A DNA stretch of 64,000 nt from an uncultured Desulfatiglans sp. (GTDB lineage: Bacteria; Desulfobacterota; DSM-4660; Desulfatiglandales; Desulfatiglandaceae): the NCBI GenBank assembly GCA_900498135.1, contig LR026961.1:3835101-3899100 (forward strand), written 5' to 3'. The notes beneath the pieces were generated by a model. It was not told the DNA's origin and made no database searches. It saw only the letters and a program-made list of their open reading frames with translations. Positions 1 through 64,000 of this stretch are shown here, piece after piece. Position numbers and translations under genes: made by a program. Position 1 is the first letter of the stretch. Each line of letters begins with the position of its first letter.

Positions 1-1
1 C

Positions 2-1561
2 GTCGGGGGAGACGGCGGGCTCATTTATGCCACGCCGGGTGGGCCGCCCCTCCCGGAGTTGGGGGCCTGGTTCGAAGAAGCGCGACGGGGCCGTCTGTAC
101 ATGTCCGATATCCGGTTCGACCCGGAGGTGCCCCAATCCTTCTTCCACATTGCCGCGCCGCTGGGAAACGACCCTGACAAGGTGGAGCGCATCGTCTGCG
201 CCACGGTCGGAACCGGCGCCATCCTTTCCGCGGTCCTGTCCATCTCCCTTGGTGAGACAGGGGAGTGCTACCTGGTCAACCGCGAGGGGATGTTTCTCGC
301 CCACAAAGAGCCGCGAAGGATCCTCACGGAAAACATCGCCCAGTCCGAGAGCTTCAGAAACATCTTCAGCGAGCGAAGAAAACGGATCACCTACGTGGAC
401 TACCGCGGGATCGAGGTCATCGGGGCCTCGGCCAAGGTCGAAGGCACCGACTGGGCGCTGGTCGTCGAGCAGGATCGGGACGAGGCCTTTCGCAGCGCTG
501 ATGTCATGGGGCGCTACATCCTGCTGGTGACCGCTTTTTCAACCCTGGCGGCGCTCCTTTCCGCCTGGCTTCTGTCCCGCACCGTCGCGACGCCGATCCG
601 CAAACTGAGCGGCGCCGCCCGGAGCCTCGCCGCCGGCAACTATCAGCGCAGCGACATCCGAAGCGAGCGGAAGGACGAGATCGGCCTGTTGTATGCTGCT
701 TTTGCCGAGATGGCCGAACAGTTGAGGGACCGCCAGCAGAACCTCGAGGCGCAGGTCGTGCTGCGAGAGGCCGAGTTGAAGGAAACCGGCGTCGAGCTGA
801 AACGGACGCAGGAGGCGGCCGCCCGCTCGCAGCAATTGGCGGCGCTCGGCCGGCTGGCTGCAGGCGTCGCCCACGAGATCCGCACGCCGCTGACGTCCCT
901 CAAGTTATACCTGGAATCCATTGAAGAGGACATCGAGATCTCCCCGGAGGTCGAGGAAGACTACCAGGTGGCCATGACGCAGATCCGCCGGATGGAGGCC
1001 ACAATCAACCGCTTCCTCGATTTCGCCCGACCACAGGCCCCGATCCTGGCCGACATCGACCCGGCTGAACTGATCGAAGACGCGCTGCTGGTGGCGGGCC
1101 CCCGCGCAAGACAGCAGGAGACATTGGTCGCGTCTGAGATTCCGGACGATCTTCCGCGCTTGCGGGGGGACCGGAAGCAGCTCGAGGAGGTGTTCGTCAA
1201 TCTGATGATCAACGCCCTCGAGGCAGTGAACGCCGGGGGGGAACTCCGGATCCGGGCCGGAACCGAAACCGGAAAGGACGGGCCGGCTGAAGCCGGCCCA
1301 GGCTTTGTCCGCATCGATGTCGAAGACACCGGGCCCGGTATCGATGCCGAGAATCTCCCGCGGCTCTTCGATCCCTTTTTCACCACCAAGGCCACAGGAA
1401 CCGGTTTGGGCCTCTCCATCGCATTCACAACGCTTCAGCGGCACGGCGGCATGATCAAGGTGCGATCACGGGAGGGGATCGGGACCGTTTTTTCCGTCTT
1501 CATTCCCATTCCACTGACTGGCAAGAAGGAGAGCGATGGAAAAGGTGCTGATCGTCGATGA
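2..1561 (+). CDS. Sensor histidine kinase (5' end outside window)
   Basis: The reading frame is open to the left edge, so the N-terminus is missing. What remains is the end of an extracytoplasmic sensory domain (Cache-like, inferred). A transmembrane helix follows around nt 510-590 (ILLVTAFSTLAALLSAWLL), then a HAMP linker, a coiled stretch, the phospho-acceptor box GVAHEIRTPLTSL near nt 865-900, and a complete HATPase domain (NLMINALEA, DTGPGI, GTGLGLSI). It should autophosphorylate and pass phosphate to the regulator encoded next. The two genes overlap by 26 nt, which suggests translational coupling. The architecture is that of NtrB/ZraS-like kinases paired with sigma54 activators. The signal sensed is unknown. 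The family call is firm. Confidence 0.93.
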   Translation, partial: VGGDGGLIYATPGGPPLPELGAWFEEARRGRLYMSDIRFDPEVPQSFFHIAAPLGNDPDKVERIVCATVGTGAILSAVLSISLGETGECYLVNREGMFLAHKEPRRILTENIAQSESFRNIFSERRKRITYVDYRGIEVIGASAKVEGTDWALVVEQDRDEAFRSADVMGRYILLVTAFSTLAALLSAWLLSRTVATPIRKLSGAARSLAAGNYQRSDIRSERKDEIGLLYAAFAEMAEQLRDRQQNLEAQVVLREAELKETGVELKRTQEAAARSQQLAALGRLAAGVAHEIRTPLTSLKLYLESIEEDIEISPEVEEDYQVAMTQIRRMEATINRFLDFARPQAPILADIDPAELIEDALLVAGPRARQQETLVASEIPDDLPRLRGDRKQLEEVFVNLMINALEAVNAGGELRIRAGTETGKDGPAEAGPGFVRIDVEDTGPGIDAENLPRLFDPFFTTKATGTGLGLSIAFTTLQRHGGMIKVRSREGIGTVFSVFIPIPLTGKKESDGKGADRR

Positions 1562-2981
1562 CGATGAAGGCCTGGTGCATTTCCTGCGCCGGTTCCTTTC
1601 GAGGGAGGGTTATACGGTGGAATCCTGCACCCGCGGGGAGCAGGCCCTCGAGGTCGCGGGGAGGGAAAGCTTCGATCTGATCCTGCTCGACTACAAGATG
1701 TCCGGAATGAACGGCCTCGACACCCTGCGCGAGCTGCGCCGGCTGCAGGTCAAAACCCCGGTGATCATCATGACGGCCTACGGCACCACGGACACGGCCA
1801 TCGAGGCCATGAAGCGCGGCGCCTACGATTACCTCCCGAAGCCTTTCGAGCGGGAAGAACTCAAGCGGCTGGTGGCGGACGCCCTGACGGTGAATCACCT
1901 CATGAAGGAGGTGGTCAGCTACCCGGATGCAGGACTGAAGCCGGCGGAGCAGGGGCGGGGGGCGGCTCGAATCATCGGCAGCCACAAGCGGATGCAAGCC
2001 GTCTACAAACTGATCGGGCAGGTTGCCGGCAAGGACGTCATCGTTCTCATCACCGGCGAATCGGGCACCGGCAAGGAGTTGGTAGCGCGCGCGATCTATC
2101 ATCACAGCCACCGCAAAGACAAGCCTTTTCTTGCGGTCAACTGCGCCGCCATTCCTGAGACCCTCTTTGAAAGCGAGCTCTTCGGGCATGAACGGGGCGC
2201 GTTTACCGGGGCCGAACGGGTCCACCTGGGGAAGTTCGAGCGCTGCGACGGCGGGACCCTCTTCTTCGACGAGATCGGGGATATGCCGCTGGGTACGCAG
2301 GCGAAGGTCCTGCGTGTCCTTCAATACGGCGAATTCGAACGTCTGGGCGGCACCGAAACCCTCAAGGCAAACGTGAGGATCATCGCCGCCACCAACAAGA
2401 ACCTGGAGCGGGAAGTGGAGGAGGGGCGTTTCAGGGAAGACCTTTACTGGCGGCTGAAGATCATTTCCATCGAGCTTCCCCCGCTCAGGGAGCGCCAGGA
2501 GGACATCCCCGCGCTCGTCAGGCACTTCATCGCCCGCTTCAGCGAGGAATACGACGCCCCCATCCGCTACATCGATGAAACCGTGCTCGAAAGGCTTCAA
2601 GCCTATCCGTGGCCGGGCAACGTACGGGAACTCGAGAATTGCATCCGCAGGGCGGTCTTGCTCTCGCAGGGGGATATGATCCTTCCTGAGCACATACAAC
2701 TTGCCCGTGACAGCACCGCTGCATCCCCCGGCGAAGAGCGCGGCTCCGCGTTCGAGCGCATCGAACGGAAGATGGATGAACTCTTCCCGGATCTTCTTCG
2801 GGCGGTGGAAGAAACCGGGAGCGGCGACATGCTCGAGATCCTCGAGCGCGGCTGCATCATCCGGGTGCTCGGGCACTGTGGTCAGAATCAGGTCAAGGCC
2901 GCACGGATGCTTGGCATCAGTCGAAACACCCTCCGACTTCGGATGAAAAAATTCGGCATCACAGGCTCCCCCTCGGACTGA
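1536..2981 (+). CDS. NtrC-family sigma54-dependent response regulator
   Basis: A 481-residue protein with three domains in order. The receiver (residues 1-120) has acidic pocket VDDD and phospho-acceptor Asp52 in LLDYKMSG. The AAA+ sigma54-interaction domain (about 145-385) has Walker A GESGTGKE, the GAFTGA loop that contacts sigma54, and Walker B FFDEIGDM. The C-terminal Fis-type helix-turn-helix (about 440-478) contains QVKAARMLGISRNTLRLR. It activates sigma54 promoters when phosphorylated by the upstream kinase. The target genes are not evident here, and no strong -24/-12 element was seen next to it. All key motifs are intact. Confidence 0.96.
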   Translation: MEKVLIVDDDEGLVHFLRRFLSREGYTVESCTRGEQALEVAGRESFDLILLDYKMSGMNGLDTLRELRRLQVKTPVIIMTAYGTTDTAIEAMKRGAYDYLPKPFEREELKRLVADALTVNHLMKEVVSYPDAGLKPAEQGRGAARIIGSHKRMQAVYKLIGQVAGKDVIVLITGESGTGKELVARAIYHHSHRKDKPFLAVNCAAIPETLFESELFGHERGAFTGAERVHLGKFERCDGGTLFFDEIGDMPLGTQAKVLRVLQYGEFERLGGTETLKANVRIIAATNKNLEREVEEGRFREDLYWRLKIISIELPPLRERQEDIPALVRHFIARFSEEYDAPIRYIDETVLERLQAYPWPGNVRELENCIRRAVLLSQGDMILPEHIQLARDSTAASPGEERGSAFERIERKMDELFPDLLRAVEETGSGDMLEILERGCIIRVLGHCGQNQVKAARMLGISRNTLRLRMKKFGITGSPSD

Positions 2982-3331
2982 GCGGCCTTCAAGCCGAGGC
3001 TCCTTCCATCCGCAGTTCGAACCATCCCCGCCGTCCTTTCGCTCCCTGCGACCTGGAAAATTCGCGCGCTTCTGCCTTCACCTGAGAACAAGCAAGGACT
3101 CTGCAGAGCCAAGACACGTTTTTGAACAGGGCTGTGCAGAGGCTGCGCAGGTCAAGGGTCATGCCTATTTATACCGACACATTAAATATATACTATAAGT
3201 TATTCATTTTTAGAATGAAAGAGTTATTCGCATTTCTTTCTTATCTCTTGGCATATCTATTGCTCCTAGGATTATCGACCAAATCAACTACCTGTCGGAA
3301 AACGACTCAGGGCAGCGGAGGTGCACCGGTG
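2982..3331. other. Intergenic region with AT-rich patch
   Basis: About 350 nt without a convincing gene. Positions 3165-3290 are strikingly AT-rich compared with the surrounding GC-rich DNA and probably hold the promoter of the following three-gene unit. An open frame extends upstream from the next gene through this patch, but it lacks a ribosome-binding site and looks non-coding. Confidence 0.5.
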
Positions 3332-3757
3332 ATGAGCCGGAAACAGCGCGTCACGCCATGGAACCGGAACCCGCTTGAGAGGGTGGTCACGATGAACGAA
3401 ACCGCCAAAGCCCGGGCGCGCGAGGGGGAAACGCAAGATGACGCCGCCAAGAGGCGGGAGATCGAGCGCACCAATGCAAGGCTCCGACACTTCAGGGGCG
3501 TAGCTGCAAGCGTGCTTGCCGAGGCGATCGGCCTCTGGAAGGAGATCTGGCTCGCTCTGGAAGATCCCCGCAGCTGCATGGAGATTCTGGACGATGCCGA
3601 AGGCTCCGAGCCTCTTCGGCTCGCCGGCGAAAAGGTCGAACTCCTTGAAAAACTGCATGTCCTGGGTGTGAAGATCGACTATGCGAAACGTCTCTGCGAG
3701 GGAGATATCGGCAGGGAGAAAGACGGAAGGGAGGCGGAGCGATGGAAAAACAGCTGA
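3332..3757 (+). CDS. Small helical protein, first of a paralogous pair before glutamate dehydrogenase
   Basis: I do not recognise a named family. The start at 3332 is chosen because GGAGG lies at 3317-3321, 10 nt upstream; the same frame is open further upstream but without a start signal. The 141-residue product is charged and mostly helical, with no signal peptide or membrane segment. Its C-terminal half contains GLWKEIWLALED and a tail LHVLGVKIDYAKRLCEG. This resembles the next protein (SWGDIWQEFQG and WILKHHLDHAKRLTEKG), so the two are probably paralogs. The gene overlaps the next by 16 nt, and both precede the dehydrogenase gene in one apparent operon. A regulatory or partner role for the dehydrogenase is only an inference. 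Confidence 0.7.
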   Translation: MSRKQRVTPWNRNPLERVVTMNETAKARAREGETQDDAAKRREIERTNARLRHFRGVAASVLAEAIGLWKEIWLALEDPRSCMEILDDAEGSEPLRLAGEKVELLEKLHVLGVKIDYAKRLCEGDIGREKDGREAERWKNS

Positions 3758-4053
3758 GGCTGGTCAGAAGCGCACGTACAGAACAGGGAGCGGCGCACCG
3801 GGAGCTTTCGCCGGAGGAAAGGCAGCGCCATTTCAGAAACGTCATGGGGTCCCTGATCCAGGGCGCCCAGGACAGCTGGGGTGACATCTGGCAGGAGTTC
3901 CAGGGAAATGTGGTCGAGAACGTGGTCGTGCATCCGAGTGCTCGGGAGGGATTCACCCCCGCCTGCGGATGGCCCGAGTTCCTCGAGAAAATGTGGATTT
4001 TAAAACACCACCTCGACCACGCCAAACGTCTTACGGAAAAAGGTTCACTCTAA
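3742..4053 (+). CDS. Small helical protein, second of the paralogous pair
   Basis: A 103-residue soluble protein that overlaps the preceding gene by 16 nt and ends 23 nt before the dehydrogenase start. It shares with its neighbour a W-x-x-IW core and an H/Y-AKRL tail ending in a short Lys/Gly segment, so it looks like a shortened duplicate. No catalytic or metal-binding motif is visible. Tight packing within one operon argues that it is a real gene with a function linked to the dehydrogenase. The function is unknown. Confidence 0.7.
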   Translation: MEKQLRLVRSARTEQGAAHRELSPEERQRHFRNVMGSLIQGAQDSWGDIWQEFQGNVVENVVVHPSAREGFTPACGWPEFLEKMWILKHHLDHAKRLTEKGSL

Positions 4054-4076
4054 ATCTTTCAGGAGGTATTGAAACC

Positions 4077-5333
4077 ATGCCCACCGGCAACCTAGACAAT
4101 CCTTTCGAGATTGCACAGCGGCAGATCAACGCTTGCGCCGACATCCTCAAACTGGACGAGAGCACTCGTCAGGGACTTCTGCATCCGATGCGGGAGTTTC
4201 ATGTGACCTTTCCGGTTCACATGGATGACGGCACCACCCGGTTATTCAAGGGCTACCGCGTCCAGTACAACGATGCGAAAGGGCCGACAAAAGGCGGCAT
4301 CCGCTTCCATCCCGATGAGACCATCGACACGGTGAGGGCCCTCGCCGCCTGGATGACGTGGAAGTGCGCCCTGCTCGACCTTCCGCTCGGAGGCGGGAAG
4401 GGCGGCGTGATCTGCAACCCCAAGGAGCTCTCGCAGCAGGAGTTGGAAAGGGTGAGCCGAGGCTACATCAAGGCCATTGCGTCCTTCATCGGCCCTGACA
4501 AGGATGTGCCTGCGCCGGACGTCTACACCAATCCGCAGGTGATGGCCTGGATGGTGGACGAGTATTCCTCCATCGTAGGAAAGAATCAGTTCGGGGTCAT
4601 GACCGGCAAGCCCCTGGTGATCGGCGGCTCCCCGGGGCGCGGCGACGCGACGGCGCGGGGCGGTCTGTACACCCTGCGCGAGGCCGCGAAGAAAATCGGC
4701 CTCGATTTGGGAAAGGCGACCATCGCGGTCCAGGGGTTCGGAAACGCGGGCAGCTTCGCCGCTTCTCTGGCCGAATCCCTGTTCGGTTCGAAGATCGTGG
4801 CGGTCTGCGATTCTCGCGGGGCGGTCTGCTGCCTGGGCGGTTTTTCGGCCTTGGCGGTGAACCAGCATAAACAGGCCACCTCCACCGTGTTGGAGTGCGC
4901 GGGCGGCGAGTGCATCACCAGTGATGAACTGCTGGAAATGGATGTGGACGTGCTCGTACTCGCGGCCCTCGAGGGCACGCTGACCCAGCGGAACGCCAGC
5001 CGTGTGAGGGCGAAGATCGTGATGGAACTCGCCAACGGTCCGACAACGCCCGAGGCCGACGAGATCCTCTACGAAAAGGGCGTGCACGTCATCCCGGACT
5101 TCCTCTGCAATGCCGGCGGCGTCACCGTTTCCTATTTCGAGATGGTGCAGAACGCCTCCATGTATTACTGGGACGAAAAAGAGGTCCACGAGAGGCTCGA
5201 CAAACGGATGACACGCGCCTACCACGAGGTGGCGGAGATGAGCCAGAAGCACGGTATCAACATGCGCAAGGCGGCCTACGCCGTGGCGGTTGCCCGGGTG
5301 GTGGAAGCTATGAAAGTGCGCGGGTGGGTCTAA
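4077..5333 (+). CDS. gdhA: Glu/Leu/Phe/Val-type amino acid dehydrogenase (likely glutamate dehydrogenase)
   Basis: NAD(P)-dependent oxidative deamination of glutamate to 2-oxoglutarate and ammonia, or the reverse. The start at 4077 has a strong AGGAGGT at 4061-4067, giving 418 residues, the usual length for this family. The N-terminal dimerisation/substrate domain carries KGPTKGGIRFHP and the signature LPLGGGKGG with active-site Lys108. The C-terminal Rossmann domain has VQGFGNAGSFA. ANGPTTPEAD and NAGGVTVSYFEMVQN are typical of the bacterial/archaeal hexameric enzymes. It follows two small paralogous genes that are probably co-transcribed. Preference for glutamate over leucine is inferred from overall similarity. 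Confidence 0.93.
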   Translation: MPTGNLDNPFEIAQRQINACADILKLDESTRQGLLHPMREFHVTFPVHMDDGTTRLFKGYRVQYNDAKGPTKGGIRFHPDETIDTVRALAAWMTWKCALLDLPLGGGKGGVICNPKELSQQELERVSRGYIKAIASFIGPDKDVPAPDVYTNPQVMAWMVDEYSSIVGKNQFGVMTGKPLVIGGSPGRGDATARGGLYTLREAAKKIGLDLGKATIAVQGFGNAGSFAASLAESLFGSKIVAVCDSRGAVCCLGGFSALAVNQHKQATSTVLECAGGECITSDELLEMDVDVLVLAALEGTLTQRNASRVRAKIVMELANGPTTPEADEILYEKGVHVIPDFLCNAGGVTVSYFEMVQNASMYYWDEKEVHERLDKRMTRAYHEVAEMSQKHGINMRKAAYAVAVARVVEAMKVRGWV

Positions 5334-5372
5334 CAGGCGCACCTGTTCGGTAAGGCCCGACCGCCGTTCAGT

Positions 5373-5396
5373 GACCCGCCGCCTTCGTGGCGGGTC
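5373..5396 (+). terminator. GC-rich hairpin after the dehydrogenase
   Basis: Perfect 8-bp stem GACCCGCC/GGCGGGTC with an 8-nt loop, 40 nt past the dehydrogenase stop. No U-tract follows, so it may be a Rho-linked or RNA-stabilising hairpin rather than an intrinsic terminator. Confidence 0.3.
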
Positions 5397-5450
5397 CTGC
5401 GGCGGCGGCCGGGGTCTCGGAGCGGCACAGCATTTGCGGACGAGGCCTCC

Positions 5451-8156
5451 ATGTTGCAGACCAAGACGGTTGACAGCGGCATCCCGGCATTGAACCAGGT
5501 GCTCGGCGGACTGCGCCTGGGGGACAACGTCGTCTTCCAGGTGGATCGGCTCGAGAACTACCTCAAGGTGGCCTGCCCCTTCGTGCAACAGGCCCTGCAC
5601 GATGGACGCAAAGTGGTGTATCTGCGCTTCGCCCCGCACCAGAGGATCATCCCGGAGAAGCCGGGGCTCCAGACGATCGAGGTCGATCCACGCCCAGGCT
5701 TCGATCTGTTCAGCGCTCAGGTGAACAAAGTCATCGAGGAGCAGGGGGTCGGCGTCTTCTACGTCTTCGACAACCTCTCCCTGCTCGTGGGCGAGTGGGC
5801 GACCGACGAACTCCTGGCGAACTTCTTTCAGGTCACCTGCCCTTATCTCCACGAACTGGACACGGTGGCCTATTTCGCCCTGAAGCGCGGGCAGCATTCG
5901 CACAGCGCCGTCGCGCGAATCCGCGACACCTCCCAGGTCGTCATCGACCTCTACCACGTTCAGAACGACCTCTACATCCACCCCATCAAGGTGTTCGACC
6001 GCTATTCCTCCGAGATGTTCCTGCCGCATATCTTCACGGGAGAGACGCTCACCCCGGTCTTCCGGAGCGGAGATGCTTCAAGCATCCTGATCTCGGCCAG
6101 CAAATCGCCCCTCAAGATCAAGGCGGACTCCATCGCCCCGTGGCACAGCGTCTATCGGAAGCTCTCCCAGTACGATCCCGAAGAGCTCGAGCGCCTCGAA
6201 GGGACGGTGGAGGTCCAGGCGCTCAAGATGGAACTGGCCCAGATGCTGATCGGTCCCTATCCCGAGTTCCGGCGGCTGGCGGAGCGCTATCTGACGATCC
6301 ACGATCTGCTGGCCATCCGCAACCGCCTGATCGGTTCGGGGCGGATCGGCGGAAAGGCAGCCGGGATGCTCCTAGCGCGCCGCATCCTGCTGTCGGACCC
6401 CGGACCGGTCGATTTTTCGGATGTCCTGGAGGAACACGACTCCTTCTTTGTTGGATCCGATGTCTTTTTCACCTTTCTCGTCAACAATGGTCTCTTCAGA
6501 CTGCGTCTACGGCTCACCCGCAACTCCCGGATCCTGCCCGAGGAGTTCGAGGCGGTGGAGGACCGTTTCAGGGCGGGAGGGTTCCCGGCCGAGATTATGG
6601 AGCAATTCAAGGACCTGCTGGACTACTTCGGACAGGCGCCGATCATTGTGCGCTCCAGCAGCCTCCTGGAGGACGGCTTCGGGAACGCCTTCGCGGGAAA
6701 ATACCGCAGCGAATTCTGCGTCAACCAGGGCAGCCCCGAGGACCGCATGGAGGCCTTCCTCGAGGCGATCAAGCTCGTTTATGCGAGTGCGGTGAATCCC
6801 GACGCCCTCGCCTACAGGCGGCAGAGGGGGCTCGGGGAGTCCGACGAGCAGATGGCGATCCTGATCCAGCGCGTATCCGGGATGCGTCATCGACGCTATT
6901 TTTTTCCTCCGCTCGCCGGGGTCGCCTTTTCCCACAACCTGTACCGGTGGACGGACCGCATCGACCCGGAGCAGGGGATGATCCGCCTGGTTCTTGGCCT
7001 CGGGACCCGCGCGGTCAATCGGCTCGGGGGGGATTACACACGTCTGATCGCGGTGAGCCACCCGAAGCTGCGCCCGGAGGCGCCTCACAAGCTGGCGGTT
7101 TATTCACAGCATCGGATGGACGTCCTGGACATCGCTGAAAACCGTCTGAGGAGCCTTCCCATGCCTGAGGTCGTGGGCGCGGACGGCTTCCCGTCCTTTT
7201 GCTTTTTCGCATCCGACATGAAGGAAGGCTTCCTGAAAGAGGTTGAGGGGAACAGCCTTTCCGATCTGGAGCGGCCCGTGCTCACCTTCGACCGTCTGAT
7301 CGCCCGCACGCGCTTCGTCCCCATCATGAGGGATCTCCTAGCCAAATTGGAGGCAGCCTACGGCTATACCGTGGACACGGAATTTACGGCCTTCGTGGCG
7401 CCCGACGGCGAGATCAAGGTCAACCTGTTGCAGTGCAGGCCCATGCGCCTGCCCGGCGCGGCGGCTTCGGCCAGGATCCCGGTCGACATTGCGCCTGAAC
7501 GGATTCTCTTCAGGGCGAACCGTACGATCTCGGGCGGTGTGGTCCGCGATATCCGCTACATCGTCTACATCGATCCCCAGGTCTATGCCAGGCAAACCCC
7601 ACTCGAGGCCAAACGCGTGGTCGGACGGATGGTCGGGCGGCTCAACCGCCACCCGGAGTTCACCGCCCACCGGATCATGATGATGGGCCCCGGCCGCTGG
7701 GGGAGTTCGAACATCAACCTCGGAGTGAACGCCACCTATTCGGACATCAACAATGCGGCGATCCTCGTCGAGATGGCCCGGGAAGAGCACGGGCATGTAC
7801 CGGATGTCTCCTACGGAACTCACTTCTTCCTCGATCTGGTGGAATCGCGCATCATCTATCTGCCGCTCTATCCCGATGAATCGGAAACGGCCTTCAACCG
7901 GAGCTTCTTCGACCGCGCTCAAAACGATCTGCTCCATCTGCTTCCCGAGGCCGAAGGGTTCGAAGGGGTCATCAAGGTGATCCATGTGCCTTCCGCAGCA
8001 GCCGGGCTGAGCGCACGGCTCATCGCCGATGGCAGGACCGGGAGCGCACTCTGCTACCTGACCCCGGCGGATGACCCGGATGAGCCGGCCGACGAAAAAT
8101 CCTCGGAAGTCGCGAAGGATTCCAGAAAAGGCGCGAAGTTCAACTACCTGCCTTAA
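5451..8156 (+). CDS. PEP/pyruvate-binding domain protein with degenerate RecA/KaiC-like N-terminus
   Basis: A 901-residue protein. Residues 1-230 resemble a KaiC/RecA fold (GIPALNQVLGGLRLGDNVVF), but the phosphate-binding loop is replaced by a VDRLENYLK segment, so ATP binding there is unlikely. Residues of about 300-680 form the ATP-grasp PEP/pyruvate-binding domain of PEP synthase and PPDK, with VRSSSLLEDGFGNAFAGKY as the hallmark and the CRPMRLPG end motif. The phosphohistidine swivel and TIM-barrel domains of true PEP synthase are absent. A distinct C-terminal domain (about 690-880) has MMMGPGRWGSSNINLG. It is therefore not a normal PEP synthase; a phosphotransfer or regulatory role is possible. 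No signal peptide is seen and it appears monocistronic. Confidence 0.8.
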   Translation: MLQTKTVDSGIPALNQVLGGLRLGDNVVFQVDRLENYLKVACPFVQQALHDGRKVVYLRFAPHQRIIPEKPGLQTIEVDPRPGFDLFSAQVNKVIEEQGVGVFYVFDNLSLLVGEWATDELLANFFQVTCPYLHELDTVAYFALKRGQHSHSAVARIRDTSQVVIDLYHVQNDLYIHPIKVFDRYSSEMFLPHIFTGETLTPVFRSGDASSILISASKSPLKIKADSIAPWHSVYRKLSQYDPEELERLEGTVEVQALKMELAQMLIGPYPEFRRLAERYLTIHDLLAIRNRLIGSGRIGGKAAGMLLARRILLSDPGPVDFSDVLEEHDSFFVGSDVFFTFLVNNGLFRLRLRLTRNSRILPEEFEAVEDRFRAGGFPAEIMEQFKDLLDYFGQAPIIVRSSSLLEDGFGNAFAGKYRSEFCVNQGSPEDRMEAFLEAIKLVYASAVNPDALAYRRQRGLGESDEQMAILIQRVSGMRHRRYFFPPLAGVAFSHNLYRWTDRIDPEQGMIRLVLGLGTRAVNRLGGDYTRLIAVSHPKLRPEAPHKLAVYSQHRMDVLDIAENRLRSLPMPEVVGADGFPSFCFFASDMKEGFLKEVEGNSLSDLERPVLTFDRLIARTRFVPIMRDLLAKLEAAYGYTVDTEFTAFVAPDGEIKVNLLQCRPMRLPGAAASARIPVDIAPERILFRANRTISGGVVRDIRYIVYIDPQVYARQTPLEAKRVVGRMVGRLNRHPEFTAHRIMMMGPGRWGSSNINLGVNATYSDINNAAILVEMAREEHGHVPDVSYGTHFFLDLVESRIIYLPLYPDESETAFNRSFFDRAQNDLLHLLPEAEGFEGVIKVIHVPSAAAGLSARLIADGRTGSALCYLTPADDPDEPADEKSSEVAKDSRKGAKFNYLP

Positions 8157-8377
8157 ACGAAACCGCATCGGCTAAGGCCGAGGTCGATCGACTGCCGCCT
8201 TCAAAGACAGAGGGGATTCTCCTGAAAGACTCAGGGTGTGCCGAGACGAGGGGTTTGCTGTTTAACGAAGAAAAAGGAACATCCTTGAACGAGTGATTCA
8301 GCTGAGATGAGGCGAACGTTGCACCGAATGAGGCTCCGCAGAGCGGCGGCATCCGGGAGGGGATCGGAAAGGATCGT

Positions 8378-9994
8378 CTAGAGGGGTCCCGGGCAGAATG
8401 GATCACGCTCCCGAAAGATGTCGATCCCGGAACTGTAAGCGACCGCCAGGCACCCCCCGCACACGGGACGTATCGCGCAGGACGCGCAGGCCTCGGAGCC
8501 TGCACGGTATAGGCCGGCCGCCTTGCTGTCATAGATTTCGAGGATGCTTGACGTCAGGACATTCCCTATCGGGGAGGGAAATTTGCGGCACGCGTGGACC
8601 TCTCCATCCGGAAGGACCGTCATGAAGTTGAATGCCGCTCCGCAACCATAGCCGGCACACCCACCGAAAATCCCGCTTCCTCTTTTGTACAGCAGACGGT
8701 TCAGAAGGTTGTCCTTCAAGCCGATGACAGGGTTTCTCGTCGCCGCCTCGAGATAGGCCTCACAAAACCTTCGGTAGGCCTCCTGCGAAGGCAGCCGCAA
8801 GTGCACCCCTTCCCCCACGAGTGAAAGCCGGTTGAAGGTGAACAGGTCGGTCCGCCTCTGCAGGAGATCCGCCAACGGCAGCACTTGATCGATGTTCGCG
8901 TCGGTAAGGGTGAGCATGACCATCGAGTAGATGCGGAACTCCCGCAGGAGATCCAGGAAGGAGAGGGTGCGGTCGAAATGACCCGCCTGCCGGACCGCAT
9001 CATTGTGCTCCCTCAAGCCCTCGAGGCTCACCTGGTAGTAGACGGGCATTTCGATTTCGACAATCGCCTCGATGTCTTCGCGCGAAGCCGGGTTCCCGAG
9101 GACGGCCAGGGCGAAGCCCAGATCGGACGCCCTCCGGTAGAGTTCGAGGAAGCGAGGGTGGAGGAGGGGGTTTCCGCCCGTAAAGGAGATCTGACCACGG
9201 ACGTGCTTTGCTTCGCAGAAGGCGTAGAATCCCTCCAGGACGCTGAGCGCCGTTTCATAAGGGAGGGAGGTTCTTGCCGAGCGGTCGTAACAGTGCTTGC
9301 AATGGAGGTCGCAGGCCTGGGTAATGTGCCACTGAAGCGTGAACACGTCGGCCCTCAGGAAACGCTCTTCAAACCCCTCGGGAATCGAAAACAGCGTTTC
9401 GCTCCGCCTGATCGCGGAAGGCGGGGCGATCAGCAGCCCGGTCCCAACCGCTCGGTCGACCGCCTGATCCAGGGCCGCCGGCGGGATGCCGGCCTCTTCC
9501 GCCGCCTGTTTGCGGGGGATTTCATCGGCGAGCAATTTCAAAGCGAGGAGATCGTCATTGCCCGCTGCTCGGGAAATGACATTGCCGCTTTCGGGGTGGC
9601 GATAGGCAAGCACGAACTCCCGCCCCTTTTGCGGTTCGGGGGCTCCATCAGGATCGTTCATGAGGGATGGGAGATGCCTCCAGCCGAGATCGAGGACACT
9701 CAACGTGGGATTGACGGCGATCCGCTCGAATGAGCCGCGCGCCGGAAGCTGAATCGAAGCCGCTGCTTCGATTGCTCCTTCGAGCCGCGCAAGGTCCCCG
9801 ATAAAGGGGCTTTCTTCGAACGTATCCCGCAGGGTTCGGTAAAAACTTTCCGAGCCGGGCGGACTCTGGCAGGATCCCTCGAATTGACGCCAGCGGGACT
9901 CGCCGACCAATCGCCGGCAATAAGGATACTCTGTCCGAAAGGGATGTTCCGCTTCGCTGTTCATCCTGGTTTCACCGGGTTCATCCGATATCAT
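8378..9994 (-). CDS. sbtM: Radical SAM/SPASM peptide maturase, SbtM-like
   Basis: A 538-residue cytoplasmic enzyme. Residues 1-215 form an N-terminal region with a winged-helix-like segment. The radical SAM core follows, with C228, C232 and C235 in CDLHCKHC binding the SAM [4Fe-4S] cluster. The C-terminal SPASM-type region (about 430-520) holds further Cys residues (GGCAGYGCG, ACRKF, CASCAIRPVCGGC) for auxiliary clusters. This layout is typical of RiPP maturases. It lies downstream of, and on the same strand as, the selenopeptide gene at 10321-10626, which should be its substrate. I recognise the pair as the selenobiotic, thio(seleno)oxazole-modifying SbtM/SbtA type from family memory. No clear ribosome-binding site precedes 9994; an internal ATG at 9964 is an alternative start. 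Confidence 0.82.
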   Translation of the reverse strand: MISDEPGETRMNSEAEHPFRTEYPYCRRLVGESRWRQFEGSCQSPPGSESFYRTLRDTFEESPFIGDLARLEGAIEAAASIQLPARGSFERIAVNPTLSVLDLGWRHLPSLMNDPDGAPEPQKGREFVLAYRHPESGNVISRAAGNDDLLALKLLADEIPRKQAAEEAGIPPAALDQAVDRAVGTGLLIAPPSAIRRSETLFSIPEGFEERFLRADVFTLQWHITQACDLHCKHCYDRSARTSLPYETALSVLEGFYAFCEAKHVRGQISFTGGNPLLHPRFLELYRRASDLGFALAVLGNPASREDIEAIVEIEMPVYYQVSLEGLREHNDAVRQAGHFDRTLSFLDLLREFRIYSMVMLTLTDANIDQVLPLADLLQRRTDLFTFNRLSLVGEGVHLRLPSQEAYRRFCEAYLEAATRNPVIGLKDNLLNRLLYKRGSGIFGGCAGYGCGAAFNFMTVLPDGEVHACRKFPSPIGNVLTSSILEIYDSKAAGLYRAGSEACASCAIRPVCGGCLAVAYSSGIDIFRERDPFCPGPL

Positions 9995-10320
9995 CGAAGG
10001 GCGGCCTCGAGGCCGCTTTGCGGCCCGGCTTCGTCAGCCTGACGCCAGTTGGCGCGTAGCAATGGCGGCGGAATTTCCCGCCAGCCTCCCCCTGACGGAA
10101 GGAGGTCGAAAACTCGATGGCTATCGAGTCAGGCCTTGTCTGAGGCCGCCGTTTCAACCGTTCCGCTTAAAAAAAACACCGAACGCCCGTCTCAGGCAGA
10201 AGCACTCCGGAAACATCCCGGGCCTTTCACCGAACCTCGGCGTCGCGTGTTTCATGTGCGTGGGACGGGGGGAGGATCACAAAAAACCTTACAAACAAAA
10301 GCCTCGCAGTGCGGACCGCA
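9995..10320. other. Palindrome-rich spacer between selenopeptide and maturase genes
   Basis: 326 nt with no convincing gene on either strand. It contains several compact inverted repeats: GGCCGC/GCGGCC at 10011-10025, CGTCA/TGACG at 10032-10044, and the third SECIS-like hairpin at its right edge. A hairpin-laden spacer could lower expression of the enzyme gene relative to the precursor, as is common in RiPP operons, but this is inference. Confidence 0.45.
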
Positions 10321-10323
10321 CTA
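10307..10323 (-). promoter_or_regulatory. SECIS-like hairpin for Sec96
   Basis: The stem AGTGCG/CGCACT, extendable by a U-G wobble pair, has loop GUC and begins 15 nt after the third UGA. The apical context GGUC resembles the SelB-recognition loop of known bacterial SECIS elements. The UAG stop codon lies inside the stem. Confidence 0.7.
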
Positions 10324-10626
10324 CTTCTTGCTGCCGCCTCAGCCGCTTTGGCCGGGCTGCTTCTGTGGTTGCGTCGTTTCTCCGGCAGGTTGGGTTGCAT
10401 TTTGATCGGATTCACCGGGTTGGGCTTGCGTGGCGCTTCCAGCGCCGCTTTGCTGTCCACTTCACCCCGAGGAACCGGCCGCTTTTCCAGGTGGTTGGGT
10501 GCTGCCTGCACCGCTTTTGGCGCCCCCTCAGCCGCTCGAGGATCCGGCAAAGACCAGCCCCGCGCCGGATATGAGGGTCGCCACGCAGACGCCGGAAAGC
10601 ACCTTCTTGATTTCTTTCAGTTCCAT
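10321..10626 (-). CDS. sbtA: Selenocysteine-containing RiPP precursor, SbtA-like (three in-frame UGA codons)
   Basis: Reading UGA as selenocysteine (U) gives one continuous 101-residue peptide ending at UAG. It starts at ATG 10626 with GAGAGG at 10638-10633, a 6-nt spacer. Residues 1-28 form a basic start MELKEIKK, a hydrophobic run and an Ala-Gly end, like an export leader. The rest is a low-complexity Gly/Ser/Gln/Pro core with no aromatic residue. Sec falls at positions 33 (UGA 10530-10528), 55 (10464-10462) and 96 (10341-10339), in motifs SSGUGG, SSGUSG and QSGUGG; the last sits five residues before the stop (GGSKK). Each UGA is followed after 15 nt by a SECIS-like hairpin. The maturase gene lies downstream and tRNA-Sec at 38.5 kb. 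Recognised as an SbtA-type precursor; the final product and its function are unknown. Confidence 0.88.
10432..10446 (-). promoter_or_regulatory. SECIS-like hairpin for Sec55
   Basis: The stem GGCGCT/AGCGCC with loop GGA begins 15 nt after the second in-frame UGA. It has the same offset and a G-rich loop like the other two, although the sequence differs. Confidence 0.68.
10498..10512 (-). promoter_or_regulatory. SECIS-like hairpin for Sec33
   Basis: The stem GGTGC/GCACC with loop AGGCA begins exactly 15 nt after the first in-frame UGA. The loop contains GG, as expected for SelB-binding bacterial SECIS elements, which sit inside the coding region just downstream of UGA. Confidence 0.65.
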
Positions 10627-10704
10627 GGGCTACCTCTCGAAAGAACAGGGTGTTTATTCATTGGCCATGATTAGGATAATCCGATACCTCCCCCCGTTGC
10701 TTCC

Positions 10705-10733
10705 ATGATACACCGATAACTCCACGCATGCAA
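10705..10733 (-). promoter_or_regulatory. Candidate sigma70 promoter for the selenopeptide gene
   Basis: On the minus strand TTGCAT and TATCAT are separated by 17 nt; the -10 matches five of six consensus bases and the -35 matches three. Transcription would begin near 10698, leaving a leader of about 70 nt. It lies back-to-back with a promoter for the plus-strand YdcF-like gene. Confidence 0.35.
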
Positions 10734-10750
10734 TCCATGCATGTTCCTCC

Positions 10751-10779
10751 TTGACATTCGCCGGAATGCCCGCTAATAG
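10751..10779 (+). promoter_or_regulatory. Candidate sigma70 promoter for the YdcF-like gene
   Basis: A perfect TTGACA at 10751 is followed after 17 nt by TAATAG, a weak -10. It lies 80 nt upstream of the plus-strand gene starting at 10860. Confidence 0.35.
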
Positions 10780-10859
10780 TCCGTTTCTTGAACGCTTCGC
10801 TTCCTCGCGGCGTAGCCGGTTCCTCACCAAGCCCAAATAGAAGCTGGAGGTGATGCTCG

Positions 10860-11621
10860 ATGCTCTTTTTCTGGAAAAAAGCGGTGTCGCCGTTGTTCCT
10901 GCCGCTATCTGTTTCGACCGTTTTTCTGGTTTTGGGGTTGGTGCTCCTGTGGACGGCAAGACGGCGCAAGGCAGGGCGCTTGCTGGTGTCGATCGGCACC
11001 TTTTGGCTTCTGATCTTTGCTTATTCACCCGTGCCGGACTTTCTCGCCCGATGCCTGGAACAGCGACACATGCCGGTCATGGAACTTGATCCGGCACACA
11101 AAGTCGGTTATGTTGCGGTACTCGGCGGGGGGAGCATCGAGGCGGACAACCTCCCCGCAACGGCGCGTCTGAGGCCTGTCAGCGCGATCCGGCTGCTCGA
11201 AGGAATCAGGCTTTATCACGGTCTTGAGGATGGCAGGCTCATCGTCTCCGGAGGGACATGGCTTGGTGAAGTCGGAAGCGGTCCAACGATGGCCGAGGCG
11301 GCCGAGAAACTTGGAATCCCGGCTGCCGGCTTGACGGTATGCGGCACGCCGCGCGATACCGAAGAGGAGGCGGAGGCCATCCTGCCAATCGTCGGTGAGG
11401 AGCCTTTCCTGATGGTGACTTCCGCTGCGCACATGCCGCGGGCGATGCTCCTCTTCGAACGTCTTGGGATGCACCCGATCCCTGCGCCTGTCGATTACAG
11501 TGCCGCCGGAAGGTCTCGTTGGTCGCCGGAGGACCTTTATCCTTCAAGCGAAAACCTGACCAAGGCTGACAACGTGATCCATGAGTATCTGGGTATTCTG
11601 TGGGCGTATCTGCTGCGCTGA
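10860..11621 (+). CDS. YdcF/ElyC/SanA-family membrane-anchored protein (DUF218)
   Basis: A 253-residue protein with two N-terminal transmembrane helices (about residues 10-32 and 40-56), followed by the DUF218 domain. The domain shows YVAVLGGGS, GRLIVSGGT, an acidic ARDTEEEA-like segment (CGTPRDTEEEAEAI) and VTSAAHMPRAMLLFERLG. Members act in envelope biogenesis or polymer export and are thought to have a periplasm-facing domain; their biochemical role is incompletely known. GGAGG at 10846-10850 supports the start. The next gene encodes a nucleotide-sugar dehydratase, consistent with a surface-polysaccharide theme. Confidence 0.85.
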   Translation: MLFFWKKAVSPLFLPLSVSTVFLVLGLVLLWTARRRKAGRLLVSIGTFWLLIFAYSPVPDFLARCLEQRHMPVMELDPAHKVGYVAVLGGGSIEADNLPATARLRPVSAIRLLEGIRLYHGLEDGRLIVSGGTWLGEVGSGPTMAEAAEKLGIPAAGLTVCGTPRDTEEEAEAILPIVGEEPFLMVTSAAHMPRAMLLFERLGMHPIPAPVDYSAAGRSRWSPEDLYPSSENLTKADNVIHEYLGILWAYLLR

Positions 11622-11758
11622 AAGCATGCAGTGCTCTGTGCATTGCATGAAACGGCAACGGCGTTGAGCGGGCGCGCTGGCACTTTTGCATGCGGTGGAT
11701 CGCATGGCGCTGCGGCCGCAAGCGAGGTGGAAGCCCTTCGTTCCTCATTCCGACGGAA

Positions 11759-13669
11759 ATGCGTATGCTGAATCTCCTCAAGAGGCGAAACTTCTATATC
11801 ATGCTGGCAATCGACAGCCTGCTGGTCGTCGTCACGCTTTTCCTGGCATTCTATTTTCGATTCGAATTCACCATACCGAAGCGCCAATGGCCTCTCCTGA
11901 GCCAGCTCCTTCCGCTCGTCATCCCGATCAAGATATCGTGCTTCCTCTTCTGCGGAATGTATCGCGGAATGTGGCGTTACACGAGCCTGCGCGATCTGTA
12001 TCGCCTGCTGTACGGGGTTGCACTCTCCTCTCTTCTCCTGACGGCCGTGGTGGGCCTCTCCTACCGGCTCGAAGGATATCCGCGCTCGGTGTTTATCATC
12101 GATGGCCTCTTGACGCTGGTTTTCCTGGCGGGGATCAGGGTCTTGGTGCGGATCTATTTTGTCAAGAAAGCGGCGATCCATTCGAACTTCTTTAAGCATG
12201 TCCCGGGGGAAACACCCCCTAAAAAGAGGCTGATGATCGCGGGAGCCGGAAATTTCGGCGAGAAGGTCCTCCGCGAGATCAAGGAGAACCCGAGGATGTT
12301 TTACCAGGCCGTCGGCTTTGTCGATGACGATCCCTACAAGAAGGGGTTGACGATTCACGGCGTTCCGGTTCTGGGGCCTGTTTCCGATTTGAAACGTCTG
12401 CTCGCTGAAACAAGGGCGGAAGAATTGCTGATCGCCATGTCTTCCGTGAAGGGGGAAGTGATCCGCAGGATTGTGGAATCCTGCAAGGAGGCAGGCGTTC
12501 CTTCCAAGACCCTCCCCGGGATCGGAGAGTTGATCGACGGGAGTGTGAGCATCAAAACCTTGCGTGATGTGCGCTACGAAGATCTCCTCGGTCGGGAGCC
12601 GGTGGAACTGGACGTCACCGCTATCCAGAATTACCTCAAGGATCGGACGATCCTGATCAGCGGGGCAGGAGGATCGATCGGCTCCGAGATCTGCCGGCAG
12701 CTGATCCGCTTCCACCCCGAAAGGCTGGTGCTGGTGGACGCTGCGGAGTCCAACCTGTACAGCATCCAAATGGAGCTGAAACACAAGGTCGGCTATCTCG
12801 ACTATGCGACGGTCCTCGGGCGTGTCCAGGATCGGACGCTCATGGAAAAGATCTTCGAAAAATACCGCCCGGACGTTGTCATTCATGCGGCCGCCTACAA
12901 ACACGTGCCAATGCTCGAACGAAACCCCTGGGAGGCCGTCAGCAACAACATCGTAGGCTCGAAGATCCTGATGGAGACCGCGGTTGCAGCCCAGGTGAAA
13001 AAGTTTGTGATGATCTCGACAGACAAGGCTGTCCGGCCGACCAATGTCATGGGGGCCAGCAAACGGGTCTGCGAGATGCTGCTGCACCTCTATCGGGAGA
13101 GCGGGACGCGCTTCATGGCGGTGCGGTTCGGAAATGTCGTAGGTTCATCCGGTTCGGTGGTGCCTCTTTTCCGTGAGCAGATCGCGCGCGGGGGGCCGGT
13201 TACGGTTACCCATCCGGAAGTCACCCGCTTTTTCATGACCATTCCGGAGGCCTGTCAATTGGTCCTGCAGGCCGGCGCCTTGGGAAGGGGCGGCGAGATA
13301 TTCATCCTGGACATGGGGGTCCCGGTGCGGATTCTGGACATCGCGCGGGATATCATTCGGCTCTCAGGAAAGGAGCCGGAAAGAGACATCCCGATCTCCT
13401 TTATAGGTTTGCGCCAGGGCGAGAAGCTTTACGAAGAGCTGATCACCCAGGGGGAAGGGATCGTCAAGACCACCCACGACAAGATCATGGTGCTGTATTC
13501 CGATTACAGGGCCAGATTCGAAGAGACGTTCGATTTTGGGGACTACATCAGCCGGCAGATCGACGAAATGGCGAGGCTCGCCGAGGCAAAAGACGGACGT
13601 GGGGTCCGGCTTCAACTCAAGGAATGCGTGCCCGAATACGCGGTGGACGATGGGGAGTGCATCATATGA
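11759..13669 (+). CDS. Membrane-bound nucleoside-diphosphate-sugar 4,6-dehydratase (CapD/PglF/WbpM type)
   Basis: About 636 residues. Four N-terminal transmembrane helices occupy roughly the first 125 residues. A Rossmann nucleotide-binding region (RLMIAGAGNFGEKVL) follows, then the extended SDR dehydratase domain with TILISGAGGSIGSEI and ISTDKAVRPTNVMGASKR, where Met replaces the usual SDR tyrosine, as is normal in this subfamily. The expected reaction is 4,6-dehydration of UDP-GlcNAc or a similar sugar as the first step to modified sugars for O-antigen, capsule or glycoproteins. A start at 11759 or 11765 is preferred because upstream codons lack family similarity. The exact sugar cannot be told from sequence. 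Confidence 0.9.
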   Translation: MRMLNLLKRRNFYIMLAIDSLLVVVTLFLAFYFRFEFTIPKRQWPLLSQLLPLVIPIKISCFLFCGMYRGMWRYTSLRDLYRLLYGVALSSLLLTAVVGLSYRLEGYPRSVFIIDGLLTLVFLAGIRVLVRIYFVKKAAIHSNFFKHVPGETPPKKRLMIAGAGNFGEKVLREIKENPRMFYQAVGFVDDDPYKKGLTIHGVPVLGPVSDLKRLLAETRAEELLIAMSSVKGEVIRRIVESCKEAGVPSKTLPGIGELIDGSVSIKTLRDVRYEDLLGREPVELDVTAIQNYLKDRTILISGAGGSIGSEICRQLIRFHPERLVLVDAAESNLYSIQMELKHKVGYLDYATVLGRVQDRTLMEKIFEKYRPDVVIHAAAYKHVPMLERNPWEAVSNNIVGSKILMETAVAAQVKKFVMISTDKAVRPTNVMGASKRVCEMLLHLYRESGTRFMAVRFGNVVGSSGSVVPLFREQIARGGPVTVTHPEVTRFFMTIPEACQLVLQAGALGRGGEIFILDMGVPVRILDIARDIIRLSGKEPERDIPISFIGLRQGEKLYEELITQGEGIVKTTHDKIMVLYSDYRARFEETFDFGDYISRQIDEMARLAEAKDGRGVRLQLKECVPEYAVDDGECII

Positions 13670-13788
13670 CGGCATCCATCTGGAAAACGACGCCTCAGCG
13701 CAACCCGTTTTCGTTTCGGGAAGAGGGGCTTTTTCTCCACATCAGGCCGTCTACTCGAAAGGCGCAAACAGCAGCGATGGGCAGGGGA

Positions 13789-14199
13789 TCAGCGGCTCTT
13801 GGCTGTCGATTCTTTGAAGGCCTGTCGTGCAGTCGTCAGAAGGAGCTTCTTGTTGAAGGGTTTGGTAAAATACCCGTCAAAACCTGCTCGGACGCATTCG
13901 GAAAATTCATATTTGCTGGGATAAGCGGTGATCGCGAAGATCCTGGGCTCAGGCATGGTCGAGCGGATACGCCTGCAAAGCTCCTGTCCGCCTGTCTCCG
14001 GCATGTCGAGGTCGATGAACATGACAGGATAGGCCTCTTTGCTGAGAAGTTCCAGCGCGTCGGCAGCGCCCGGGGCGGTGGCGACTGTGTAGCCCTCCTT
14101 TCTGAACATATCCGCAAGCGTTTCCAGAATCATTGGGCTGTCGTCGACGATCAGGATTTTTCGCTGGGTGGTCTTCGGCATAGCTTTGAACTCGCTCAA
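13789..14199 (-). CDS. Stand-alone response regulator receiver protein
   Basis: A 136-residue single receiver domain without an output domain. The acidic pair lies in ILIVDDSP, the phospho-acceptor is Asp63 in FIDLDMPE, the conserved Thr is in FAITAYPS, and the Lys is in GYFTKPF. It probably relays phosphate or binds a partner. It converges on the dehydratase gene and has no adjacent kinase. An AT-rich stretch upstream (14215-14255) probably contains its promoter. Translation may begin at Met7 rather than Met1. Confidence 0.9.
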   Translation of the reverse strand: MSEFKAMPKTTQRKILIVDDSPMILETLADMFRKEGYTVATAPGAADALELLSKEAYPVMFIDLDMPETGGQELCRRIRSTMPEPRIFAITAYPSKYEFSECVRAGFDGYFTKPFNKKLLLTTARQAFKESTAKSR

Positions 14200-14369
14200 T
14201 TGCGTAGAGTGAAATAAAGATTTATATTAATAAAGCATTTTTATAAAAAAGCAAGCGGGAAATGCTCCCTAATCCTGGCAGCGTCTTCTCCAGGGCGAAA
14301 AATACCCTGGGTCCCTGCGGTCCCCGGCTGCGCGGGCATCAGAGAAAACCCTCTTCAACGCATGAGCCG

Positions 14370-14939
14370 TCAGGGGTTTCCCAGCATGCCCCGCTTCAGA
14401 GCCTGGCTCGGCGGGGAATCGCCCAACCAGATTCCAAAGAGCGCCTTTTTGAAATCAGCGCCGGCGATGGTCGTTTTCACCTCTTGGTTGAGGATGACCC
14501 GGACCCCTTCCTTTGGGAGATAGATGAGGTCCCACACGTCGCCCTCACGGGTTTTTTCCGTAAAACAGCCATTGAAGGCGTCGATCCTTTCCTGGAGAGA
14601 GGGTATTATCGCCCCGCTGGTCTTCGTGAAGCCTTCGTTCCAGGTTTCGATCAGGGTCGCAGGATCGATGTCCCCCCGGATGAACTGCATGCGGATAGCC
14701 ATAGGCTCGCCGGCCTCGAGGATCGCCTTTTGCGAGTTGTTGGGCGCGGTGAGGTAAAGGGCGCAGGCATAGACCTTGACCACGAATTTCTTCCGCAGGC
14801 CCGCGCCGTTCAACACCAGGGTTCGATCCCCCGCCTCGAGTTCGAGGGGGAATTGGACTCCGCCCGTTTCAAATGCGGGAGAAAGGGACGGCAAAAGCAA
14901 CAGACCCAGCAGCGCACAGAGCATCCTTTTCATCATCAC
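14370..14939 (-). CDS. Exported chalcone isomerase-like protein
   Basis: 189 residues with a clear signal peptide (MMMKRMLCALLGLLLLPSL, probable cleavage after SPA). The mature part fits the bacterial chalcone-isomerase-like fold: LVLNGAGLRKKFVVKVYACALYL near residues 43-65, MQFIRGDID, and a C-terminal FKKALFGIWLGDSP. Bacterial members of this family are periplasmic; their role is not established and need not involve flavonoids. It stands alone between a receiver gene and a PFK-2-like gene on the same strand. Confidence 0.82.
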   Translation of the reverse strand: MMMKRMLCALLGLLLLPSLSPAFETGGVQFPLELEAGDRTLVLNGAGLRKKFVVKVYACALYLTAPNNSQKAILEAGEPMAIRMQFIRGDIDPATLIETWNEGFTKTSGAIIPSLQERIDAFNGCFTEKTREGDVWDLIYLPKEGVRVILNQEVKTTIAGADFKKALFGIWLGDSPPSQALKRGMLGNP

Positions 14940-15114
14940 TCGTCCTCCTCTTGACGTTTAACCACCTTTGTTGGCAAGCCTTTTTCCCGATTTTCGAGAT
15001 AGTCCATACTTCTTCGATCTGTGCAATCCTTTCGGCTCCTGTCATCAGACCTTCACTTCCCGGAAGAGATCAAGGCAAGTTCCTGCCGCTGCATCCGCCC
15101 GCGGCTCCATCCGA

Positions 15115-16332
15115 TCAGTACTTTCTCAGCTCGAAGAGCTTCCTGTCCTGCGTCGCGACGATATGGTAGTACCGATCCTGCGGCATGTAAATATAGGGGA
15201 CGTCCTCCTGACGGCGGTAGAGAAAGTGGGAGAGGATCATCCGGTTGACGGCGCGATGCCCGATGATCATGATGTTTTCGGAGTTGCAGCTCAGGTAGAG
15301 GGCCTTCTTGATCCCTAGGTCGATCCGCTCTTTCATGGTGGCGTATCCTTCGCCCTGCGGGTAGACATAATGATACTTGTCCGCCTGCCGGGCGAGGTAG
15401 ACCTCCGGCATATCCCGCCGAATCTCTTCATAGCTCATGCACTCGCAGATGCCGCTGTCGATTTCGCCGAACTCGGAGAGGGGGATGATCGTGCAGCAGG
15501 GCTGAAGGGCCTGGATCGGCTGTGCCGTTTGGATCGTGCGGATGCGCTTGCTGGTAAAGATAATGGGAATCTTCCTTCGCTTGAAGTGCGCGGCCAGGGC
15601 CTCCGCCTGCCAACGCCCCTTTTGTGTCAGCTCCGAATCCCCGCCGATCCTGTTTTCGAGATTGAAGGTGGTCTCACCATGACGGATTACATAGAGGTGT
15701 TTGACGGTGTCGGTGACGAGGAAATCGCGGATGCGGTCGTAGTGGGGAATCGGATCCTGTATCCGCTCCGCATTGATGCGATTGTTGAGGGAGTCGAGCT
15801 TGACGAAATTGCGCTCCTCCGATAGGGGGGCATAGATGCTCTGGTAATACTGGATGCGCTTCTTGAAGCTCGCTACGGCCTCCTCCGCAGACAGGTGTTG
15901 GAACTCATTCAGGTCGATCTTGCGCAGAATGCTCGCCTCGAGGATCTCCGGGTCGTTGTTGATGCATTCGATGAAGAGGAGCGGGTGCCCCTGCAGGCGC
16001 TCGACCAGCGTCTTACGACGCCTCACGCTGGCATTGGTCGCATCCAGAATAGCCACCTGCCCTTTGCCGCTTTCGAGGTAACGCCGCGCCATATCCATGT
16101 TCATAAAGGCGATCTTCTCGCGGAGGGCAACGCCGTCCTGGTTCCTCGGATCGTAGAATTCCGCATAGGAGGTGTCTTTCCGGATATAGCGGCGCCGCAG
16201 ATTGCCGTTGTTGAAGATGCGCGTCTTGATCCCGTCCCGGACAAGATTTTCACGAAGCTTGGTGGCGATGGTCGATTTTCCCCTCGCGGGGAGTCCAACC
16301 ATCGCGATGTAGAGGCGGTTGTTATGGTCCAT
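15115..16332 (-). CDS. Bifunctional 6-phosphofructo-2-kinase/fructose-2,6-bisphosphatase-like protein
   Basis: About 405 residues. The N-terminal kinase domain has P-loop GLPARGKST and the family motifs YIRKDTSYAEFYDP and AILDATNAS. The C-terminal histidine-phosphatase domain has the RHGETTFN catalytic box, LTQKGRWQAE, an acidic LSEFGEIDSG segment and the second catalytic His in IIGHRAVNRM. The arrangement matches eukaryotic PFK-2/FBPase-2, which makes and breaks the regulator fructose-2,6-bisphosphate. Such proteins are uncommon in bacteria and their product there is rarely demonstrated. The ATG at 16332 is chosen; a TTG at 16353 is possible. A class I FBPase gene, the classic target, lies 3 kb away. 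Confidence 0.85.
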   Translation of the reverse strand: MDHNNRLYIAMVGLPARGKSTIATKLRENLVRDGIKTRIFNNGNLRRRYIRKDTSYAEFYDPRNQDGVALREKIAFMNMDMARRYLESGKGQVAILDATNASVRRRKTLVERLQGHPLLFIECINNDPEILEASILRKIDLNEFQHLSAEEAVASFKKRIQYYQSIYAPLSEERNFVKLDSLNNRINAERIQDPIPHYDRIRDFLVTDTVKHLYVIRHGETTFNLENRIGGDSELTQKGRWQAEALAAHFKRRKIPIIFTSKRIRTIQTAQPIQALQPCCTIIPLSEFGEIDSGICECMSYEEIRRDMPEVYLARQADKYHYVYPQGEGYATMKERIDLGIKKALYLSCNSENIMIIGHRAVNRMILSHFLYRRQEDVPYIYMPQDRYYHIVATQDRKLFELRKY

Positions 16333-16379
16333 GACCCTATCCAATAAGCGCAAACCGCGAAAAGTTCAACCGAAAAGTA

Positions 16380-16408
16380 TTGAACGAACCTTTTCGAATC
16401 CCTATGAT
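16380..16408 (+). promoter_or_regulatory. Candidate sigma70 promoter for the BI-1 gene
   Basis: TTGAAC and TATGAT with an exact 17-nt spacer, about 100 nt upstream of the gene at 16506. The -10 matches five of six consensus bases. Confidence 0.5.
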
Positions 16409-16505
16409 ATACAGCATGGTTCGAGATCTCGAAAACGGGTTCGACGGCGGTGCGCTGCAGCACCGATAAAATGGCATTCTTCAGGTCTAAAGGAGGTTTG
16501 AAAAC

Positions 16506-17210
16506 ATGGCAACGGCGGCATCGACACAGACCCGGACCGGTGTCCTGGTCAACAGCTTCGTGCGCAGCGTTTACAACTGGATGGCGGTGGGCCTCGGTCT
16601 GACCGGCTTTGTCGCCTATTACGTGGCCAACAGCCCGGGGCTCCTGGGTGCCCTCGTCCAGAACCCGCTCATGCTGATCATCCTCATCGTTGCGCAGCTC
16701 GGCCTCGTGTTCGCGATCAGCGGTGCGATCAATCGCCTCAGCGCCGGGACGGCGACCGCGCTCTTCGTGCTTTACGCCGGGTTGAACGGCGTGATTCTCT
16801 CCTTTGTCTTCCTTGCCTACACGCAGACATCCATCGTCAGCACCTTTTTCATCTGCGCGGGGACCTTTGTGGGGTGCAGTATTTACGGGTGGACGACGAA
16901 GCGCGACCTGACCTCCTTCGGCGGATTCCTGATGATGGGCCTGATCGGGATCATCATCGCATCCCTCGTGAACCTGTTCATCCGCAGCAGTGGGATGAGT
17001 CTCATCATCAGCTACATCGGAGTCTTCGTGTTTGTCGGGCTGACTGCCTGGGATACGCAGAAGCTCAAGAACATGGCGCTCGCTCAGCCGGCGGATCTGG
17101 AGGCGGGGGTCGTGCGGAAGGGGGCGATCCTGGGGGCGCTTTCCCTGTACCTGGACTTCATCAATCTCTTCCTGATGCTCCTGCGCATCTTCGGGCAAAG
17201 CAGGGATTAG
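16506..17210 (+). CDS. Bax inhibitor-1/YccA-family integral membrane protein
   Basis: 234 residues with seven predicted transmembrane helices covering almost the whole length. The start is fixed by AAAGGAGG just upstream of 16506. The helices LMLIILIVAQLGLVFAI, ATALFVLYAGLNGVIL, STFFICAGTFVGCSIYGW and IGVFVFVGLTAWDTQKLK match the BI-1 core. The DTQKL segment corresponds to the conserved Asp-containing loop of the pH-sensitive calcium-leak site. The physiological role in bacteria is uncertain (FtsH-linked membrane proteostasis in YccA). An intrinsic terminator follows. Confidence 0.92.
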   Translation: MATAASTQTRTGVLVNSFVRSVYNWMAVGLGLTGFVAYYVANSPGLLGALVQNPLMLIILIVAQLGLVFAISGAINRLSAGTATALFVLYAGLNGVILSFVFLAYTQTSIVSTFFICAGTFVGCSIYGWTTKRDLTSFGGFLMMGLIGIIIASLVNLFIRSSGMSLIISYIGVFVFVGLTAWDTQKLKNMALAQPADLEAGVVRKGAILGALSLYLDFINLFLMLLRIFGQSRD

Positions 17211-17244
17211 CCGGCCGCACCGCTTCTCCGATGTCCCGGAACGC

Positions 17245-17282
17245 TCCCCCCGGGGGTCCAGCCCTCAGGGGGATTGTTTTTT
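17245..17282 (+). terminator. Intrinsic terminator after the BI-1 gene
   Basis: The stem TCCCCC/GGGGGA encloses a GC-rich loop and is followed by TTGTTTTTT (17274-17282), 35 nt past the stop codon. Confidence 0.65.
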
Positions 17283-17436
17283 GCGGGCTGTGCGCCAGGC
17301 GGTCCGATCACAGAAGATGGCGTGCATCGCGAGCTTTCCGGGTGCTAAACTCCATCAGGCAGGCAATGACGGGGTAGAGACAGGTTGCGGGTTGAATTGT
17401 TTTCGTGAGGCATCGACCTCGTGAAGGAGAGGGTGC

Positions 17437-18384
17437 ATGGCCGAGGGAACATGGGTGCCGGGATATGTCGGTCTGTTCAAAACCGGAGAACTTGCACGCA
17501 GGATCGAAGCCGGCCTCGGGATGATGGAGTCCTGCAGACTTTGCCCCCGCCGCTGCGGCGTCAACCGGCTGGCGGGTGAAACCGGGTACTGCCGGACCGG
17601 CCGCAGGGCCCGCGTTGCAAGCTACAACGCGCATTTCGGGGAGGAGGCACCCCTGGTCGGACGCCATGGATCGGGGACCATCTTCGTGAGTTCCTGCAAC
17701 CTGCTGTGCAGCTTCTGCCAGAATGCCGAGATCAGCCACGGGAACGAAGGGGTGGACGTCACTTCCCGGCAGATGGCCGCTATGATGCTGGATTTGGCGG
17801 CCATGGGCTGCCACAACATCAACATCGTCACGCCGACCCATGTCGTGCCGATGCTGCTCGAGGCGCTGGCGGCAGCCGTCCCGCAAGGGCTCTCGCTGCC
17901 GCTCGTCTACAACTGCGGAGGGTACGAGTCGGTGGAGACCCTGAGGCTGATCGAGGGTGTCGTGGACATCTACATGCCCGATTTCAAATTCTGGGACCCG
18001 CAGTGGGCCGAGCGGTTCTGCCAGGCCGACGACTACCCTGAACGCGCGCGGGAGGCGCTGCATGAGATGCACCGGCAGGTTGGGGACCTGGTCCTTGACG
18101 AGACGGGGATCGCCCGCAAGGGGCTTCTGGTGCGCCACCTCGTCATGCCCAACAATGTCGCCGGGACCGCCGAGATCATGCGCTTTCTGGCGCGGGAGAT
18201 CTCCCTAGACACCTATGTAAACGTCATGGATCAGTACCGCCCCTGCTGGGAAGCCCGAAAGGACCCGCTGATCGACCGCCGATTGACCGCCGCAGAGTTC
18301 AGCGCCGCCTTGGATGCGGCCCATGCGGCCGGGCTGCACCGACTGGACCGGAGGGAGCGGCCGCGGATCTTTTTTGGACTTTGA
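17437..18384 (+). CDS. Radical SAM protein related to pyruvate formate-lyase-activating enzymes
   Basis: 315 residues. A Cys-rich front (SCRLCPRRCGVNR, GYCRTG) resembles the extra ferredoxin-like segment of the PflA-related family. The SAM-cluster motif CNLLCSFC follows at about residues 87-94, with INIVTPTHVVPMLLEAL and a C-terminal VNVMDQYRPCWEA block. Such proteins generate a 5'-deoxyadenosyl radical; activation of a glycyl radical enzyme is inferred only by family. It is followed after 26 nt by a 2-hydroxyacyl-CoA dehydratase-type gene on the same strand, so the two are probably co-transcribed. Confidence 0.85.
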   Translation: MAEGTWVPGYVGLFKTGELARRIEAGLGMMESCRLCPRRCGVNRLAGETGYCRTGRRARVASYNAHFGEEAPLVGRHGSGTIFVSSCNLLCSFCQNAEISHGNEGVDVTSRQMAAMMLDLAAMGCHNINIVTPTHVVPMLLEALAAAVPQGLSLPLVYNCGGYESVETLRLIEGVVDIYMPDFKFWDPQWAERFCQADDYPERAREALHEMHRQVGDLVLDETGIARKGLLVRHLVMPNNVAGTAEIMRFLAREISLDTYVNVMDQYRPCWEARKDPLIDRRLTAAEFSAALDAAHAAGLHRLDRRERPRIFFGL

Positions 18385-18410
18385 CAAGCTCCTTTACGAG
18401 GAAAAAGACG

Positions 18411-19409
18411 ATGGACAAACGGGTCGGCATCACGGCCACCGTACCGGTGGAGATCATCTTAGCGGCAGGCCTGAGGCCCGTGGATCTGAACAACATCTTC
18501 ATCAACGCAGAGGACCCGAAGCGGCTCGTCGCCAAGGCGGAAGAGGCGGGCTTCGCCCGCAACGTCTGCACATGGATCAAGGGGATCTATGCAACGGTCC
18601 TGGAAAAGGGGTTTTGGCGTGTGGTGGCGGTGACGGGGGGCGATTGCAGCAACACCATCGCCCTTGGCGAGGTCCTGGGGCGACGGGGCGTGGAGATCAT
18701 CCACTTCGAGTACCCTCTGGACCGGTCCGCCCGGGCGCTCCGAAACCGCATGGAGGCCCTTGCCGGGGCCCTCGGTGCTACCTGGGAGTCCGTGGAAAAA
18801 GCCCGGGGGGACGTGGACCGGATCAGGCGGAAGCTCAAACGGCTCGATGAGATGACGTACCGGGAGGGGCGCGTCAGCGGCTTCGAAAATCACCTTTTCC
18901 TTGTCGGCAGCTCGGATTTCGATCAGGATCCGGTAGGATTCGAGGCACGGTTGGACGCGTTTCTCGATAAGGCCCGGAGCCGCCCCTCCCGCGAACCGCG
19001 GATCCGGCTGGGTTTTCTAGGGGTGCCGCCCATTTTCAGCGGGTTTTACGAAGCGGTGGAGGCCATGGACGCCCAGGTGGTCTTCAACGAGGTGCAGCGC
19101 CAGTTCTCGATGCCGGACGGCGGGGAAGCGCTCGTGGAGACCTACCTGCGCTACACCTACCCCTACGACATGGCCGGACGGATCGCCGACATCCGCACGG
19201 CCGTCGCGGAACGCAGGCTCGACGGACTGATCCATTACACCCAGACCTTCTGCTACCGTCAGATCTACGACATCCTCCTGCGCGAAGGCGTCGACACCCC
19301 GATCCTGACCTTGGAAGGCGATCAGCCAGGCCCGCTCGACAATCGGACCCTCCTTCGAATCGAAACCTTCTGCGAGATGCTCAAGAGCGGAAAGGACATG
19401 CCACTCTAA
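18411..19409 (+). CDS. 2-hydroxyacyl-CoA dehydratase subunit D/BcrB-like family protein
   Basis: 333 residues from the ATG at 18411, preceded by GAGGAAAAA. It has the HgdB/FldC-type fold with Cys residues that usually ligate a [4Fe-4S] cluster: NVCTWIKGIYA, GGDCSNT and YTQTFCYRQI. TPILTLEGDQPG and the C-terminal RIETFCEML are also typical. True dehydratases need a second subunit and an ATP-dependent activator, and neither is nearby. It may therefore be a homodimeric member of the wider family whose substrate is unknown. The upstream radical SAM gene is its only operon partner. Confidence 0.8.
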   Translation: MDKRVGITATVPVEIILAAGLRPVDLNNIFINAEDPKRLVAKAEEAGFARNVCTWIKGIYATVLEKGFWRVVAVTGGDCSNTIALGEVLGRRGVEIIHFEYPLDRSARALRNRMEALAGALGATWESVEKARGDVDRIRRKLKRLDEMTYREGRVSGFENHLFLVGSSDFDQDPVGFEARLDAFLDKARSRPSREPRIRLGFLGVPPIFSGFYEAVEAMDAQVVFNEVQRQFSMPDGGEALVETYLRYTYPYDMAGRIADIRTAVAERRLDGLIHYTQTFCYRQIYDILLREGVDTPILTLEGDQPGPLDNRTLLRIETFCEMLKSGKDMPL

Positions 19410-19416
19410 TGGCCTT

Positions 19417-20457
19417 TCACAGGACCCGCCTGCCGCTGATGACATCCTCCGCCAGTTGAACATCCTTGCGGCTGCCGATGAAGAGCGGAACCCGCTGGTG
19501 AAGGGTCGTCGGCTCGATCTGGAGGATGGCTCCGTTCCCATCGCTGGCGTAGCCCCCGGCCTCCTCCACGACCATGGCGAGCGGGTTCGCTTCGACCATC
19601 AGGCGCAGCTTGCCGGTAGGCTTCTTGGGGTCTTTCAGGTCGGCAGGGTACATGAAGATGCCGCCTTTCAGAAGGTTCCGGTGAAAATCGGCCACCAGGC
19701 TCCCGACGTAGCGCGAGGTGTAAGGCCTGGATGTCTCCTTGTCCGGCGTCTTGAAATAGTCGACGAGCCCGCGGGTGCGCTCGTCCCAATAGGCGTAGTT
19801 TCCCTCGTTCACACTGTACGTCTTGCCCTGCTCGGGGATGCGGATATTCTCATGGGAGAGCAGAAACTCCCCAACGCTCGGAAAGAGCGTAAAACCGTGC
19901 ACCCCGGTGCCGCTCCCTGTGGTGTAGACCATGATCGTGCTCGATCCGTAGATGAAATAGCCTGCAGCCACCTGCTTCACCCCCGGCTGCAGGACATCAT
20001 TCAGAAGCACCTCGTTGGTGTGCGAATCCTCCGGTCTTCGATAGACGCCGAATATCGTTCCGATGCTGACATTGACGTCGATGTTGCTGGATCCATCCAG
20101 GGGGTCGAAGACGAGGATGTAATTTCCCCGCGGGTATTCCGCCGGGATCTCGATGAGGTCAGGATCCTCTTCCGATGCCATGCACCAGAGTTGACCGACA
20201 TGCCGCATACGCTGGATGATGACCTGATTGGCGAAGAGGTCCAGTTTCTGCACCCGCTCATTCTGGACGTTGATACGCCCGGTATCCCCCAGGATATCGG
20301 TCAATCCGGCCTTGTTGACCTCGCGCGAAATCACCTTCGCCGCCACGATCAGTTCGTTCAGGAGCGTCGTGAAGGCGCCGGTGGCCTCCGGGTTGGTCCT
20401 CTGCTGCGTGAGTATATGTTCGGTAATGGTGGTTCCGACAGATCGCTTCGCGTTCAT
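19417..20457 (-). CDS. fbp: Class I fructose-1,6-bisphosphatase
   Basis: Hydrolyses fructose-1,6-bisphosphate in gluconeogenesis. The start at 20457 is set by GGAGGGAAG directly upstream, giving 346 residues, normal for class I. The metal site is visible in ASEEDPD and FDPLDGSSNID. Substrate residues lie in RYVGSLVADFHRNLLKGGIFMYP and RLMVEANPLAMVVEEAGG. It converges on the dehydratase-type gene with only 7 nt between stop codons. The AMP-binding N-terminus is present, so allosteric inhibition is plausible. Confidence 0.96.
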   Translation of the reverse strand: MNAKRSVGTTITEHILTQQRTNPEATGAFTTLLNELIVAAKVISREVNKAGLTDILGDTGRINVQNERVQKLDLFANQVIIQRMRHVGQLWCMASEEDPDLIEIPAEYPRGNYILVFDPLDGSSNIDVNVSIGTIFGVYRRPEDSHTNEVLLNDVLQPGVKQVAAGYFIYGSSTIMVYTTGSGTGVHGFTLFPSVGEFLLSHENIRIPEQGKTYSVNEGNYAYWDERTRGLVDYFKTPDKETSRPYTSRYVGSLVADFHRNLLKGGIFMYPADLKDPKKPTGKLRLMVEANPLAMVVEEAGGYASDGNGAILQIEPTTLHQRVPLFIGSRKDVQLAEDVISGRRVL

Positions 20458-20624
20458 CTTCCCTCCTCCAGTGGTGCCCCGGCCTCCGTGCGCATCTCCG
20501 TTCCGGGGCCTTGCAGACCATTCATCCTGCCTCCATCGAGGGGCCTGGCCCCTTCGCAAAACACCGACGCTCGAACCTGTTTTGCCGGCTGTCCAGGAGT
20601 CCCGCACGGCAAGGAGCGGGCCTA

Positions 20625-20789
20625 TCATCCAGCATCGTCCGCCGCAAGCGCCCTGAAAATATCCTCCCGCAAAACCTTGCTCGCCACGCCCGGGCTTTCG
20701 ATCAAGAAAGGATGATCCTGCCCGAGTGCAAACTCATCGGGCTTTTCCGCCCGGCCAATCCGAAGACCGCGACGCAGGTGAATGTTCAT
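20625..20789 (-). CDS. Possible small protein between fbp and the receiver gene
   Basis: A 54-codon ORF in the 377-nt spacer between fbp and the receiver gene, beginning MNIHLRRGLRIGRAEKPDEF and ending in ALAADDAG. Composition and codon use look protein-like, but its ribosome-binding site is weak and I recognise no family. It could be chance in GC-rich DNA. Nothing else is seen in 20458-20834. Confidence 0.25.
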   Translation of the reverse strand: MNIHLRRGLRIGRAEKPDEFALGQDHPFLIESPGVASKVLREDIFRALAADDAG

Positions 20790-20834
20790 GTTGCCGCTGC
20801 AATACTCAAGAACGAACCTCCCGGGGTTGGAAAC

Positions 20835-21323
20835 TCAGTATTTGAGCAGATTGTCCCAGAATCCGGGGTCTTCGTCCTTCCAGTTCGGTCCGAAACGCCG
20901 GTCGCAGAAACCGCTCAGCCGCTCATACCACTTGGCCCAAACGTTCTTCTTCCGTTCGCGGGCATCGAGGACATCGGCCAGAAAGAGATCGATCTTGTTA
21001 ATCTCTTCCTTCGGCACGTAGTATGACGCCCCTCCCTCGAAGGATCGTTTGAGGTTGTCCTTGGAAAGGGCATGGGCGGTCAGCATCAGCGCAGGAATAT
21101 CCTTGTCCCGGCAGATCTCGAGCAGTTCATAGCCCCGCACGCCCATGATATCCAGGATCGCCGCATGATAATGGTTCGCTTCGAGGAAGGCTTTCCCTTC
21201 TTCGAAGGTGGAAGCCGAATCGATCCTGCACATATCGAGCAATTCGATGAGAAATTCCAGGATGTCCTTCTCATCGTCCACAATGAGAATACGCTTACCT
21301 TTCAAAATCTTTTCAGGTTCCAT
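20835..21323 (-). CDS. Response regulator receiver protein with short C-terminal extension
   Basis: 162 residues. The receiver domain has ILIVDDEK, phospho-acceptor Asp in AAILDIMG (about residue 57), LMLTAHAL with the conserved Thr, and SYYVPKEE with the Lys. After residue 120 an aromatic- and charge-rich tail follows (WAKWYERLSGFCDRRFGPNW) without a recognisable output domain. No kinase is adjacent. It probably acts through protein contacts. Confidence 0.88.
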   Translation of the reverse strand: MEPEKILKGKRILIVDDEKDILEFLIELLDMCRIDSASTFEEGKAFLEANHYHAAILDIMGVRGYELLEICRDKDIPALMLTAHALSKDNLKRSFEGGASYYVPKEEINKIDLFLADVLDARERKKNVWAKWYERLSGFCDRRFGPNWKDEDPGFWDNLLKY

Positions 21324-21413
21324 TCCATCGATCCTCCTCGGGATAGATCATCGCACGCGCAACTTCAATATGTGGAAACTCCAACATTCGACTCCGCCGC
21401 CACGGCATTCACT

Positions 21414-22508
21414 CTACACGGAAGCTTCCTGATATTCAAGCCGGTAGATTTCGGCCAGGGTCAGGAAAACCGTTATGGCCAGCGGTCCGTATAGGATGCC
21501 CATGATTCCGTACAATTTGATGCCTCCGATGATGCCGATGAACACCAGCAGGGAGTTCATGTGCACCCCTTGCCCGATCAGACGCGGTTTGATCAGGTAC
21601 TCGATGATGGAGCTGTAGAAGACGTTGTACGCGAGGAAGAGGATCCCGGGGGCGAGATGGCCCTGAAGGATCATGATGGCCGTGGCGGGGAGGAACACAA
21701 TGGAGGCGCCGATAATCGGGAGAAAGGCCATGAACGCGATGACGGTCCCCCAGAGGAAGGGGGATTTCATGCCGAAGAGGAAAAAGCCGAGCCCTCCGAG
21801 GAACCCCTGGGTGAGCCCGGAAAGGCCATTGACGACGATAATCACCCGGCCCATCTCGTAAAAGGTGTGGGCCACTTTTTCGAGCTGCTCCCGCGGGACC
21901 GGCAGGAGTTCGACCAGATAGCTTTTGAGCCGTGCGCCATCCCGGAAAAGAAAGAAGATCGTCATGATCATCAGGAAAAAATGGACGAGAAAGCTGAGGA
22001 GGTTGGACGCAACATTGCTGACCTGCTTGTAGAGGAAAAGCCCGACATTTTTGCCCACCGCGCTCGAAAGCTTCGCCACGTTGGCCTGATCGACATCGAT
22101 TCCTCCCATCGCGGCAAATCTGCGGAGCCTCTGCACCCAGATGTTGTCGCTTTCGAGGATATCCTGGAGGTGCCCGATAGAAACGGCATCCCGCGTATTG
22201 ACATAGAAATCGAAGGCCTCGTTCGAGAGGATGGTGAAAAACCAACCGGCCGGGATGACCAGCACGAGCAGAACGAGCAGTGTGGTCAGAAGCGCGGCAA
22301 AGGATGAATTTTCCCGAAGAAAGGACAATATGCGTTTATGAATGGGATAGAAGATCCCGGTGATGAGGAGCGCGAGCATGATCGCCGGCAGATAGGACCA
22401 GAAGAGCCGGAGGAGAAGCAGGGACGATCCGACCAGAAGGATGAAAAAAAGGACGGTGCCTACGCGTTTTCCGTTCACCTCATGACACTCCTGATTCAGG
22501 TGGTTCAA
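21414..22508 (-). CDS. AI-2E family permease (TqsA/PerM-like)
   Basis: 364 residues with about eight predicted transmembrane helices and the family layout: an N-terminal pair of helices (TVLFFILLVGSSLLLLRLFW, MLALLITGIFYPI), a long soluble segment (about 85-150), then a C-terminal bundle. Conserved pieces are GLTQGFLGGLGFFLFGMKSP near residue 240 and a C-terminal KLYGIMGILYGPLAI. Characterised members export small molecules such as AI-2 or act as Na+/H+ antiporters. The substrate here is unknown. Confidence 0.88.
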   Translation of the reverse strand: MNHLNQECHEVNGKRVGTVLFFILLVGSSLLLLRLFWSYLPAIMLALLITGIFYPIHKRILSFLRENSSFAALLTTLLVLLVLVIPAGWFFTILSNEAFDFYVNTRDAVSIGHLQDILESDNIWVQRLRRFAAMGGIDVDQANVAKLSSAVGKNVGLFLYKQVSNVASNLLSFLVHFFLMIMTIFFLFRDGARLKSYLVELLPVPREQLEKVAHTFYEMGRVIIVVNGLSGLTQGFLGGLGFFLFGMKSPFLWGTVIAFMAFLPIIGASIVFLPATAIMILQGHLAPGILFLAYNVFYSSIIEYLIKPRLIGQGVHMNSLLVFIGIIGGIKLYGIMGILYGPLAITVFLTLAEIYRLEYQEASV

Positions 22509-22567
22509 CGAGCCGCGCGCAGACCCCTCGGCGGGGTCGTGCCGTATCGCCGCACGACGCCGGTCCT

Positions 22568-22960
22568 TTAACTGCGGCTGTTGACAAGTGTGATCTGATC
22601 GTTGAGCGTCCAGTAGTCATAGATGTATCCGATCAGGAAAAGCCCCCCGGTGAGAAGATAAATAACCCCGCTGATCCATTTACGCATGTACATCCGATGC
22701 ACCCCGAAAACCCCCAGGAACGTGAGCAAAAGCCAGGCGACATTGTAGTCGATCGGGCCCATTCGGAAGCGGAGATCCGCCTGGCGATGGAGCGATGGGA
22801 TCAGGAAGAGATCGACGATCCATCCGATCAGAAACAGGCCGAAGGTGAAAAAATAGATCGTTCCGGAGATCGGCCGGCCGAAATAGAACCGGTGAGATCC
22901 GGTGAACCCGAAGATCCAGAGGATATAGCCGAGGGCTACGCTGTGGGATGAGTTGGTCAT
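22568..22960 (-). CDS. Tandem TM2-domain membrane protein
   Basis: 130 residues from the ATG at 22960, with GGAGC upstream; an upstream in-frame ATG lacks support. Two TM2 units are present: FGFTGSHRFYFGRPISG followed by a helix and GWIVDLFLIP, then FLGVFGVHRMYMRKWISG followed by a helix and GYIYDYWTL. Each unit is a pair of short transmembrane helices joined by a tight turn. Function is unknown in bacteria. It stands 59 nt from the AI-2E gene on the same strand, so the two may be co-transcribed. Confidence 0.88.
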   Translation of the reverse strand: MTNSSHSVALGYILWIFGFTGSHRFYFGRPISGTIYFFTFGLFLIGWIVDLFLIPSLHRQADLRFRMGPIDYNVAWLLLTFLGVFGVHRMYMRKWISGVIYLLTGGLFLIGYIYDYWTLNDQITLVNSRS

Positions 22961-23438
22961 TCTTTGCTCCTGAAACTTCAACGTCACTGAGGCAGAATTG
23001 CAGGAATCCGCTTCAATCTCTTGAACCCGGGCTCCATCCGCAAAGGCGCTTTTCAGCCCATCCGGGGCCGCTACGCCTATTGCATGCTGCGGCGGCCTGC
23101 AACCGGCCAACGCCTAAACGCTCGATGTTTTGAAATATCCTTCAAATAGAGAGTCGCCCCGAAGGGCTGGTGCCGAGAACGCGCAGTGTGTGGAGAACAC
23201 CGGAACCCGCGTCGCAGGGGCGGGCCTGAGCACACCAAGGCTGTAAAAAAGACCCTTGTTCCCGGGTTGAAAACACGGCCGTTCTCTATACTTCATTAAG
23301 GGATAGAGACGAAACTACCAGTTGAGAGGAGGGGTTTCAAGAAGAATTACCAGATCCACACGCCTTGTCAGGCCCCCGCTGCAGCGCCTCAGGGGATTAT
23401 TCATGTTTCAAGGAGAATCAGCAGATCCGCACCCCTTA
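22961..23438. other. Intergenic region, nothing recognised
   Basis: 478 nt between the TM2 and DUF2284 genes. Open frames crossing it on the plus strand are shadows of the DUF2284 gene. A small inverted repeat TTTGAA/TTCAAA lies near 23128-23145. No RNA gene or convincing ORF was seen. Confidence 0.4.
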
Positions 23439-23963
23439 TTACAGCAGGATCATGCTGTACCAAACCGGCACCAGGCCGCCCCGTTCATCGTATCTCACCT
23501 TGAAACCGTGCGGCTCGACAGTCTTGGCGACATCGATTCCGAAGGCATCCATGGCAGGGCGTGCAAGATGGGGGTATCTGCAGGGCTCCGGAAAGGCGCA
23601 GTCTTCACACTTGACGCACAGTGTCATCCCGAAGGCGAAGGGCAAACCGCAGGTGGACATGGCCTCCTTCTCGATGGCAAGGGTAATGTCCTGCCCGGTC
23701 AGCGGATCGGACGACTGGATGATCAGCGCTTTTTCGTAGTTGTCGAAGGCCGCCATGAATTGATCGGGGGACAGCCTCAGGTTAGGGGGGCATGTCCAAT
23801 ACCGGCCCCAGCGCGCGCACCCGAAACGGCATTTCAGATAGGCTCGATCGTCGAAAACGATCCGGGCCGTATCGATCATCTTTGCATCGGTCGCCCCCAA
23901 CTGAATGGCCCGGTCGACCAGGGTGTCTCTGTTCGTCAGGACTCCGTTGTGATTCCTGTTCAT
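23439..23963 (-). CDS. DUF2284 putative metal-binding protein
   Basis: 174 residues from the ATG at 23963, preceded by GGGGGAAC. It has the Cys pattern of DUF2284: CRFGCARWGRYWTCPPN (about residues 53-69) and CVKCEDCAFPEPCRYP (about 124-139), probably binding an Fe-S cluster. The family is common in anaerobes, often near methyl-transfer or corrinoid proteins, but no such gene is adjacent here. Function is not established. Confidence 0.85.
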   Translation of the reverse strand: MNRNHNGVLTNRDTLVDRAIQLGATDAKMIDTARIVFDDRAYLKCRFGCARWGRYWTCPPNLRLSPDQFMAAFDNYEKALIIQSSDPLTGQDITLAIEKEAMSTCGLPFAFGMTLCVKCEDCAFPEPCRYPHLARPAMDAFGIDVAKTVEPHGFKVRYDERGGLVPVWYSMILL

Positions 23964-24576
23964 AGTTCCCCCTGCAGACAATCGCGCCTTCCCGGTGCTG
24001 GAGACAGGGTCCGGAGTGGATTCGGGGTGAGAAGTCGGCGGACGTCGGGCTTGTTTGGGAAAATCCTGCTGAAGACTCCCAACCCGCAAAGATTGCTCAA
24101 GCGCGTGATTCGAGGCGGATCATCCATCGGCGTCTGGGCTACGGGGCCCAACAGAATATCGCTTCAAGTCGAGCCGTCGCTTTTCGGACAGAAGATCAGT
24201 AATGCTGGCAGGTTATTAGTTGTCAGGGATTGAACGCCACATTCTCTCCAACTGGCCGTTTTGCTGTTGGCACCACCCATTCAGATGAGCGAGGTTTTAC
24301 CTTCTACCATATAAGGCGCAGTTGCGCAATTCTCTTTTTCAGCTGTTCACTCCAGGCAGAATGGAACCTCCTTGCCTGTCGAGATCAAATGAGGCGGCTG
24401 TACAATGCTGAACATTTCCCATCTGCCCGGACCATGAACAACTGACATTCGCGTTTTCCTGCTTGCAACAGCCTTCAGATCGAAAAAAGAACTTGATTTC
24501 CGGATGAAAACTGAATCTCAGGGAGGTGAAGCCCCGATCACCTCAAGGCTGAGGGTTCAGATAACGCCCATCGGCT
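23964..24576. other. Intergenic region with a possible repeat remnant
   Basis: 613 nt with no supported gene. Near 24494-24510 the sequence GATTTCCGGATGAAAAC resembles the right end of the dispersed palindromic repeat found elsewhere in the window; it may be a solitary relic. Base composition shifts toward AT on approaching the regulator gene to the right. Confidence 0.35.
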
Positions 24577-26271
24577 CTAGTTCATCGATTTTCGTCGTTT
24601 CAGGAAGGATTTATCGCGTTTTTTATAAGCAATCCCCAGTTTTTTCATTCTGCTTCTGAGGGTATTAGCATTGACACCGAGAACTTCGGCAGCCCCTCCA
24701 GGACCATGTATTTTCCCGCCTGTCATTTCAAGGATATTTTCAATGTGACTTTTTATTTTATCATCCAAACCAATGGGCACTGAGTTTTTTTTGGGTTTAT
24801 GTAATAAAATATTTTGTTTGTTGACATATAGATCAGCTGCATCATCTTTATCAACATCTACGTTTATAAGATTATTATTCAATAGTACTAATGTTTTTAA
24901 TTCTGCAGACTTATTATTACTTATTATGGAATTAAATTCTAAAGGTTCACCTCTGCTTAGAATAATGGAGCGTTCAATTAAATTTTCAAGTTCACGAACA
25001 TTTCCAGGCCAATCATAGGCCAGAAGGGTTTCCATGGCGCCGGGTCTGACCAATGGGATATTTGCCATTTTCAAAGTATACGCCTTACGTTTAACAAAAT
25101 ACCGCACAAGTGCAGGGATATCCCCCTTGCGATCTCTCAAAGGGGGAATACTGACAGGGAAGACATTTAAACGATACCACAGGTCAGCTCGAAATTGATT
25201 CGCCCTGACGTGATGTAAAAGGTCGTTCTGGCAGGCTGCTATAATTCTGGTATTCACCGGAATCACTGCACTCCCTCCGACTCGTTCCAGTTCCTGGGTT
25301 TGAAGAACCCTCAGCAACCTGACCTGAACGTGCAAAGGCATATCACCGATCTCGTCAAGGAAGAGGGTGCCCTGGTCCGCGCGCTCAAAAAGCCCTTTCT
25401 TCGAAGAAACAGCCCCAGTAAAAGCGCCTTTCTCGTGCCCGAAAAGCACGCTGTCAAGAACACCCTCCGGCAGGGCGCCGCAGTTCACCTTTATAAAAGG
25501 GCCATTTTTCCTCGGTGAATGCCTGTGAATGGCATTCGCGATCACTTCCTTGCCAGTTCCTGTTTCACCCTGCAGCAATACCGGACTGTCCAAAGGTCCG
25601 ACCAGATGCACCATCTCCATAACCGCCCTCCATGGGGCGGAATCTCCGACAATGCTGTTTTCAGCCAATTCATTCAGTTTCTCGCGCAAGTAACGGTTTT
25701 CGCGAGCAAGCATGTTTTTCATCTCGATAATCTCTTCATGCCTGCGAATATTAGAAATAGCAATGGCAAAAGGGTCTTTGAGCTGTAAAAACAGATGAGC
25801 GTGCTCCTCAGTGTATCTATTCTTTCCAAAAGCATGTAAAGCGACTGCTCCAATATCTTGTTTGTCTATGATCAACGGTACAAGAAGAGTTGATGAAATA
25901 GGATCATTATAGAATGTGTGCCACAAATGAGCCACAGGATTATCACTTGTATCATTTATAAGCATAAATGGATATTCTCCAAAATTCAATAGTATATTCC
26001 TGTGCTCAGGAGGTATAGAAATGACATCATTAAGTCTTCTACCTCCGAAAACATCTACACGCGCTAAAGCGCGTAAGGCTGTGCAGTCCCACTCACGGTA
26101 TACAATAGACATGACATCGACAGGTAGAATTTTACCAATATAATCAAAGGACCGCTCGAGAGCTGTTTTTGGATCGAGAGTTCCGCATATGCGCAATGTC
26201 GCTTCTTTGTAAAAACGATCTGCACCTACGCGATTCAGCGGAGTGTCCAAAGAGGGTGTTTCGTCCATCAT
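24577..26271 (-). CDS. GAF-domain sigma54-dependent transcriptional activator
   Basis: 564 residues. An N-terminal GAF-like sensor (about 20-180) is followed by a short coiled coil. The AAA+ domain has Walker A GETGTGKE, GAFTGA loop GHEKGAFTGA and Walker B FLDEIGDM. An unusual Asn/Lys-rich linker (about 445-500) separates it from the Fis-type helix-turn-helix (GGAAEVLGVNANTLRSRM). The domain order is that of FhlA/NorR-type activators, which respond to a small molecule rather than phosphorylation. It is divergent from the FAD-oxidase cluster that carries a sigma54 promoter at 26737-26753, so it is the likely activator of that cluster. The gene is much richer in AT than most neighbours, especially the linker. 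Confidence 0.93.
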   Translation of the reverse strand: MMDETPSLDTPLNRVGADRFYKEATLRICGTLDPKTALERSFDYIGKILPVDVMSIVYREWDCTALRALARVDVFGGRRLNDVISIPPEHRNILLNFGEYPFMLINDTSDNPVAHLWHTFYNDPISSTLLVPLIIDKQDIGAVALHAFGKNRYTEEHAHLFLQLKDPFAIAISNIRRHEEIIEMKNMLARENRYLREKLNELAENSIVGDSAPWRAVMEMVHLVGPLDSPVLLQGETGTGKEVIANAIHRHSPRKNGPFIKVNCGALPEGVLDSVLFGHEKGAFTGAVSSKKGLFERADQGTLFLDEIGDMPLHVQVRLLRVLQTQELERVGGSAVIPVNTRIIAACQNDLLHHVRANQFRADLWYRLNVFPVSIPPLRDRKGDIPALVRYFVKRKAYTLKMANIPLVRPGAMETLLAYDWPGNVRELENLIERSIILSRGEPLEFNSIISNNKSAELKTLVLLNNNLINVDVDKDDAADLYVNKQNILLHKPKKNSVPIGLDDKIKSHIENILEMTGGKIHGPGGAAEVLGVNANTLRSRMKKLGIAYKKRDKSFLKRRKSMN

Positions 26272-26993
26272 ATAAACCTATTTAAATTAAAATAATTTGG
26301 ATTGATTAAGCAGACTTTGATGAGCCTGCGGAAGAGAATAGGCCTCCGCTCAATTCCTCTGCCAACGCATGAGGTTTTCACCTCCGATTTCTCAACCTTG
26401 CCATAGCGCGGTTGGCACCCTTGGTTTCTGGGTTTGATAATTACAGCGAAATATTACCATATGTAACAATTTGCTGCCAGACGAAAATGATCCTTTTCGC
26501 CTCTTCTCAATGCCGCCCAATCCTTTCACTTCTGCTCGACCGCAAAGATAGAATCCTAGTAATTCCAATTAATTAACCAACCTGTCCTTCGGGCTCGCAA
26601 ATGGATGCGCGCTCGAATGCAGTCTGCGCACGAGGCCCAACGCTAGACCATTTATTAAATAAAACAATTTAAATAGCGAAATATCACAATCCTAGGCAGC
26701 GAACATGTAAGATTCTGAAATGATTATTGAAAATGTTTGGCACATTTACTGCTTACTTATCCGGATAAGAGGAGCTTTGAAACTCCGGAACGGACCGTTC
26801 AAAGATGCTATGCCCCTTTGGCATGCAGGACCTAGAAAATCCCATTCTGATGGGAGGAGTCTCGCCGCATAGGGATGTTTTTTTGATGCGCCAATGGGGC
26901 GCATCCACTCCCGGATGCCCGATTCCCAAATGCGGAGGAGGGCGGAATTTTTATCGTGCATTTATAAATGAGATCACAGAAGGAGGGAACGTT
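26272..26993. other. AT-rich divergent control region of the oxidase cluster
   Basis: 722 nt between the GAF-sigma54 activator and the first oxidase gene, markedly AT-rich at 26430-26740. It contains the sigma54 promoter and two direct copies of AGCGAAATAT (26445-26454 and 26675-26684), candidate activator sites. The frame of the oxidase gene is open upstream to 26805, but that extension lacks a ribosome-binding site and lies over the promoter leader. Confidence 0.5.
26737..26753 (+). promoter_or_regulatory. Sigma54 (-24/-12) promoter
   Basis: TTGGCACATTTACTGCT matches the sigma54 consensus with the GG and GC dinucleotides at the required 12-nt spacing. It lies about 240 nt upstream of the first oxidase gene and opposite a sigma54 activator gene, a classic arrangement. 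Confidence 0.8.
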
Positions 26994-28457
26994 ATGCTGA
27001 ATGAGGGGTTGATCAAGATTGTGGGTGGCAACAACGTTCTGGATAGTCCCGATATCCTGAACGACTATTCCGGAGACATGAGTTTTGCCGCCCCAACGCG
27101 GCCCAGATGCTTGGTCAGACCCGGGAGCGCGAAGGAGGTCCAGGAGATCGTCAAATGGGCGAACGAGGAGAATGTCCCGCTCTTACCCATCAGTTCAGGT
27201 CCGCCCCACTTCCGGGGAGACACGGTCCCCCGCATCGGTGGAACGGTCCTGATGGACCTGACCAGAATGAAGAAGATCATCAGGGTTGACCAGCCGAACC
27301 GGGTGGCGATGGTGGAGCCCGGTGTCAGTTTTGACGAACTTCAGACTGAACTGGCGAAAGAGGGGCTGTCCGCCTATATGCCTTTGTGCCCCAGGAAATC
27401 GAAATCGGTCCTGACGAGTATCCTCGAGAGAGAACCCATCACGATGCCGGCGCATCATTGGGACTGCACCGATCCTTTCCTATGCGGCGAGATCATCTTC
27501 GGAACCGGGGATGTACTGCGCAGCGGCGAGGCTGCAGGACCGGACAGCACTGAAGAAAAATGGAAGATCGGCAATTACCAGATCACCCCGTTCGGGCTGT
27601 CGCAGTTTGATGAGAACAAGCTCGTCTCGGGCGCGCAGGGAACAATCGGCATCCTCACCTGGGCAACCATGAAATGCCGGATGGCATCCTCCTTCAGCAA
27701 GACATGCCTGGTGCCGTCAGAAAATATTGGGCAGCTGTTCGATCTGACCTACCCGCTTTTAAGAAGCAGGCAGTGTGATCATTGTTTCATCTTGAACGAT
27801 CTCAACCTTGCCAGTCTCTTGGCGAAAGATGCAGATGAGATCCGATCCTTGAGAGAAAGCCTCCCCGCCTGGGTGCTGGTGGTCAGTTTCGAGGGAAATG
27901 GGGAGTTGCCGGAAGACAAGGTTGCGTGGCAGGAAAGCGATTTTAGAGAAATGGCTCTCAGAGCAGGACAATTGAGACCGGTGACCAGCCTCTCCGGGCT
28001 GAATACCGAAGAACTGTCTGCGGTGCTCTCCAAGCCTTCGGATGAACCCTACTGGAAGCTGAGATACAAGGGCGGGTGCGGAGAAATCTTCTTCCTCACG
28101 ACCCTTGATAAGACGCCCGATTTCATTCAGGCCCTATCCGGTTTAGCCTCCGCGCGCAGGTATCCTTCAACGGATATGGGCGTCTATATCCAACCGGTTG
28201 TCCAGGGCACAAGCTGCCACTGCGAATTCGACCTGTTTTATGATCCGGCGAACCCATCCGAAACGGGAAAGGTGAAAGGCCTTCTTTCTGAAGGGGTCGC
28301 CCATCTGGCGGACATGGGTGCGTTTTTCTCCAGGCCTTATGGGACCTGGGCAAAGACGGTCTATGGCAGAGCCGCAGTAAGCTCTGCCATGCAAAAGCAA
28401 GTCAAGCAGATATTCGATCCGAACAATGTCCTGAATCCTGGGCAGCTTTGCTTCTAA
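26994..28457 (+). CDS. FAD-binding oxidoreductase (GlcD/GlcE-like, VAO superfamily)
   Basis: 487 residues. The start at 26994 follows AGAAGGAGGG. The FAD_binding_4 domain is visible in RCLVRPGSAKEVQEIVKWA (about 40-58), GGTVLMDLTRMKKI, AMVEPGVSFDELQ and LVSGAQGTIGILTWATMK. The C-terminal part ends with the family signature KQIFDPNNVLNPGQLCF. It is expected to oxidise a hydroxy group and pass electrons to the adjacent Fe-S protein, as in glycolate or lactate dehydrogenase complexes (GlcDEF). The classic GlcE would be shorter, so this is better seen as one of two full-size flavoprotein subunits. The substrate is unknown. It is the first gene of the sigma54-controlled cluster. Confidence 0.86.
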   Translation: MLNEGLIKIVGGNNVLDSPDILNDYSGDMSFAAPTRPRCLVRPGSAKEVQEIVKWANEENVPLLPISSGPPHFRGDTVPRIGGTVLMDLTRMKKIIRVDQPNRVAMVEPGVSFDELQTELAKEGLSAYMPLCPRKSKSVLTSILEREPITMPAHHWDCTDPFLCGEIIFGTGDVLRSGEAAGPDSTEEKWKIGNYQITPFGLSQFDENKLVSGAQGTIGILTWATMKCRMASSFSKTCLVPSENIGQLFDLTYPLLRSRQCDHCFILNDLNLASLLAKDADEIRSLRESLPAWVLVVSFEGNGELPEDKVAWQESDFREMALRAGQLRPVTSLSGLNTEELSAVLSKPSDEPYWKLRYKGGCGEIFFLTTLDKTPDFIQALSGLASARRYPSTDMGVYIQPVVQGTSCHCEFDLFYDPANPSETGKVKGLLSEGVAHLADMGAFFSRPYGTWAKTVYGRAAVSSAMQKQVKQIFDPNNVLNPGQLCF

Positions 28458-28481
28458 GAAGAGAAGGGAGGAGATTGAAAG

Positions 28482-29756
28482 ATGGAACTGAAAGATTTTG
28501 AACATGACATGCAAAGATGCTCCAGATGTTCATACTGTAAATGGATACCCTACGAAAACCAGCAGAATATGGATTTCATAAAGGGCTGCCCCTCAGCCGC
28601 CCGATACAACTTCCACGCTTATGCGGCGAGTGGCAAGTGGAACATGAGCTATTCTTTTCTGCAAGGCCGGATCGATTACTCCGATGCCTTCCAGGATGCG
28701 GTGTATCGGTGCCAGATGTGCGGCAGCTGTGATGTATCGTGCAAAGTGGTTCAAGATATCGAACCGCTCGAGCATATGCAGACGCTTCGTATGAAATTTG
28801 TCGAAGATGGGCAGATTTTGCCGGAGCATATGCTTTTCATCGATAATCTAAAAAAAGAAGACAACATGATGTTGGCCAAGAAGGCTGACAGGGGAAAGTG
28901 GGCTGAAGGTATCCGCGTCAAGAATCTCAATAAGGAGAAGGCTAAAGTGGCCTATCGCGCCGGATGCAGATATGCCTATGACGATGAATTGTGGCCTATA
29001 GTCCGCGGGGGGCTGCAGATTCTTCTCGATGCGGGCGTCGATGTGGGGATTTGGGGTGATGAGGAGGTGTGCTGCGGCGGCCGATCCTATCAGTGGGGAT
29101 ACGCCGGCGAGATCACGAAATATGCTGAACATACCATGGAGGCCCTGAAGGCCGCCGGGGTCGAAATACTGGTCAATCCCTGCTCGGATTGTTACCAGGC
29201 CTACAAAGTGCTCTACGACAAAATAGGCAAAAAACTGGATGTGGAGGTCCTTCATATCACCGAATACCTGCACCGTCTAATCAAAGACGGCACCATCCAG
29301 CTGACCAAAGAAGTGCCCATGACCGTCACCTATCATGACCCCTGCCATTTGGGAAGACTCGCGGAGCCGTGGGTCCATTGGAAAGGGAAAGAGGTCAAGG
29401 TCATGGGGCAGATGATCTGCCATGAACCACCCAAAAAATATCGACGGGGGGCCAACGGGGTCTACGACATTCCGAGGGAGATCCTGAAAAGCATCCCTGG
29501 TCTGAAACTGGTCGAGATGTACAGGATCAGGGAATCGGCGTGGTGCTGTGGCGCCGGTGGTGGGGTCAAGGAGGCCTATCCTGAATTTGCAACCTGGACC
29601 GCAGCCGAAAGGCTGAAGGAGGCCAGATCCGTGGGAGCCCGAGCGATGGCGACCGCGTGCGGCTGGTGCAAGCGGAATTTCATGGACGCGATGGAAGAGG
29701 GCGCGGACCGCATCGAAATCTATGACATCATAGAACTGATCCAAAAAGCTATGTAA
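28482..29756 (+). CDS. Fe-S protein with Cys-rich CCG domains (HdrD/GlcF-like)
   Basis: 424 residues, start set by GGGAGGAG upstream. The N-terminal part has Cys clusters CSRCSYCKWIP (about 11-21) and CQMCGSCDVSC (about 76-86) for [4Fe-4S] centres. Two Cys-rich domains follow: one with CCGGRSYQWG and NPCSDC, the other with CHLGR, CCGAGGGVKEAYPEF and ACGWCKRNF. This is the pattern of GlcF, HdrD and LutA proteins that carry electrons between flavoproteins and quinone, thiol or ETF acceptors. It sits between two FAD oxidases and probably forms a complex with them. Soluble; no heme or membrane anchor is visible. Confidence 0.88.
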   Translation: MELKDFEHDMQRCSRCSYCKWIPYENQQNMDFIKGCPSAARYNFHAYAASGKWNMSYSFLQGRIDYSDAFQDAVYRCQMCGSCDVSCKVVQDIEPLEHMQTLRMKFVEDGQILPEHMLFIDNLKKEDNMMLAKKADRGKWAEGIRVKNLNKEKAKVAYRAGCRYAYDDELWPIVRGGLQILLDAGVDVGIWGDEEVCCGGRSYQWGYAGEITKYAEHTMEALKAAGVEILVNPCSDCYQAYKVLYDKIGKKLDVEVLHITEYLHRLIKDGTIQLTKEVPMTVTYHDPCHLGRLAEPWVHWKGKEVKVMGQMICHEPPKKYRRGANGVYDIPREILKSIPGLKLVEMYRIRESAWCCGAGGGVKEAYPEFATWTAAERLKEARSVGARAMATACGWCKRNFMDAMEEGADRIEIYDIIELIQKAM

Positions 29757-29772
29757 AGGAGGGTAGATCGAG

Positions 29773-31374
29773 ATGGCGTTAACGGATATCGAATACATGG
29801 CCTTGGAGGATTGTGTCGGCCCTGAGAACATCACGCGTGAACCGGCTATCCTGGATACCTACAACCAGTGCTGGGGACATAAAGCCGTATTTGACCAGAA
29901 GTTTTCAACACGTCCGGCTGCTGTCGTCCTGCCGGGAAGCGCGGAGGAATGTCAGGCCGTCATTAAAGTGTGTAATAGGTACCATATTCGCTTCAAGCCC
30001 TTTTCTTCCGGATTTGAAATCATTTCTCTCGCCCTCGAAAACGAAAAGAGCATCCTGTTGGATCTCAAAAGGATGGATCGGATCATCGAGATAGACGTCA
30101 AAAACATGCACGCGGTAGTGGAACCCTACGTCAATATATACAGGCTGCAAAGAGAAGCCATAAATTATGGTTTGACGGTTGGATCTATCGGGGCAGGACC
30201 TAGCGCCGGGGTGATAGCCGGCTCCTGCTGCCACTTCGGTGCGGGGACCACGATGGTCAGCACGGGAGGCCTTGGCCGTAATGTCCTTGGCGTGGAATGG
30301 ATCCTGCCGACCGGAGAGATCTTTCTGACCGGTTCGGCGGAGACAGGTGCCGGCTGGTTTTCCGCCGATGGACCTGGGCCGAGTATGAGAGGGATTTTGC
30401 GGGGTCGCTCGGGTGCGAACGGCGGACATGGAATCATTTCGAAGGTGAGCGTGAAGCTTTACCCGTGGCACGGAAGTCCAGACCTGAAATTTGAGGCGGC
30501 GCCGGGGCTGCCGCCTTCGGCAAAGTGTTTGACGCAGGTCCCGGAAATGTACAAAACGTTCGTCATCCTGTTTCAAAGCCAGGATCAGATGTTCGAAGCG
30601 TTGAGCAGAATCGGGAGGGCGGAACTTGCCTCGGCGCTCATGGGCGCCCTCATGTTCCCGTATGGTGAAGGAAATGACGAACAGTGGCTGGCGATACAGG
30701 AGATGCGTGAAGCCGGCATGAACTTCACTGAAGTAGCCAGTAAAGGAGTGGCTCTGGTCATTGGCGCCGAGACAAAGCGGGGGCTCGAATATCGTGAGAA
30801 ATGTCTTCTGAAGATCGCCGAAGAAATGGGTGGCTATCCATTGCCCTTGCCCCCGTCCGAGCAGGCCCGGTTCTTTTCTGCAGCCACCTGGCACTTCGGT
30901 TTTGTTACTGCCGCATTCAGGCGCACGGGAGATTTCTTCGTGTCTCCCACCGGCGACGGCAGCCCCGACATGATGCTGAACCTGAGAAAGGAAGCAGAAC
31001 GGCTGCTTCAACCCTATATGGACAAAGGATTGCTTCAGCAGCTCGGCACCGCCGAGATGTTCCTTATCCCGAGCGAGCACAGCTCTGTCGGTTTTCATGA
31101 GGAAAATGTTTCATTCTATGATCCCTGGGATGACGATTCGCTTCAGGCCCTCCGAGAGGTCGCCCAGGCCTCAGAGGATCCGAACGGTGATTTCAGACGC
31201 TTCGGGGTGCCCCATCTTGGGGGAGGTCTTCAGGTTGAATTCAAGAGTCATGTCCATCAGAACTGGGGGCCTATCTATGACCATTATGACGTTTGGCTCA
31301 GGAAGATCAGGGATATGCTCGACCCCAACGATGTCGGGGACTGGTCTGGCTATATCCCAGCGATTTTTCCATAG
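29773..31374 (+). CDS. FAD-linked oxidase (GlcD-like, VAO superfamily)
   Basis: 533 residues, start set by AAAGGAGGG. The FAD_binding_4 domain is visible in RPAAVVLPGSAEECQAVIKV (about 47-66), LLDLKRMDRIIEID, AVVEPYVNIYRLQ, SIGAGPSAGVIAGSC and a GGLGRNVLGVEWILPTGE block. The C-terminal FAD-oxidase domain ends with IRDMLDPNDVGDWSGYIPAI. It lies 16 nt after the Fe-S protein gene. With its two upstream partners it probably forms a three-subunit dehydrogenase for an unidentified hydroxyacid or alcohol. It is a distant relative of the first oxidase rather than a recent duplicate. Confidence 0.87.
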   Translation: MALTDIEYMALEDCVGPENITREPAILDTYNQCWGHKAVFDQKFSTRPAAVVLPGSAEECQAVIKVCNRYHIRFKPFSSGFEIISLALENEKSILLDLKRMDRIIEIDVKNMHAVVEPYVNIYRLQREAINYGLTVGSIGAGPSAGVIAGSCCHFGAGTTMVSTGGLGRNVLGVEWILPTGEIFLTGSAETGAGWFSADGPGPSMRGILRGRSGANGGHGIISKVSVKLYPWHGSPDLKFEAAPGLPPSAKCLTQVPEMYKTFVILFQSQDQMFEALSRIGRAELASALMGALMFPYGEGNDEQWLAIQEMREAGMNFTEVASKGVALVIGAETKRGLEYREKCLLKIAEEMGGYPLPLPPSEQARFFSAATWHFGFVTAAFRRTGDFFVSPTGDGSPDMMLNLRKEAERLLQPYMDKGLLQQLGTAEMFLIPSEHSSVGFHEENVSFYDPWDDDSLQALREVAQASEDPNGDFRRFGVPHLGGGLQVEFKSHVHQNWGPIYDHYDVWLRKIRDMLDPNDVGDWSGYIPAIFP

Positions 31375-31815
31375 GCATTTCGCTGGCAACCGGGCATCGG
31401 AACGCGGGTAAACAGTAACTCCGATGCGCCAGTGAGCTTTTCATGAGGAAGAGGAGCGGCAGTTGGCTTCAGCGGTAATGTGCACGCACCGCTGGAGCCA
31501 CTCTGCGAATGCACGCTGCAATCGAAAGATGGCGACCATCTGCACTTCCAGCCCCTGATAGAGAACATACGGATTTTTTGTGGACATTGTGATTCCGATC
31601 ATTTCATCGGCTTGGAAGGAAATCCACGCGAATTCCGCGCCCCAAGATTCCGGAAATTTGAGAGCCGGATGAGCTCTGTACTATGCGGGAGGACATGCAA
31701 CAGAATCTGAAAGGACATTGGAGATGAGAAAATCAGTCAATATCAATAGGGCTTTCCATCGATTCGAATCAGGGGATAAGCCCGCCGCCTGCTCAATATT
31801 CAAAGGAGCCTAGCC
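31375..31815. other. Intergenic region inside the oxidase cluster
   Basis: 441 nt. A GTG-initiated 76-codon ORF at 31480-31710 contains FCGHC and CGRTC motifs but lacks a recognisable family and a good start signal, so I do not call it a gene. The region may separate two transcription units (oxidase genes versus etf genes); no sigma54 element was seen here. Confidence 0.35.
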
Positions 31816-32805
31816 ATGGGACAGGATCGGATTCTTGTTTTAATGGAGCATGAAAACGGCGGCTTGGCCCCCATTTCATTGAAGCTGCTGACGGTTGGAA
31901 AGGCGCTTGCGGAAGGCTGCAGCGGAGTCCTCTGCGGGTGTGTCATGGGGCGCGCGCCTGGTGACGTTTCGGAGGAAACAGCCCTTTACGTGGACGAGGT
32001 GTACACGCTCGATGACGCGAACCTCTCATCCTACCAGGCCGATCTTTATGCCTCGGCCTTGGAAACCCTGGTGAAGTCCGTCAAACCATCCGTCCTCCTG
32101 ATGAACCACAGTTACGAAAATGTGGAACTTGGGCCGAAGGTTGCTCACAGGTTCAACAGCGAATTCGTCCCCGATTGTGCGGAAGTGGAGTGGGGGGAAG
32201 AGGGCAGGCTCCTTTGCACCAAGCCGGTTTACGGCGGCCGCGCCATCGCTGTTATCGGAGTTCACGGCGTGCCTGGCGTGGCCACCATGAGGTGTATGAC
32301 ACAAGAACCTCTTCCCCGCCAAGGCGCGGAGGGGAGAATCATCCTATTCGATGTTGCGCTGGATTCCTCCCTCGCCCGGTCAGAGACCCTCTCCGTGGTG
32401 GAGGGGGAGAGCGTCAACCTCGGGGGGGCCGAAGTCATCGTCTCGGGAGGCAGAGGCATTGGTAGCGTGGAAGGGATCGAGCAGTTGCAGAAACTGATCC
32501 ATCTTCTGCACAAGCGCTTCGGGGCGGTGGAGCTTGGAGCGAGCCGTCCGCTCGTCGACAACGGCCTCCTCCCGCACGCTCGTCAGGTCGGCCAGACGGG
32601 GGAGCGGGTGAGTCCGCAGATCTACTTCGCGATCGGTATATCGGGTTCCACCCAGCATCTCTCGGGGATGATCGGGTCTCGAAAGATCGTGGCCATCAAC
32701 CAGAGCGATGAGGCCCCCATCTTCGGGGTTTCGGATTATGGGGTTGTCGGCCGGTATGAAGAGGTGCTTCCCGGGTTTATGCGGAAGCTGGAGGAGATGG
32801 TATGA
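31816..32805 (+). CDS. etfA: Electron transfer flavoprotein alpha subunit
   Basis: 329 residues; AAAGGAG precedes the start. The C-terminal FAD-binding signature is clear: ASRPLVDNGLLPHARQVGQT near residues 240-260, YFAIGISGSTQHLSGM and KIVAINQSDEAPIF. The N-terminal domain carries the subunit interface with EtfB. It accepts electrons from dehydrogenases and passes them to a quinone reductase or, in bifurcating forms, splits them. No extra ferredoxin domain is present. The gene overlaps etfB by 4 nt. Its position suggests it serves the oxidase trio or the Mo hydroxylase. Confidence 0.94.
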   Translation: MGQDRILVLMEHENGGLAPISLKLLTVGKALAEGCSGVLCGCVMGRAPGDVSEETALYVDEVYTLDDANLSSYQADLYASALETLVKSVKPSVLLMNHSYENVELGPKVAHRFNSEFVPDCAEVEWGEEGRLLCTKPVYGGRAIAVIGVHGVPGVATMRCMTQEPLPRQGAEGRIILFDVALDSSLARSETLSVVEGESVNLGGAEVIVSGGRGIGSVEGIEQLQKLIHLLHKRFGAVELGASRPLVDNGLLPHARQVGQTGERVSPQIYFAIGISGSTQHLSGMIGSRKIVAINQSDEAPIFGVSDYGVVGRYEEVLPGFMRKLEEMV

Positions 32806-33599
32806 AAACGCTCACGATCATTGTCTGTCTCAAGACGGTCTCCGATCCGGAGGGCCCCGTCTCGGCTTTCGAGGTTCAGCCGGAGGAAAAGCGCGTCCTG
32901 GCGAAAGGGATCCCACCGGTCATCAACCCCTATGACGAGAATGCGCTGGAGCTCGCCCTCCGGCTCAAGGATCGTTGGGGAGGCAGAATCGTCGCGATCA
33001 ATGCCTCCGGGAAAGCCGCTGCTGCGGTCCTGAAAAAGGCCCTGGCAGTGGGGGTGGATGACCTGATCCTGGTCGAGGACCCCGCCTTCGATGACTTGAC
33101 GAGCGAAGCCGCCGCCAGGGTGCTTTGCGCGGCGGTTGAAAAGGTAGGGGAATACGATCTGATTCTCACGGGCAGGCAGAGCGCCGACTGGGACTCCGCG
33201 CAGACGGGCCTTCTGCTGGCGGAGATGCTTGCCATCCCGGCGATCAACCTTGTGAAGGGCGCCGAGATCCTGGAAGGCCGGGTCGAGGCGGAAAAGCTCA
33301 GACGCATAGGGTTCGAAACGGTGCGCGCCTCTCTGCCGGCCCTCCTCACGGTGAGCAGCGAAGCGGGTGAGCTCCGGATGCCTTCCATCAAGGCGGTGCT
33401 CGAAGCCCGCAAGAAGCCCCTGACAAAGTGGACCGTGCAGGATCTCGTTTTAGATGTCAGCGCCCTCAGGACAAGAAACATCGTGTCGCTCTCAGCGCCT
33501 CCTTCGACTGCCAGACAGTGCGCTTTTATCGAAGGAGGGTCGGGGGAGGAGAAGGGGGAGAATCTTGCGCTGAGGCTTAGGCAGGACGGGCTGATATAA
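32802..33599 (+). CDS. etfB: Electron transfer flavoprotein beta subunit
   Basis: 265 residues, overlapping etfA by 4 nt (ATGA). Family features are IIVCLKTVSDPEG at the start, INPYDENALELALRLKD, a DLILTGRQSADWDSAQTG stretch in the nucleotide-binding fold, and a C-terminal recognition-loop-like region (MPSIKAVLEARKKPL, corresponding to the LPS-type motif). It partners EtfA. The C-terminal tail after residue 230 is divergent. Whether the pair is electron-bifurcating cannot be decided by eye. Confidence 0.93.
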   Translation: MKTLTIIVCLKTVSDPEGPVSAFEVQPEEKRVLAKGIPPVINPYDENALELALRLKDRWGGRIVAINASGKAAAAVLKKALAVGVDDLILVEDPAFDDLTSEAAARVLCAAVEKVGEYDLILTGRQSADWDSAQTGLLLAEMLAIPAINLVKGAEILEGRVEAEKLRRIGFETVRASLPALLTVSSEAGELRMPSIKAVLEARKKPLTKWTVQDLVLDVSALRTRNIVSLSAPPSTARQCAFIEGGSGEEKGENLALRLRQDGLI

Positions 33600-33687
33600 C
33601 GGACTGGGGTTGAACCATATCCCCAGTTCTTTGGGCGGGAGTTTGTGGATGGCTCAGCCAGTGTTTCTCTAAAGGAATGAGCCGGTG

Positions 33688-33733
33688 TCATTCCGGAAAT
33701 GATTTCCCGGTGCTACCCCGTTTCCAATCGCCA
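33688..33733 (+). repeat. Partial copy of the dispersed palindromic repeat (left end)
   Basis: TTCCGGAAATGATTTCCCGG and a nearby GTTTCCAATC match the left end of the repeat seen at 44.3-44.7, 53.0, 56.0 and 63.9 kb. The hairpin core is missing. It lies in the etfB-hydroxylase spacer. Confidence 0.55.
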
Positions 33734-33808
33734 TCCATCTCTTGTAACCGGATTGCTTGTTTGAACTCTCGCTTCGAGTTTTTCACGATTTATAGAAAGG
33801 CGGTGCCA

Positions 33809-36466
33809 ATGAAAAAAATCGCATTGAAAGTAAACGGACGACGTTACCAATTCATCGTCGATTCTGAACGTGTGCTTTTGGATCTTCTGCGGGAGGATTT
33901 GCACCTGATCGGAGCAAAGCAGGGTTGCGATCGGAAGGGGCAGTGCGGGGCGTGTACGGTTATCGTCGACGGCAAGGCAGTGCGCTCCTGCGTAAGCAAG
34001 GTGGCGGATCTGGATGGGGCGGAGGTCTGGACTGTGGAGGGTCTGGGTACGCCGGACAACCCCCATCTGATTCAGGAGGCCTTCGTCCTCGCGGGAGCGA
34101 TCCAGTGCGGGTATTGCACCCCCGGGATGATCATGGCCACGAAGGCGCTGCTCGAGGGCAGTCCGGATCCGAATGAGGGGGAGATAAAGAAGGCCTTTGC
34201 ACGGAATCTGTGCCGATGCACCGGCTATAAAAAGATCATCGAGGCCGTCAAGCTGGCGGGCAGGTTCATCCGCGGCGAGATCAGCCCGGATGAGGTCAGG
34301 CCCGATCCTCGAAGCGGGACGATCGGAGTCTCCCACCCCAGGCCCTCGGCGATGCTGAAGGCGTGCGGCCTGGCGGAATTCTCGGCGGACATCCAGATGC
34401 AGGGCGCCCTTGAAATCGCCGTTGTGCGGAGCAGCGAACATCATGCCCGGATTCAATCCATCGACACCTCGCAGGCCGAACAGATGCCCGGGGTGGTCGG
34501 TGTCATGACCGCCAAGCACATCAAGGGCAGCAACCGGATCAAGCTCATATTCGATGATCAGCCCGTCCTATGCTCGGACAAAGTCCGGTGCCTCGGGGAT
34601 CCCATCGCAGTGGTGGTGGCAGAAAGCAAGGCCCAGGCGGAGGCCGCCGCTCAAGCGGTCAAGGTCGGCTATGATCCGTTGCCGGTGATGATGACGCCAG
34701 CTGAAGCCCTTGCCGACGGCGCCCTGCAAATCCACGACGAATACCCGAACCTCTGCTGGGCCCAGCCCCAGATCAAGGGGGATGCCCAGAAGGCCCTGGC
34801 CGAAGCGGCTGCGGTAGTGGAAGCCGATTTCTCCACCCAGATGAACCACCAGGCCCCTCTCGAACCCGAGGCCTGTGTAGCCTACCTCGAAGGGGAGGGG
34901 GAAGACGCTCTGCTCGTGGTGATCGGCCGAAGCATCATGATTCACAGCCACATGGCCATGCTGCAGGGCGCTCTGGGATGGGAGAACATACGCTACGAAG
35001 AGGCCTATTGCGGAGGGCAATTCGGCATCAAGGTCGCGATCACGTCCGAGGCCATCGCCGGAGCGGCCGCCCTTCATTTTAGAAGGCCTGTCCGCTACAT
35101 ACCGAGCCTTCACGAATCCATGCTCCTCACCTCCAAGCGCCACCCCTTCGACATGAAGGTGAAACTGGCCGCGGACAAGGATGGGAAACTCACCGCCTTC
35201 GTCAATGACTTCACGATCAACAACGGCGCCTATCAGATTTTGGGCATCGTGGTGGGACTGAGGGCCCTCCAGATGCTCTCCGGTTCCTACAACATCCCCA
35301 ACGTCGAGGCGATGGCGAGGCTGGTCTACACCAATGACGCTGCAGGGGGCGCCGCCCGAGGGGCAGGGCCGCCGCAGGTCGCCTTCGCTCTGGAATCGGC
35401 CATGGATATGCTGGCCAAGAAGTTGGGGCTCGATCCGTTTGAATTCCGTCTCAAAAACATCCTTGTCCCGGGTCAGAGCGTTTCCACCGGGGCCATCGTG
35501 GAGGAGTGGCCTTTTCAGGGGCTATGGGAGGACCTCCGGCCCCATTACGAACGGGCCAGGAAGGAGGCTGCCGCCTTCAAGAACGGCCCCATCCGCCGCG
35601 GAGTGGGCCTGGCCTGCCACTCCTTCGGGATAGCGGAGCCGGGGGACGCCGCCATGGTGGCGGTGGAGCGGGACCCCGATGACGGCATCACCATCTACGC
35701 CGCAGCCGCCGACCCGGGTGAGGGGAATGATTCCATGCTCACTCAGATTGCAGCCCATCTGCTGAATCTGCCATTCGAAAAGGTGCGCCTGTGCACCCGG
35801 AGCACCGAGCACACGACCGAAACCGGTCCTGCGGCAGGCAGCAGGATCACCTACATGGTGGGGGGAGCGCTGCTCAACGCCATCGAACAGATGAAGGCCG
35901 CCATGGCAGAGGCGGGGGCTTCCGGGTACGAAGGGCTCCAAAAGGCGGGTAAACCGACCCGCTTTATCGGGAAAAAGAGTGTGGCCGAGGGCCCCCTCGA
36001 TCCTCAAACCGGATTGGGCTCCACCTTCGAGTCCCAGGTCCACAATATCCAGATGGCGGAGTTGGAAGTGAATACCGATACCGGGGAGGTCAAGGTCATC
36101 AAGATGACCACCGCCGTGGACCCCGGGGTGGTAATCCACCCCAAGAACCTGGAAGGGCAGCTGGAGGGGGGCATGGACCAGGGTGTGGGCTTCGCACTGA
36201 GGGAGATTTACGTCCACGGCGAGACCAAGGACTGGGTCACCTTCAAATTTCCCACCATGAAGACCGCCTTTGACATGGAGGTGATCACCCCCAGAGAAAC
36301 CCCCCGGAAAAATGGGCCCCTGGGGGCGACCGGGATCGGTGAGATGACCATGGTTTCGACGGCCCCTGCCGTCACCAATGCCATCGAGGACGCCTGCGGC
36401 GTCCGAATCTACGACCTGCCGGCCACACCGGAGAAGATCAAGGCCGCCTTGCTGAAAGGGAAATAG
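33809..36466 (+). CDS. Fused molybdenum hydroxylase (aldehyde oxidoreductase/xanthine dehydrogenase family)
   Basis: 885 residues from the ATG at 33809, with GAAAGG upstream; the frame is open further 5' over a repeat fragment and is not used. Residues 1-75 form a plant-type [2Fe-2S] domain with C40, C46, C49 and C61. A second [2Fe-2S] domain (about 85-155) has QCGYCTPGM and RNLCRCTGY. Residues of about 175-880 form the Mo-cofactor domains, with GGAARGAGPPQ and the C-terminal catalytic-Glu block GIGEMTMVSTAPA. No FAD domain or subunit is present. This is the layout of the Desulfovibrio aldehyde oxidoreductase (Mop), about 907 residues. It would hydroxylate an aldehyde or N-heterocycle using water. 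Electron acceptor and substrate are unknown. Confidence 0.9.
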   Translation: MKKIALKVNGRRYQFIVDSERVLLDLLREDLHLIGAKQGCDRKGQCGACTVIVDGKAVRSCVSKVADLDGAEVWTVEGLGTPDNPHLIQEAFVLAGAIQCGYCTPGMIMATKALLEGSPDPNEGEIKKAFARNLCRCTGYKKIIEAVKLAGRFIRGEISPDEVRPDPRSGTIGVSHPRPSAMLKACGLAEFSADIQMQGALEIAVVRSSEHHARIQSIDTSQAEQMPGVVGVMTAKHIKGSNRIKLIFDDQPVLCSDKVRCLGDPIAVVVAESKAQAEAAAQAVKVGYDPLPVMMTPAEALADGALQIHDEYPNLCWAQPQIKGDAQKALAEAAAVVEADFSTQMNHQAPLEPEACVAYLEGEGEDALLVVIGRSIMIHSHMAMLQGALGWENIRYEEAYCGGQFGIKVAITSEAIAGAAALHFRRPVRYIPSLHESMLLTSKRHPFDMKVKLAADKDGKLTAFVNDFTINNGAYQILGIVVGLRALQMLSGSYNIPNVEAMARLVYTNDAAGGAARGAGPPQVAFALESAMDMLAKKLGLDPFEFRLKNILVPGQSVSTGAIVEEWPFQGLWEDLRPHYERARKEAAAFKNGPIRRGVGLACHSFGIAEPGDAAMVAVERDPDDGITIYAAAADPGEGNDSMLTQIAAHLLNLPFEKVRLCTRSTEHTTETGPAAGSRITYMVGGALLNAIEQMKAAMAEAGASGYEGLQKAGKPTRFIGKKSVAEGPLDPQTGLGSTFESQVHNIQMAELEVNTDTGEVKVIKMTTAVDPGVVIHPKNLEGQLEGGMDQGVGFALREIYVHGETKDWVTFKFPTMKTAFDMEVITPRETPRKNGPLGATGIGEMTMVSTAPAVTNAIEDACGVRIYDLPATPEKIKAALLKGK

Positions 36467-36471
36467 GGGCG

Positions 36472-36837
36472 ATGGCGAAAGCCGAAGAACCTCGCCCGCT
36501 TTCGGGTCACCCCAACCGGAAAGTCCGCACGATTGCGGGGGCGCAGATCGTCTTTGACGGACAAGGCTTTCTGCGCAACCCAGAGGACTGGTCCGAGGAG
36601 GTGGCCCGATTGCTGGCGGCTGAAAGCGGCCTGAAGGAATTGGGAAAGATCCACTGGCAGGTGATTCGTTTTATGCGAGCCTACTACTTTCAACATGGCC
36701 GTGCCCCCATGAACCGGGATTTGAAGGCAGGGGTCAAGATGACGCTCATGGACCTCGAGGCGCTTTTTCCGGGCGGGATCCGCGGGGGAGCAAGGCGGGT
36801 GGCCGGTCTGCCGAATCCAAAAACCTGTGCGGGTTAG
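36472..36837 (+). CDS. DsrC/TusE-family sulfur-relay protein
   Basis: 121 residues, 5 nt after the hydroxylase stop. The family core is visible: FDGQGFLRNPEDWSEEVA, HWQVIRFMRAYYF and a C-terminal RRVAGLPNPKTCAG. The conserved C-terminal Cys is present but followed by two residues (Ala-Gly) rather than one. The second, upstream Cys of true DsrC is absent, so it is closer to TusE and DsrC-like regulators. Such proteins accept persulfide sulfur on the C-terminal Cys. Placement between a Mo hydroxylase and a cysteine desulfurase remnant suggests a role in sulfuration of the Mo cofactor; this is inference. Confidence 0.85.
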   Translation: MAKAEEPRPLSGHPNRKVRTIAGAQIVFDGQGFLRNPEDWSEEVARLLAAESGLKELGKIHWQVIRFMRAYYFQHGRAPMNRDLKAGVKMTLMDLEALFPGGIRGGARRVAGLPNPKTCAG

Positions 36838-36842
36838 AGGTT

Positions 36843-37295
36843 ATGAGGGAATCCATCATTTATCTGGACAACGCGGCCACGACTTTTCCCAAACCGCGCG
36901 CCGTCCTGGAACAGATGCTTGAAACCTATAGCCGGATGGGGGTCTCGCCCGGAAGGGGAAGTTACGACCTGGCTGTGGAGGCGGAAGCGCTGGTCCAGGA
37001 GACGAGGCGGAAGGTGGCCGCATTGTTCAGCGCCCCGGATCCGGACCACGTCATTTTCGCCCAAAACGCTACGGATGCCTTGAACCTCGCCCTGCAAGGG
37101 ATCGTGAGGCCGGGCGATCATGTGCTGTCCACCCGCTTGGAACATAACTCCGTCCTGAGGCCCCTCTACCACCTTCGTCAACGGGGATGGATCGAATACG
37201 ATCTAGTCCCCTTCGATGCGGAAGGGTTCGTGGACCCGGACGCCATTGCGTTGGGCATCAAGTCCAACACCCGTTTTGAACGGTCGTTTCGATAA
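36843..37295 (+). pseudogene. Cysteine desulfurase, truncated to its N-terminal 140 residues
   Basis: Begins as a normal class V aminotransferase/cysteine desulfurase: IYLDNAATTFPKPRAVLEQM, PGRGSYDLAVEAE, VIFAQNATDALNLALQGIV, STRLEHNSVLRPL. Similarity stops near residue 142 (KSNTR, nt 37268), where a PLP-contact region should follow. The frame then ends after a few unrelated codons. The PLP lysine and catalytic Cys are missing, so the product cannot be active. A full protein would have about 380 residues. The break point marks a deletion or insertion, and the DNA to the right holds a broken regulator and a small-ORF/GNAT pair. It overlaps no other gene and lies 5 nt after the DsrC/TusE-like gene. 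Confidence 0.85.
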
Positions 37296-37297
37296 GA

Positions 37298-37528
37298 TCA
37301 GGCGATATTGACCTCCAGGCGTTTTCCCAATGCCTTGGCAACCCGCTCCAGTGTGGAAAGCTTGATATCTTCGGCATGGTTTTCGATCCGGGAGATCGCC
37401 GTCTTTTGGGTCTTGAGGCGGACGGCCAATTCCTCCTGGGTCAATCCCGCGGACTCCCTTGCCTGGCGTAGAATAACCCCGATCTTGAACTGCTCATAGC
37501 CTTCCTCGTAACCCTCTGCTGAGTTCCT
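37298..37528 (-). pseudogene. XRE/HigA-type antitoxin remnant lacking its start
   Basis: The frame on the minus strand encodes a helix-turn-helix: ILRQARESAGLTQEELAVRL, TQKTAISRIENHAEDIKLST and a C-terminal KALGKRLEVNIA. This is the standard C-terminal part of HigA/XRE antitoxins. A TAG stop lies immediately upstream at 37531-37529 and no start codon occurs before the domain. The N-terminus and any toxin gene are therefore missing. It abuts the truncated cysteine desulfurase. Confidence 0.75.
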
Positions 37529-37649
37529 CTATAGTGGAAAATAGTGGACAAAATGCCTAGATTTATATTATAGACCGTCTGCTAAGAGGTCCCCTAACAG
37601 ACACTTAGGGATTAGGAGGTAAAGGAGGAGAACGAAGAGGAGGAGAACC

Positions 37650-37823
37650 ATGGCACGCCCAATTGCGCCAACGCCGGTCCTGAGAGGGAGGGCAGCGCGA
37701 ATTTTCGAAAAGAAACTAGAGGAGGGGCTTCAAAATCCGGCTCGTCTTTTGGCAACCCCGAAACTTGAGCAAGCAAGAGAACTTGTAAAAAAACATGCTG
37801 TCAAAGGAACGAAACAGATTTGA
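37650..37823 (+). CDS. Small antitoxin-like protein upstream of the GNAT gene
   Basis: 57 residues (MARPIAPTPVLRG to HAVKGTKQI), with a strong purine-rich GAGGAGGAGAA upstream. Its 3' end overlaps the next gene by 29 nt, implying coupling. The start resembles small 'PIxPTPxL-G-A' proteins that I associate with toxin-antitoxin loci; it is basic and helical. A partner role for the GNAT protein is inferred from the overlap. It is not the usual DUF1778 antitoxin of TacAT systems. Confidence 0.65.
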   Translation: MARPIAPTPVLRGRAARIFEKKLEEGLQNPARLLATPKLEQARELVKKHAVKGTKQI

Positions 37824-38346
37824 AAAAGACGGCTGGATTTTGCAGGCGGTGGAGGATTTTGACCTGCTTTCAGATTTCGACTGCGACGAAGAAGACTTAA
37901 ACGACTTTTTTCAGAATGATTGCAGTCATCAGCAGAAAGAGCTGTTAAATGTCACTTTTGCATTAATTGAGGCCACTCAGGAATATTTTTTCCCGGTGGC
38001 CTTAATTAGTTTAAGCAACGATGCTATCAGAAAGGAAAAAATCCCGCTTTTCATAAAGTTCGGCGAGAAGAAAGATTACCCATCATATCCAGCGGTAAAG
38101 ATCGCAAGATTCGGCGTCAGAAAAGATTTCCAGAGGAGCCACATTGGCAGACACGTCATGAACATGGTCAAAGAGATGTTCATAACCAACAACAGAACCG
38201 GTTGCAGATTCCTGACGCTTGATGCATACAATGAAGACGGGCCGCTGAGCTTTTACCAAAACAATGATTTTCAGTTTTTCAACGATAAAGACAAATGCAA
38301 GAAGAATCGGGCAATGTTTTTCGACCTGAAGCGACTTGTATTGTAG
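37795..38346 (+). CDS. GNAT-family acetyltransferase, probable toxin of a toxin-antitoxin pair
   Basis: 183 residues. The acetyl-CoA-binding region is visible in KIARFGVRKDFQRSHIGRHV (about residues 101-120), followed by RTGCRFLTLDAYN and SFYQNNDFQFF, the motif order of TacT/AtaT-type acetyltransferases that modify aminoacyl-tRNA. It overlaps a small basic ORF by 29 nt. The pair is AT-rich compared with flanking genes and sits between a truncated gene and tRNA-Sec, consistent with horizontal acquisition. An ordinary metabolic acetyltransferase cannot be ruled out. Confidence 0.75.
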   Translation: MLSKERNRFEKDGWILQAVEDFDLLSDFDCDEEDLNDFFQNDCSHQQKELLNVTFALIEATQEYFFPVALISLSNDAIRKEKIPLFIKFGEKKDYPSYPAVKIARFGVRKDFQRSHIGRHVMNMVKEMFITNNRTGCRFLTLDAYNEDGPLSFYQNNDFQFFNDKDKCKKNRAMFFDLKRLVL

Positions 38347-38544
38347 TAACCGGCATCTCTGCTATACACCTGCCCGCCGAGACCTTCCCGCCATGCCCTG
38401 CGACACCTGCAAGCACTGTGACCCCCCCTGAGCATCCTTCCAGATCCGAGACCATGGCCTTGTGCCGGCTGTGCCTTTATGTTGTGGCCCCGGATCTGAA
38501 TGAAAAAGGGGCTGGCTTTTTGGCCTAACCCCTTGATTTTACAG

Positions 38545-38642
38545 TGGCGGAAGTGCATGGGAATCGAACCCACCTACCAGGGTTTTAGCCCGGTACACCG
38601 GATTTGAAGTCCGGGAGCCCCACCAGTGAGCTTTCCACTTCC
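38545..38642 (-). tRNA. selC: tRNA-Sec (anticodon UCA)
   Basis: A 98-nt cloverleaf including encoded CCA. The acceptor stem GGAAGTG/CACTTCC, the anticodon arm CCGGACTTCAAATCCGG with anticodon TCA, a long variable arm (ACCGGG/CCCTGGT around a CTAAAA loop) and the T arm TGGGTTCGATTCCCA are all visible. Unusual length, long extra arm and UCA anticodon identify it as selenocysteine tRNA, which decodes UGA with SelB and a SECIS. It supports reading the three UGA codons of the peptide gene at 10321-10626. The selA/selB/selD genes are not in the window. Confidence 0.95.
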
Positions 38643-38926
38643 AGAACGACGCGCACCCTGACTCAATTGTAGCGATGCACGTGGATTTGTCAACAGGACA
38701 CGCCGAAATTCACGGCCTCTGCGGGGAAGCCGGCCGCATCGCGGTTCAATGCGTCACCGTAAAAGGATTTTCCCGGCCCAAACGTTCATCGACCACAACC
38801 GCATTTCTTGCGCTACAGGCGTTCCCACGGCCGCCCTCCGCTGAAACGGGGCGCCTGCACCAGCGCCGCGACATGGAAGAGTTCTCTCGCTGAAAGCCGG
38901 AGGACCCCATGCGGTTCCGGGCGGCT

Positions 38927-40045
38927 TCAGCGCGCCGACCGGTCGATGATGATCTTGAGGATGCGCCGTATCGGCTCGGCCGCCCCCCAGAGGAGCTGAT
39001 CGCCGACCGTGAAGGCCGCCAGGAAGCGGGGCCCCAGGAGCATCTTGCGGATCCTGCCCACCGGGACCTTCAACGTGCCGCTGACGGCGGCAGGGGTCAG
39101 CTTGGCAAGGCTCGCGGGTTTTTCGTTCGGCACGACTTCGACCCAGGCGTTGGCCGCCGCGATCATCCCGCTGATTTCATCGAGGGGGATCTCGCGCTTC
39201 AGTTTGATGGTCAATCCCTGGCTGTGGCAGCGCATCGCGCCGACCCGCACGCAAAGCCCGTCGATCGGGATCGGGGGCGAGGCGCCGAGGATCTTGTTCG
39301 TTTCGACGTAGCCCTTCCACTCCTCCCGCGTCTGGCCCGATTCCATGGGGCTGTCGATCCAGGGAATAAGGCTCGCCGCCAGGGGCGCTCCGAAATTTTC
39401 GGTCGGGAAGGCCGCGTCGCGAAGCTTCTTCGTCACCGCTCGATCGAGATCGATGGCCGTAGCAGCCGTGTCCTTCAGGTAGGGGCGACCGGCGTCGACC
39501 AGGTCGGCCATCTGGGCGATCAGCTCCTGCATGTGCTTGGCGCCCGCGCCCGAAGCGGCCTGATAGGTCATGGAGGAGATCCAGTCCACCTCGCCCAGCG
39601 CAAAGAGGCCTCCCAGCGCCATGAGCATGAGGCTGACCGTGCAGTTGCCCCCGACATAGGTCTTGATCCCCTCGTCGAGGCCTTTGTCGATCACCGCCCG
39701 ATTGACCGGGTCGAGGACGATGATGCTGTCTTTCTCGAGGCGGAGGGCGGAGGCCGCATCGATCCAGTATCCTTTGAAACCTGCCGCACGGACCTGCGGA
39801 TAGACCTTTTTGGTGTAATCCCCGCCCTGGCAGGTAACGATGATGTCGAGGTTCTTCAAACGCTCGACGTCATAAGCGTCCTGAAGGGGCGGAATATCCA
39901 GCCCGACGTCCGGCCCCTGTCCTCCAACGTTGGAGGTCGTAAAAAAAACTGGCTCGAACCCCGAAAAATCCTTCTCTTCGATCATCCGACCCATGAGGAC
40001 CGACCCCACCATGCCGCGCCAGCCTGCAAAACCAATCCGTAGCAT
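38927..40045 (-). CDS. asd: Aspartate-semialdehyde dehydrogenase
   Basis: 372 residues from the ATG at 40045; longer frames upstream are unsupported. It reduces aspartyl phosphate to aspartate semialdehyde for lysine, threonine and methionine synthesis and diaminopimelate. The N-terminal nucleotide site is GFAGWRGMVGSVL; the catalytic Cys lies in GGNCTVSLMLMALGGLF; QAASGAGAKHM and RVGAMRCHSQGLTIKL carry substrate and His residues. The sequence type is that of the E. coli-like gamma/delta group (about 367 residues) rather than the Gram-positive type. Confidence 0.96.
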   Translation of the reverse strand: MLRIGFAGWRGMVGSVLMGRMIEEKDFSGFEPVFFTTSNVGGQGPDVGLDIPPLQDAYDVERLKNLDIIVTCQGGDYTKKVYPQVRAAGFKGYWIDAASALRLEKDSIIVLDPVNRAVIDKGLDEGIKTYVGGNCTVSLMLMALGGLFALGEVDWISSMTYQAASGAGAKHMQELIAQMADLVDAGRPYLKDTAATAIDLDRAVTKKLRDAAFPTENFGAPLAASLIPWIDSPMESGQTREEWKGYVETNKILGASPPIPIDGLCVRVGAMRCHSQGLTIKLKREIPLDEISGMIAAANAWVEVVPNEKPASLAKLTPAAVSGTLKVPVGRIRKMLLGPRFLAAFTVGDQLLWGAAEPIRRILKIIIDRSAR

Positions 40046-40303
40046 CTCTGAAAACCCCCAGAATCTTGAGCGAAATATAAGGGGACAATATAAGAGGGTT
40101 GACAGGCTGAAGCAAGCAAAAAGGCGACCTGAAAAAGGGAGGGGCGGGGAATGCCCCAGGCACGAGACCTCTGCAACGCACGCGCTCCCTTTGGCGCTTT
40201 TGGGCAAACGCCGGGCGCATTGGCGAGAGAGCGGGGCAGGGCACCGGATCGAGGGGAGCGGCGCGGACCGGGTTCCGGCGGGATGCACCCACGAGAAGCC
40301 TCA

Positions 40304-41572
40304 TCATGCCGACTTTCCAAGGAGAAAGAGGCTCAGCGCGGGCCAGTAAGTGATGACGAGCAGCACCAGGAGGAGAAGGATCAGCCACGGCAGGGCGGCG
40401 CGGTAAACCTCGATCACCGGCCGTTTGAAGCGGGCGCTCGCGATGAAGAGATTCAGCCCCACAGGGGGCGTGTTGTAGCCGATCGCGAGATTGGCCAGGA
40501 AGACAACGCCGAGGTGAAAGGGATCGATCCCGAAGCGCGCGGCAAGGGGTGCAACCAGAGGCACGATGACCAGGATGGCGCTGAAGATGTCCATCAGGCA
40601 GCCGACCGCGATCAGGAACAGATTCAAGACGATGAGAAACCCCAGCCGGGTCTGGATCGTGCCTTGGAGGAATTCCAGGACCCTGGCCGGGATAAAGGCG
40701 TCGACCATGTAACTGGTAAAGGCGAGCGCCGCTGCGAGCACGATCATGATCGCGCCGACCATCTGCATGCTTTCGACCATGATGCGCGGCAGCTCTTTGC
40801 GGGGATCGAGCTCTCGGAAAACCAGGACTTTGACGGCAAGGACATAGACTACGGTCAGGGCCGCCGCCTCCGTTGCCGTGCTGAGGCCGCTGTAGATCCC
40901 GAAGAGGATCAGAAAGGGGAGGGGCAGTTCCCAGGCGGCGCCTCGAAGGGCCGCAAGGCATTCGGCAAAGGAAAAGGCCCGGGGTATGCCTCCGGAGCGC
41001 CTTCCAGTCCAGAGGGCATAGGCGCATGGGACGGCAAGGAGGAGAAGCCCGGGCAAAAGGCCTGCCAGAAAGAGCTTTTCTATCTGCACGCCTGCCACGA
41101 ACCCGTAGAGGATGACCGGGAGGCTCGGGGGAAAGTGGATCCCTACGCTCCCTGAGATGGTGAGCAGTCCGAGGGAGAAGCGCTCGGGGTACCGCTCCCG
41201 CAAAAACATCGGCAGAAGAAGCCCGCCGAGGGCGACGATGGTGATCCCGGTCGCCCCTGTCAGCGCCGTAAAGAGTGCGCAGGTGACGAGCGCCACGATC
41301 CCCAGACCGCCGGGAAGCCACCCGAGAAGACTCTGCGAAAGACGGACAAAACGGGCGGATGTCCCTCCCTGTGCGAGCAGGTAACCCGTAAAGGTGAACA
41401 GGGGGATGGCGAGCAGGACCGGAGCGTTTGCAAGGCGGTCGATCTCGACTGCGATCACGGTGAGAGGGACTTGTCCCGCGTGGAACCCGAGCATCGCCGC
41501 CGCGAGGATCCCGGCAAAAAGAGGCAGCCCCATCAAGAGAAGGCCGACGAGGAGGAGGATCAAGACGGTCAA
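40304..41572 (-). CDS. dctM: TRAP transporter large permease subunit DctM
   Basis: 422 residues, almost entirely hydrophobic with about 12 predicted transmembrane helices. Family landmarks are GLPLFAGILAAAM, the LAIPLFTFTGYLLAQGG block, ALFTALTGATGITIVALGGL, and GCLMDIFSAILVIVPLVAPL near residue 320. It forms the Na+-driven channel of a tripartite ATP-independent transporter with DctQ and DctP. The start overlaps the dctQ end by 4 nt. The substrate, probably an organic acid, is not determinable. Confidence 0.94.
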   Translation of the reverse strand: MTVLILLLVGLLLMGLPLFAGILAAAMLGFHAGQVPLTVIAVEIDRLANAPVLLAIPLFTFTGYLLAQGGTSARFVRLSQSLLGWLPGGLGIVALVTCALFTALTGATGITIVALGGLLLPMFLRERYPERFSLGLLTISGSVGIHFPPSLPVILYGFVAGVQIEKLFLAGLLPGLLLLAVPCAYALWTGRRSGGIPRAFSFAECLAALRGAAWELPLPFLILFGIYSGLSTATEAAALTVVYVLAVKVLVFRELDPRKELPRIMVESMQMVGAIMIVLAAALAFTSYMVDAFIPARVLEFLQGTIQTRLGFLIVLNLFLIAVGCLMDIFSAILVIVPLVAPLAARFGIDPFHLGVVFLANLAIGYNTPPVGLNLFIASARFKRPVIEVYRAALPWLILLLLVLLVITYWPALSLFLLGKSA

Positions 41573-42147
41573 GGCGGCGGTCCCCCTGCTTTTCCGAGTA
41601 TCCTTTCAACCGCCCGGAGGAGAGAGCGCAGACCGATCAGTGCGAACCCGGCCGGCAGGACAATCCGGGTCGTCCAGGAAGGGATCCCTCCCAGGAAAGG
41701 CCTTCCGATCTGCATGTCAAGACGGATGTAATCGAGGCTCACCATACTCATGATGCCGCACACGATGGCCGCCGCCACCCCGAGCAGCACTTCGCGGACA
41801 CCCATGAGTCTTCCGGGAAGGAGGACCGAGGCTAGGTCGATGCGGATATGCGAGTCCATGCGGGTGGCGGCAGAGGCCCCGATAAACGTCACCCACAACA
41901 CCAGAAGACGCACAGTGGGCTCGGACCACTCGAGATGCCCCATCATGCGGCTGGCCCACTCGCTGCCTGCATGGGTGTACAGTCCGCGCAGCACCACCGT
42001 GGAGAAGGTGAAGAGCACCATTGCGCCCAAGGAGACGACCAGGATGAGGTTTTCGACCACGGTCAGGGCTCCGCTGATCCGCCCGAGCATCGCAGGGCGC
42101 CTGTCAGCGTGGGCCGGCGGTCCCGTGTCCTTTGGTCTATTTTTCAC
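41569..42147 (-). CDS. dctQ: TRAP transporter small permease subunit DctQ
   Basis: 192 residues using a GTG start at 42147, chosen because AAGGA stands 7 nt upstream (42159-42155); an ATG at 42210 lacks such a signal. Four transmembrane helices are predicted, with the family features NLILVVSLGAMVLFTFSTVV, RLLVLWVTFIGASAATR and the HIRIDL motif. It joins DctM in the membrane complex. A 240-nt spacer separates it from dctP. Confidence 0.88.
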   Translation of the reverse strand: MKNRPKDTGPPAHADRRPAMLGRISGALTVVENLILVVSLGAMVLFTFSTVVLRGLYTHAGSEWASRMMGHLEWSEPTVRLLVLWVTFIGASAATRMDSHIRIDLASVLLPGRLMGVREVLLGVAAAIVCGIMSMVSLDYIRLDMQIGRPFLGGIPSWTTRIVLPAGFALIGLRSLLRAVERILGKAGGPPP

Positions 42148-42219
42148 CTCAGAGTCCTTAACGCCTTTCTGCCGTGTTACTTCATCCAGTGGAACGCAAA
42201 AAGGGGGCATGGCCGGGCC

Positions 42220-42235
42220 ACATTCCGCGGAATGT
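42220..42235. promoter_or_regulatory. Perfect 16-bp palindrome between dctP and dctQ
   Basis: ACATTCCGCGGAATGT is a perfect palindrome in the dctP-dctQ spacer, about 75 nt before the dctQ start. It could be an operator; no cognate regulator is known here. Confidence 0.3.
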
Positions 42236-42295
42236 CACAAACCCCTTATCCGTCCATCTTTCAACGGCCCTCGCACAAGGAAGTTTCCACACGAA

Positions 42296-42310
42296 AGCCG
42301 CTCAGCGGCT
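42296..42310 (-). terminator. Hairpin downstream of dctP
   Basis: AGCCGCT/AGCGGCT with a 1-nt centre forms a compact inverted repeat 80 nt past the dctP stop. No U-tract follows, so partial termination or mRNA stabilisation favouring dctP is the more likely role. Confidence 0.3.
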
Positions 42311-42388
42311 CGCTGTCTTGGCCAAACGTCCAAGAACGGAAAACACCCTGAGCCTGAAAAAAGCCGACCTGACAGCTCTTGCGCCCTT

Positions 42389-43402
42389 TCACTCCTGTGC
42401 AGACGGCCTGCGCCCGAGGAGTCGATAGACCTCATCGAGCAGTCCAGCCGGGTAGAGTTCGCCCTCGAGCCTCTGAGCCACACGGCTGTGAATGGCTTCG
42501 AAGCGGAGGAGTTCCTCGCCCGTAGGGGCCGCGACCATTTCTACACCGGCGTTCTGGAGCGTCCTGGTCGTTTGTTCGACCTGGCGGCGGATCTGGCCGG
42601 TAAGCCTTTCCATGGCGGGAGAAAAGGTTTCGCCCAGCACGTTTGCCAACTCGGGTGGCAACTGTTGGAAAAACGAATTCGACAGCAGCACGGCGGCGTT
42701 GGCATAGGCAAGGGGGAGGGCGGACATATAACGAAGGCTCGTTTGCCATTGGAGTGCGAGCGCCCCCATGGGCGGTGCGTAAACCGTGTCGATCATGCCG
42801 GTGTTGAGCGCAGTGGAGACATCCGTAATCGAGAGCCGGATGGGGTGAAGCCCCATGGCGTCGAACGTTTCATTCGCGACGGGGTCGCCCGACCACGCCC
42901 AGACCTTGGCCTTTTTCAGGTCGGCTATCGTTCGGATGGGTGTCTTCGAAAACAGGTGGACCGGACCGATCTCCGCCCAGGAGATGAACCGGAACCCCTC
43001 GCGCGAGAAATCTTCGGCGAAGCGAGAGGTGAGCCCCGTCCTGACCCGATCCACATCCTCCGCATCCCGAAAGAGCATGGGGAGATCCAGGACCCTCACC
43101 GAAGGCAGCACCGCCCCGAGCCCCACCCCGGAAAAGGCGGCGCAGTGCAGTTGCCCGATGCGGATCTTTTTCAGGACATCCAGTTCATCCCCCGCGATTC
43201 CGCCCGCGTAGATCAGGAACCCGAGGCGTCCATCGGTCCGCTCTCGCAACTCGGCGTCGAGCTCGTTCATGGCCTTGAGCCAGGCTGAACCCTCCGGTGC
43301 GACCGTGGCGAATTTGATGCGGTATTCCTGCCCGGCGCCTAGTGCAAGGGACAACGGCAGCAGACACAAAAGAAGGGTAAACAGAACCAGTCGTTTCATC
43401 AC
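42389..43402 (-). CDS. dctP: TRAP transporter solute-binding protein DctP
   Basis: 337 residues with a cleavable signal peptide (MMKRLVLFTLLLCLLPLSLA, then LGAG). The mature protein shows the DctP fold: IKFATVAPEGSAWLKAMNEL, the conserved KKAKVWAWSGDP segment with the substrate-contacting Arg/Asn region, and GMIDTVYAPPMGALALQW. It delivers substrate to DctQM from the periplasm. Downstream in order are the hairpin, dctQ and dctM; a T-component gene lies upstream. Confidence 0.93.
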   Translation of the reverse strand: MMKRLVLFTLLLCLLPLSLALGAGQEYRIKFATVAPEGSAWLKAMNELDAELRERTDGRLGFLIYAGGIAGDELDVLKKIRIGQLHCAAFSGVGLGAVLPSVRVLDLPMLFRDAEDVDRVRTGLTSRFAEDFSREGFRFISWAEIGPVHLFSKTPIRTIADLKKAKVWAWSGDPVANETFDAMGLHPIRLSITDVSTALNTGMIDTVYAPPMGALALQWQTSLRYMSALPLAYANAAVLLSNSFFQQLPPELANVLGETFSPAMERLTGQIRRQVEQTTRTLQNAGVEMVAAPTGEELLRFEAIHSRVAQRLEGELYPAGLLDEVYRLLGRRPSAQE

Positions 43403-43441
43403 AGAATCCTTTCAGCCGACGACACAAGCCCTTGAACCGGT

Positions 43442-44329
43442 CTAGAAGAAGAGTTCCTGCCGGCGGGAGAGCAGCGTCCGGGCTTTTTCCTGTACGACAG
43501 CATTGATCAGGCACACGTCCTCGAGAACCCTGGGGTCGTCCTGGATGATCCCTTCCAGCAACTGGGTGAAGAGATCCCGATTCTGCGTCTTCACAGCATA
43601 TTCGCGCGCATACAGATAGGGTGCCAGAAAAAACCGGCCGTTTCGGACCGCCATCCCCTTCTCGAAGAAGGCGGCGGCATGATCGAGGTTTCCCCCAAGC
43701 AGGGGGGGCTTGGCCGCCTCCTGCATCGCAGCGAGCAGGTAGGGCGTCCCGTGAAACAGGCCGGGGTTTCGATCGAGGAAATGAGCGAGATAATCCTGCG
43801 CAACGGGGAGCTGCACCAGCGCGTCCGGAAGGTCCCGGTTGAGGTTGAGCCAGCTGAACCATGCGAGAGTCGCCCAGAAAAGGGATTCATCCCTTCGTTC
43901 AGCGTTCGAGGGGTTCCTTGGGAGCACCCTTTCCAAGGGAGGCGGGGGCGTTTCCGGCAGGGACACCTCGAAGCCCAGCCCCTTGAACCCGTATCGGCTC
44001 GCCCGGGCGTAAAGCGGTGCTGCACGTGCCGGCTCCTCGTCTTCGACAAAAAGCATGGCGTACCCGGCAAAACCCATGCAGAGGGTATCCAGAAGCCGAT
44101 CGTAGCCCGGCGCCTCTCCGAGCAACCCTTCGAGGAGTTTCAGCTGTGCGGGGAGCGCCCCGCGCGCGAGCTCCGGATCGCATTCTTCGAAGATGGCGCG
44201 GTTCATGTGCTCCCAGAGGGAAGGCGTGCTTCGGAGCGCAATGGCCGCGCAGCCCGCTGCACTCAGCATGAAGATGGGAAGCACCAGGATCGTCTGAGGG
44301 GTGCCGAGCCTTTTTATGATTGACCTCAT
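43442..44329 (-). CDS. TRAP transporter T-component lipoprotein (TatT-like)
   Basis: 295 residues from the ATG at 44329. A lipoprotein signal peptide ends in LSAAGC. The mature protein is helical and repeat-like (GFAGYAMLFVEDEEPARAAP, the LFWATLAWFSWLNL region, LDHAAAFFEKGMAVRNG), matching the TPR-like periplasmic T protein that associates with some DctP proteins. It lies 39 nt upstream of dctP in the same operon. The upstream in-frame extension runs into the dispersed repeat and is rejected. Confidence 0.85.
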   Translation of the reverse strand: MRSIIKRLGTPQTILVLPIFMLSAAGCAAIALRSTPSLWEHMNRAIFEECDPELARGALPAQLKLLEGLLGEAPGYDRLLDTLCMGFAGYAMLFVEDEEPARAAPLYARASRYGFKGLGFEVSLPETPPPPLERVLPRNPSNAERRDESLFWATLAWFSWLNLNRDLPDALVQLPVAQDYLAHFLDRNPGLFHGTPYLLAAMQEAAKPPLLGGNLDHAAAFFEKGMAVRNGRFFLAPYLYAREYAVKTQNRDLFTQLLEGIIQDDPRVLEDVCLINAVVQEKARTLLSRRQELFF

Positions 44330-44348
44330 TGAAAACCTCAGCCGAGTG

Positions 44349-44553
44349 TCCGTCCGGAAATGATCTCCTGATACAAGCCAGTTTCCAATCCAGAAATGAG
44401 GATTTTTCTTCATACGCTTCGCGTGCTCACCCCCAACGCTTCGCGGCGGGCCCCGGTCCGGCGCATATCAAGGAAATCGAGCATTTGCGCGGAGGCGACC
44501 TGGTGGTCGCCCCACAAGCAAACGTGCAGATTGACACCGAGATGGCAAAAAAG
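44349..44553 (+). repeat. Dispersed palindromic repeat, copy A
   Basis: Diverged copy containing the left end (GTTTCCAATCCAGAAATGAG), the extra middle block with GCTTCGCG-type hairpins, and the core (CAAGGAAATCGAGCATTTGC, GGCGACCTGGTGGTCGCC, GCAAACGTGCAGATTGACAC). It is immediately followed by copy B. Confidence 0.75.
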
Positions 44554-44728
44554 TCTCCATCCGGAAATGATTTTCCGGTAGGACTCAGTTTCCAATCCGG
44601 AAATGAGGATTTTTGGCCAATATCAAGGAAATCAAGCGTTTGCGCGGAGGCGACCTGCAGGTCGCCGCACAAGCAAACGTGCAGATTGACGCCGAGATTG
44701 GCCAAAAAGACCATTTCCGGATGGAAAC
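44554..44728 (+). repeat. Dispersed palindromic repeat, copy B
   Basis: The most symmetric copy. Outer arms are GTTTCCAATCCGGAAATGAG and, inverted, ACCATTTCCGGATGGAAAC. Inner arms are GGCCAATATC and GAGATTGGCC. The centre is the perfect 18-bp palindrome GGCGACCTGCAGGTCGCC. It lacks the extra middle block of copies A, C and D. A transcript could fold into one hairpin of about 140 nt. Confidence 0.8.
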
Positions 44729-44898
44729 CAGCCTACCGGATATCCCCGGGCAGGCGCAAGTCAGAAGAGGGCCGCCCCTGGACGCAGCATGCGCTTCGAT
44801 CGTGCAAATGGCAATGACTTCAGTATTTTGTAGATTTTTATCCCGGAATCAAGTATTCTACTCAATAGGGCTTATTGTCGAACCTGCGAGGTTATCAA

Positions 44899-45804
44899 AT
44901 GATGAAAATACTCCTTGTTGGAAGCACAGGGATGCTCGGCACCGCCTGCAGCCGCATTCTTGGGGAAGATCACGCGATCGTCGCTCCGCCGAGCAAGGAA
45001 CTCGATATGACGAGATGGGACGTGGTAATCGAGACCTTGGACAGGGTCGGTCCTGATATCGTCATCAACTGCGCCGGATATACCGATATGGAAGGATGCG
45101 AACGGGATGAAACGCTCGTCCGCAAGATCAACATCGAGGGCCCGAGGAATTTGGCACAAGGCTGCGCGCGCTTCGAGTGTAGGCTTCTTCATTTGTCGTC
45201 CGACTGCGTTTTTGACGGCCGTAAAGAAACCCCTCAGCCATATTTTGAAGACGACCCGCCCAACCCTCTCTCGGCCTACGGCAAGAGTAAACTGGACAGC
45301 GAAATAGCGGTAAAGGAAAACGTGCCGGCCTACATCATCGTGCGTTCGGGCTGGGTGTATGATTTGACCAGCCGCGGCTTTCTGCGTAACGTCATTCGGC
45401 AGGCCCTCGAGTCCCCCGGCTCCGTCATCCAGGTTCCTGCGCTCGAGATGGGCGCCCCCACCTGGAGTTATCGCCTGGCTTTGCAGATCCGCGAGCTTGT
45501 GCGCTCCGACTCTCACGGGACCTATCATGCAACGGCGGAGGGCTGCTGCACACGGTTGGAATACGCACAGGCCGTTCTGGACACGCTCGGTCTTAAAGCC
45601 GTTCTGGAAGAACGGCCGCCGGGGAACTTCACGCCCCCCATTGAACTGCCGGTCAACAGGATCCTCGAGAATCGGCGTCTAAAAAAGCAGGGGATCCATG
45701 TCATGGCGGACTGGAAGGAGGATCTGGAGATCTTCCTGAATGCATACGGCGAGGCCCTCATGCAGGATATCAGGGCGGAAGGGCGTGGCGGGATCGCCGC
45801 CTGA
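44899..45804 (+). CDS. RmlD-like sugar-nucleotide reductase (SDR family)
   Basis: About 301 residues; GAGG precedes ATG 44899, with a second ATG directly after. The Rossmann motif is [40 protein letters not shown] and YGKSKLDSE supply the SDR active site. RmlD reduces dTDP-4-keto-rhamnose to dTDP-rhamnose; related MAT2B-like proteins also exist. The C-terminal [14 protein letters not shown] region is family-like. No rmlA/B/C genes are nearby, so the exact substrate is uncertain. It is followed after 11 nt by the DnaJ-type gene. Confidence 0.82.
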
Positions 45805-45815
45805 GAGGTCCGGCT

Positions 45816-46298
45816 ATGAGCAAATGGCTGTTATGGCTCCTGGGGGCGGCCTATGCCGTCTGCCCTTATGATCTGCTGCCAGACTTCCTGCTGGGCCCCG
45901 GCTGGATCGACGACATCCTCCTATTGGGGGCCATTTGGTGGTATGTTTCTTCACTCCGGAAAAAACGGGCGTGGCAAAGCCGCGGCGCGGAGGGAGCGGG
46001 TTCCTATGGACCGGGCGGTGCGTCGGCAAGGGACAGCGGCAGCGACCGGGCGTCTGAAACCAGTCGGCGGCAGCAGGAAGGCGCACCCTCTCCGTACGAG
46101 GTCCTCGGGGTGGAGCGCAATGCCGGTCAGGATGAAATACGATCTGCCTATCGAAGGCTTGCCGCACAGTATCACCCCGACAAGCTGAGCCACCTGGGGC
46201 AGGAGTTTCAGGCCCTTGCAGAAAAGCGCTTCAAGGAGATCCAGGAGGCGTATGAAACGCTCAAAGCCTCCGGCCCAGGACAGCCCCCTCATAAATAG
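45816..46298 (+). CDS. DUF1232-DnaJ domain protein
   Basis: 160 residues. The N-terminus is a membrane-associated DUF1232-like segment ([20 protein letters not shown], then [12 protein letters not shown], residues 4-44). A Ser/Gly-rich linker follows, and a C-terminal J domain (about 90-155) with [20 protein letters not shown] and the HPD motif in QYHPDKLSH. It probably recruits DnaK to the membrane. Its last 38 nt overlap the 3' end of the convergent flavin oxidoreductase gene, so both C-termini are encoded by the same DNA on opposite strands. Confidence 0.88.
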
Positions 46299-48177
46299 CG
46301 TTCTTGGCGCTGCTCGGTTCTCTGCAGTCGCCGATCTGATGGACCTCGTATCCAGCTTCGACTATCTCGTTGAAAAGACGGTCGTCCGGCTGATTGCCGA
46401 TCGCGACGACCACGCGCTCGGCCGGGACGGTAAACGGCTCCCCTGTCTCGCCCTGAATATCTACACCTGTACCGCCGATGCGAACGAGGCTGTGTTTGGT
46501 GTACGCCTTCACGGCGCGGGCCTTCAGCCGGCGCAGAAGGATCTTACGCGTCATGGTCTCGAGGCCTGCGCCCAAGTCCGCCAGTTTTTCGACGATAGTC
46601 ACGCGGCAGTCATTTTCCGCCAAATGGAGAGCGATCTCGCAACCCGTGGGCCCTCCGCCCACGATAACGATCTCCTCCCCAAGGGGACGGGCGCCGTTGA
46701 GGGCTTCGGCCGGGAAAATGACCATCGGGTGATCGATCCCTTCGACCTCCGGGCGGATGGGGCGAGAGCCGGCCGCCAGAACGACTGCATCAGGCTGTTC
46801 GTGTCGGATCGTCTCGAGGGTGGCCTCCTCGCCCAGATGGCAGATGACCCCGAAGCGCTTGATCTGAGATTCTTGAAAACGGATGAGGCTCAGGAGTTCG
46901 CGTTTGTATCCCGTCACGCTTCCCAGCAGGAGCTGTCCGCCGAGGACCGGGGCCTTTTCGTAGAGATGAACTTCGTGCCCCCGCTGCGCGGCGACCCAGG
47001 CCAGATTCAAGCCGCCCGGCCCCCCTCCGATGACCAGGATCTTTCTTCGCACCTCGGCAGGGCGGATGACCATTTCCTTTTCCCTGCCGAGCGTCGGATT
47101 TACCAGACACTCCACGCGTCCGCGCCGGAAGATCGATTGCATGCAGGTGTTGCAGGCGATGCAGCGGCGGATCTCATCCAATCGCCCTTCCATGGCCTTG
47201 CGCGGCAGTTCCGGATCGGCGATGAGTCCCCTTCCAATGCAGACGAGGTCGGCGACCCCTTTGTCGATCAGGTCTTCGGCAAGGTGCGGATCGTTGATGC
47301 GCCCAACCGTCATGATGGGGACCTGGATAGCCTCCCGAATGCGGCGCGCCGCCTCCGACAGACACGCCTGCTCCATGAACATCGGCTGGCAGATCCACTC
47401 GGGCGTCGCATCGTTTCCGGCTGAGACCTGAACGACGTCCAGGCCGGCCGGAACGAGGATCTTCAAGATTTCGATGCTCTCGGGTACATCCAGCCCTCCC
47501 TGGACGAACTCCTGCGCACTGATTTTGAACGACAGAGGGAAATCCGGCCCGATGCGCCGGCGGAGTTCGAGAATGATCTCCTTGGCAAACCGCGCACGGC
47601 GTGCGATGTCTCCGCCGTAGGCGTCTTCCCTGATGTTGGAGAAGGGGGAGAGGAACTGGTTGATGAGATAGCCGTGAGCCCCATGGAGTTCGATCAGCTC
47701 GAAGCCGGCCTGGACCGCACGCTCGGCGGCGCGGCCGAATCGCTCCACCAGATCCTGAATGGCCTCGATGGTCAGGGGTTCGACATCGCCCCGGATGGTG
47801 GGGCAGGGCAGGGGGGAAGGCGCGAGGGGCTTTCGGCCGATGACCCTGGCAGAGGTCTGTCGTCCGCCATGATGGATCTGGATAGCCGGCACGGCCCCTT
47901 CCTCTTTGATAGCCCGGGCAATCTTCGAAAGGCCCTCGATCAGCCCATCGTGGTCGATGCGGGCCTGGTGGGCCGAAACGACTCCTTCCGGCGCGACCGA
48001 GCAGGCCTCCATGATCACCATTGCAACACCCCCGGATGCCCTGCGGCGATAGTGCTCGATGGCCCGTTCCGGGATGTGCCCGCCTTCCTCGATCAAGAAG
48101 GAGGCCAGGCTCGGCATGACGATCCGGTTCCTGAGCTCGAGCTCACGGATGCGGAATGGGGAAAAAAGCGTTTGCAT
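46261..48177 (-). CDS. NADH:flavin oxidoreductase (old yellow enzyme/2,4-dienoyl-CoA reductase type)
   Basis: 638 residues. The TIM-barrel FMN domain (1-340) has [26 protein letters not shown] and [21 protein letters not shown] [4Fe-4S] site is CIACNTCMQ with a further Cys in RVECLVNP. Two nucleotide-binding motifs, [15 protein letters not shown] and [19 protein letters not shown], bind FAD and NAD(P)H. Such enzymes (FadH-like) reduce enoate or dienoyl-CoA double bonds. The substrate is uncertain; the neighbouring Liv transporter suggests amino- or branched-acid metabolism only loosely. It converges on and overlaps the DnaJ-type gene. Confidence 0.92.
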
Positions 48178-48269
48178 GCGTCTTTTCTCCTTGAGGTCTG
48201 CAGGGTTGGTAGAAACGCATCATAAAAAGCGCAGCAATTTTTTGTCAAGCTCAAGCGTACGCGCCGGCC

Positions 48270-48974
48270 TCACATACCGAGATAAGCCTCCCGCACATGG
48301 TCATTTTTCAGGAGCGCCTCGCCCGTCCCCTCCAGGACCACCCGCCCATTTTCGAGTGCATAGGCCCTGTGGCACATCCTGAGTGTTTGCGTGACGTTCT
48401 GCTCCACCAGCAGGACGGTGACACCCTCCCCGTTGATCCGGCCGATCATCGAGAGGATTTCCTGGACCAGAAGGGGGGCAAGCCCCAGCGACGGTTCGTC
48501 GAACATCATCAGCCGGGGGAGCCCCATGAGCCCCCGGCCGATGGCGAGCATCTGCTGCTCCCCGCCCGAAAGGGTTCCGGCCATCTGCCTGCGCCGTTCC
48601 AACAGGCGCGGAAAAAGCTGGTAGACATGTTCGACGGTTTCATGCCGCTGTGCCTTGGCCCTCCTGCAGAGCGAGCCCATGAAGAGGTTTTCCTCCACAC
48701 TCATCTCGGGGAAGAGACGGCGGCCCTCCGGCACGTGGACGATGCCGTGCTCGATGATCTGATGGGGAGGCAGCCGATCGAGCCGCAATTCCCCGAAACG
48801 GATCCCGCCTTTCCTGGGTTTCAGGAGGCTCGAAATCGTCCGGATAACCGTGGATTTACCTGCCCCGTTGGCGCCGATGAGAACCAGGATCTCCTTTTCG
48901 TTCACGTGGAAAGAGACGTCCCACAGAACCTGCAGATCACCGTAGAAAACATCAATGTCCTGCACTGTGAGCAT
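48270..48974 (-). CDS. livF: Branched-chain amino acid-type ABC transporter ATPase LivF
   Basis: 234 residues. ABC ATPase motifs are Walker A GANGAGKST, signature LSGGEQQML, and Walker B LMMFDEPSLGLAP, with the LivF-type VPEGRRLFPEMSVEENL. It overlaps livG by 23 nt and is the last transporter gene of the operon on this strand. It energises import with LivG. Confidence 0.96.
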   Translation of the reverse strand: MLTVQDIDVFYGDLQVLWDVSFHVNEKEILVLIGANGAGKSTVIRTISSLLKPRKGGIRFGELRLDRLPPHQIIEHGIVHVPEGRRLFPEMSVEENLFMGSLCRRAKAQRHETVEHVYQLFPRLLERRRQMAGTLSGGEQQMLAIGRGLMGLPRLMMFDEPSLGLAPLLVQEILSMIGRINGEGVTVLLVEQNVTQTLRMCHRAYALENGRVVLEGTGEALLKNDHVREAYLGM

Positions 48975-49686
48975 AGTCCTCCCCCAGATAGGCCTCGATG
49001 ACGGCAGGGTGATGCGCCACCTCGTGCGGTGTCCCTTCGGCGATGGTCTGTCCGAAATTGATGGCGTGAATGCGGTCCGAAATGGTCATGATCAGTTTCA
49101 TGATGTGTTCGACGACAATGAGCGTAACCCCCCTGTCCCTGATCTTGCGGATGAGGTCGATCGCCCCTTCGAGCTCGGAGGGGTTCAGCCCGGCGGCGGC
49201 CTCGTCGAGCAGCAGGAGGCGGGGCTGCGTGGCAAGCGCCCGGGTAATCTCCAAACGCTTCCGCTCGCCGATCGGCAGTCCTTTCGCCAGGTCGTCCTTT
49301 CGGTGGATCAGGTTGCAAAAAGAGAGGGTCTCGAGCGCGATTTCCCGCGCCTCGTGTTTCGTCCGCGCATGAGAGAAGGCCGCGGCGATCACGTTGTCCA
49401 GAACGGTCATCCGCTTGAGAGGCTTGACGACCTGGAAGGTGCGCCCGATGCCGAGGCGGCAGATCCTATGGGTCTTCAGGCCGGTGATGTCCCTACCTTG
49501 GAAGAGGACTCTTCCATTGGTCGGGGTATGGTAATGGCTGATCAGATTGAAGAGCGTCGTCTTGCCGGACCCGTTTGGACCAATCAAACCGAAGATCTCC
49601 CCCTCGGCGACCTCGAAGCTGATGTCGTTCACCGCCGCCAGGCCCCCGAAGAGCTTGACCAGATTTTTGACCTCGAAGAAATTCAT
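48952..49686 (-). CDS. livG: Branched-chain amino acid-type ABC transporter ATPase LivG
   Basis: 244 residues from the ATG at 49686; longer upstream frames overlap livM too far. Walker A is GPNGSGKTT, the LivG-type segment is [20 protein letters not shown], and Walker B is [13 protein letters not shown]. The signature ([17 protein letters not shown]) has the usual LivG form. It overlaps livM by 4 nt, showing translational coupling. Confidence 0.95.
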
Positions 49687-50693
49687 CCGGGCATCTTCCT
49701 TTGACGCGTCCATACGAAAAGCCCTGTGATCCGGCTCCAATCCCCTACGATCCCGTTCGGGAGGATCAGGATCACGATCACGACCAGGACCCCGAAACCG
49801 AGCACGTGCGCCTCCATAATGAATTTTGCCGCGGTTTCGACGGCGGGGGAGCCGGTGAGGGCAGCGAGGCCTTTAAAAAGGCCGAAGAATCCGGTCCTGA
49901 AGAACTCATGCACAGCGACCATGACGAAGGCCCCCACAACCGGGCCGTACAGGGTTCCAACCCCGCCGACGATTCCGACCAGGATCGCCATGATCGAAAT
50001 GTCGTGCAATGAAAACACCACCTCCGGGTCGATGAACCCCATGTAGTTCATATACAGGGCTCCAGCCGTCCCGGTGAGAAACGCGGCGATGTTCAATGAG
50101 CACATCTTGTAGAAGTGCGTATCGATCCCCAGGCTCTCGGCGGCGTCCTGATCCTCGCGGATGGAGACGAAATAATAACCCCATTTCGAAGCCATGATAA
50201 ACTGGACACTTAAGACCGAGACCACGGCCATCCCGAGCGCTATGTAATAGTAAGGAATCTTGGAAACGAAGCTCTGCATGATGAGCAAACCCACCATGCC
50301 GCCCGTCAGCGGCTCCCAGATCGTCGCGATGTGGCGCATGACCTCGTTCAACGCAAGCGAAGCCAGGGCGAAGTAGGCTCCTCGCAGGCGGAAACAGATC
50401 CAGCCGAACGGAAAGGCCACCGCCATCGCGGCGATGCCTCCGAAGCCCATCGCCCACCAGGCCGAAAGCCCCAGCTTGTGCACGAAGAGCCCCGCCGTGT
50501 ACGCGCCCGTCCCGAAAAAGGCCGCATCACCGAAGGAAACCTGGCCCGTATATCCGGCGATCACGTTCCATCCTGTGCCGATGGCCACCCACATCAGCAC
50601 GAGGATCATCAGGTGCTGGTAGTAACTGTCCTGGACGAGGAGCGGGAAGAAGATCAGAAGGACAAGCAATAGCGGTGGCACAAATCGTTTCAT
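49683..50693 (-). CDS. livM: Branched-chain amino acid-type ABC transporter permease LivM
   Basis: 336 residues with about ten transmembrane helices. LivM hallmarks are [20 protein letters not shown] near the N-terminus, [18 protein letters not shown], and the C-terminal [14 protein letters not shown] cytoplasmic-loop region. It forms the channel with LivH, whose gene lies 28 nt upstream on the same strand. Confidence 0.95.
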
Positions 50694-50721
50694 AGGATTG
50701 TCACTCCAGGTCCGGCCGTCA

Positions 50722-51597
50722 TCAGATCTTGGTCAGGCGCTTGAAGCCGCTTGGCAGAAACAGCAACACCAGGATGAAGATCAGGAGGCCGATCATGTCA
50801 TCGAACGCCATACCGATGTAGGTGGCGCCGAAGGCCTCCGCAAGCCCGAGAGTCAAACCACCGAAAATTGCCCCGACCGTCGAACCCAGTCCGCCTAGGA
50901 TGGTGATGACGAAGGCCTTCCGGGTGAAAGGGCTGCCGATGTCGGGAAACAGGTAGTAAATGGGCATGAGGAGGGTTCCGGCCGCAGCCACAAGCGCCGA
51001 GCCGATGCCGAAGGTGAGGATGGTGATGCGTTTGGCGTCGACCCCCATCAGGAGGGCGGCGTCCTTGTCTTGAGCGGTGGCGCGGATGGCGCGCCCGAGA
51101 TCGGTCTTGAGAAGGAACCAGAACATGAACCCTGTAAAGAGGAGGGCGATGAAAAAGGCGGCGGTAAGCGCCACGCTGAAAGAGATCCCCCCGACGAAGA
51201 AGCTCGAACTGCTGTAGGCGGTCTGGACCGATTTGTAGTCCGAGGAAAAGATGAATCGAGCGATCTCGGTCAGGACCATGCCGATCCCGACCGTCATCAG
51301 GACCTGGTTTTCCGGGAGGAGCGATTCGACCTCCATGAGCGGGTTCAAGGCGTATCTTTGGATCAGGGCGCCAAGAAGGAAGAGGGCCGGCATGGTAATG
51401 AGAAGGGCTGCGTAGGGGTCCAGGCCGAGATAGGTGAAACAGACGAAGGTGATATACATGGCCACCATCATGAGTTGGCCATGGGCGAGGTTGATGATCC
51501 CCATGACGCCCATGATGAGCGACATCCCCATCCCGATCAGACCGTAAAGCCCCCCTTTGAGTATGCCCGCCACCAGCGTTTGCAGGAAAACGTCCAT
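50722..51597 (-). CDS. livH: Branched-chain amino acid-type ABC transporter permease LivH
   Basis: 291 residues with about eight transmembrane helices. Hallmarks are GLYGLIGMGMSLIMGVMGII, the NLAHGQLMMVAMYI segment, RAIRATAQDKDAALLMGVD and a C-terminal GGLGSTVGAIFGGLTLGL. It pairs with LivM. Its gene follows the solute-binding-protein gene after a 73-nt spacer. Confidence 0.95.
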   Translation of the reverse strand: MDVFLQTLVAGILKGGLYGLIGMGMSLIMGVMGIINLAHGQLMMVAMYITFVCFTYLGLDPYAALLITMPALFLLGALIQRYALNPLMEVESLLPENQVLMTVGIGMVLTEIARFIFSSDYKSVQTAYSSSSFFVGGISFSVALTAAFFIALLFTGFMFWFLLKTDLGRAIRATAQDKDAALLMGVDAKRITILTFGIGSALVAAAGTLLMPIYYLFPDIGSPFTRKAFVITILGGLGSTVGAIFGGLTLGLAEAFGATYIGMAFDDMIGLLIFILVLLFLPSGFKRLTKI

Positions 51598-51670
51598 CGA
51601 ATATCCCCCGGATCGTGTCAGGTGCGGCCTGCACTCAACGGTTTTTTCAACACGCTGTCATGACGTCGAA

Positions 51671-52882
51671 TCAACGCTTATCCCATCTGGGGAACGGATA
51701 GACAGGCTCGGCGGTGGCCACCTCTTTGGGCCAGACGGTTTCGAGTTTACCCTGGCTCCATTGGACCAGGAAGGTAGGAAGCTTGTTTTGCTGGGTCATC
51801 TTGCCGTAGGAGATGAACTTGACCGGGCCGAACACGGTCATCATGTCTGTTTCGGCCAGCGCCGCCCGAACGCCTTCAGGCGTGAAGGTCGCGGCGCGTT
51901 TGAGCGCATCGGCGATCACGTACATGGCGGCATAGGCCTCGGCCCCATGATACTCGGTCGGCGTCCCGTACTTGTCGAGGAACTTCTCGTAATATTGGCG
52001 CGCGCCGGGGTAGGGTACCGAAGGGGTCCACAGGGTGGCTGAAAAGACGAATTCGGAGGCTTCACCGGCATTGGCCTGAAACTCCGGGAGGGTGAATCCC
52101 GCCCCCCCGCCGACGAAGAGCCGTGGATTCAGGTTCAGCTCCTTGGCCTGGCGCATGAGAAGGGCGGCATCCATGACGTAGGATATCATGTAGACCAGGT
52201 CCGGATCCTGCGCCTTGACCTTGACGAGGAGGGGTTTGAAATCCACCGCGCCGGCCTCGTACCCCTCCTTCATCAGAACCTCCAGACCGAAATCCTTGCA
52301 CTGTTCCATGAACTCCTTGGAGCCGGACTGGCCAAAAAGCGTGTTCTCGTGCAGGATCGCCACCGTTTTGACCTGTGCCTTCTCCTTGAGGAAAGAGTGG
52401 AGGGCCTGCGGATATTCGCTTACCGGGGGATTGAGGCGGAAGATGTATTCCCAGCCCTGCTCCGTGATGTTGTCGGCCGAGCCGGTGTTCACGAGAAAGG
52501 GGACCTTCCGCTGCTGCGCGACAGCGACGGAGGCCCAGGTCACCGAACTCGAATAGCCGCCCCCAACCACGAGCACCTGGTCTTTGGAGATGAGCTTTTC
52601 GATGGCGGATCGGCCGACATCGGGCTTTCCCGTGGTGTCCTCGATGATCAACTGGACCGGCCTGCCGTTTATCCCGCCGGCGGCGTTGATCTCCTCGGCC
52701 GCGATCAGGAAGGATTTCTGTTCTATCTCGCCGAATTTGGCGAGCTTGCCGGTCAGGGGTAGAACGACCCCCACCTTGAGCGGATCCGCGGCGGCGGCTT
52801 GCCCGGGATACCCGGCAATCAACCAGGCAGCGAGAACCAGACAACCCATAAACCACGTAGCAGTGCCTTTCATCCCCTTCAT
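51671..52882 (-). CDS. livK: ABC transporter solute-binding protein, LivK/LivJ family
   Basis: 403 residues from the ATG at 52882, which has GGAGGAATTCG immediately upstream. A signal peptide (MKGMKGTATWFMGCLVLAAW, cleavage near QAAAA) is followed by a type I periplasmic-binding fold: PLKVGVVLPLTGKLAKFGE, AAEEINAAGGINGRPVQLII, VPFLVNTGSADNITEQG and YHGAEAYAAMYVIADAL. It is the first gene of livKHMGF. The ligand could be a branched-chain amino acid, amide or aromatic acid; many such proteins in anaerobes bind aromatic acids. Confidence 0.93.
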   Translation of the reverse strand: MKGMKGTATWFMGCLVLAAWLIAGYPGQAAAADPLKVGVVLPLTGKLAKFGEIEQKSFLIAAEEINAAGGINGRPVQLIIEDTTGKPDVGRSAIEKLISKDQVLVVGGGYSSSVTWASVAVAQQRKVPFLVNTGSADNITEQGWEYIFRLNPPVSEYPQALHSFLKEKAQVKTVAILHENTLFGQSGSKEFMEQCKDFGLEVLMKEGYEAGAVDFKPLLVKVKAQDPDLVYMISYVMDAALLMRQAKELNLNPRLFVGGGAGFTLPEFQANAGEASEFVFSATLWTPSVPYPGARQYYEKFLDKYGTPTEYHGAEAYAAMYVIADALKRAATFTPEGVRAALAETDMMTVFGPVKFISYGKMTQQNKLPTFLVQWSQGKLETVWPKEVATAEPVYPFPRWDKR

Positions 52883-52983
52883 CGAATTCCTCCTTCCCCC
52901 AAAACGGGTTTCCTCAATGGACGATTGGAAATGTTTCCTTGCTTGATCAGCACGTTCGCAGATGAGTACAATTTTGCGCCTAT

Positions 52984-53254
52984 TACGGAATGATTTCCCG
53001 ATGCAACCCGGGTTGCAATCCGGGAATGAGGACTTTTCTTCACACGCTGCGCGGGCTCGGTTCCACCCCTGCGTGGCGGGTCCCGGTTTCTTCACACCCT
53101 TCGGGGGCTCATTCCCACCGCGCGGGGCGGGTCGCGGACCTGCCGATACCAAGAAAATCAGACACTTGCGCGCATGCGAACTGCAGGCCACGGTTCAGGC
53201 AAACGTGCGGATCGACTCCCGTATCGGCAGAAAGGAGCCTTTCCGGATGGAAAC
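52984..53254 (+). repeat. Dispersed palindromic repeat, copy C (most diverged)
   Basis: Carries the left end (GGTTGCAATCCGGGAATGAG), an extended middle block with two CACGCTGC/CACCC modules, a diverged core (GCATGCGAACTGCAGGCCAC, GCAAACGTGCGGATCGACTC) and the right end CCTTTCCGGATGGAAAC. It lies in the 614-nt spacer (52883-53496) between livK and the ParB-like gene. The rest of that spacer shows no gene. Confidence 0.7.
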
Positions 53255-53496
53255 TCTTGATGACAAAGGTCCGGCAACTGGTTATACATTTCAGACTGAA
53301 CACAGGCTATCGGCGAAAAAGGCGTTTTCGGTGCGCAAGCACATGCGCTCCGTTCAAACAGAAGTACAGTCCGGGTGGTCGGTGCGGGGGGCGGATCGCC
53401 GCGAAGGCTTCTTTCCGAGCAATCTGCATACGCACCGGATAATACGCTTGCTTTCTGAGAAACGCAAACCATTTGATCTTAAAAAAGAGGGAAGGG

Positions 53497-54513
53497 ATGC
53501 AAGGAAGGCATCTGGAGAAAGTATCTGACCAAAAAAAGATGCACTATGACATCCGTGAGGAACCGCTCAGCCGCTTCGACCCTGAGCCGGGCCCCTTCAC
53601 CATGAGCTACGGTTTTTCGACCGACACGCTCGCCCGCTCGATCCAAGCCGTTGGCATGATCCAGCCGCCGCTCGTCCTGGAATCGTCATCCGGGCCGTGG
53701 CCGATCGTTTGCGGGTTCAGGCGGATCATGGCCGCGCGCCGCCTGGGTCTTTCCTCGATCCTTTGCCGAGTTGCGCAGCCCGAGAAACGGACCACGATCG
53801 ATTGGGTGTCGATCAGCCTTTACGACAACCTTGGCACACGGGGCTTCAACCCGGTGGAGGCGGGGATGGCCCTCGCGCGCCTCGCCTTGCATCGGCCGAT
53901 CGAGGACCTGCGCCGGACCTATGCGCCTCTTTTGGGGCTCCCCCCCCGCACGGACACGGTTCAATCCTATATCGCGATGGCCTCGGCGCTGGAACCGCCC
54001 TTGAAGGATTCGCTCGCGAGCGGCGTCCTCTCCGTTCATGCTGCTCGAGTCCTGCTCGACCGCAGTGCTGAGGAGCGTTCGGCGATCCACGACCTCATCA
54101 CGATACTAAACCTTAGCTTCAACAATCAAATACAATTAATTGATCTTATAAATGATATAATGCGAATAGAGTCTATTGAGATCGGGGATCTTCTTGGAGT
54201 GAAGGCCCTTGGAGGGATCCTCAAGGACACTTCCTTCAATGGGCCGCAGCGTGGAAAGGCTGCGCTTGCCTATCTCAAGGAGAGGCGCAGTCCGAGGTTT
54301 GCAGCCGCTGCCCATGCCTTCCATCGGAAGATCGCCAGGCTGTCCCTCCCGAAAGGGGCGCGTCTTCAAGCCCCGCCGTTTTTCGAGGAGGAGGTTCTGC
54401 GCCTCGAACTCGTGTTTAAAAACGGGCGCGAACTGCTCAAAATGCTCCGGGATATCCAGGGAATCGAGCGGCTGGAGGAACTTCGGCTCCCCTCCTGGAA
54501 GGAGATGTTATGA
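53497..54513 (+). CDS. ParB-like nuclease-domain protein coupled to an SPL-like gene
   Basis: About 338 residues; GGGAAGGG precedes the ATG at 53497, and an ATG at 53539 is an alternative. The N-terminal part has the ParB/sulfiredoxin-type fold (LARSIQAVGMIQPPLVLE, PIVCGFRRIMAARRLG), but the rest is not a chromosome-partitioning ParB. The middle encodes a segment (about residues 205-235, nt 54100-54190) built of AT-rich codons within an otherwise GC-rich gene. It overlaps the next radical SAM gene by 4 nt. The pairing implies a joint function, possibly DNA recognition or repair; this is inference. Confidence 0.75.
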   Translation: MQGRHLEKVSDQKKMHYDIREEPLSRFDPEPGPFTMSYGFSTDTLARSIQAVGMIQPPLVLESSSGPWPIVCGFRRIMAARRLGLSSILCRVAQPEKRTTIDWVSISLYDNLGTRGFNPVEAGMALARLALHRPIEDLRRTYAPLLGLPPRTDTVQSYIAMASALEPPLKDSLASGVLSVHAARVLLDRSAEERSAIHDLITILNLSFNNQIQLIDLINDIMRIESIEIGDLLGVKALGGILKDTSFNGPQRGKAALAYLKERRSPRFAAAAHAFHRKIARLSLPKGARLQAPPFFEEEVLRLELVFKNGRELLKMLRDIQGIERLEELRLPSWKEML

Positions 54514-55595
54514 GCCTGTACCCCATCCGCAAGACGATCGTCGAACCTGAATCCGCAGCAGATCCGCTTGCGGCAGGGGTCGTGGAGAGGCTCGCCGCAC
54601 TGACCGGCGGGCACCCTGCAACGGGTGCAATCGACGATCTGGGGAAGGACGTGCTCCATATCCTCAGGAACAAGGGGGTTTTCCTGAGACCCTGCCCCGG
54701 CACCAGCCATTACATCTGCTGCGGCTACCGGATCCTCCATGTCGGGACGAACTGCCCGCTCGACTGCAGCTACTGCATCCTTCAGGCCTACTTCAATGAG
54801 CCCAACCTGCGCATCTTCAGCAACCTGGAGGAGAATCTCGCGGAGGTGCTGGCGGAAATCGACGCCCATCCCGACGAGATCTTCAGGGTCGGCACAGGCG
54901 AGTTCACCGACAGCCTGGCCCTCGACCCGCTGACCGGCTGGTCTCGGACCCTGCCGCCCCTTTTTGGCTGCCGCCCGAATGCCATCCTCGAGTTGAAGAC
55001 CAAGACAGACCACATCGAGGGTCTTTTGGAGTCCGATGTCCGGAAACGGATCATCGTCTCGTGGTCGCTCAATGCTCCGTATATCGCGGCGCGCGAAGAG
55101 AAGCGCGCCGCCTCTTTGAAACGCCGCCTCGATGCGGCGCGCCGGTGTCAGCAGGCAGGGTTCACCCTCGGCTTCCACTTCGATCCGATGGTCGAGCACC
55201 CCGGCTGGGAGGAGGGCTACGCACAGACCGTCGAGCTCATGGACCGTTATATCGACCCGAAGGGGATCATCTGGATCAGCCTCGGAAGTATGCGCTGCAT
55301 GCCGCAGCTCAAGCCGATCATCCTCCGGCGGCACCCCGGGACCTGTGTCCTGGACGGTGAGTTCGTGTCCGGGCTCGACGGCAAGATGCGGCTTTTCAGG
55401 CCGATCCGGGTAGGACTGTACGCCCGGATGGCAGAGCTCCTGGGCAGTTGGCATCCGGACCTGGGCCTGTATCTCTGCATGGAATCGGATACGGTCTGGC
55501 GCGAGTCTTTCGGTTGGTCCCCCGGTGATTCGGAGGGCCTGAAGGCCTTTCTGGACAGCCGGGTGAAGCGCTTTTTTGGTTGGTCTAGAAACTGA
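54510..55595 (+). CDS. Spore photoproduct lyase-like radical SAM protein
   Basis: 361 residues. The radical SAM motif CPLDCSYC lies near residue 78, preceded by FLRPCPGTSHYICCGYRILH, a pattern typical of the SPL family. RVGTGEFTDSLALD and KTKTDHIEGLLE follow. True spore photoproduct lyase repairs UV-induced spore DNA lesions, but this organism is probably not a spore former, so the substrate is open. The start overlaps the ParB-like gene by ATGA, so the two proteins are made together. Confidence 0.87.
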   Translation: MSLYPIRKTIVEPESAADPLAAGVVERLAALTGGHPATGAIDDLGKDVLHILRNKGVFLRPCPGTSHYICCGYRILHVGTNCPLDCSYCILQAYFNEPNLRIFSNLEENLAEVLAEIDAHPDEIFRVGTGEFTDSLALDPLTGWSRTLPPLFGCRPNAILELKTKTDHIEGLLESDVRKRIIVSWSLNAPYIAAREEKRAASLKRRLDAARRCQQAGFTLGFHFDPMVEHPGWEEGYAQTVELMDRYIDPKGIIWISLGSMRCMPQLKPIILRRHPGTCVLDGEFVSGLDGKMRLFRPIRVGLYARMAELLGSWHPDLGLYLCMESDTVWRESFGWSPGDSEGLKAFLDSRVKRFFGWSRN

Positions 55596-55643
55596 ATTTG
55601 TGTTATGAATCAACCTTTAATGCCAAGGGGAGGGAGGCCTATT

Positions 55644-55874
55644 ATGGAGACGCTCAAGGAGAAGGTTCAAAAGGCCCTGGAGAAGGTTCGCCCGTCGCTT
55701 CAGGCCGACGGCGGAGATGTCCAACTGGTGGATGTCACTGAGGACGGAGTCGTGAAGGTGAAGTTGATGGGCGCCTGCGGCGGGTGCCCCATGTCCCAGA
55801 TGACGCTCAAGATGGGGATTGAAAAGATCCTCAGGCACAACGTGCCCGAGGTGAAGCGGGTCGAGCAGGCCTGA
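55644..55874 (+). CDS. NifU-like (Nfu) Fe-S scaffold protein
   Basis: 76 residues from the ATG at 55644, preceded by GGAGGGAGG. This is the Nfu C-terminal domain alone: VRPSLQADGGDVQLVDV and the cluster-binding CGGCPMSQMTLKMGIEKIL with its CxxC. It carries and transfers [4Fe-4S] clusters, which fits the many Fe-S enzymes in this genome, including the radical SAM gene just upstream. Confidence 0.94.
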   Translation: METLKEKVQKALEKVRPSLQADGGDVQLVDVTEDGVVKVKLMGACGGCPMSQMTLKMGIEKILRHNVPEVKRVEQA

Positions 55875-55982
55875 GAACGAGGCTGATGCCTTCATAGTGC
55901 CGCGGAGCTGCCCGCGAGCGGAAGGTCCGCACGGCGTTTTCAGGAGGGGAAGACGGCTTTCCGCCCCCTTCAAATGAAGTAG

Positions 55983-56205
55983 TCTCCATCCGGGATTTTC
56001 CGGTAGAACTCAGTTTCCAATCCGGAAATGAGGATTTTTCTTTACACGCTGCGCGTGCTCAGTCCCACCCCTGCGGGGCGGGTGCCGGTTTGGCCAATAT
56101 CAAGGAAATCAAGCGTTTGCGCAGAGGCGACCTGCAGGTCGCCGCACAAGCAAACGTGCAGATTGACGCCGAGATTGGCCAAAAAGACCATTTCCGGATG
56201 GAAAC
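55983..56205 (+). repeat. Dispersed palindromic repeat, copy D
   Basis: Full-length copy with the left end (GTTTCCAATCCGGAAATGAG), the middle block with hairpin CCACCCCTGCGGGGCGGGTG, the core with GGCGACCTGCAGGTCGCC, and the right end ACCATTTCCGGATGGAAAC. It sits in the 487-nt spacer before the 3-hydroxybutyryl-CoA dehydrogenase gene. A second small hairpin, GGCCGG/CCGGCC, lies at 56262-56278. Confidence 0.8.
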
Positions 56206-56361
56206 GAAGCAGGATGGACTACGGTCATCAGGCGGGGATGGAGGCGACGGAGAAAGAGCACGGCCGGGGGTTCCGGCCGGGAAACGTGAATGCAGGGGGC
56301 GGAGCGCCGCCTTCATGCATGTAAAACCCATTCGAAGTCAAGAAGGAGGATGACAAGGACT

Positions 56362-57225
56362 ATGGAGATCAAAAAAATCGGCGTGATTGGAGCCGGAACG
56401 ATGGGCAACGGCATTGCACAGACCGCGGCATTGATCGGCTGCGATGTGGTTCTGCGCGATGTCCAGGATTCTTTTGTCGAGCGCGGCATGAAAAATATCG
56501 AGAAGTTCCTGAGCAAAAGCGTCGACAAGGGCAAGATGCAGGCCGCTGAAAAGGACGCCGTGCTGGGCCGCATCAAGGGCACCACCGATATGAAGCAGCT
56601 CAAGGACGTGGACTTCGTCGTCGAGGCGGTGATCGAGGACCTGGACCTCAAGAAGAGCGTTTTCAAGGAACTGGACGAACTGTGCCGGCCGGAGACGATC
56701 CTGGCCTCGAATACCTCCTCGATGTCCCTCACTGAGATCGCCGCGGCGACCAAGCGGCCTGACAGGGTCTGCGGCATGCACTTCTTCAACCCCGTTCCGC
56801 TGATGAAACTCGTGGAAGTCATCCGCGGTTTTGCGACCAGCGACGAGACCGTGGCCGTTACCACCGCCCTCGCCAAGAAGATGGGTAAGATCACGGTCGA
56901 GGTCAAGAAGGATTCCCCCGGCTTCATCGTCAACAGGATCATGATTCCTCACATGCTGGAAGCGATCAAGATCGTCGAAGAGGGGATCGCCAGCATCCCC
57001 GACGTAGATATCGCCGTGAAAAACGGATTGAACTACCCCATGGGTCCGTTCGAACTGATGGACCTGACCGGGATCGACATCGCTTACTTCGTGACGGAGT
57101 ATTTCTACAAGGAACTGAACAAGGAATCGAAATGGGTCTCGCCGAACCTGCTCAAGACCATGATCAGGGCCGGCAAGCTTGGAAGAAAGACCGGCGCGGG
57201 CTGGTACGACTACAGCCAGAAGTAA
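56362..57225 (+). CDS. hbd: 3-hydroxybutyryl-CoA dehydrogenase
   Basis: 287 residues. AAGGAGG ends at 56349, directly against an ATG at 56350, so the in-frame ATG at 56362 with normal spacing is the likelier start. The N-terminal NAD-binding motif is IGVIGAGTMGNGIAQTAAL; the catalytic His lies in GMHFFNPVPLMKLVEVI; the C-terminal domain has NYPMGPFELMDLTGID and GRKTGAGWYDY. It oxidises 3-hydroxybutyryl-CoA to acetoacetyl-CoA, or the reverse, in beta-oxidation or butyrate metabolism. No other beta-oxidation genes are adjacent. A terminator follows. Confidence 0.95.
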   Translation: MEIKKIGVIGAGTMGNGIAQTAALIGCDVVLRDVQDSFVERGMKNIEKFLSKSVDKGKMQAAEKDAVLGRIKGTTDMKQLKDVDFVVEAVIEDLDLKKSVFKELDELCRPETILASNTSSMSLTEIAAATKRPDRVCGMHFFNPVPLMKLVEVIRGFATSDETVAVTTALAKKMGKITVEVKKDSPGFIVNRIMIPHMLEAIKIVEEGIASIPDVDIAVKNGLNYPMGPFELMDLTGIDIAYFVTEYFYKELNKESKWVSPNLLKTMIRAGKLGRKTGAGWYDYSQK

Positions 57226-57245
57226 CCGCCGGGCGCCGGGACAAT

Positions 57246-57272
57246 GGAGCGCCGGGTTGGACCCGGTGCTCC
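57246..57272 (+). other. Strong hairpin after hbd
   Basis: GGAGCGCCGGGT/ACCCGGTGCTCC, a 12-bp stem with one G-U pair and a 3-nt loop, 20 nt past the hbd stop. No U-tract follows. It may protect the mRNA 3' end; the intrinsic terminator lies further on. Confidence 0.45.
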
Positions 57273-57362
57273 ACACCATGCCGGCAAACGAATCAGGGTG
57301 GATCACGGCCTCGGTCAAACCTGGGCGGCGATACACCCTGAAAAGCTCCAGACAGAATAGGA

Positions 57363-57397
57363 AGGCAGGCGGGATTTCTTCCCGGCCTGCCTTTTTT
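57363..57397 (+). terminator. Intrinsic terminator
   Basis: AGGCAGGCGGGA/TCCCGGCCTGCCT with one bulged base, a TTTCT loop and a following TTTTTT tract. It ends the hbd transcript and faces the small ribosome-associated gene on the other strand. Confidence 0.8.
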
Positions 57398-57431
57398 CGT
57401 ATGTGCGATCACCTTCCACGAAGGGAAGGGA

Positions 57432-57521
57432 TTACTTGTTTTTATGCCGCATCTTTTTCTTGAGCTTACGGTATTTGTGTTTTCTGATCTTCTTCCGCCG
57501 TTTTTTGACCACACTGCCCAT
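57432..57521 (-). CDS. AURKAIP1/COX24-domain small basic protein (bS22-like)
   Basis: 29 residues: MGSVVKKRRKKIRKHKYRKL, then KKKMRHKNK. GGGAGG stands 10 nt upstream of the ATG (57521). The GSVVKKRRKK-KHKYRKL pattern is that of the AURKAIP1/COX24 family, whose mycobacterial and mitochondrial relatives (bS22, mS38) bind the small ribosomal subunit. It should be a ribosomal accessory protein. It is below usual gene-calling size limits. Confidence 0.85.
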   Translation of the reverse strand: MGSVVKKRRKKIRKHKYRKLKKKMRHKNK

Positions 57522-57684
57522 TCACGTAACCTCCCAGAAATTAGATCGTTGTTTGTACAATCTGCCGGCCCGAATGTCAAGAGGATAAAAGAAGGAAACG
57601 GAGCCGTTCCGGATCGAGTCGACCTATAGATACAAGTTTACATAATATACATTATCGGACACAACATCTCTTGCAAGCCCGTAC

Positions 57685-58623
57685 TCACGGGTGACTCCGT
57701 TCCATCTCAGGGCGCAACGTAATCCCTTTCGCCTGGTAAAGACGCCTCTCCGCCAAAGCAATGAGGGCTTCCGCATTCATCCCCTCGGCCAGTTCGGCAA
57801 ATCCCAAAGCTGCACTCACGCCGCACCGCTCCTTTATGCTCTCGGCGATGCGGTGCCCGACCCGCAAGGCAACCTGGGAATCTGCATCGACCATGATGAC
57901 AGCGAATTCATCCCCGCCGTAGCGGTAAGCCGAGTCGACGTCCTGGCGGATGCAGCCTTGCAGGGTAGCCCCTACCTTTTCGAGCAAACGATCCCCCGCC
58001 GCGTGCCCGTGTTTGTCGTTGAACTGTTTGAATGCCTCGAGATCGAGAAGAATGAGGGAAAGCGGCCATTGCTGTCTGGAGGCGCGTACGATCTCCTGAT
58101 CGAGAACCGCAAAGAACTGCCTCCTGTTGAAAAGCCCTGTCAGAACATCCGTGATCGAGAGCTTCAACAGTTCGAGCGCGCGGTCCCGCTCGAGGATAGC
58201 CCTCATGATCTTTGCCTTGAGCTCCGCCAGTTCGAAGGGTTTGCGAAGGAAATCTGTAGCACCCGCATGTATCGCATCGATAAAGGCATATTCTTCGTAA
58301 CCCGTAATGGCAAAGCACAAAATTTGGGGTTGAAGCTTGCGCGCCTCGCGGATCAATTCCAGACCATCGACATGTGGCATACGAAGATCGCAGATAAGAA
58401 AGGTGTGCAATCCCTCTTCGATCACTTTCAGCGCTTCAACCGGTTTCGAGCACCTATCCACCCTGTACCCCCAGCGGGAAATGGCTTCCTGCAGTACTTG
58501 CAGGAATTGTGGATTGTCATCGATAAGAAGAAAGCGCTCGTTTGCGAGATCAACTTGTTTTTCCATGCTATCCGCCACGCTATCCGTTTTGCCTTCAGCA
58601 CAGAACGATGTATGTCCCAACAT
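57685..58623 (-). CDS. Response regulator with GGDEF (diguanylate cyclase) domain
   Basis: 312 residues. The receiver (about 30-145) has LLIDDNPQ, phospho-acceptor Asp in LICDLRMPHVDG, and FLRKPFEL with the Lys. The GGDEF domain (about 155-305) has DVLTGLFNRRQF and an intact YRYGGDEFAVIM, so c-di-GMP synthesis is expected. The usual RxxD inhibitory site five residues before the GG(D/E)EF motif is not present, so product inhibition may be weak. The start at 58623 or 58566 is uncertain. No kinase gene is adjacent. Confidence 0.92.
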   Translation of the reverse strand: MLGHTSFCAEGKTDSVADSMEKQVDLANERFLLIDDNPQFLQVLQEAISRWGYRVDRCSKPVEALKVIEEGLHTFLICDLRMPHVDGLELIREARKLQPQILCFAITGYEEYAFIDAIHAGATDFLRKPFELAELKAKIMRAILERDRALELLKLSITDVLTGLFNRRQFFAVLDQEIVRASRQQWPLSLILLDLEAFKQFNDKHGHAAGDRLLEKVGATLQGCIRQDVDSAYRYGGDEFAVIMVDADSQVALRVGHRIAESIKERCGVSAALGFAELAEGMNAEALIALAERRLYQAKGITLRPEMERSHP

Positions 58624-58715
58624 GGCCCATCATAGGCTTGATGTTGGGAGTCTGCTTGCCTATTTCCGCCTTTGGAACATAGTTCACGGAGCGGACAGAA
58701 AAAACCGTCCTTTTC

Positions 58716-60035
58716 TCATTCAATGGGTTCACCGCGTAAAGAATGGATAAACGATTCTTTAATCCTAACATGAATAATCTTACCTAAGCATTTTTTATTA
58801 TACTTGAAATTAACAACTCTATTGCAGCCTGAACGTCCGGAAAACTGCCGCCCCCGGCGGCTTTCACCCTCGACGAGGACTTCGACGGTGGATCCTACCA
58901 AAGTCTGGTTCCGTCTCTGGGTAATCGTCTCCTGAATCCGCTGCAGGGTCTCGAGCCTCGCCGCCTTTTCTTCTTCGGAGATCTTCCGGTCCATGCCCGC
59001 CGCAGCCGTGCCCGGTCTGTCGCTGTACTTAAAGGAGTACAGATTGTCGAACTGGATCCGCTCGATCAGATCGAGCGTCTGGGCGAAATCCTTTTCCGTC
59101 TCGCCGGGGAAACCGACCATGACATCGCTGGTCAAGGCGATGGCGGGCTGGGCGCGCCGCAGCTTTTCCACCAGACGCAGGTAATCTTCCCGTGAATAGC
59201 GGCGTCCCATGCGTTTGAGCACACGATCGCTCCCCGCCTGAAACGGCAGGTGAATATGCGGGCAGAGTGCCGGAAGCTCGGCGAAGCAGGCGATCAACTC
59301 GTCCGAGAGGTCCTTCGGGTGGGAGGTGGTGAACCGCAGGCGCAGCAGCCCCTCCCGCTCCGCCACCGCCCGCAGGAGATCGGGGAATCGCCGGATGCTG
59401 CCGTCTTCCCAGCGGTAGGAATTCACATTCTGCCCTAAGAGGGTGAGCTCTTTGACACCCTCGGCCAGCAGGGCGTCGGCCTCGGAGAGGATGTCGGCGG
59501 GGCCGCGCGAGCGCTCCCGCCCCCGCACATACGGGACGATGCAATAGCTGCAGAAGTTGTCGCATCCCTGCGTGACGGCGATGAAGCCGGTCACCCGCCC
59601 CTTGAAAAAGTCGTCCTCCAGCCCGCATTCGAACGGGAAATCAGATGTGCCGAGCGCGAGCAGCGGCTCCGCCGCTCCTTTTTCGATCCGCGCCAGGAGC
59701 TCGGGGAAAGAACCCAGGGCGCGAGGACCCATGACCAGATTCAAGCCCGGGCAACGCTTCAAGAGCTCAGCCCCCTTCTGCTGAGCGAAGCATCCCATCA
59801 TCCCGAGGATCATCTCGGGGCGCCGGCGCTTCAGGGAGGCCATCCGGCCCAACATACTGACGGCCTTGTGCTCCGGCTTTTCACGCACGGAGCAGGTGTT
59901 GATCAGGACCAGTCGAGCGTCCCTCGGGTCGTCGACAGACTCCCATCCGGCCCTGATCAGCATGCGGGCGGCCATATCGGAATCGTAGACGTTCATCTGG
60001 CAGCCCATGGTCTTTATATAAAAGGATCGATACAT
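58716..60035 (-). CDS. miaB: tRNA-2-methylthio-N6-isopentenyladenosine synthase MiaB
   Basis: 439 residues from the ATG at 60035 (MYRSFYIKTMGCQMNVYDSD). The N-terminal auxiliary-cluster domain has its three Cys in MGCQMN, NTCSVRE and GMMGCFAQQ. The radical SAM motif is CDNFCSYC with GRERSR after it, and a C-terminal TRAM domain ends the protein. It adds methylthio groups to A37 of tRNAs reading UNN codons. The start region is unusual: the coding sequence for the first 10 residues lies inside an 82-bp palindromic tandem repeat and has no ribosome-binding site, so expression may be altered, or the assembly may be wrong there. Confidence 0.9.
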   Translation of the reverse strand: MYRSFYIKTMGCQMNVYDSDMAARMLIRAGWESVDDPRDARLVLINTCSVREKPEHKAVSMLGRMASLKRRRPEMILGMMGCFAQQKGAELLKRCPGLNLVMGPRALGSFPELLARIEKGAAEPLLALGTSDFPFECGLEDDFFKGRVTGFIAVTQGCDNFCSYCIVPYVRGRERSRGPADILSEADALLAEGVKELTLLGQNVNSYRWEDGSIRRFPDLLRAVAEREGLLRLRFTTSHPKDLSDELIACFAELPALCPHIHLPFQAGSDRVLKRMGRRYSREDYLRLVEKLRRAQPAIALTSDVMVGFPGETEKDFAQTLDLIERIQFDNLYSFKYSDRPGTAAAGMDRKISEEEKAARLETLQRIQETITQRRNQTLVGSTVEVLVEGESRRGRQFSGRSGCNRVVNFKYNKKCLGKIIHVRIKESFIHSLRGEPIE

Positions 60036-60175
60036 AAAGACCATGGGCTGCCAGATAGTCGGAATCATATTCATTCATCTGGCAGCCCATGGTCTTTATA
60101 TAAAAGGATCGATACATAAAGACCATGGGCTGCCAGATAGTCGGAATCATATTCATTCATCTGGCAGCCCATGGT
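59994..60175. repeat. 82-bp tandem repeat with 23-bp inverted arms over the miaB start
   Basis: Two full units (from 59994 and 60076) and a partial third (from 60158). Each unit contains the perfect 23-bp inverted arms 59995-60017 and 60034-60056 around a 16-nt loop. The arm begins ATCTGGCAGCCCATGG, which is the reverse complement of the MiaB codons for MGCQM. Because 82 is not a multiple of 3, each copy shifts frame. Confidence 0.9.
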
Positions 60176-60496
60176 AATGATGTGGAAGCCGCCTTTTCCG
60201 CGGGCGGCAGCACTGGATCGAGCGATGAGCTCCCGTGGCCGAGCCTCCCCCGTAGCAATGGATGGTTTCAGTCGATCCAGTTCTTCGATCAAGAGCCCTT
60301 CTTTCATGGTGAGTGATGTGAGCAGGTCAGCGACCTCCCCCTCGCAGCCGGGCGCGACGCTGACCGAGATCAGCGCCTCCCGGGGATCGAGGGTCGTCAC
60401 GGCTGCCATTCCGTCGTAGGATTCGAGCGTGTAGCGGATATAGCTGATCTCGCGGCGTTCGACCCGGAAAATGCGTCTAGTCGTCTCTTTTTCCAT
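60071..60496 (-). CDS. DUF4911 protein with chimeric MiaB-like tail
   Basis: 141 residues. Residues 1-95 match the small DUF4911 family (RREISYIRYTLESYDGMAAV, ALISVSVAPGCEGEV), which I associate with miaB and nadK neighbourhoods in Desulfobacterota. After about residue 103 the frame reads GKGGFHIITMGCQMNEYDSD, a second MiaB-like N-terminus, and then enters the 82-bp repeats and stops. The natural gene probably ended before this tail. The start at 60496 overlaps nadK by 20 nt. Function of DUF4911 is unknown. Confidence 0.75.
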   Translation of the reverse strand: MEKETTRRIFRVERREISYIRYTLESYDGMAAVTTLDPREALISVSVAPGCEGEVADLLTSLTMKEGLLIEELDRLKPSIATGEARPRELIARSSAAARGKGGFHIITMGCQMNEYDSDYLAAHGLYVSILLYKDHGLPDE

Positions 60497-61394
60497 TATA
60501 GGTGGCGCCGCCCCACATCAGCTTCCGGCGCAGGAGTTTGAAGTAGTTGTGATAGGGCGGCAACAGCAGCCGGATCCCCTGACCGGCTTCGGCGATGGAG
60601 ACCCTGTCCCCGTACTGGAGTTCAAACCCGATCTGCCCGTCGAAGGTCAACAAGACCCGCTCCTCGCTCTCCTTCCCCATCGTGATGTGGATGGTCGTAT
60701 CCCGGCTGGGTACGATGATCGGGCGGTTGGTCAGAGTGAAGGGGCAAATGGGCGCCAGGATGAAGCATGCGAGCGTGGGATACACAATCGGCCCCCCTGC
60801 GGATAGATTGTAGGCGGTCGATCCGGTGGGGGTGGAGATGATGAGACCGTCCGCGCGAAAGGTTGTCAGCGGGGAGTCGTTGATCCGGACATCGAGATCG
60901 ATGATCCGCGCCAGCGCCCCCTTGTTGATGACGACATCGTTCAGGACCTGGAAACGGCAGACCTCCCTCCCCCCGCGATGCACGCGCGTTTCGAGCATGG
61001 AACGCCTCTCCACCTCCAGCCGCCCGCCGATCATCAGGGCGATGACGGTGTAAAGGTCGCGGAGCGGGGTCGCGGTGAGGAAGCCCAATCCACCGAGATT
61101 GACTCCGAGGAGGGGAACACCGTAGCGTCCCACCCGCCTGGCTGCACCCAGCAGCGTCCCATCGCCGCCAAGGACAACCACCCAGTCGACCGTTTTGGGT
61201 ATCGAGGTCGTTTCCTCCTCAGGGTGGTAGCGGGAGCCCACCGCAACCATCTCTTCGGTGTAGACCTGGATGCCGCAGTTTCGGAACCATTCTCCGAGTT
61301 CCCTCGCCGCCTGCCGCGCCGGTTCATGGTGGTGTTTAAAAATAATGCCAACCGAGGAACCCGGTTTCGTCAGGGCCTGCAGATTATCGTTCAT
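60477..61394 (-). CDS. nadK: NAD kinase
   Basis: 305 residues from the ATG at 61394. It phosphorylates NAD to NADP. The catalytic GGDG motif lies in VVVLGGDGTLLGAARRVG (about residues 74-91), the Asn/Asp motif in LNDVVINKG, and the substrate loop in ISTPTGSTAYNLSAGGPIV. Length and motifs are normal. It overlaps the adenine deaminase stop by 11 nt and the DUF4911 start by 20 nt, indicating one tightly packed operon with miaB downstream. Confidence 0.95.
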   Translation of the reverse strand: MNDNLQALTKPGSSVGIIFKHHHEPARQAARELGEWFRNCGIQVYTEEMVAVGSRYHPEEETTSIPKTVDWVVVLGGDGTLLGAARRVGRYGVPLLGVNLGGLGFLTATPLRDLYTVIALMIGGRLEVERRSMLETRVHRGGREVCRFQVLNDVVINKGALARIIDLDVRINDSPLTTFRADGLIISTPTGSTAYNLSAGGPIVYPTLACFILAPICPFTLTNRPIIVPSRDTTIHITMGKESEERVLLTFDGQIGFELQYGDRVSIAEAGQGIRLLLPPYHNYFKLLRRKLMWGGATYNGKRDD

Positions 61395-63171
61395 CGGCTC
61401 CGCTCGCGGGGGTGTCGGCGCCCTTTTGCTTCTCCTGGGCCGGGAAAATCGGCACAATAGCGAAGCGGTTCACATCGACGAGCCCCCGATCCGTCAGCTT
61501 GAGTTCCGGAATGACGGGCAGCGCAAGAAAAGAGAGCGCCATGAAAGGTTCCGAGCCCTGAGCGCCCAGCTCGGATGCGGCCTCTTTGACCGTCCTGATC
61601 TTTTGTACGAGTCCTTCGAATGGTGCACGGGTCATCAGCCCCGCTACCTCCAGCGGCAGCTCTGCAAGGACGCGGTCTCCGAGGGCCGCCGCCAGGCCGC
61701 CGCCGATCTCCCGGAGGCGCATGACCGCACAGTGAATCGAGGCATCGTCCACGCCGACAGCGATCACGTTGTGGGAATCGTGGGCCACGGAGGATGCCAA
61801 TGCGCCCCGCTTGAGGCCGAAGCCCCGGACCAGCCCGAGCCCGATCCTTCCACTCTCCCTGTGCCGCTCGAATACGCACAGCTTCAGGATATCATTTCCG
61901 ACGTCGGTCTGCACCCTGCCTTGCGCGGCCGGAACAGGGCTGAGAAGGGTCCGGGTGATCAGCTCCCCTGGAACCAATTCGATCACTCGGGCATCGCCGC
62001 CGGCATGCGCGATGGCCAGCCGATCGGACGTGAAAGGCGCCATCCGGAGAGGACTCGGCCGCTCCGGCCTCCCGGGTAAATCGGGCGCGGGCCAGCGCGC
62101 CGTCAGGCGCCCCCCCTCCGCCACGAGGCTTCCGTCCTTGAACACCGCCTTGATCTTGAACCGCTCGAGGTCATCTGCCACGACGATATCCGCCCGATAC
62201 CCCGGCGCCAGCGCCCCCCTGCGACGCAAACCGAAATATTGGGCGGGGTTGATGGTCACCAGGCGAACCGCCGTGACCGGATCAAGGCCAAGACCCACAG
62301 CCTTCCTCAGCAGGTAATCGAGATGCCCGCGCTCCGCAAGTTCCTCGGCGTGCAGATCATCGTGCACGAGACAGAAACGGTTCCAGTTCGTCTGGCTGAC
62401 GAGCGGCAGCAGCGCCAGCAGGTTCCGAGCGCTCGTCCCTTCCCGGATCATCAGCATCATGCCTGCTTCCACCTTCTCACGGCCCTCGGCGAGCGCGAAG
62501 CTCTCATGGTCCGAGCCGATCCCGGCCGTGAGGTAGGCCTGCAGATCCCTTCCGGTCAAGCCGGGGCTGTGCCCGTCAACGACGCGATTGCGAAAGAGAT
62601 CGATCTTCTGGAGGACCTCTTCGTCTCCGGCGAGGACCCCAGGGAAGTTCATCATCTCGGCCAGACCGAGGACCCTGGGTTCGTACAGAAGGGGGGCGAG
62701 ATCCCCTGAGTGAAGCACCGCCCCGGAGGTTTCCATGTGCGTTGCAGGTACACAGGAAGGGGCCATGAAGAAGAAATCGAAAGGGACGGCACGGCTGTCT
62801 TCCAGCATCAGGCGGATGCCGTCCATGCCGAGCACGTTTGCGACCTCGTGCGGATCGGCGATGAGCGCTGTGGCCCCGTATGGAATGAGGGCCGCTGCTA
62901 GCGAGCGGGGCATCATCATACTGCTCTCCACATGCAGGTGCCCTTCGATGAACCCCGGAAGGAGAAAATCCCCGGAGACATCCCGCTCCTCCACCCCCCG
63001 CAGACCTTCCCCCAGCCCAACGATTACGCCGTCTTTGACCGCAAGATCACGGACATCGATCCCGCCCGAAAAAACGTTGACGACCGAGCCGCCTCGAAGA
63101 ACGAGATCCGCAGGGATATGCCCCCGCGCCGAGGCGATCCGTCGTCTTTGCAGCTCGATCCGCTCGTTCAT
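61384..63171 (-). CDS. ade: Adenine deaminase
   Basis: 595 residues from the ATG at 63171, preceded by AAAGGAGGCC. Deaminates adenine to hypoxanthine in purine salvage. The amidohydrolase metal site is visible in FIEGHLHVESSMM (about residues 78-90), SDHESFALAEG and LVHDDLHAEEL. The C-terminal family domain has GLVRGFGLKRGALASSVAHD. Its stop overlaps nadK, and it overlaps the upstream kinase gene by 4 nt. Confidence 0.94.
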   Translation of the reverse strand: MNERIELQRRRIASARGHIPADLVLRGGSVVNVFSGGIDVRDLAVKDGVIVGLGEGLRGVEERDVSGDFLLPGFIEGHLHVESSMMMPRSLAAALIPYGATALIADPHEVANVLGMDGIRLMLEDSRAVPFDFFFMAPSCVPATHMETSGAVLHSGDLAPLLYEPRVLGLAEMMNFPGVLAGDEEVLQKIDLFRNRVVDGHSPGLTGRDLQAYLTAGIGSDHESFALAEGREKVEAGMMLMIREGTSARNLLALLPLVSQTNWNRFCLVHDDLHAEELAERGHLDYLLRKAVGLGLDPVTAVRLVTINPAQYFGLRRRGALAPGYRADIVVADDLERFKIKAVFKDGSLVAEGGRLTARWPAPDLPGRPERPSPLRMAPFTSDRLAIAHAGGDARVIELVPGELITRTLLSPVPAAQGRVQTDVGNDILKLCVFERHRESGRIGLGLVRGFGLKRGALASSVAHDSHNVIAVGVDDASIHCAVMRLREIGGGLAAALGDRVLAELPLEVAGLMTRAPFEGLVQKIRTVKEAASELGAQGSEPFMALSFLALPVIPELKLTDRGLVDVNRFAIVPIFPAQEKQKGADTPASGADER

Positions 63172-63773
63172 GGCCTCCTTTGACGGTCGATCACCAGCCA
63201 TTCCTCGGTGAGATCGGATGTCGTGTCCACCAGCAGGTGCATGAACGGGGTCGATGGATGGAGCCCCAGCAGGTCGTCGAGATCGACCGGCTCGAATTTC
63301 TTCACATTGTTGTCGTAGGCCTGCTCGGTCAACGCGTTGGATTCGTAGTTTTCCTTGGTCCGCTTGGAGATCCGACTCAACGACACCTCGCGTGGGCACT
63401 GGGTCTGCTGAATGACCAGGCCCATGCCGGCCACGGCGGCCACTTCCGCAGCCCGCCTTCTGAGCGACTGGGTCACGAAGGTTGCGTCTAGAATGATCCC
63501 CTGCCCCTGCGAAGCCAGTTCGTGAGCGCGCCGGAACATTTCGTCATAGACGAGGGTCCGCTTCTGAAAGTTCGCTGCGACCTTCTCGTCAAAGATGTCT
63601 TCGTTCTTCAAAACCTCCAGGCGGATGAGATCGGAGCGCAGGATCGTGTAGCCCAGTAGGTCTGCGATGACCTCGGTCGTCTCGGTCTTGTAGCTTGCAG
63701 GAAGCCCGCAGGCGATCAGGACGCTGCGCGGCTCCAGATTATTCTGCATGAAAGGGACAAAAGGTTCACGCAT
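63168..63773 (-). CDS. P-loop kinase-like ATP-binding protein
   Basis: 201 residues. An atypical Walker A GLPASYKTE near residue 23 and an ILRSDLIRLEVL strand-helix resemble the AAA_33/zeta-toxin-like kinase group. GQGIILDATFVTQSLRRRA holds the Walker B-like Asp, and CPREVSLSRISKR resembles a lid. It probably phosphorylates a small metabolite or RNA; there is no antitoxin nearby, so toxin activity is unlikely. It overlaps ade by 4 nt (ATGA) and heads the operon. Confidence 0.8.
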   Translation of the reverse strand: MREPFVPFMQNNLEPRSVLIACGLPASYKTETTEVIADLLGYTILRSDLIRLEVLKNEDIFDEKVAANFQKRTLVYDEMFRRAHELASQGQGIILDATFVTQSLRRRAAEVAAVAGMGLVIQQTQCPREVSLSRISKRTKENYESNALTEQAYDNNVKKFEPVDLDDLLGLHPSTPFMHLLVDTTSDLTEEWLVIDRQRRP

Positions 63774-63839
63774 ATTCGATTCACCTCAAAAATGAATGGA
63801 CGCTTGCAACCACCAGCCTGGCACGCCGGGACCTGGTGA

Positions 63840-64000
63840 AGCGGCCAACCCCGGTTTTGCCAACACCAAGCAAATCAAGCGCTTCTGCGGAGGCGACCTG
63901 CAGCTCGCCGCACAAACAAACGTGCAGATTGACGCTGAGATTGGCAAAAAAGACCATTTCCGCCCGGAAGCTACAAAATGGCGTCTATCCGGAAATGAGG
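63840..64000 (+). repeat. Dispersed palindromic repeat, copy E (runs to the window edge)
   Basis: Diverged copy with core pieces GCCAACACCAAGCAAATCAA, GGCGACCTGCAGCTCGCC, AACAAACGTGCAGATTGACG and AAAAGACCATTTCC. It then continues with TATCCGGAAATGAGG, which looks like the left end of another copy cut by the window end. It lies upstream of the P-loop kinase gene. Confidence 0.7.

Follow-up and report, generated by a model that had tools for sequence, protein, structure and literature searches.

An SbtA-type precursor gene with three predicted selenocysteine codons and candidate SECIS hairpins in an uncultured Desulfatiglans sp.

The window (the whole stretch of 64,000 nucleotides of contig LR026961.1 that was analysed) encodes on its minus strand a short SbtA-type peptide precursor adjoining a gene for the maturase SbtM. 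Very probably the three in-frame UGA codons of sbtA are read as selenocysteine (Sec), likely with one RNA hairpin each, after which SbtM would likely convert these residues to selenooxazoles. Earlier publications already describe the SbtA/SbtM system with its chemistry and the existence of SECIS elements in it, so that sbtA adds a member to an established family. From the present analysis come a fixed hairpin register over tandem units, a probable shadow of the hairpin in the peptide and an export-like leader. A literature search found no study of tandem SECIS elements or export signals in SbtA; such work may be in print, and we claim no novelty in print for these points.

The sbtA gene, its family and its maturase

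The features of the locus, in window coordinates, are as follows.

10321..10626, minus strand: sbtA, precursor of 101 residues (read-through frame, TIGR04081 match, same-genus conservation)
10549..10626, minus strand: SbtA leader, residues 1-26 (MELKEIKKVLSGVCVATLISGAGLVF), matching TIGR04081 positions 1-26; hydrophobic, export-signal-like
10528..10530, minus strand: UGA codon 33, predicted Sec (TGA read as U)
10462..10464, minus strand: UGA codon 55, predicted Sec (TGA read as U)
10339..10341, minus strand: UGA codon 96, predicted Sec (TGA read as U)
10633..10638, minus strand: ribosome-binding-like GAGAGG, from sequence, 6 nt upstream of the sbtA ATG
8378..9994, minus strand: sbtM, radical SAM/SPASM maturase of 538 residues with stop TAG (TIGR04082 715.6 bits, cut-off 350)

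The initial annotation had described a frame that runs from ATG to UAG through three UGAs, and this frame was reproduced, with 101 residues and U33, U55 and U96. Past the leader it continues with AGSSSGUGGAKSGAGST, later with SGUSGQQSGAGSA, and ends with GQSGUGGSKK before TAG. The ribosome-binding site that had been proposed is found as GAGAGG, and the repeated motif of SG-U-G type stands around each UGA (SGUGG at U33, SGUSG at U55 and SGUGG at U96). We scanned the whole window for read-through frames 60 or more codons long, running from the first ATG to TAA or TAG or to the window end. Among the 141 frames with at least three UGAs, sbtA alone has the pattern S[GSA]U[GSTA]G at two or more UGAs, and all three of its UGAs fit, in line with the expectation that chance would hardly repeat such a motif.

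The gene belongs to the SbtA family. When the translation was searched against SbtA models, residues 1-26 scored 42.4 bits against the 27-position NCBIfam model TIGR04081 (cut-off 30.5), which agrees with the leader-like N-terminus noted before; together with the adjoining sbtM and the Sec machinery genes of the genome, this match upholds the recognition of an SbtA-type precursor. The frame and all three UGAs are kept in the same-genus genome G001; the codons that differ comprise 6 synonymous and 4 non-synonymous cases, and second codon positions never differ. Identity to G001 is 295/306 in the coding sequence, 177/202 alignment columns upstream and 212/256 further downstream, while the 60 nt directly past the stop, which contain most of the third hairpin, are identical at 58/60 positions.

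The standard ORFs at the locus (10227-10550 on the minus strand; 10309-10674, 10062-10574 and 10430-10708 on the plus strand) overlap sbtA and are unrelated to it, as had been foreseen. Read-through SbtA (C for U) was compared with about 5.8 billion predicted proteins by a search that depends on exact word matches; of the 36 candidates it scored, none reached E <= 0.001. Ordinary gene calling therefore appears to miss sbtA, and SbtA-type genes are easily missed in this way. A chance or degenerate frame, in which the UGAs are true stops and there is no gene, would likewise lack a covering standard ORF and a predicted-protein match in a large database. We regard such a frame as extremely improbable in view of the curated family match, the adjoining SbtM and the conservation, the singular position of sbtA in the scan of the window, and the 179 UGAs in SbtA-like frames of relatives, which mostly carry the same motif.

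SbtM matches the Pfam Radical_SAM and SPASM domains and has CxxxCxxC at C228-C235; Cys residues 446, 451, 469, 503, 506, 512, 515 and 534 are invariant among eight SbtM proteins. The primary study of the SbtA/SbtM thio(seleno)oxazole RiPP system is reportedly that of Lewis et al. 2021, Biochemistry 60:3347. According to PMC11002830, SbtM removes four hydrogens in vitro from substrate peptides that contain Cys or Sec, and NMR identified the SbtM product of the Cys substrate as a thiooxazole. The earlier statement that the product is unknown stands for this member but not for the family, whose chemistry is in print. By analogy with the family, SbtM would likely convert each Sec of this SbtA to a selenooxazole, after which the leader would be removed from the modified peptide.

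Our locus shares with the SbtA/SbtM system (TIGR04081/TIGR04082) the leader family, the adjoining SbtM, the SGU(G/S)G motif and UGAs with a downstream SECIS-like hairpin, whereas the relation of hairpin to peptide and the export-like leader are drawn here from sequence. One table row of the review PMC13188914 reads 'Selenobacteriocin, TIGR04081, SGUG, 2', where 2 is apparently the number of Sec per protein; compared with that example this SbtA has three UGAs, which is also the commonest number among the 75 related genes described below. Against the ACGX model (TIGR04340) SbtM scores 158.5 bits, well under the cut-off of 400. As in ACGX and other Cys-only radical SAM/SPASM systems, there are Cys-only relatives (L099 and L107), which share the hydrophobic leader, but the core of this SbtA uses Sec and not Cys. 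Three SPASM radical SAM peptide maturases of solved structure (SkfB 6efn, 5wgg and 5v1q) can be aligned to the SbtM profile across the radical SAM core and past it (E 1.8e-13 for 6efn), yet they differ from SbtM in their chemistry, forming thioether or carbon-carbon links, and have low sequence similarity to it.

Selenocysteine machinery and the hairpins of this gene

The Sec machinery genes are present in the host genome. SelB (386.8 bits), SelA (624.9 bits) and SelD (369.4 bits) each score above cut-off and are encoded outside the window, and the tRNA gene lies within it:

38545..38642, minus strand: tRNA-Sec, anticodon TCA (ARAGORN; Rfam RF01852 71.7 bits, gathering 47)

We propose that SelA, SelB, SelD and tRNA-Sec would decode the three sbtA UGAs as Sec, each UGA likely being served by a separate hairpin some 20-30 nt further on. 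The distribution of the tRNA adds little: SbtM scores above cut-off in 8 of 148 genomes, the host genome included, and tRNA-Sec passes its cut-off in 131 of the 148, so that their co-occurrence says little. The tRNA is absent over cut-off from three genomes with Cys-only SbtA, but as it is also absent from one of three Sec-type genomes, this contrast is weak. About 1.2 kb from the tRNA-Sec gene, a short ORF on the plus strand (36843-37295) has the look of a cut-short desulfurase. It matches only positions 1-139 of 376 of cysteine desulfurase TIGR01977 and positions 1-138 of 378 of selenocysteine lyase SclA, in both cases below cut-off.

The bacterial SECIS model of PMC13188914 (legend of Fig. 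2) has a loop of 3-9 nt with a G as first or second loop nucleotide, lies 16-37 nt from the UGA and has an upper stem of 4-16 bp and an energy of at most -7.5 kcal/mol. We applied the model with a contiguous stem, took the energy of this contiguous upper stem alone, and numbered the first base of the UGA as +1. The candidates in sbtA are:

10498..10512, minus strand: candidate SECIS 1, +19..+33 after UGA 33, GGUGC-AGGCA-GCACC, -6.8 kcal/mol
10432..10446, minus strand: candidate SECIS 2, +19..+33 after UGA 55, GGCGCU-GGA-AGCGCC, -8.7 kcal/mol, in-register probability 1.00
10306..10324, minus strand: candidate SECIS 3, +18..+36 after UGA 96, -10.3 kcal/mol, probability 0.99

Candidate SECIS 3 has an 8-pair stem and the loop GUC and spans the TAG stop into the 3' UTR. 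At all three UGAs the hairpin lies within the limits for loop size, loop G, distance and upper-stem length, and at UGA 55 and UGA 96 also within the energy limit of -7.5 kcal/mol, which the hairpin at UGA 33 misses. Candidate SECIS 1 is the weakest of the three, with an in-register probability of 0.20 because a GC-rich alternative fold competes with it. Its counterpart in G001 is identical and fails the energy limit there too.

The weak and conserved first hairpin with its competing fold could also imply that UGA 33 works as a selenium-dependent stop, so that mostly a leader fragment of 32 residues is made and the long form only when selenium is plentiful. This seems unlikely to us, as the frame, with the 6 synonymous and 4 non-synonymous changes given above, is conserved within the genus and the hairpins after UGA 55 and UGA 96 are strong; in any case it differs in degree and not in kind from the reading of all three UGAs as Sec. 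The decoding of UGA 55 and UGA 96 as Sec is strongly predicted and that of UGA 33 more weakly.

Folded singly, the 62-nt stretches after the three UGAs do not stand out from dinucleotide shuffles (z 0.52, -0.02 and -1.00), and Rfam gave no SECIS family for the window at the gathering threshold or for 10200-10700 at E up to 5. Since no hairpin of this gene is clearly more stable than its shuffles, the case for SECIS elements rests on position and on the family, and as such single-sequence scores are uninformative a family-wide analysis was used.

Other Sec genes of the host genome provide an example of the same arrangement. SelD (L035, minus strand) has one in-frame UGA, in SGSGUASK, with a hairpin whose loop starts at +24 (-9.9 kcal/mol), near the SbtA register, and a formate-dehydrogenase-like UGA has one with loop start +27 (-10.1 kcal/mol). 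The Sec site was located in two of the four own-genome UGA loci (SelD at L035 and the formate-dehydrogenase-type L117, L118 and L121); it was sought in L117 and L118 and none was found. This listing of hairpins illustrates the arrangement but is no controlled test, since it included UGAs of arbitrary frames, some of which have strong hairpins. The candidates in SbtA resemble the bacterial SECIS elements of SelD and formate dehydrogenase in the loop G at one of the first two positions and in their place 16-37 nt after the UGA, but a single short SbtA gene can hold as many as four of them in a row. As a gene in which three UGA-SECIS units follow closely on one another, sbtA is a compact natural test of SelB on successive Sec codons.

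Hairpins and peptide repeats in the SbtA family

For the family we collected 88 SbtM loci, namely those of the eight genomes above and the best 80 of 274 relative-encoding stretches from named genomes. Judged by title, the added loci come mostly from Deltaproteobacteria/Desulfobacterota and Nitrospirota, and at least one contig is present twice (L002, L041). SbtA-like frames at E < 1e-7 were found in 70 of the 88 loci and two further ones by regex (L042, L063); in the other 16, some of which lie on contigs ending near SbtM, the profile and regex searches found none. Merging identical proteins left 75 distinct SbtA-like genes in 68 loci.

During cleaning, frames were trimmed to the leader in L050 and L085 (the latter also cut to 60 residues), and the L082 and L113 precursors were cut ahead of a UGA taken as stop. 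Any UGA up to 12 codons past the last motif UGA was treated as a stop, by which rule 14 genes end in TGA. The 75 genes then hold 179 Sec-type UGAs, one of which is the UGA at leader position 29 of L083; 37 genes have three, 26 two, four have one, three have four and five have none, so that 70 carry some. The count of five may well be off, as one of these genes (L086) has a UGA in TPUGG that the motif rule made a stop but that may be Sec. The Sec-type UGAs mostly sit in an SGU(G/S)G-like motif. UGA or Cys at positions 33, 55 and 96, as the initial annotation expected of homologs, is thus confirmed for G001, but outside the genus the number (0-4) and the spacing vary.

Composition also varies. 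Two different SbtA genes lie near one SbtM in seven loci (L047, L054, L057, L058, L062, L104 and L009), and the second SbtA-like gene of L009 has no UGA. Cys-only cores occur in L049, L099 and L107 and in the regex-found L063. The L008 precursor is mixed: it combines numerous Cys, in GCGSSCG-type stretches, with a single Sec-type UGA at the C-terminus, and may bridge the Cys-type and the Sec-type peptides.

The folding of the 179 regions after Sec-type UGAs shows one sharply placed hairpin. The density of loop centres peaks at +26 with 0.88, the other positions from 8 to 57 all being at most 0.24, and the in-register pair probability exceeds 0.5 in 72% of the UGAs. We called a UGA internal if at least 14 residues follow U, which gave 113 internal and 66 C-terminal sites. 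The internal sites have a mean in-register probability of 0.67. When their codons were exchanged for synonyms sampled from the longest frame of each locus, the mean over 100 recoded sets fell to 0.165 (sd 0.024, maximum 0.235); nucleotide shuffles of all 179 regions gave 0.147. Identity filters of 70% and 60% lower the internal mean to 0.64 (n=64) and 0.57 (n=37), for comparison with a recoding control made on the unfiltered set. As recoding leaves the peptide unchanged, it is the choice of codons that makes the hairpin, and the SbtA-family hairpin rests largely on this choice.

Covariation points in the same direction. Among the 113 internal sites the column pair +21/+31 is T-A in 47, C-G in 26 and A-T in 9, the pair +23/+29 is C-G in 76 and G-C in 18, and the pair +18/+34 is C-G in 36, G-C in 23 and T-A in 9. 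In the 70% identity set, +23/+29 is paired in 50 of 64 sites (permutation mean 30.9, maximum 41) and +18/+34 in 40 of 64 (mean 25.9, maximum 36), while +19/+33 is weaker (50/64 against a permutation maximum of 50). Two of the slid column pairs of the 113 internal sites also beat their permutations, namely +24/+27 with 76 (maximum 58) and +20/+33 with 76 (maximum 74). For the 66 C-terminal UGAs, where the register varies, only +22/+30 (39/66) of seven fixed column pairs beat all 300 permutations.

The bacterial SECIS model fits 126 of the 179 Sec-type UGAs, compared with 25 of 334 UGA stops. These close stop-to-stop frames of the collected loci that span 200 codons or more; the frames were picked mechanically and need not be genes. 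Among internal sites it fits 72 of 113, against 11.2 (sd 3.0, maximum 20) after recoding. The remaining 53 of 179 fail the model with its contiguous stem. In most SbtA-like genes the last hairpin lies partly or wholly beyond the stop codon. An RNA hairpin at a fixed distance thus likely directs the reading of most SbtA-family UGAs as Sec. Hairpins at ten UGA-less repeats, picked by eye and without a control, are ambiguous as evidence: L104 (Glu) has one of -7.6 kcal/mol, L002 (Val) and one L045 Cys repeat have -4.9, and the remaining seven either lack a hairpin or reach no lower than -0.9. In the last repeat of the L104 SbtA, GAA (Glu) replaces UGA and the SECIS-like hairpin is retained, as after a recent loss.

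The hairpin appears to be visible in the peptide. Residues U+6 to U+10 fit [GS][AT][GV][GSR][TAS] at 68 of the 113 internal sites and at one of the 66 C-terminal sites, and an alternative pattern fits 66 of the 113. C-terminal units mostly stop short of these positions, having at most four residues after U in 48 of 66 cases, yet their hairpins are at least as strong as the internal ones (mean in-register probability 0.79 versus 0.67). The simplest reading is that the G-A-G/V-S/G-T motif, found 6-10 residues past internal Sec positions, for the most part reflects translation of the SECIS hairpin, and tandem SECIS elements would then explain the G-A-G-S-T repeat. If so, the conserved repeat of SbtA should not be read as a recognition site of the maturase, which would change substrate design and the definition of the core.

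Leader, export and possible role

A hydrophobic stretch is present in all 75 genes, with a maximum 17-residue mean hydropathy of 1.50-2.24. In 38 of the 75 it is followed by a lipobox-like Cys, as judged by a PS51257-like pattern that we take to represent the lipobox, and the residue before a Cys at positions 21-42 is Gly in 44 of 53 cases. Several leaders without a lipobox have ALA, AHA or AQA-like triplets at this place. The hydrophobicity together with the lipobox-like Cys or the triplets suggests that the SbtA-family leader directs export, in many members as a lipoprotein signal. By the same pattern, the leader of our SbtA has no lipobox Cys; its V25-F26-A27 ahead of G28 is a possible signal peptidase I site, on the three-residue pattern only. 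Should the leader indeed direct export, the periplasm or membrane would be the place to look for the peptide.

The neighbours of SbtM were clustered from frames of at least 90 codons, taken from the 88 loci, each no longer than 9.6 kb, and from a single stretch of the window; the 14 largest clusters were inspected, and smaller genes would be missed. SbtM recurs in 83 of these 89 stretches. The next cluster is an ORF in 17 stretches, the example of which overlaps SbtA in antisense orientation; a cluster in 14 includes a response regulator of the window, and a further one occurs in 12. As no family besides SbtM recurs in more than 17 of the 89 stretches, no dedicated exporter is apparent near SbtM within the flanks and frame sizes examined. 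With a leader that would double as secretion signal, the modified peptide may need no transporter of its own and take the general pathway for export; in relatives it would often be lipid-anchored.

We tentatively extend this, at somewhat less than even confidence, to a self-sufficient two-gene system for secreted and often lipid-anchored selenooxazole peptides. The leader would serve both as recognition region for SbtM and as secretion signal, each Sec would have one SECIS, the last in the 3' UTR, and the G-A-G-S-T repeats would be imposed by the RNA and not by the maturase or the product.

Alternatively, SbtA could be an exported selenium carrier or a redox or metal-binding peptide in which Sec stays free, with SbtM modifying some of the residues or something else. 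The presence of mostly two or three Sec in a small peptide rich in Gly, Ser, Lys and Gln with an export-like leader would suit such a function, but sbtM adjoins the precursor and is by far its most recurrent neighbour, and in PMC11002830 SbtM acts on a Sec-containing peptide, so that we consider free Sec a rather remote prospect beside the formation of selenooxazoles. The literature search found nothing on what SbtA peptides do, and one may only conjecture that a modified SbtA is an exported redox, signalling or metal-handling peptide. The L083 precursor, from the Olavius algarvensis Delta 4 endosymbiont, has its leader UGA (position 29, in LSAU) where many leaders have the lipobox Cys, possibly placing Sec at the site of lipid attachment.
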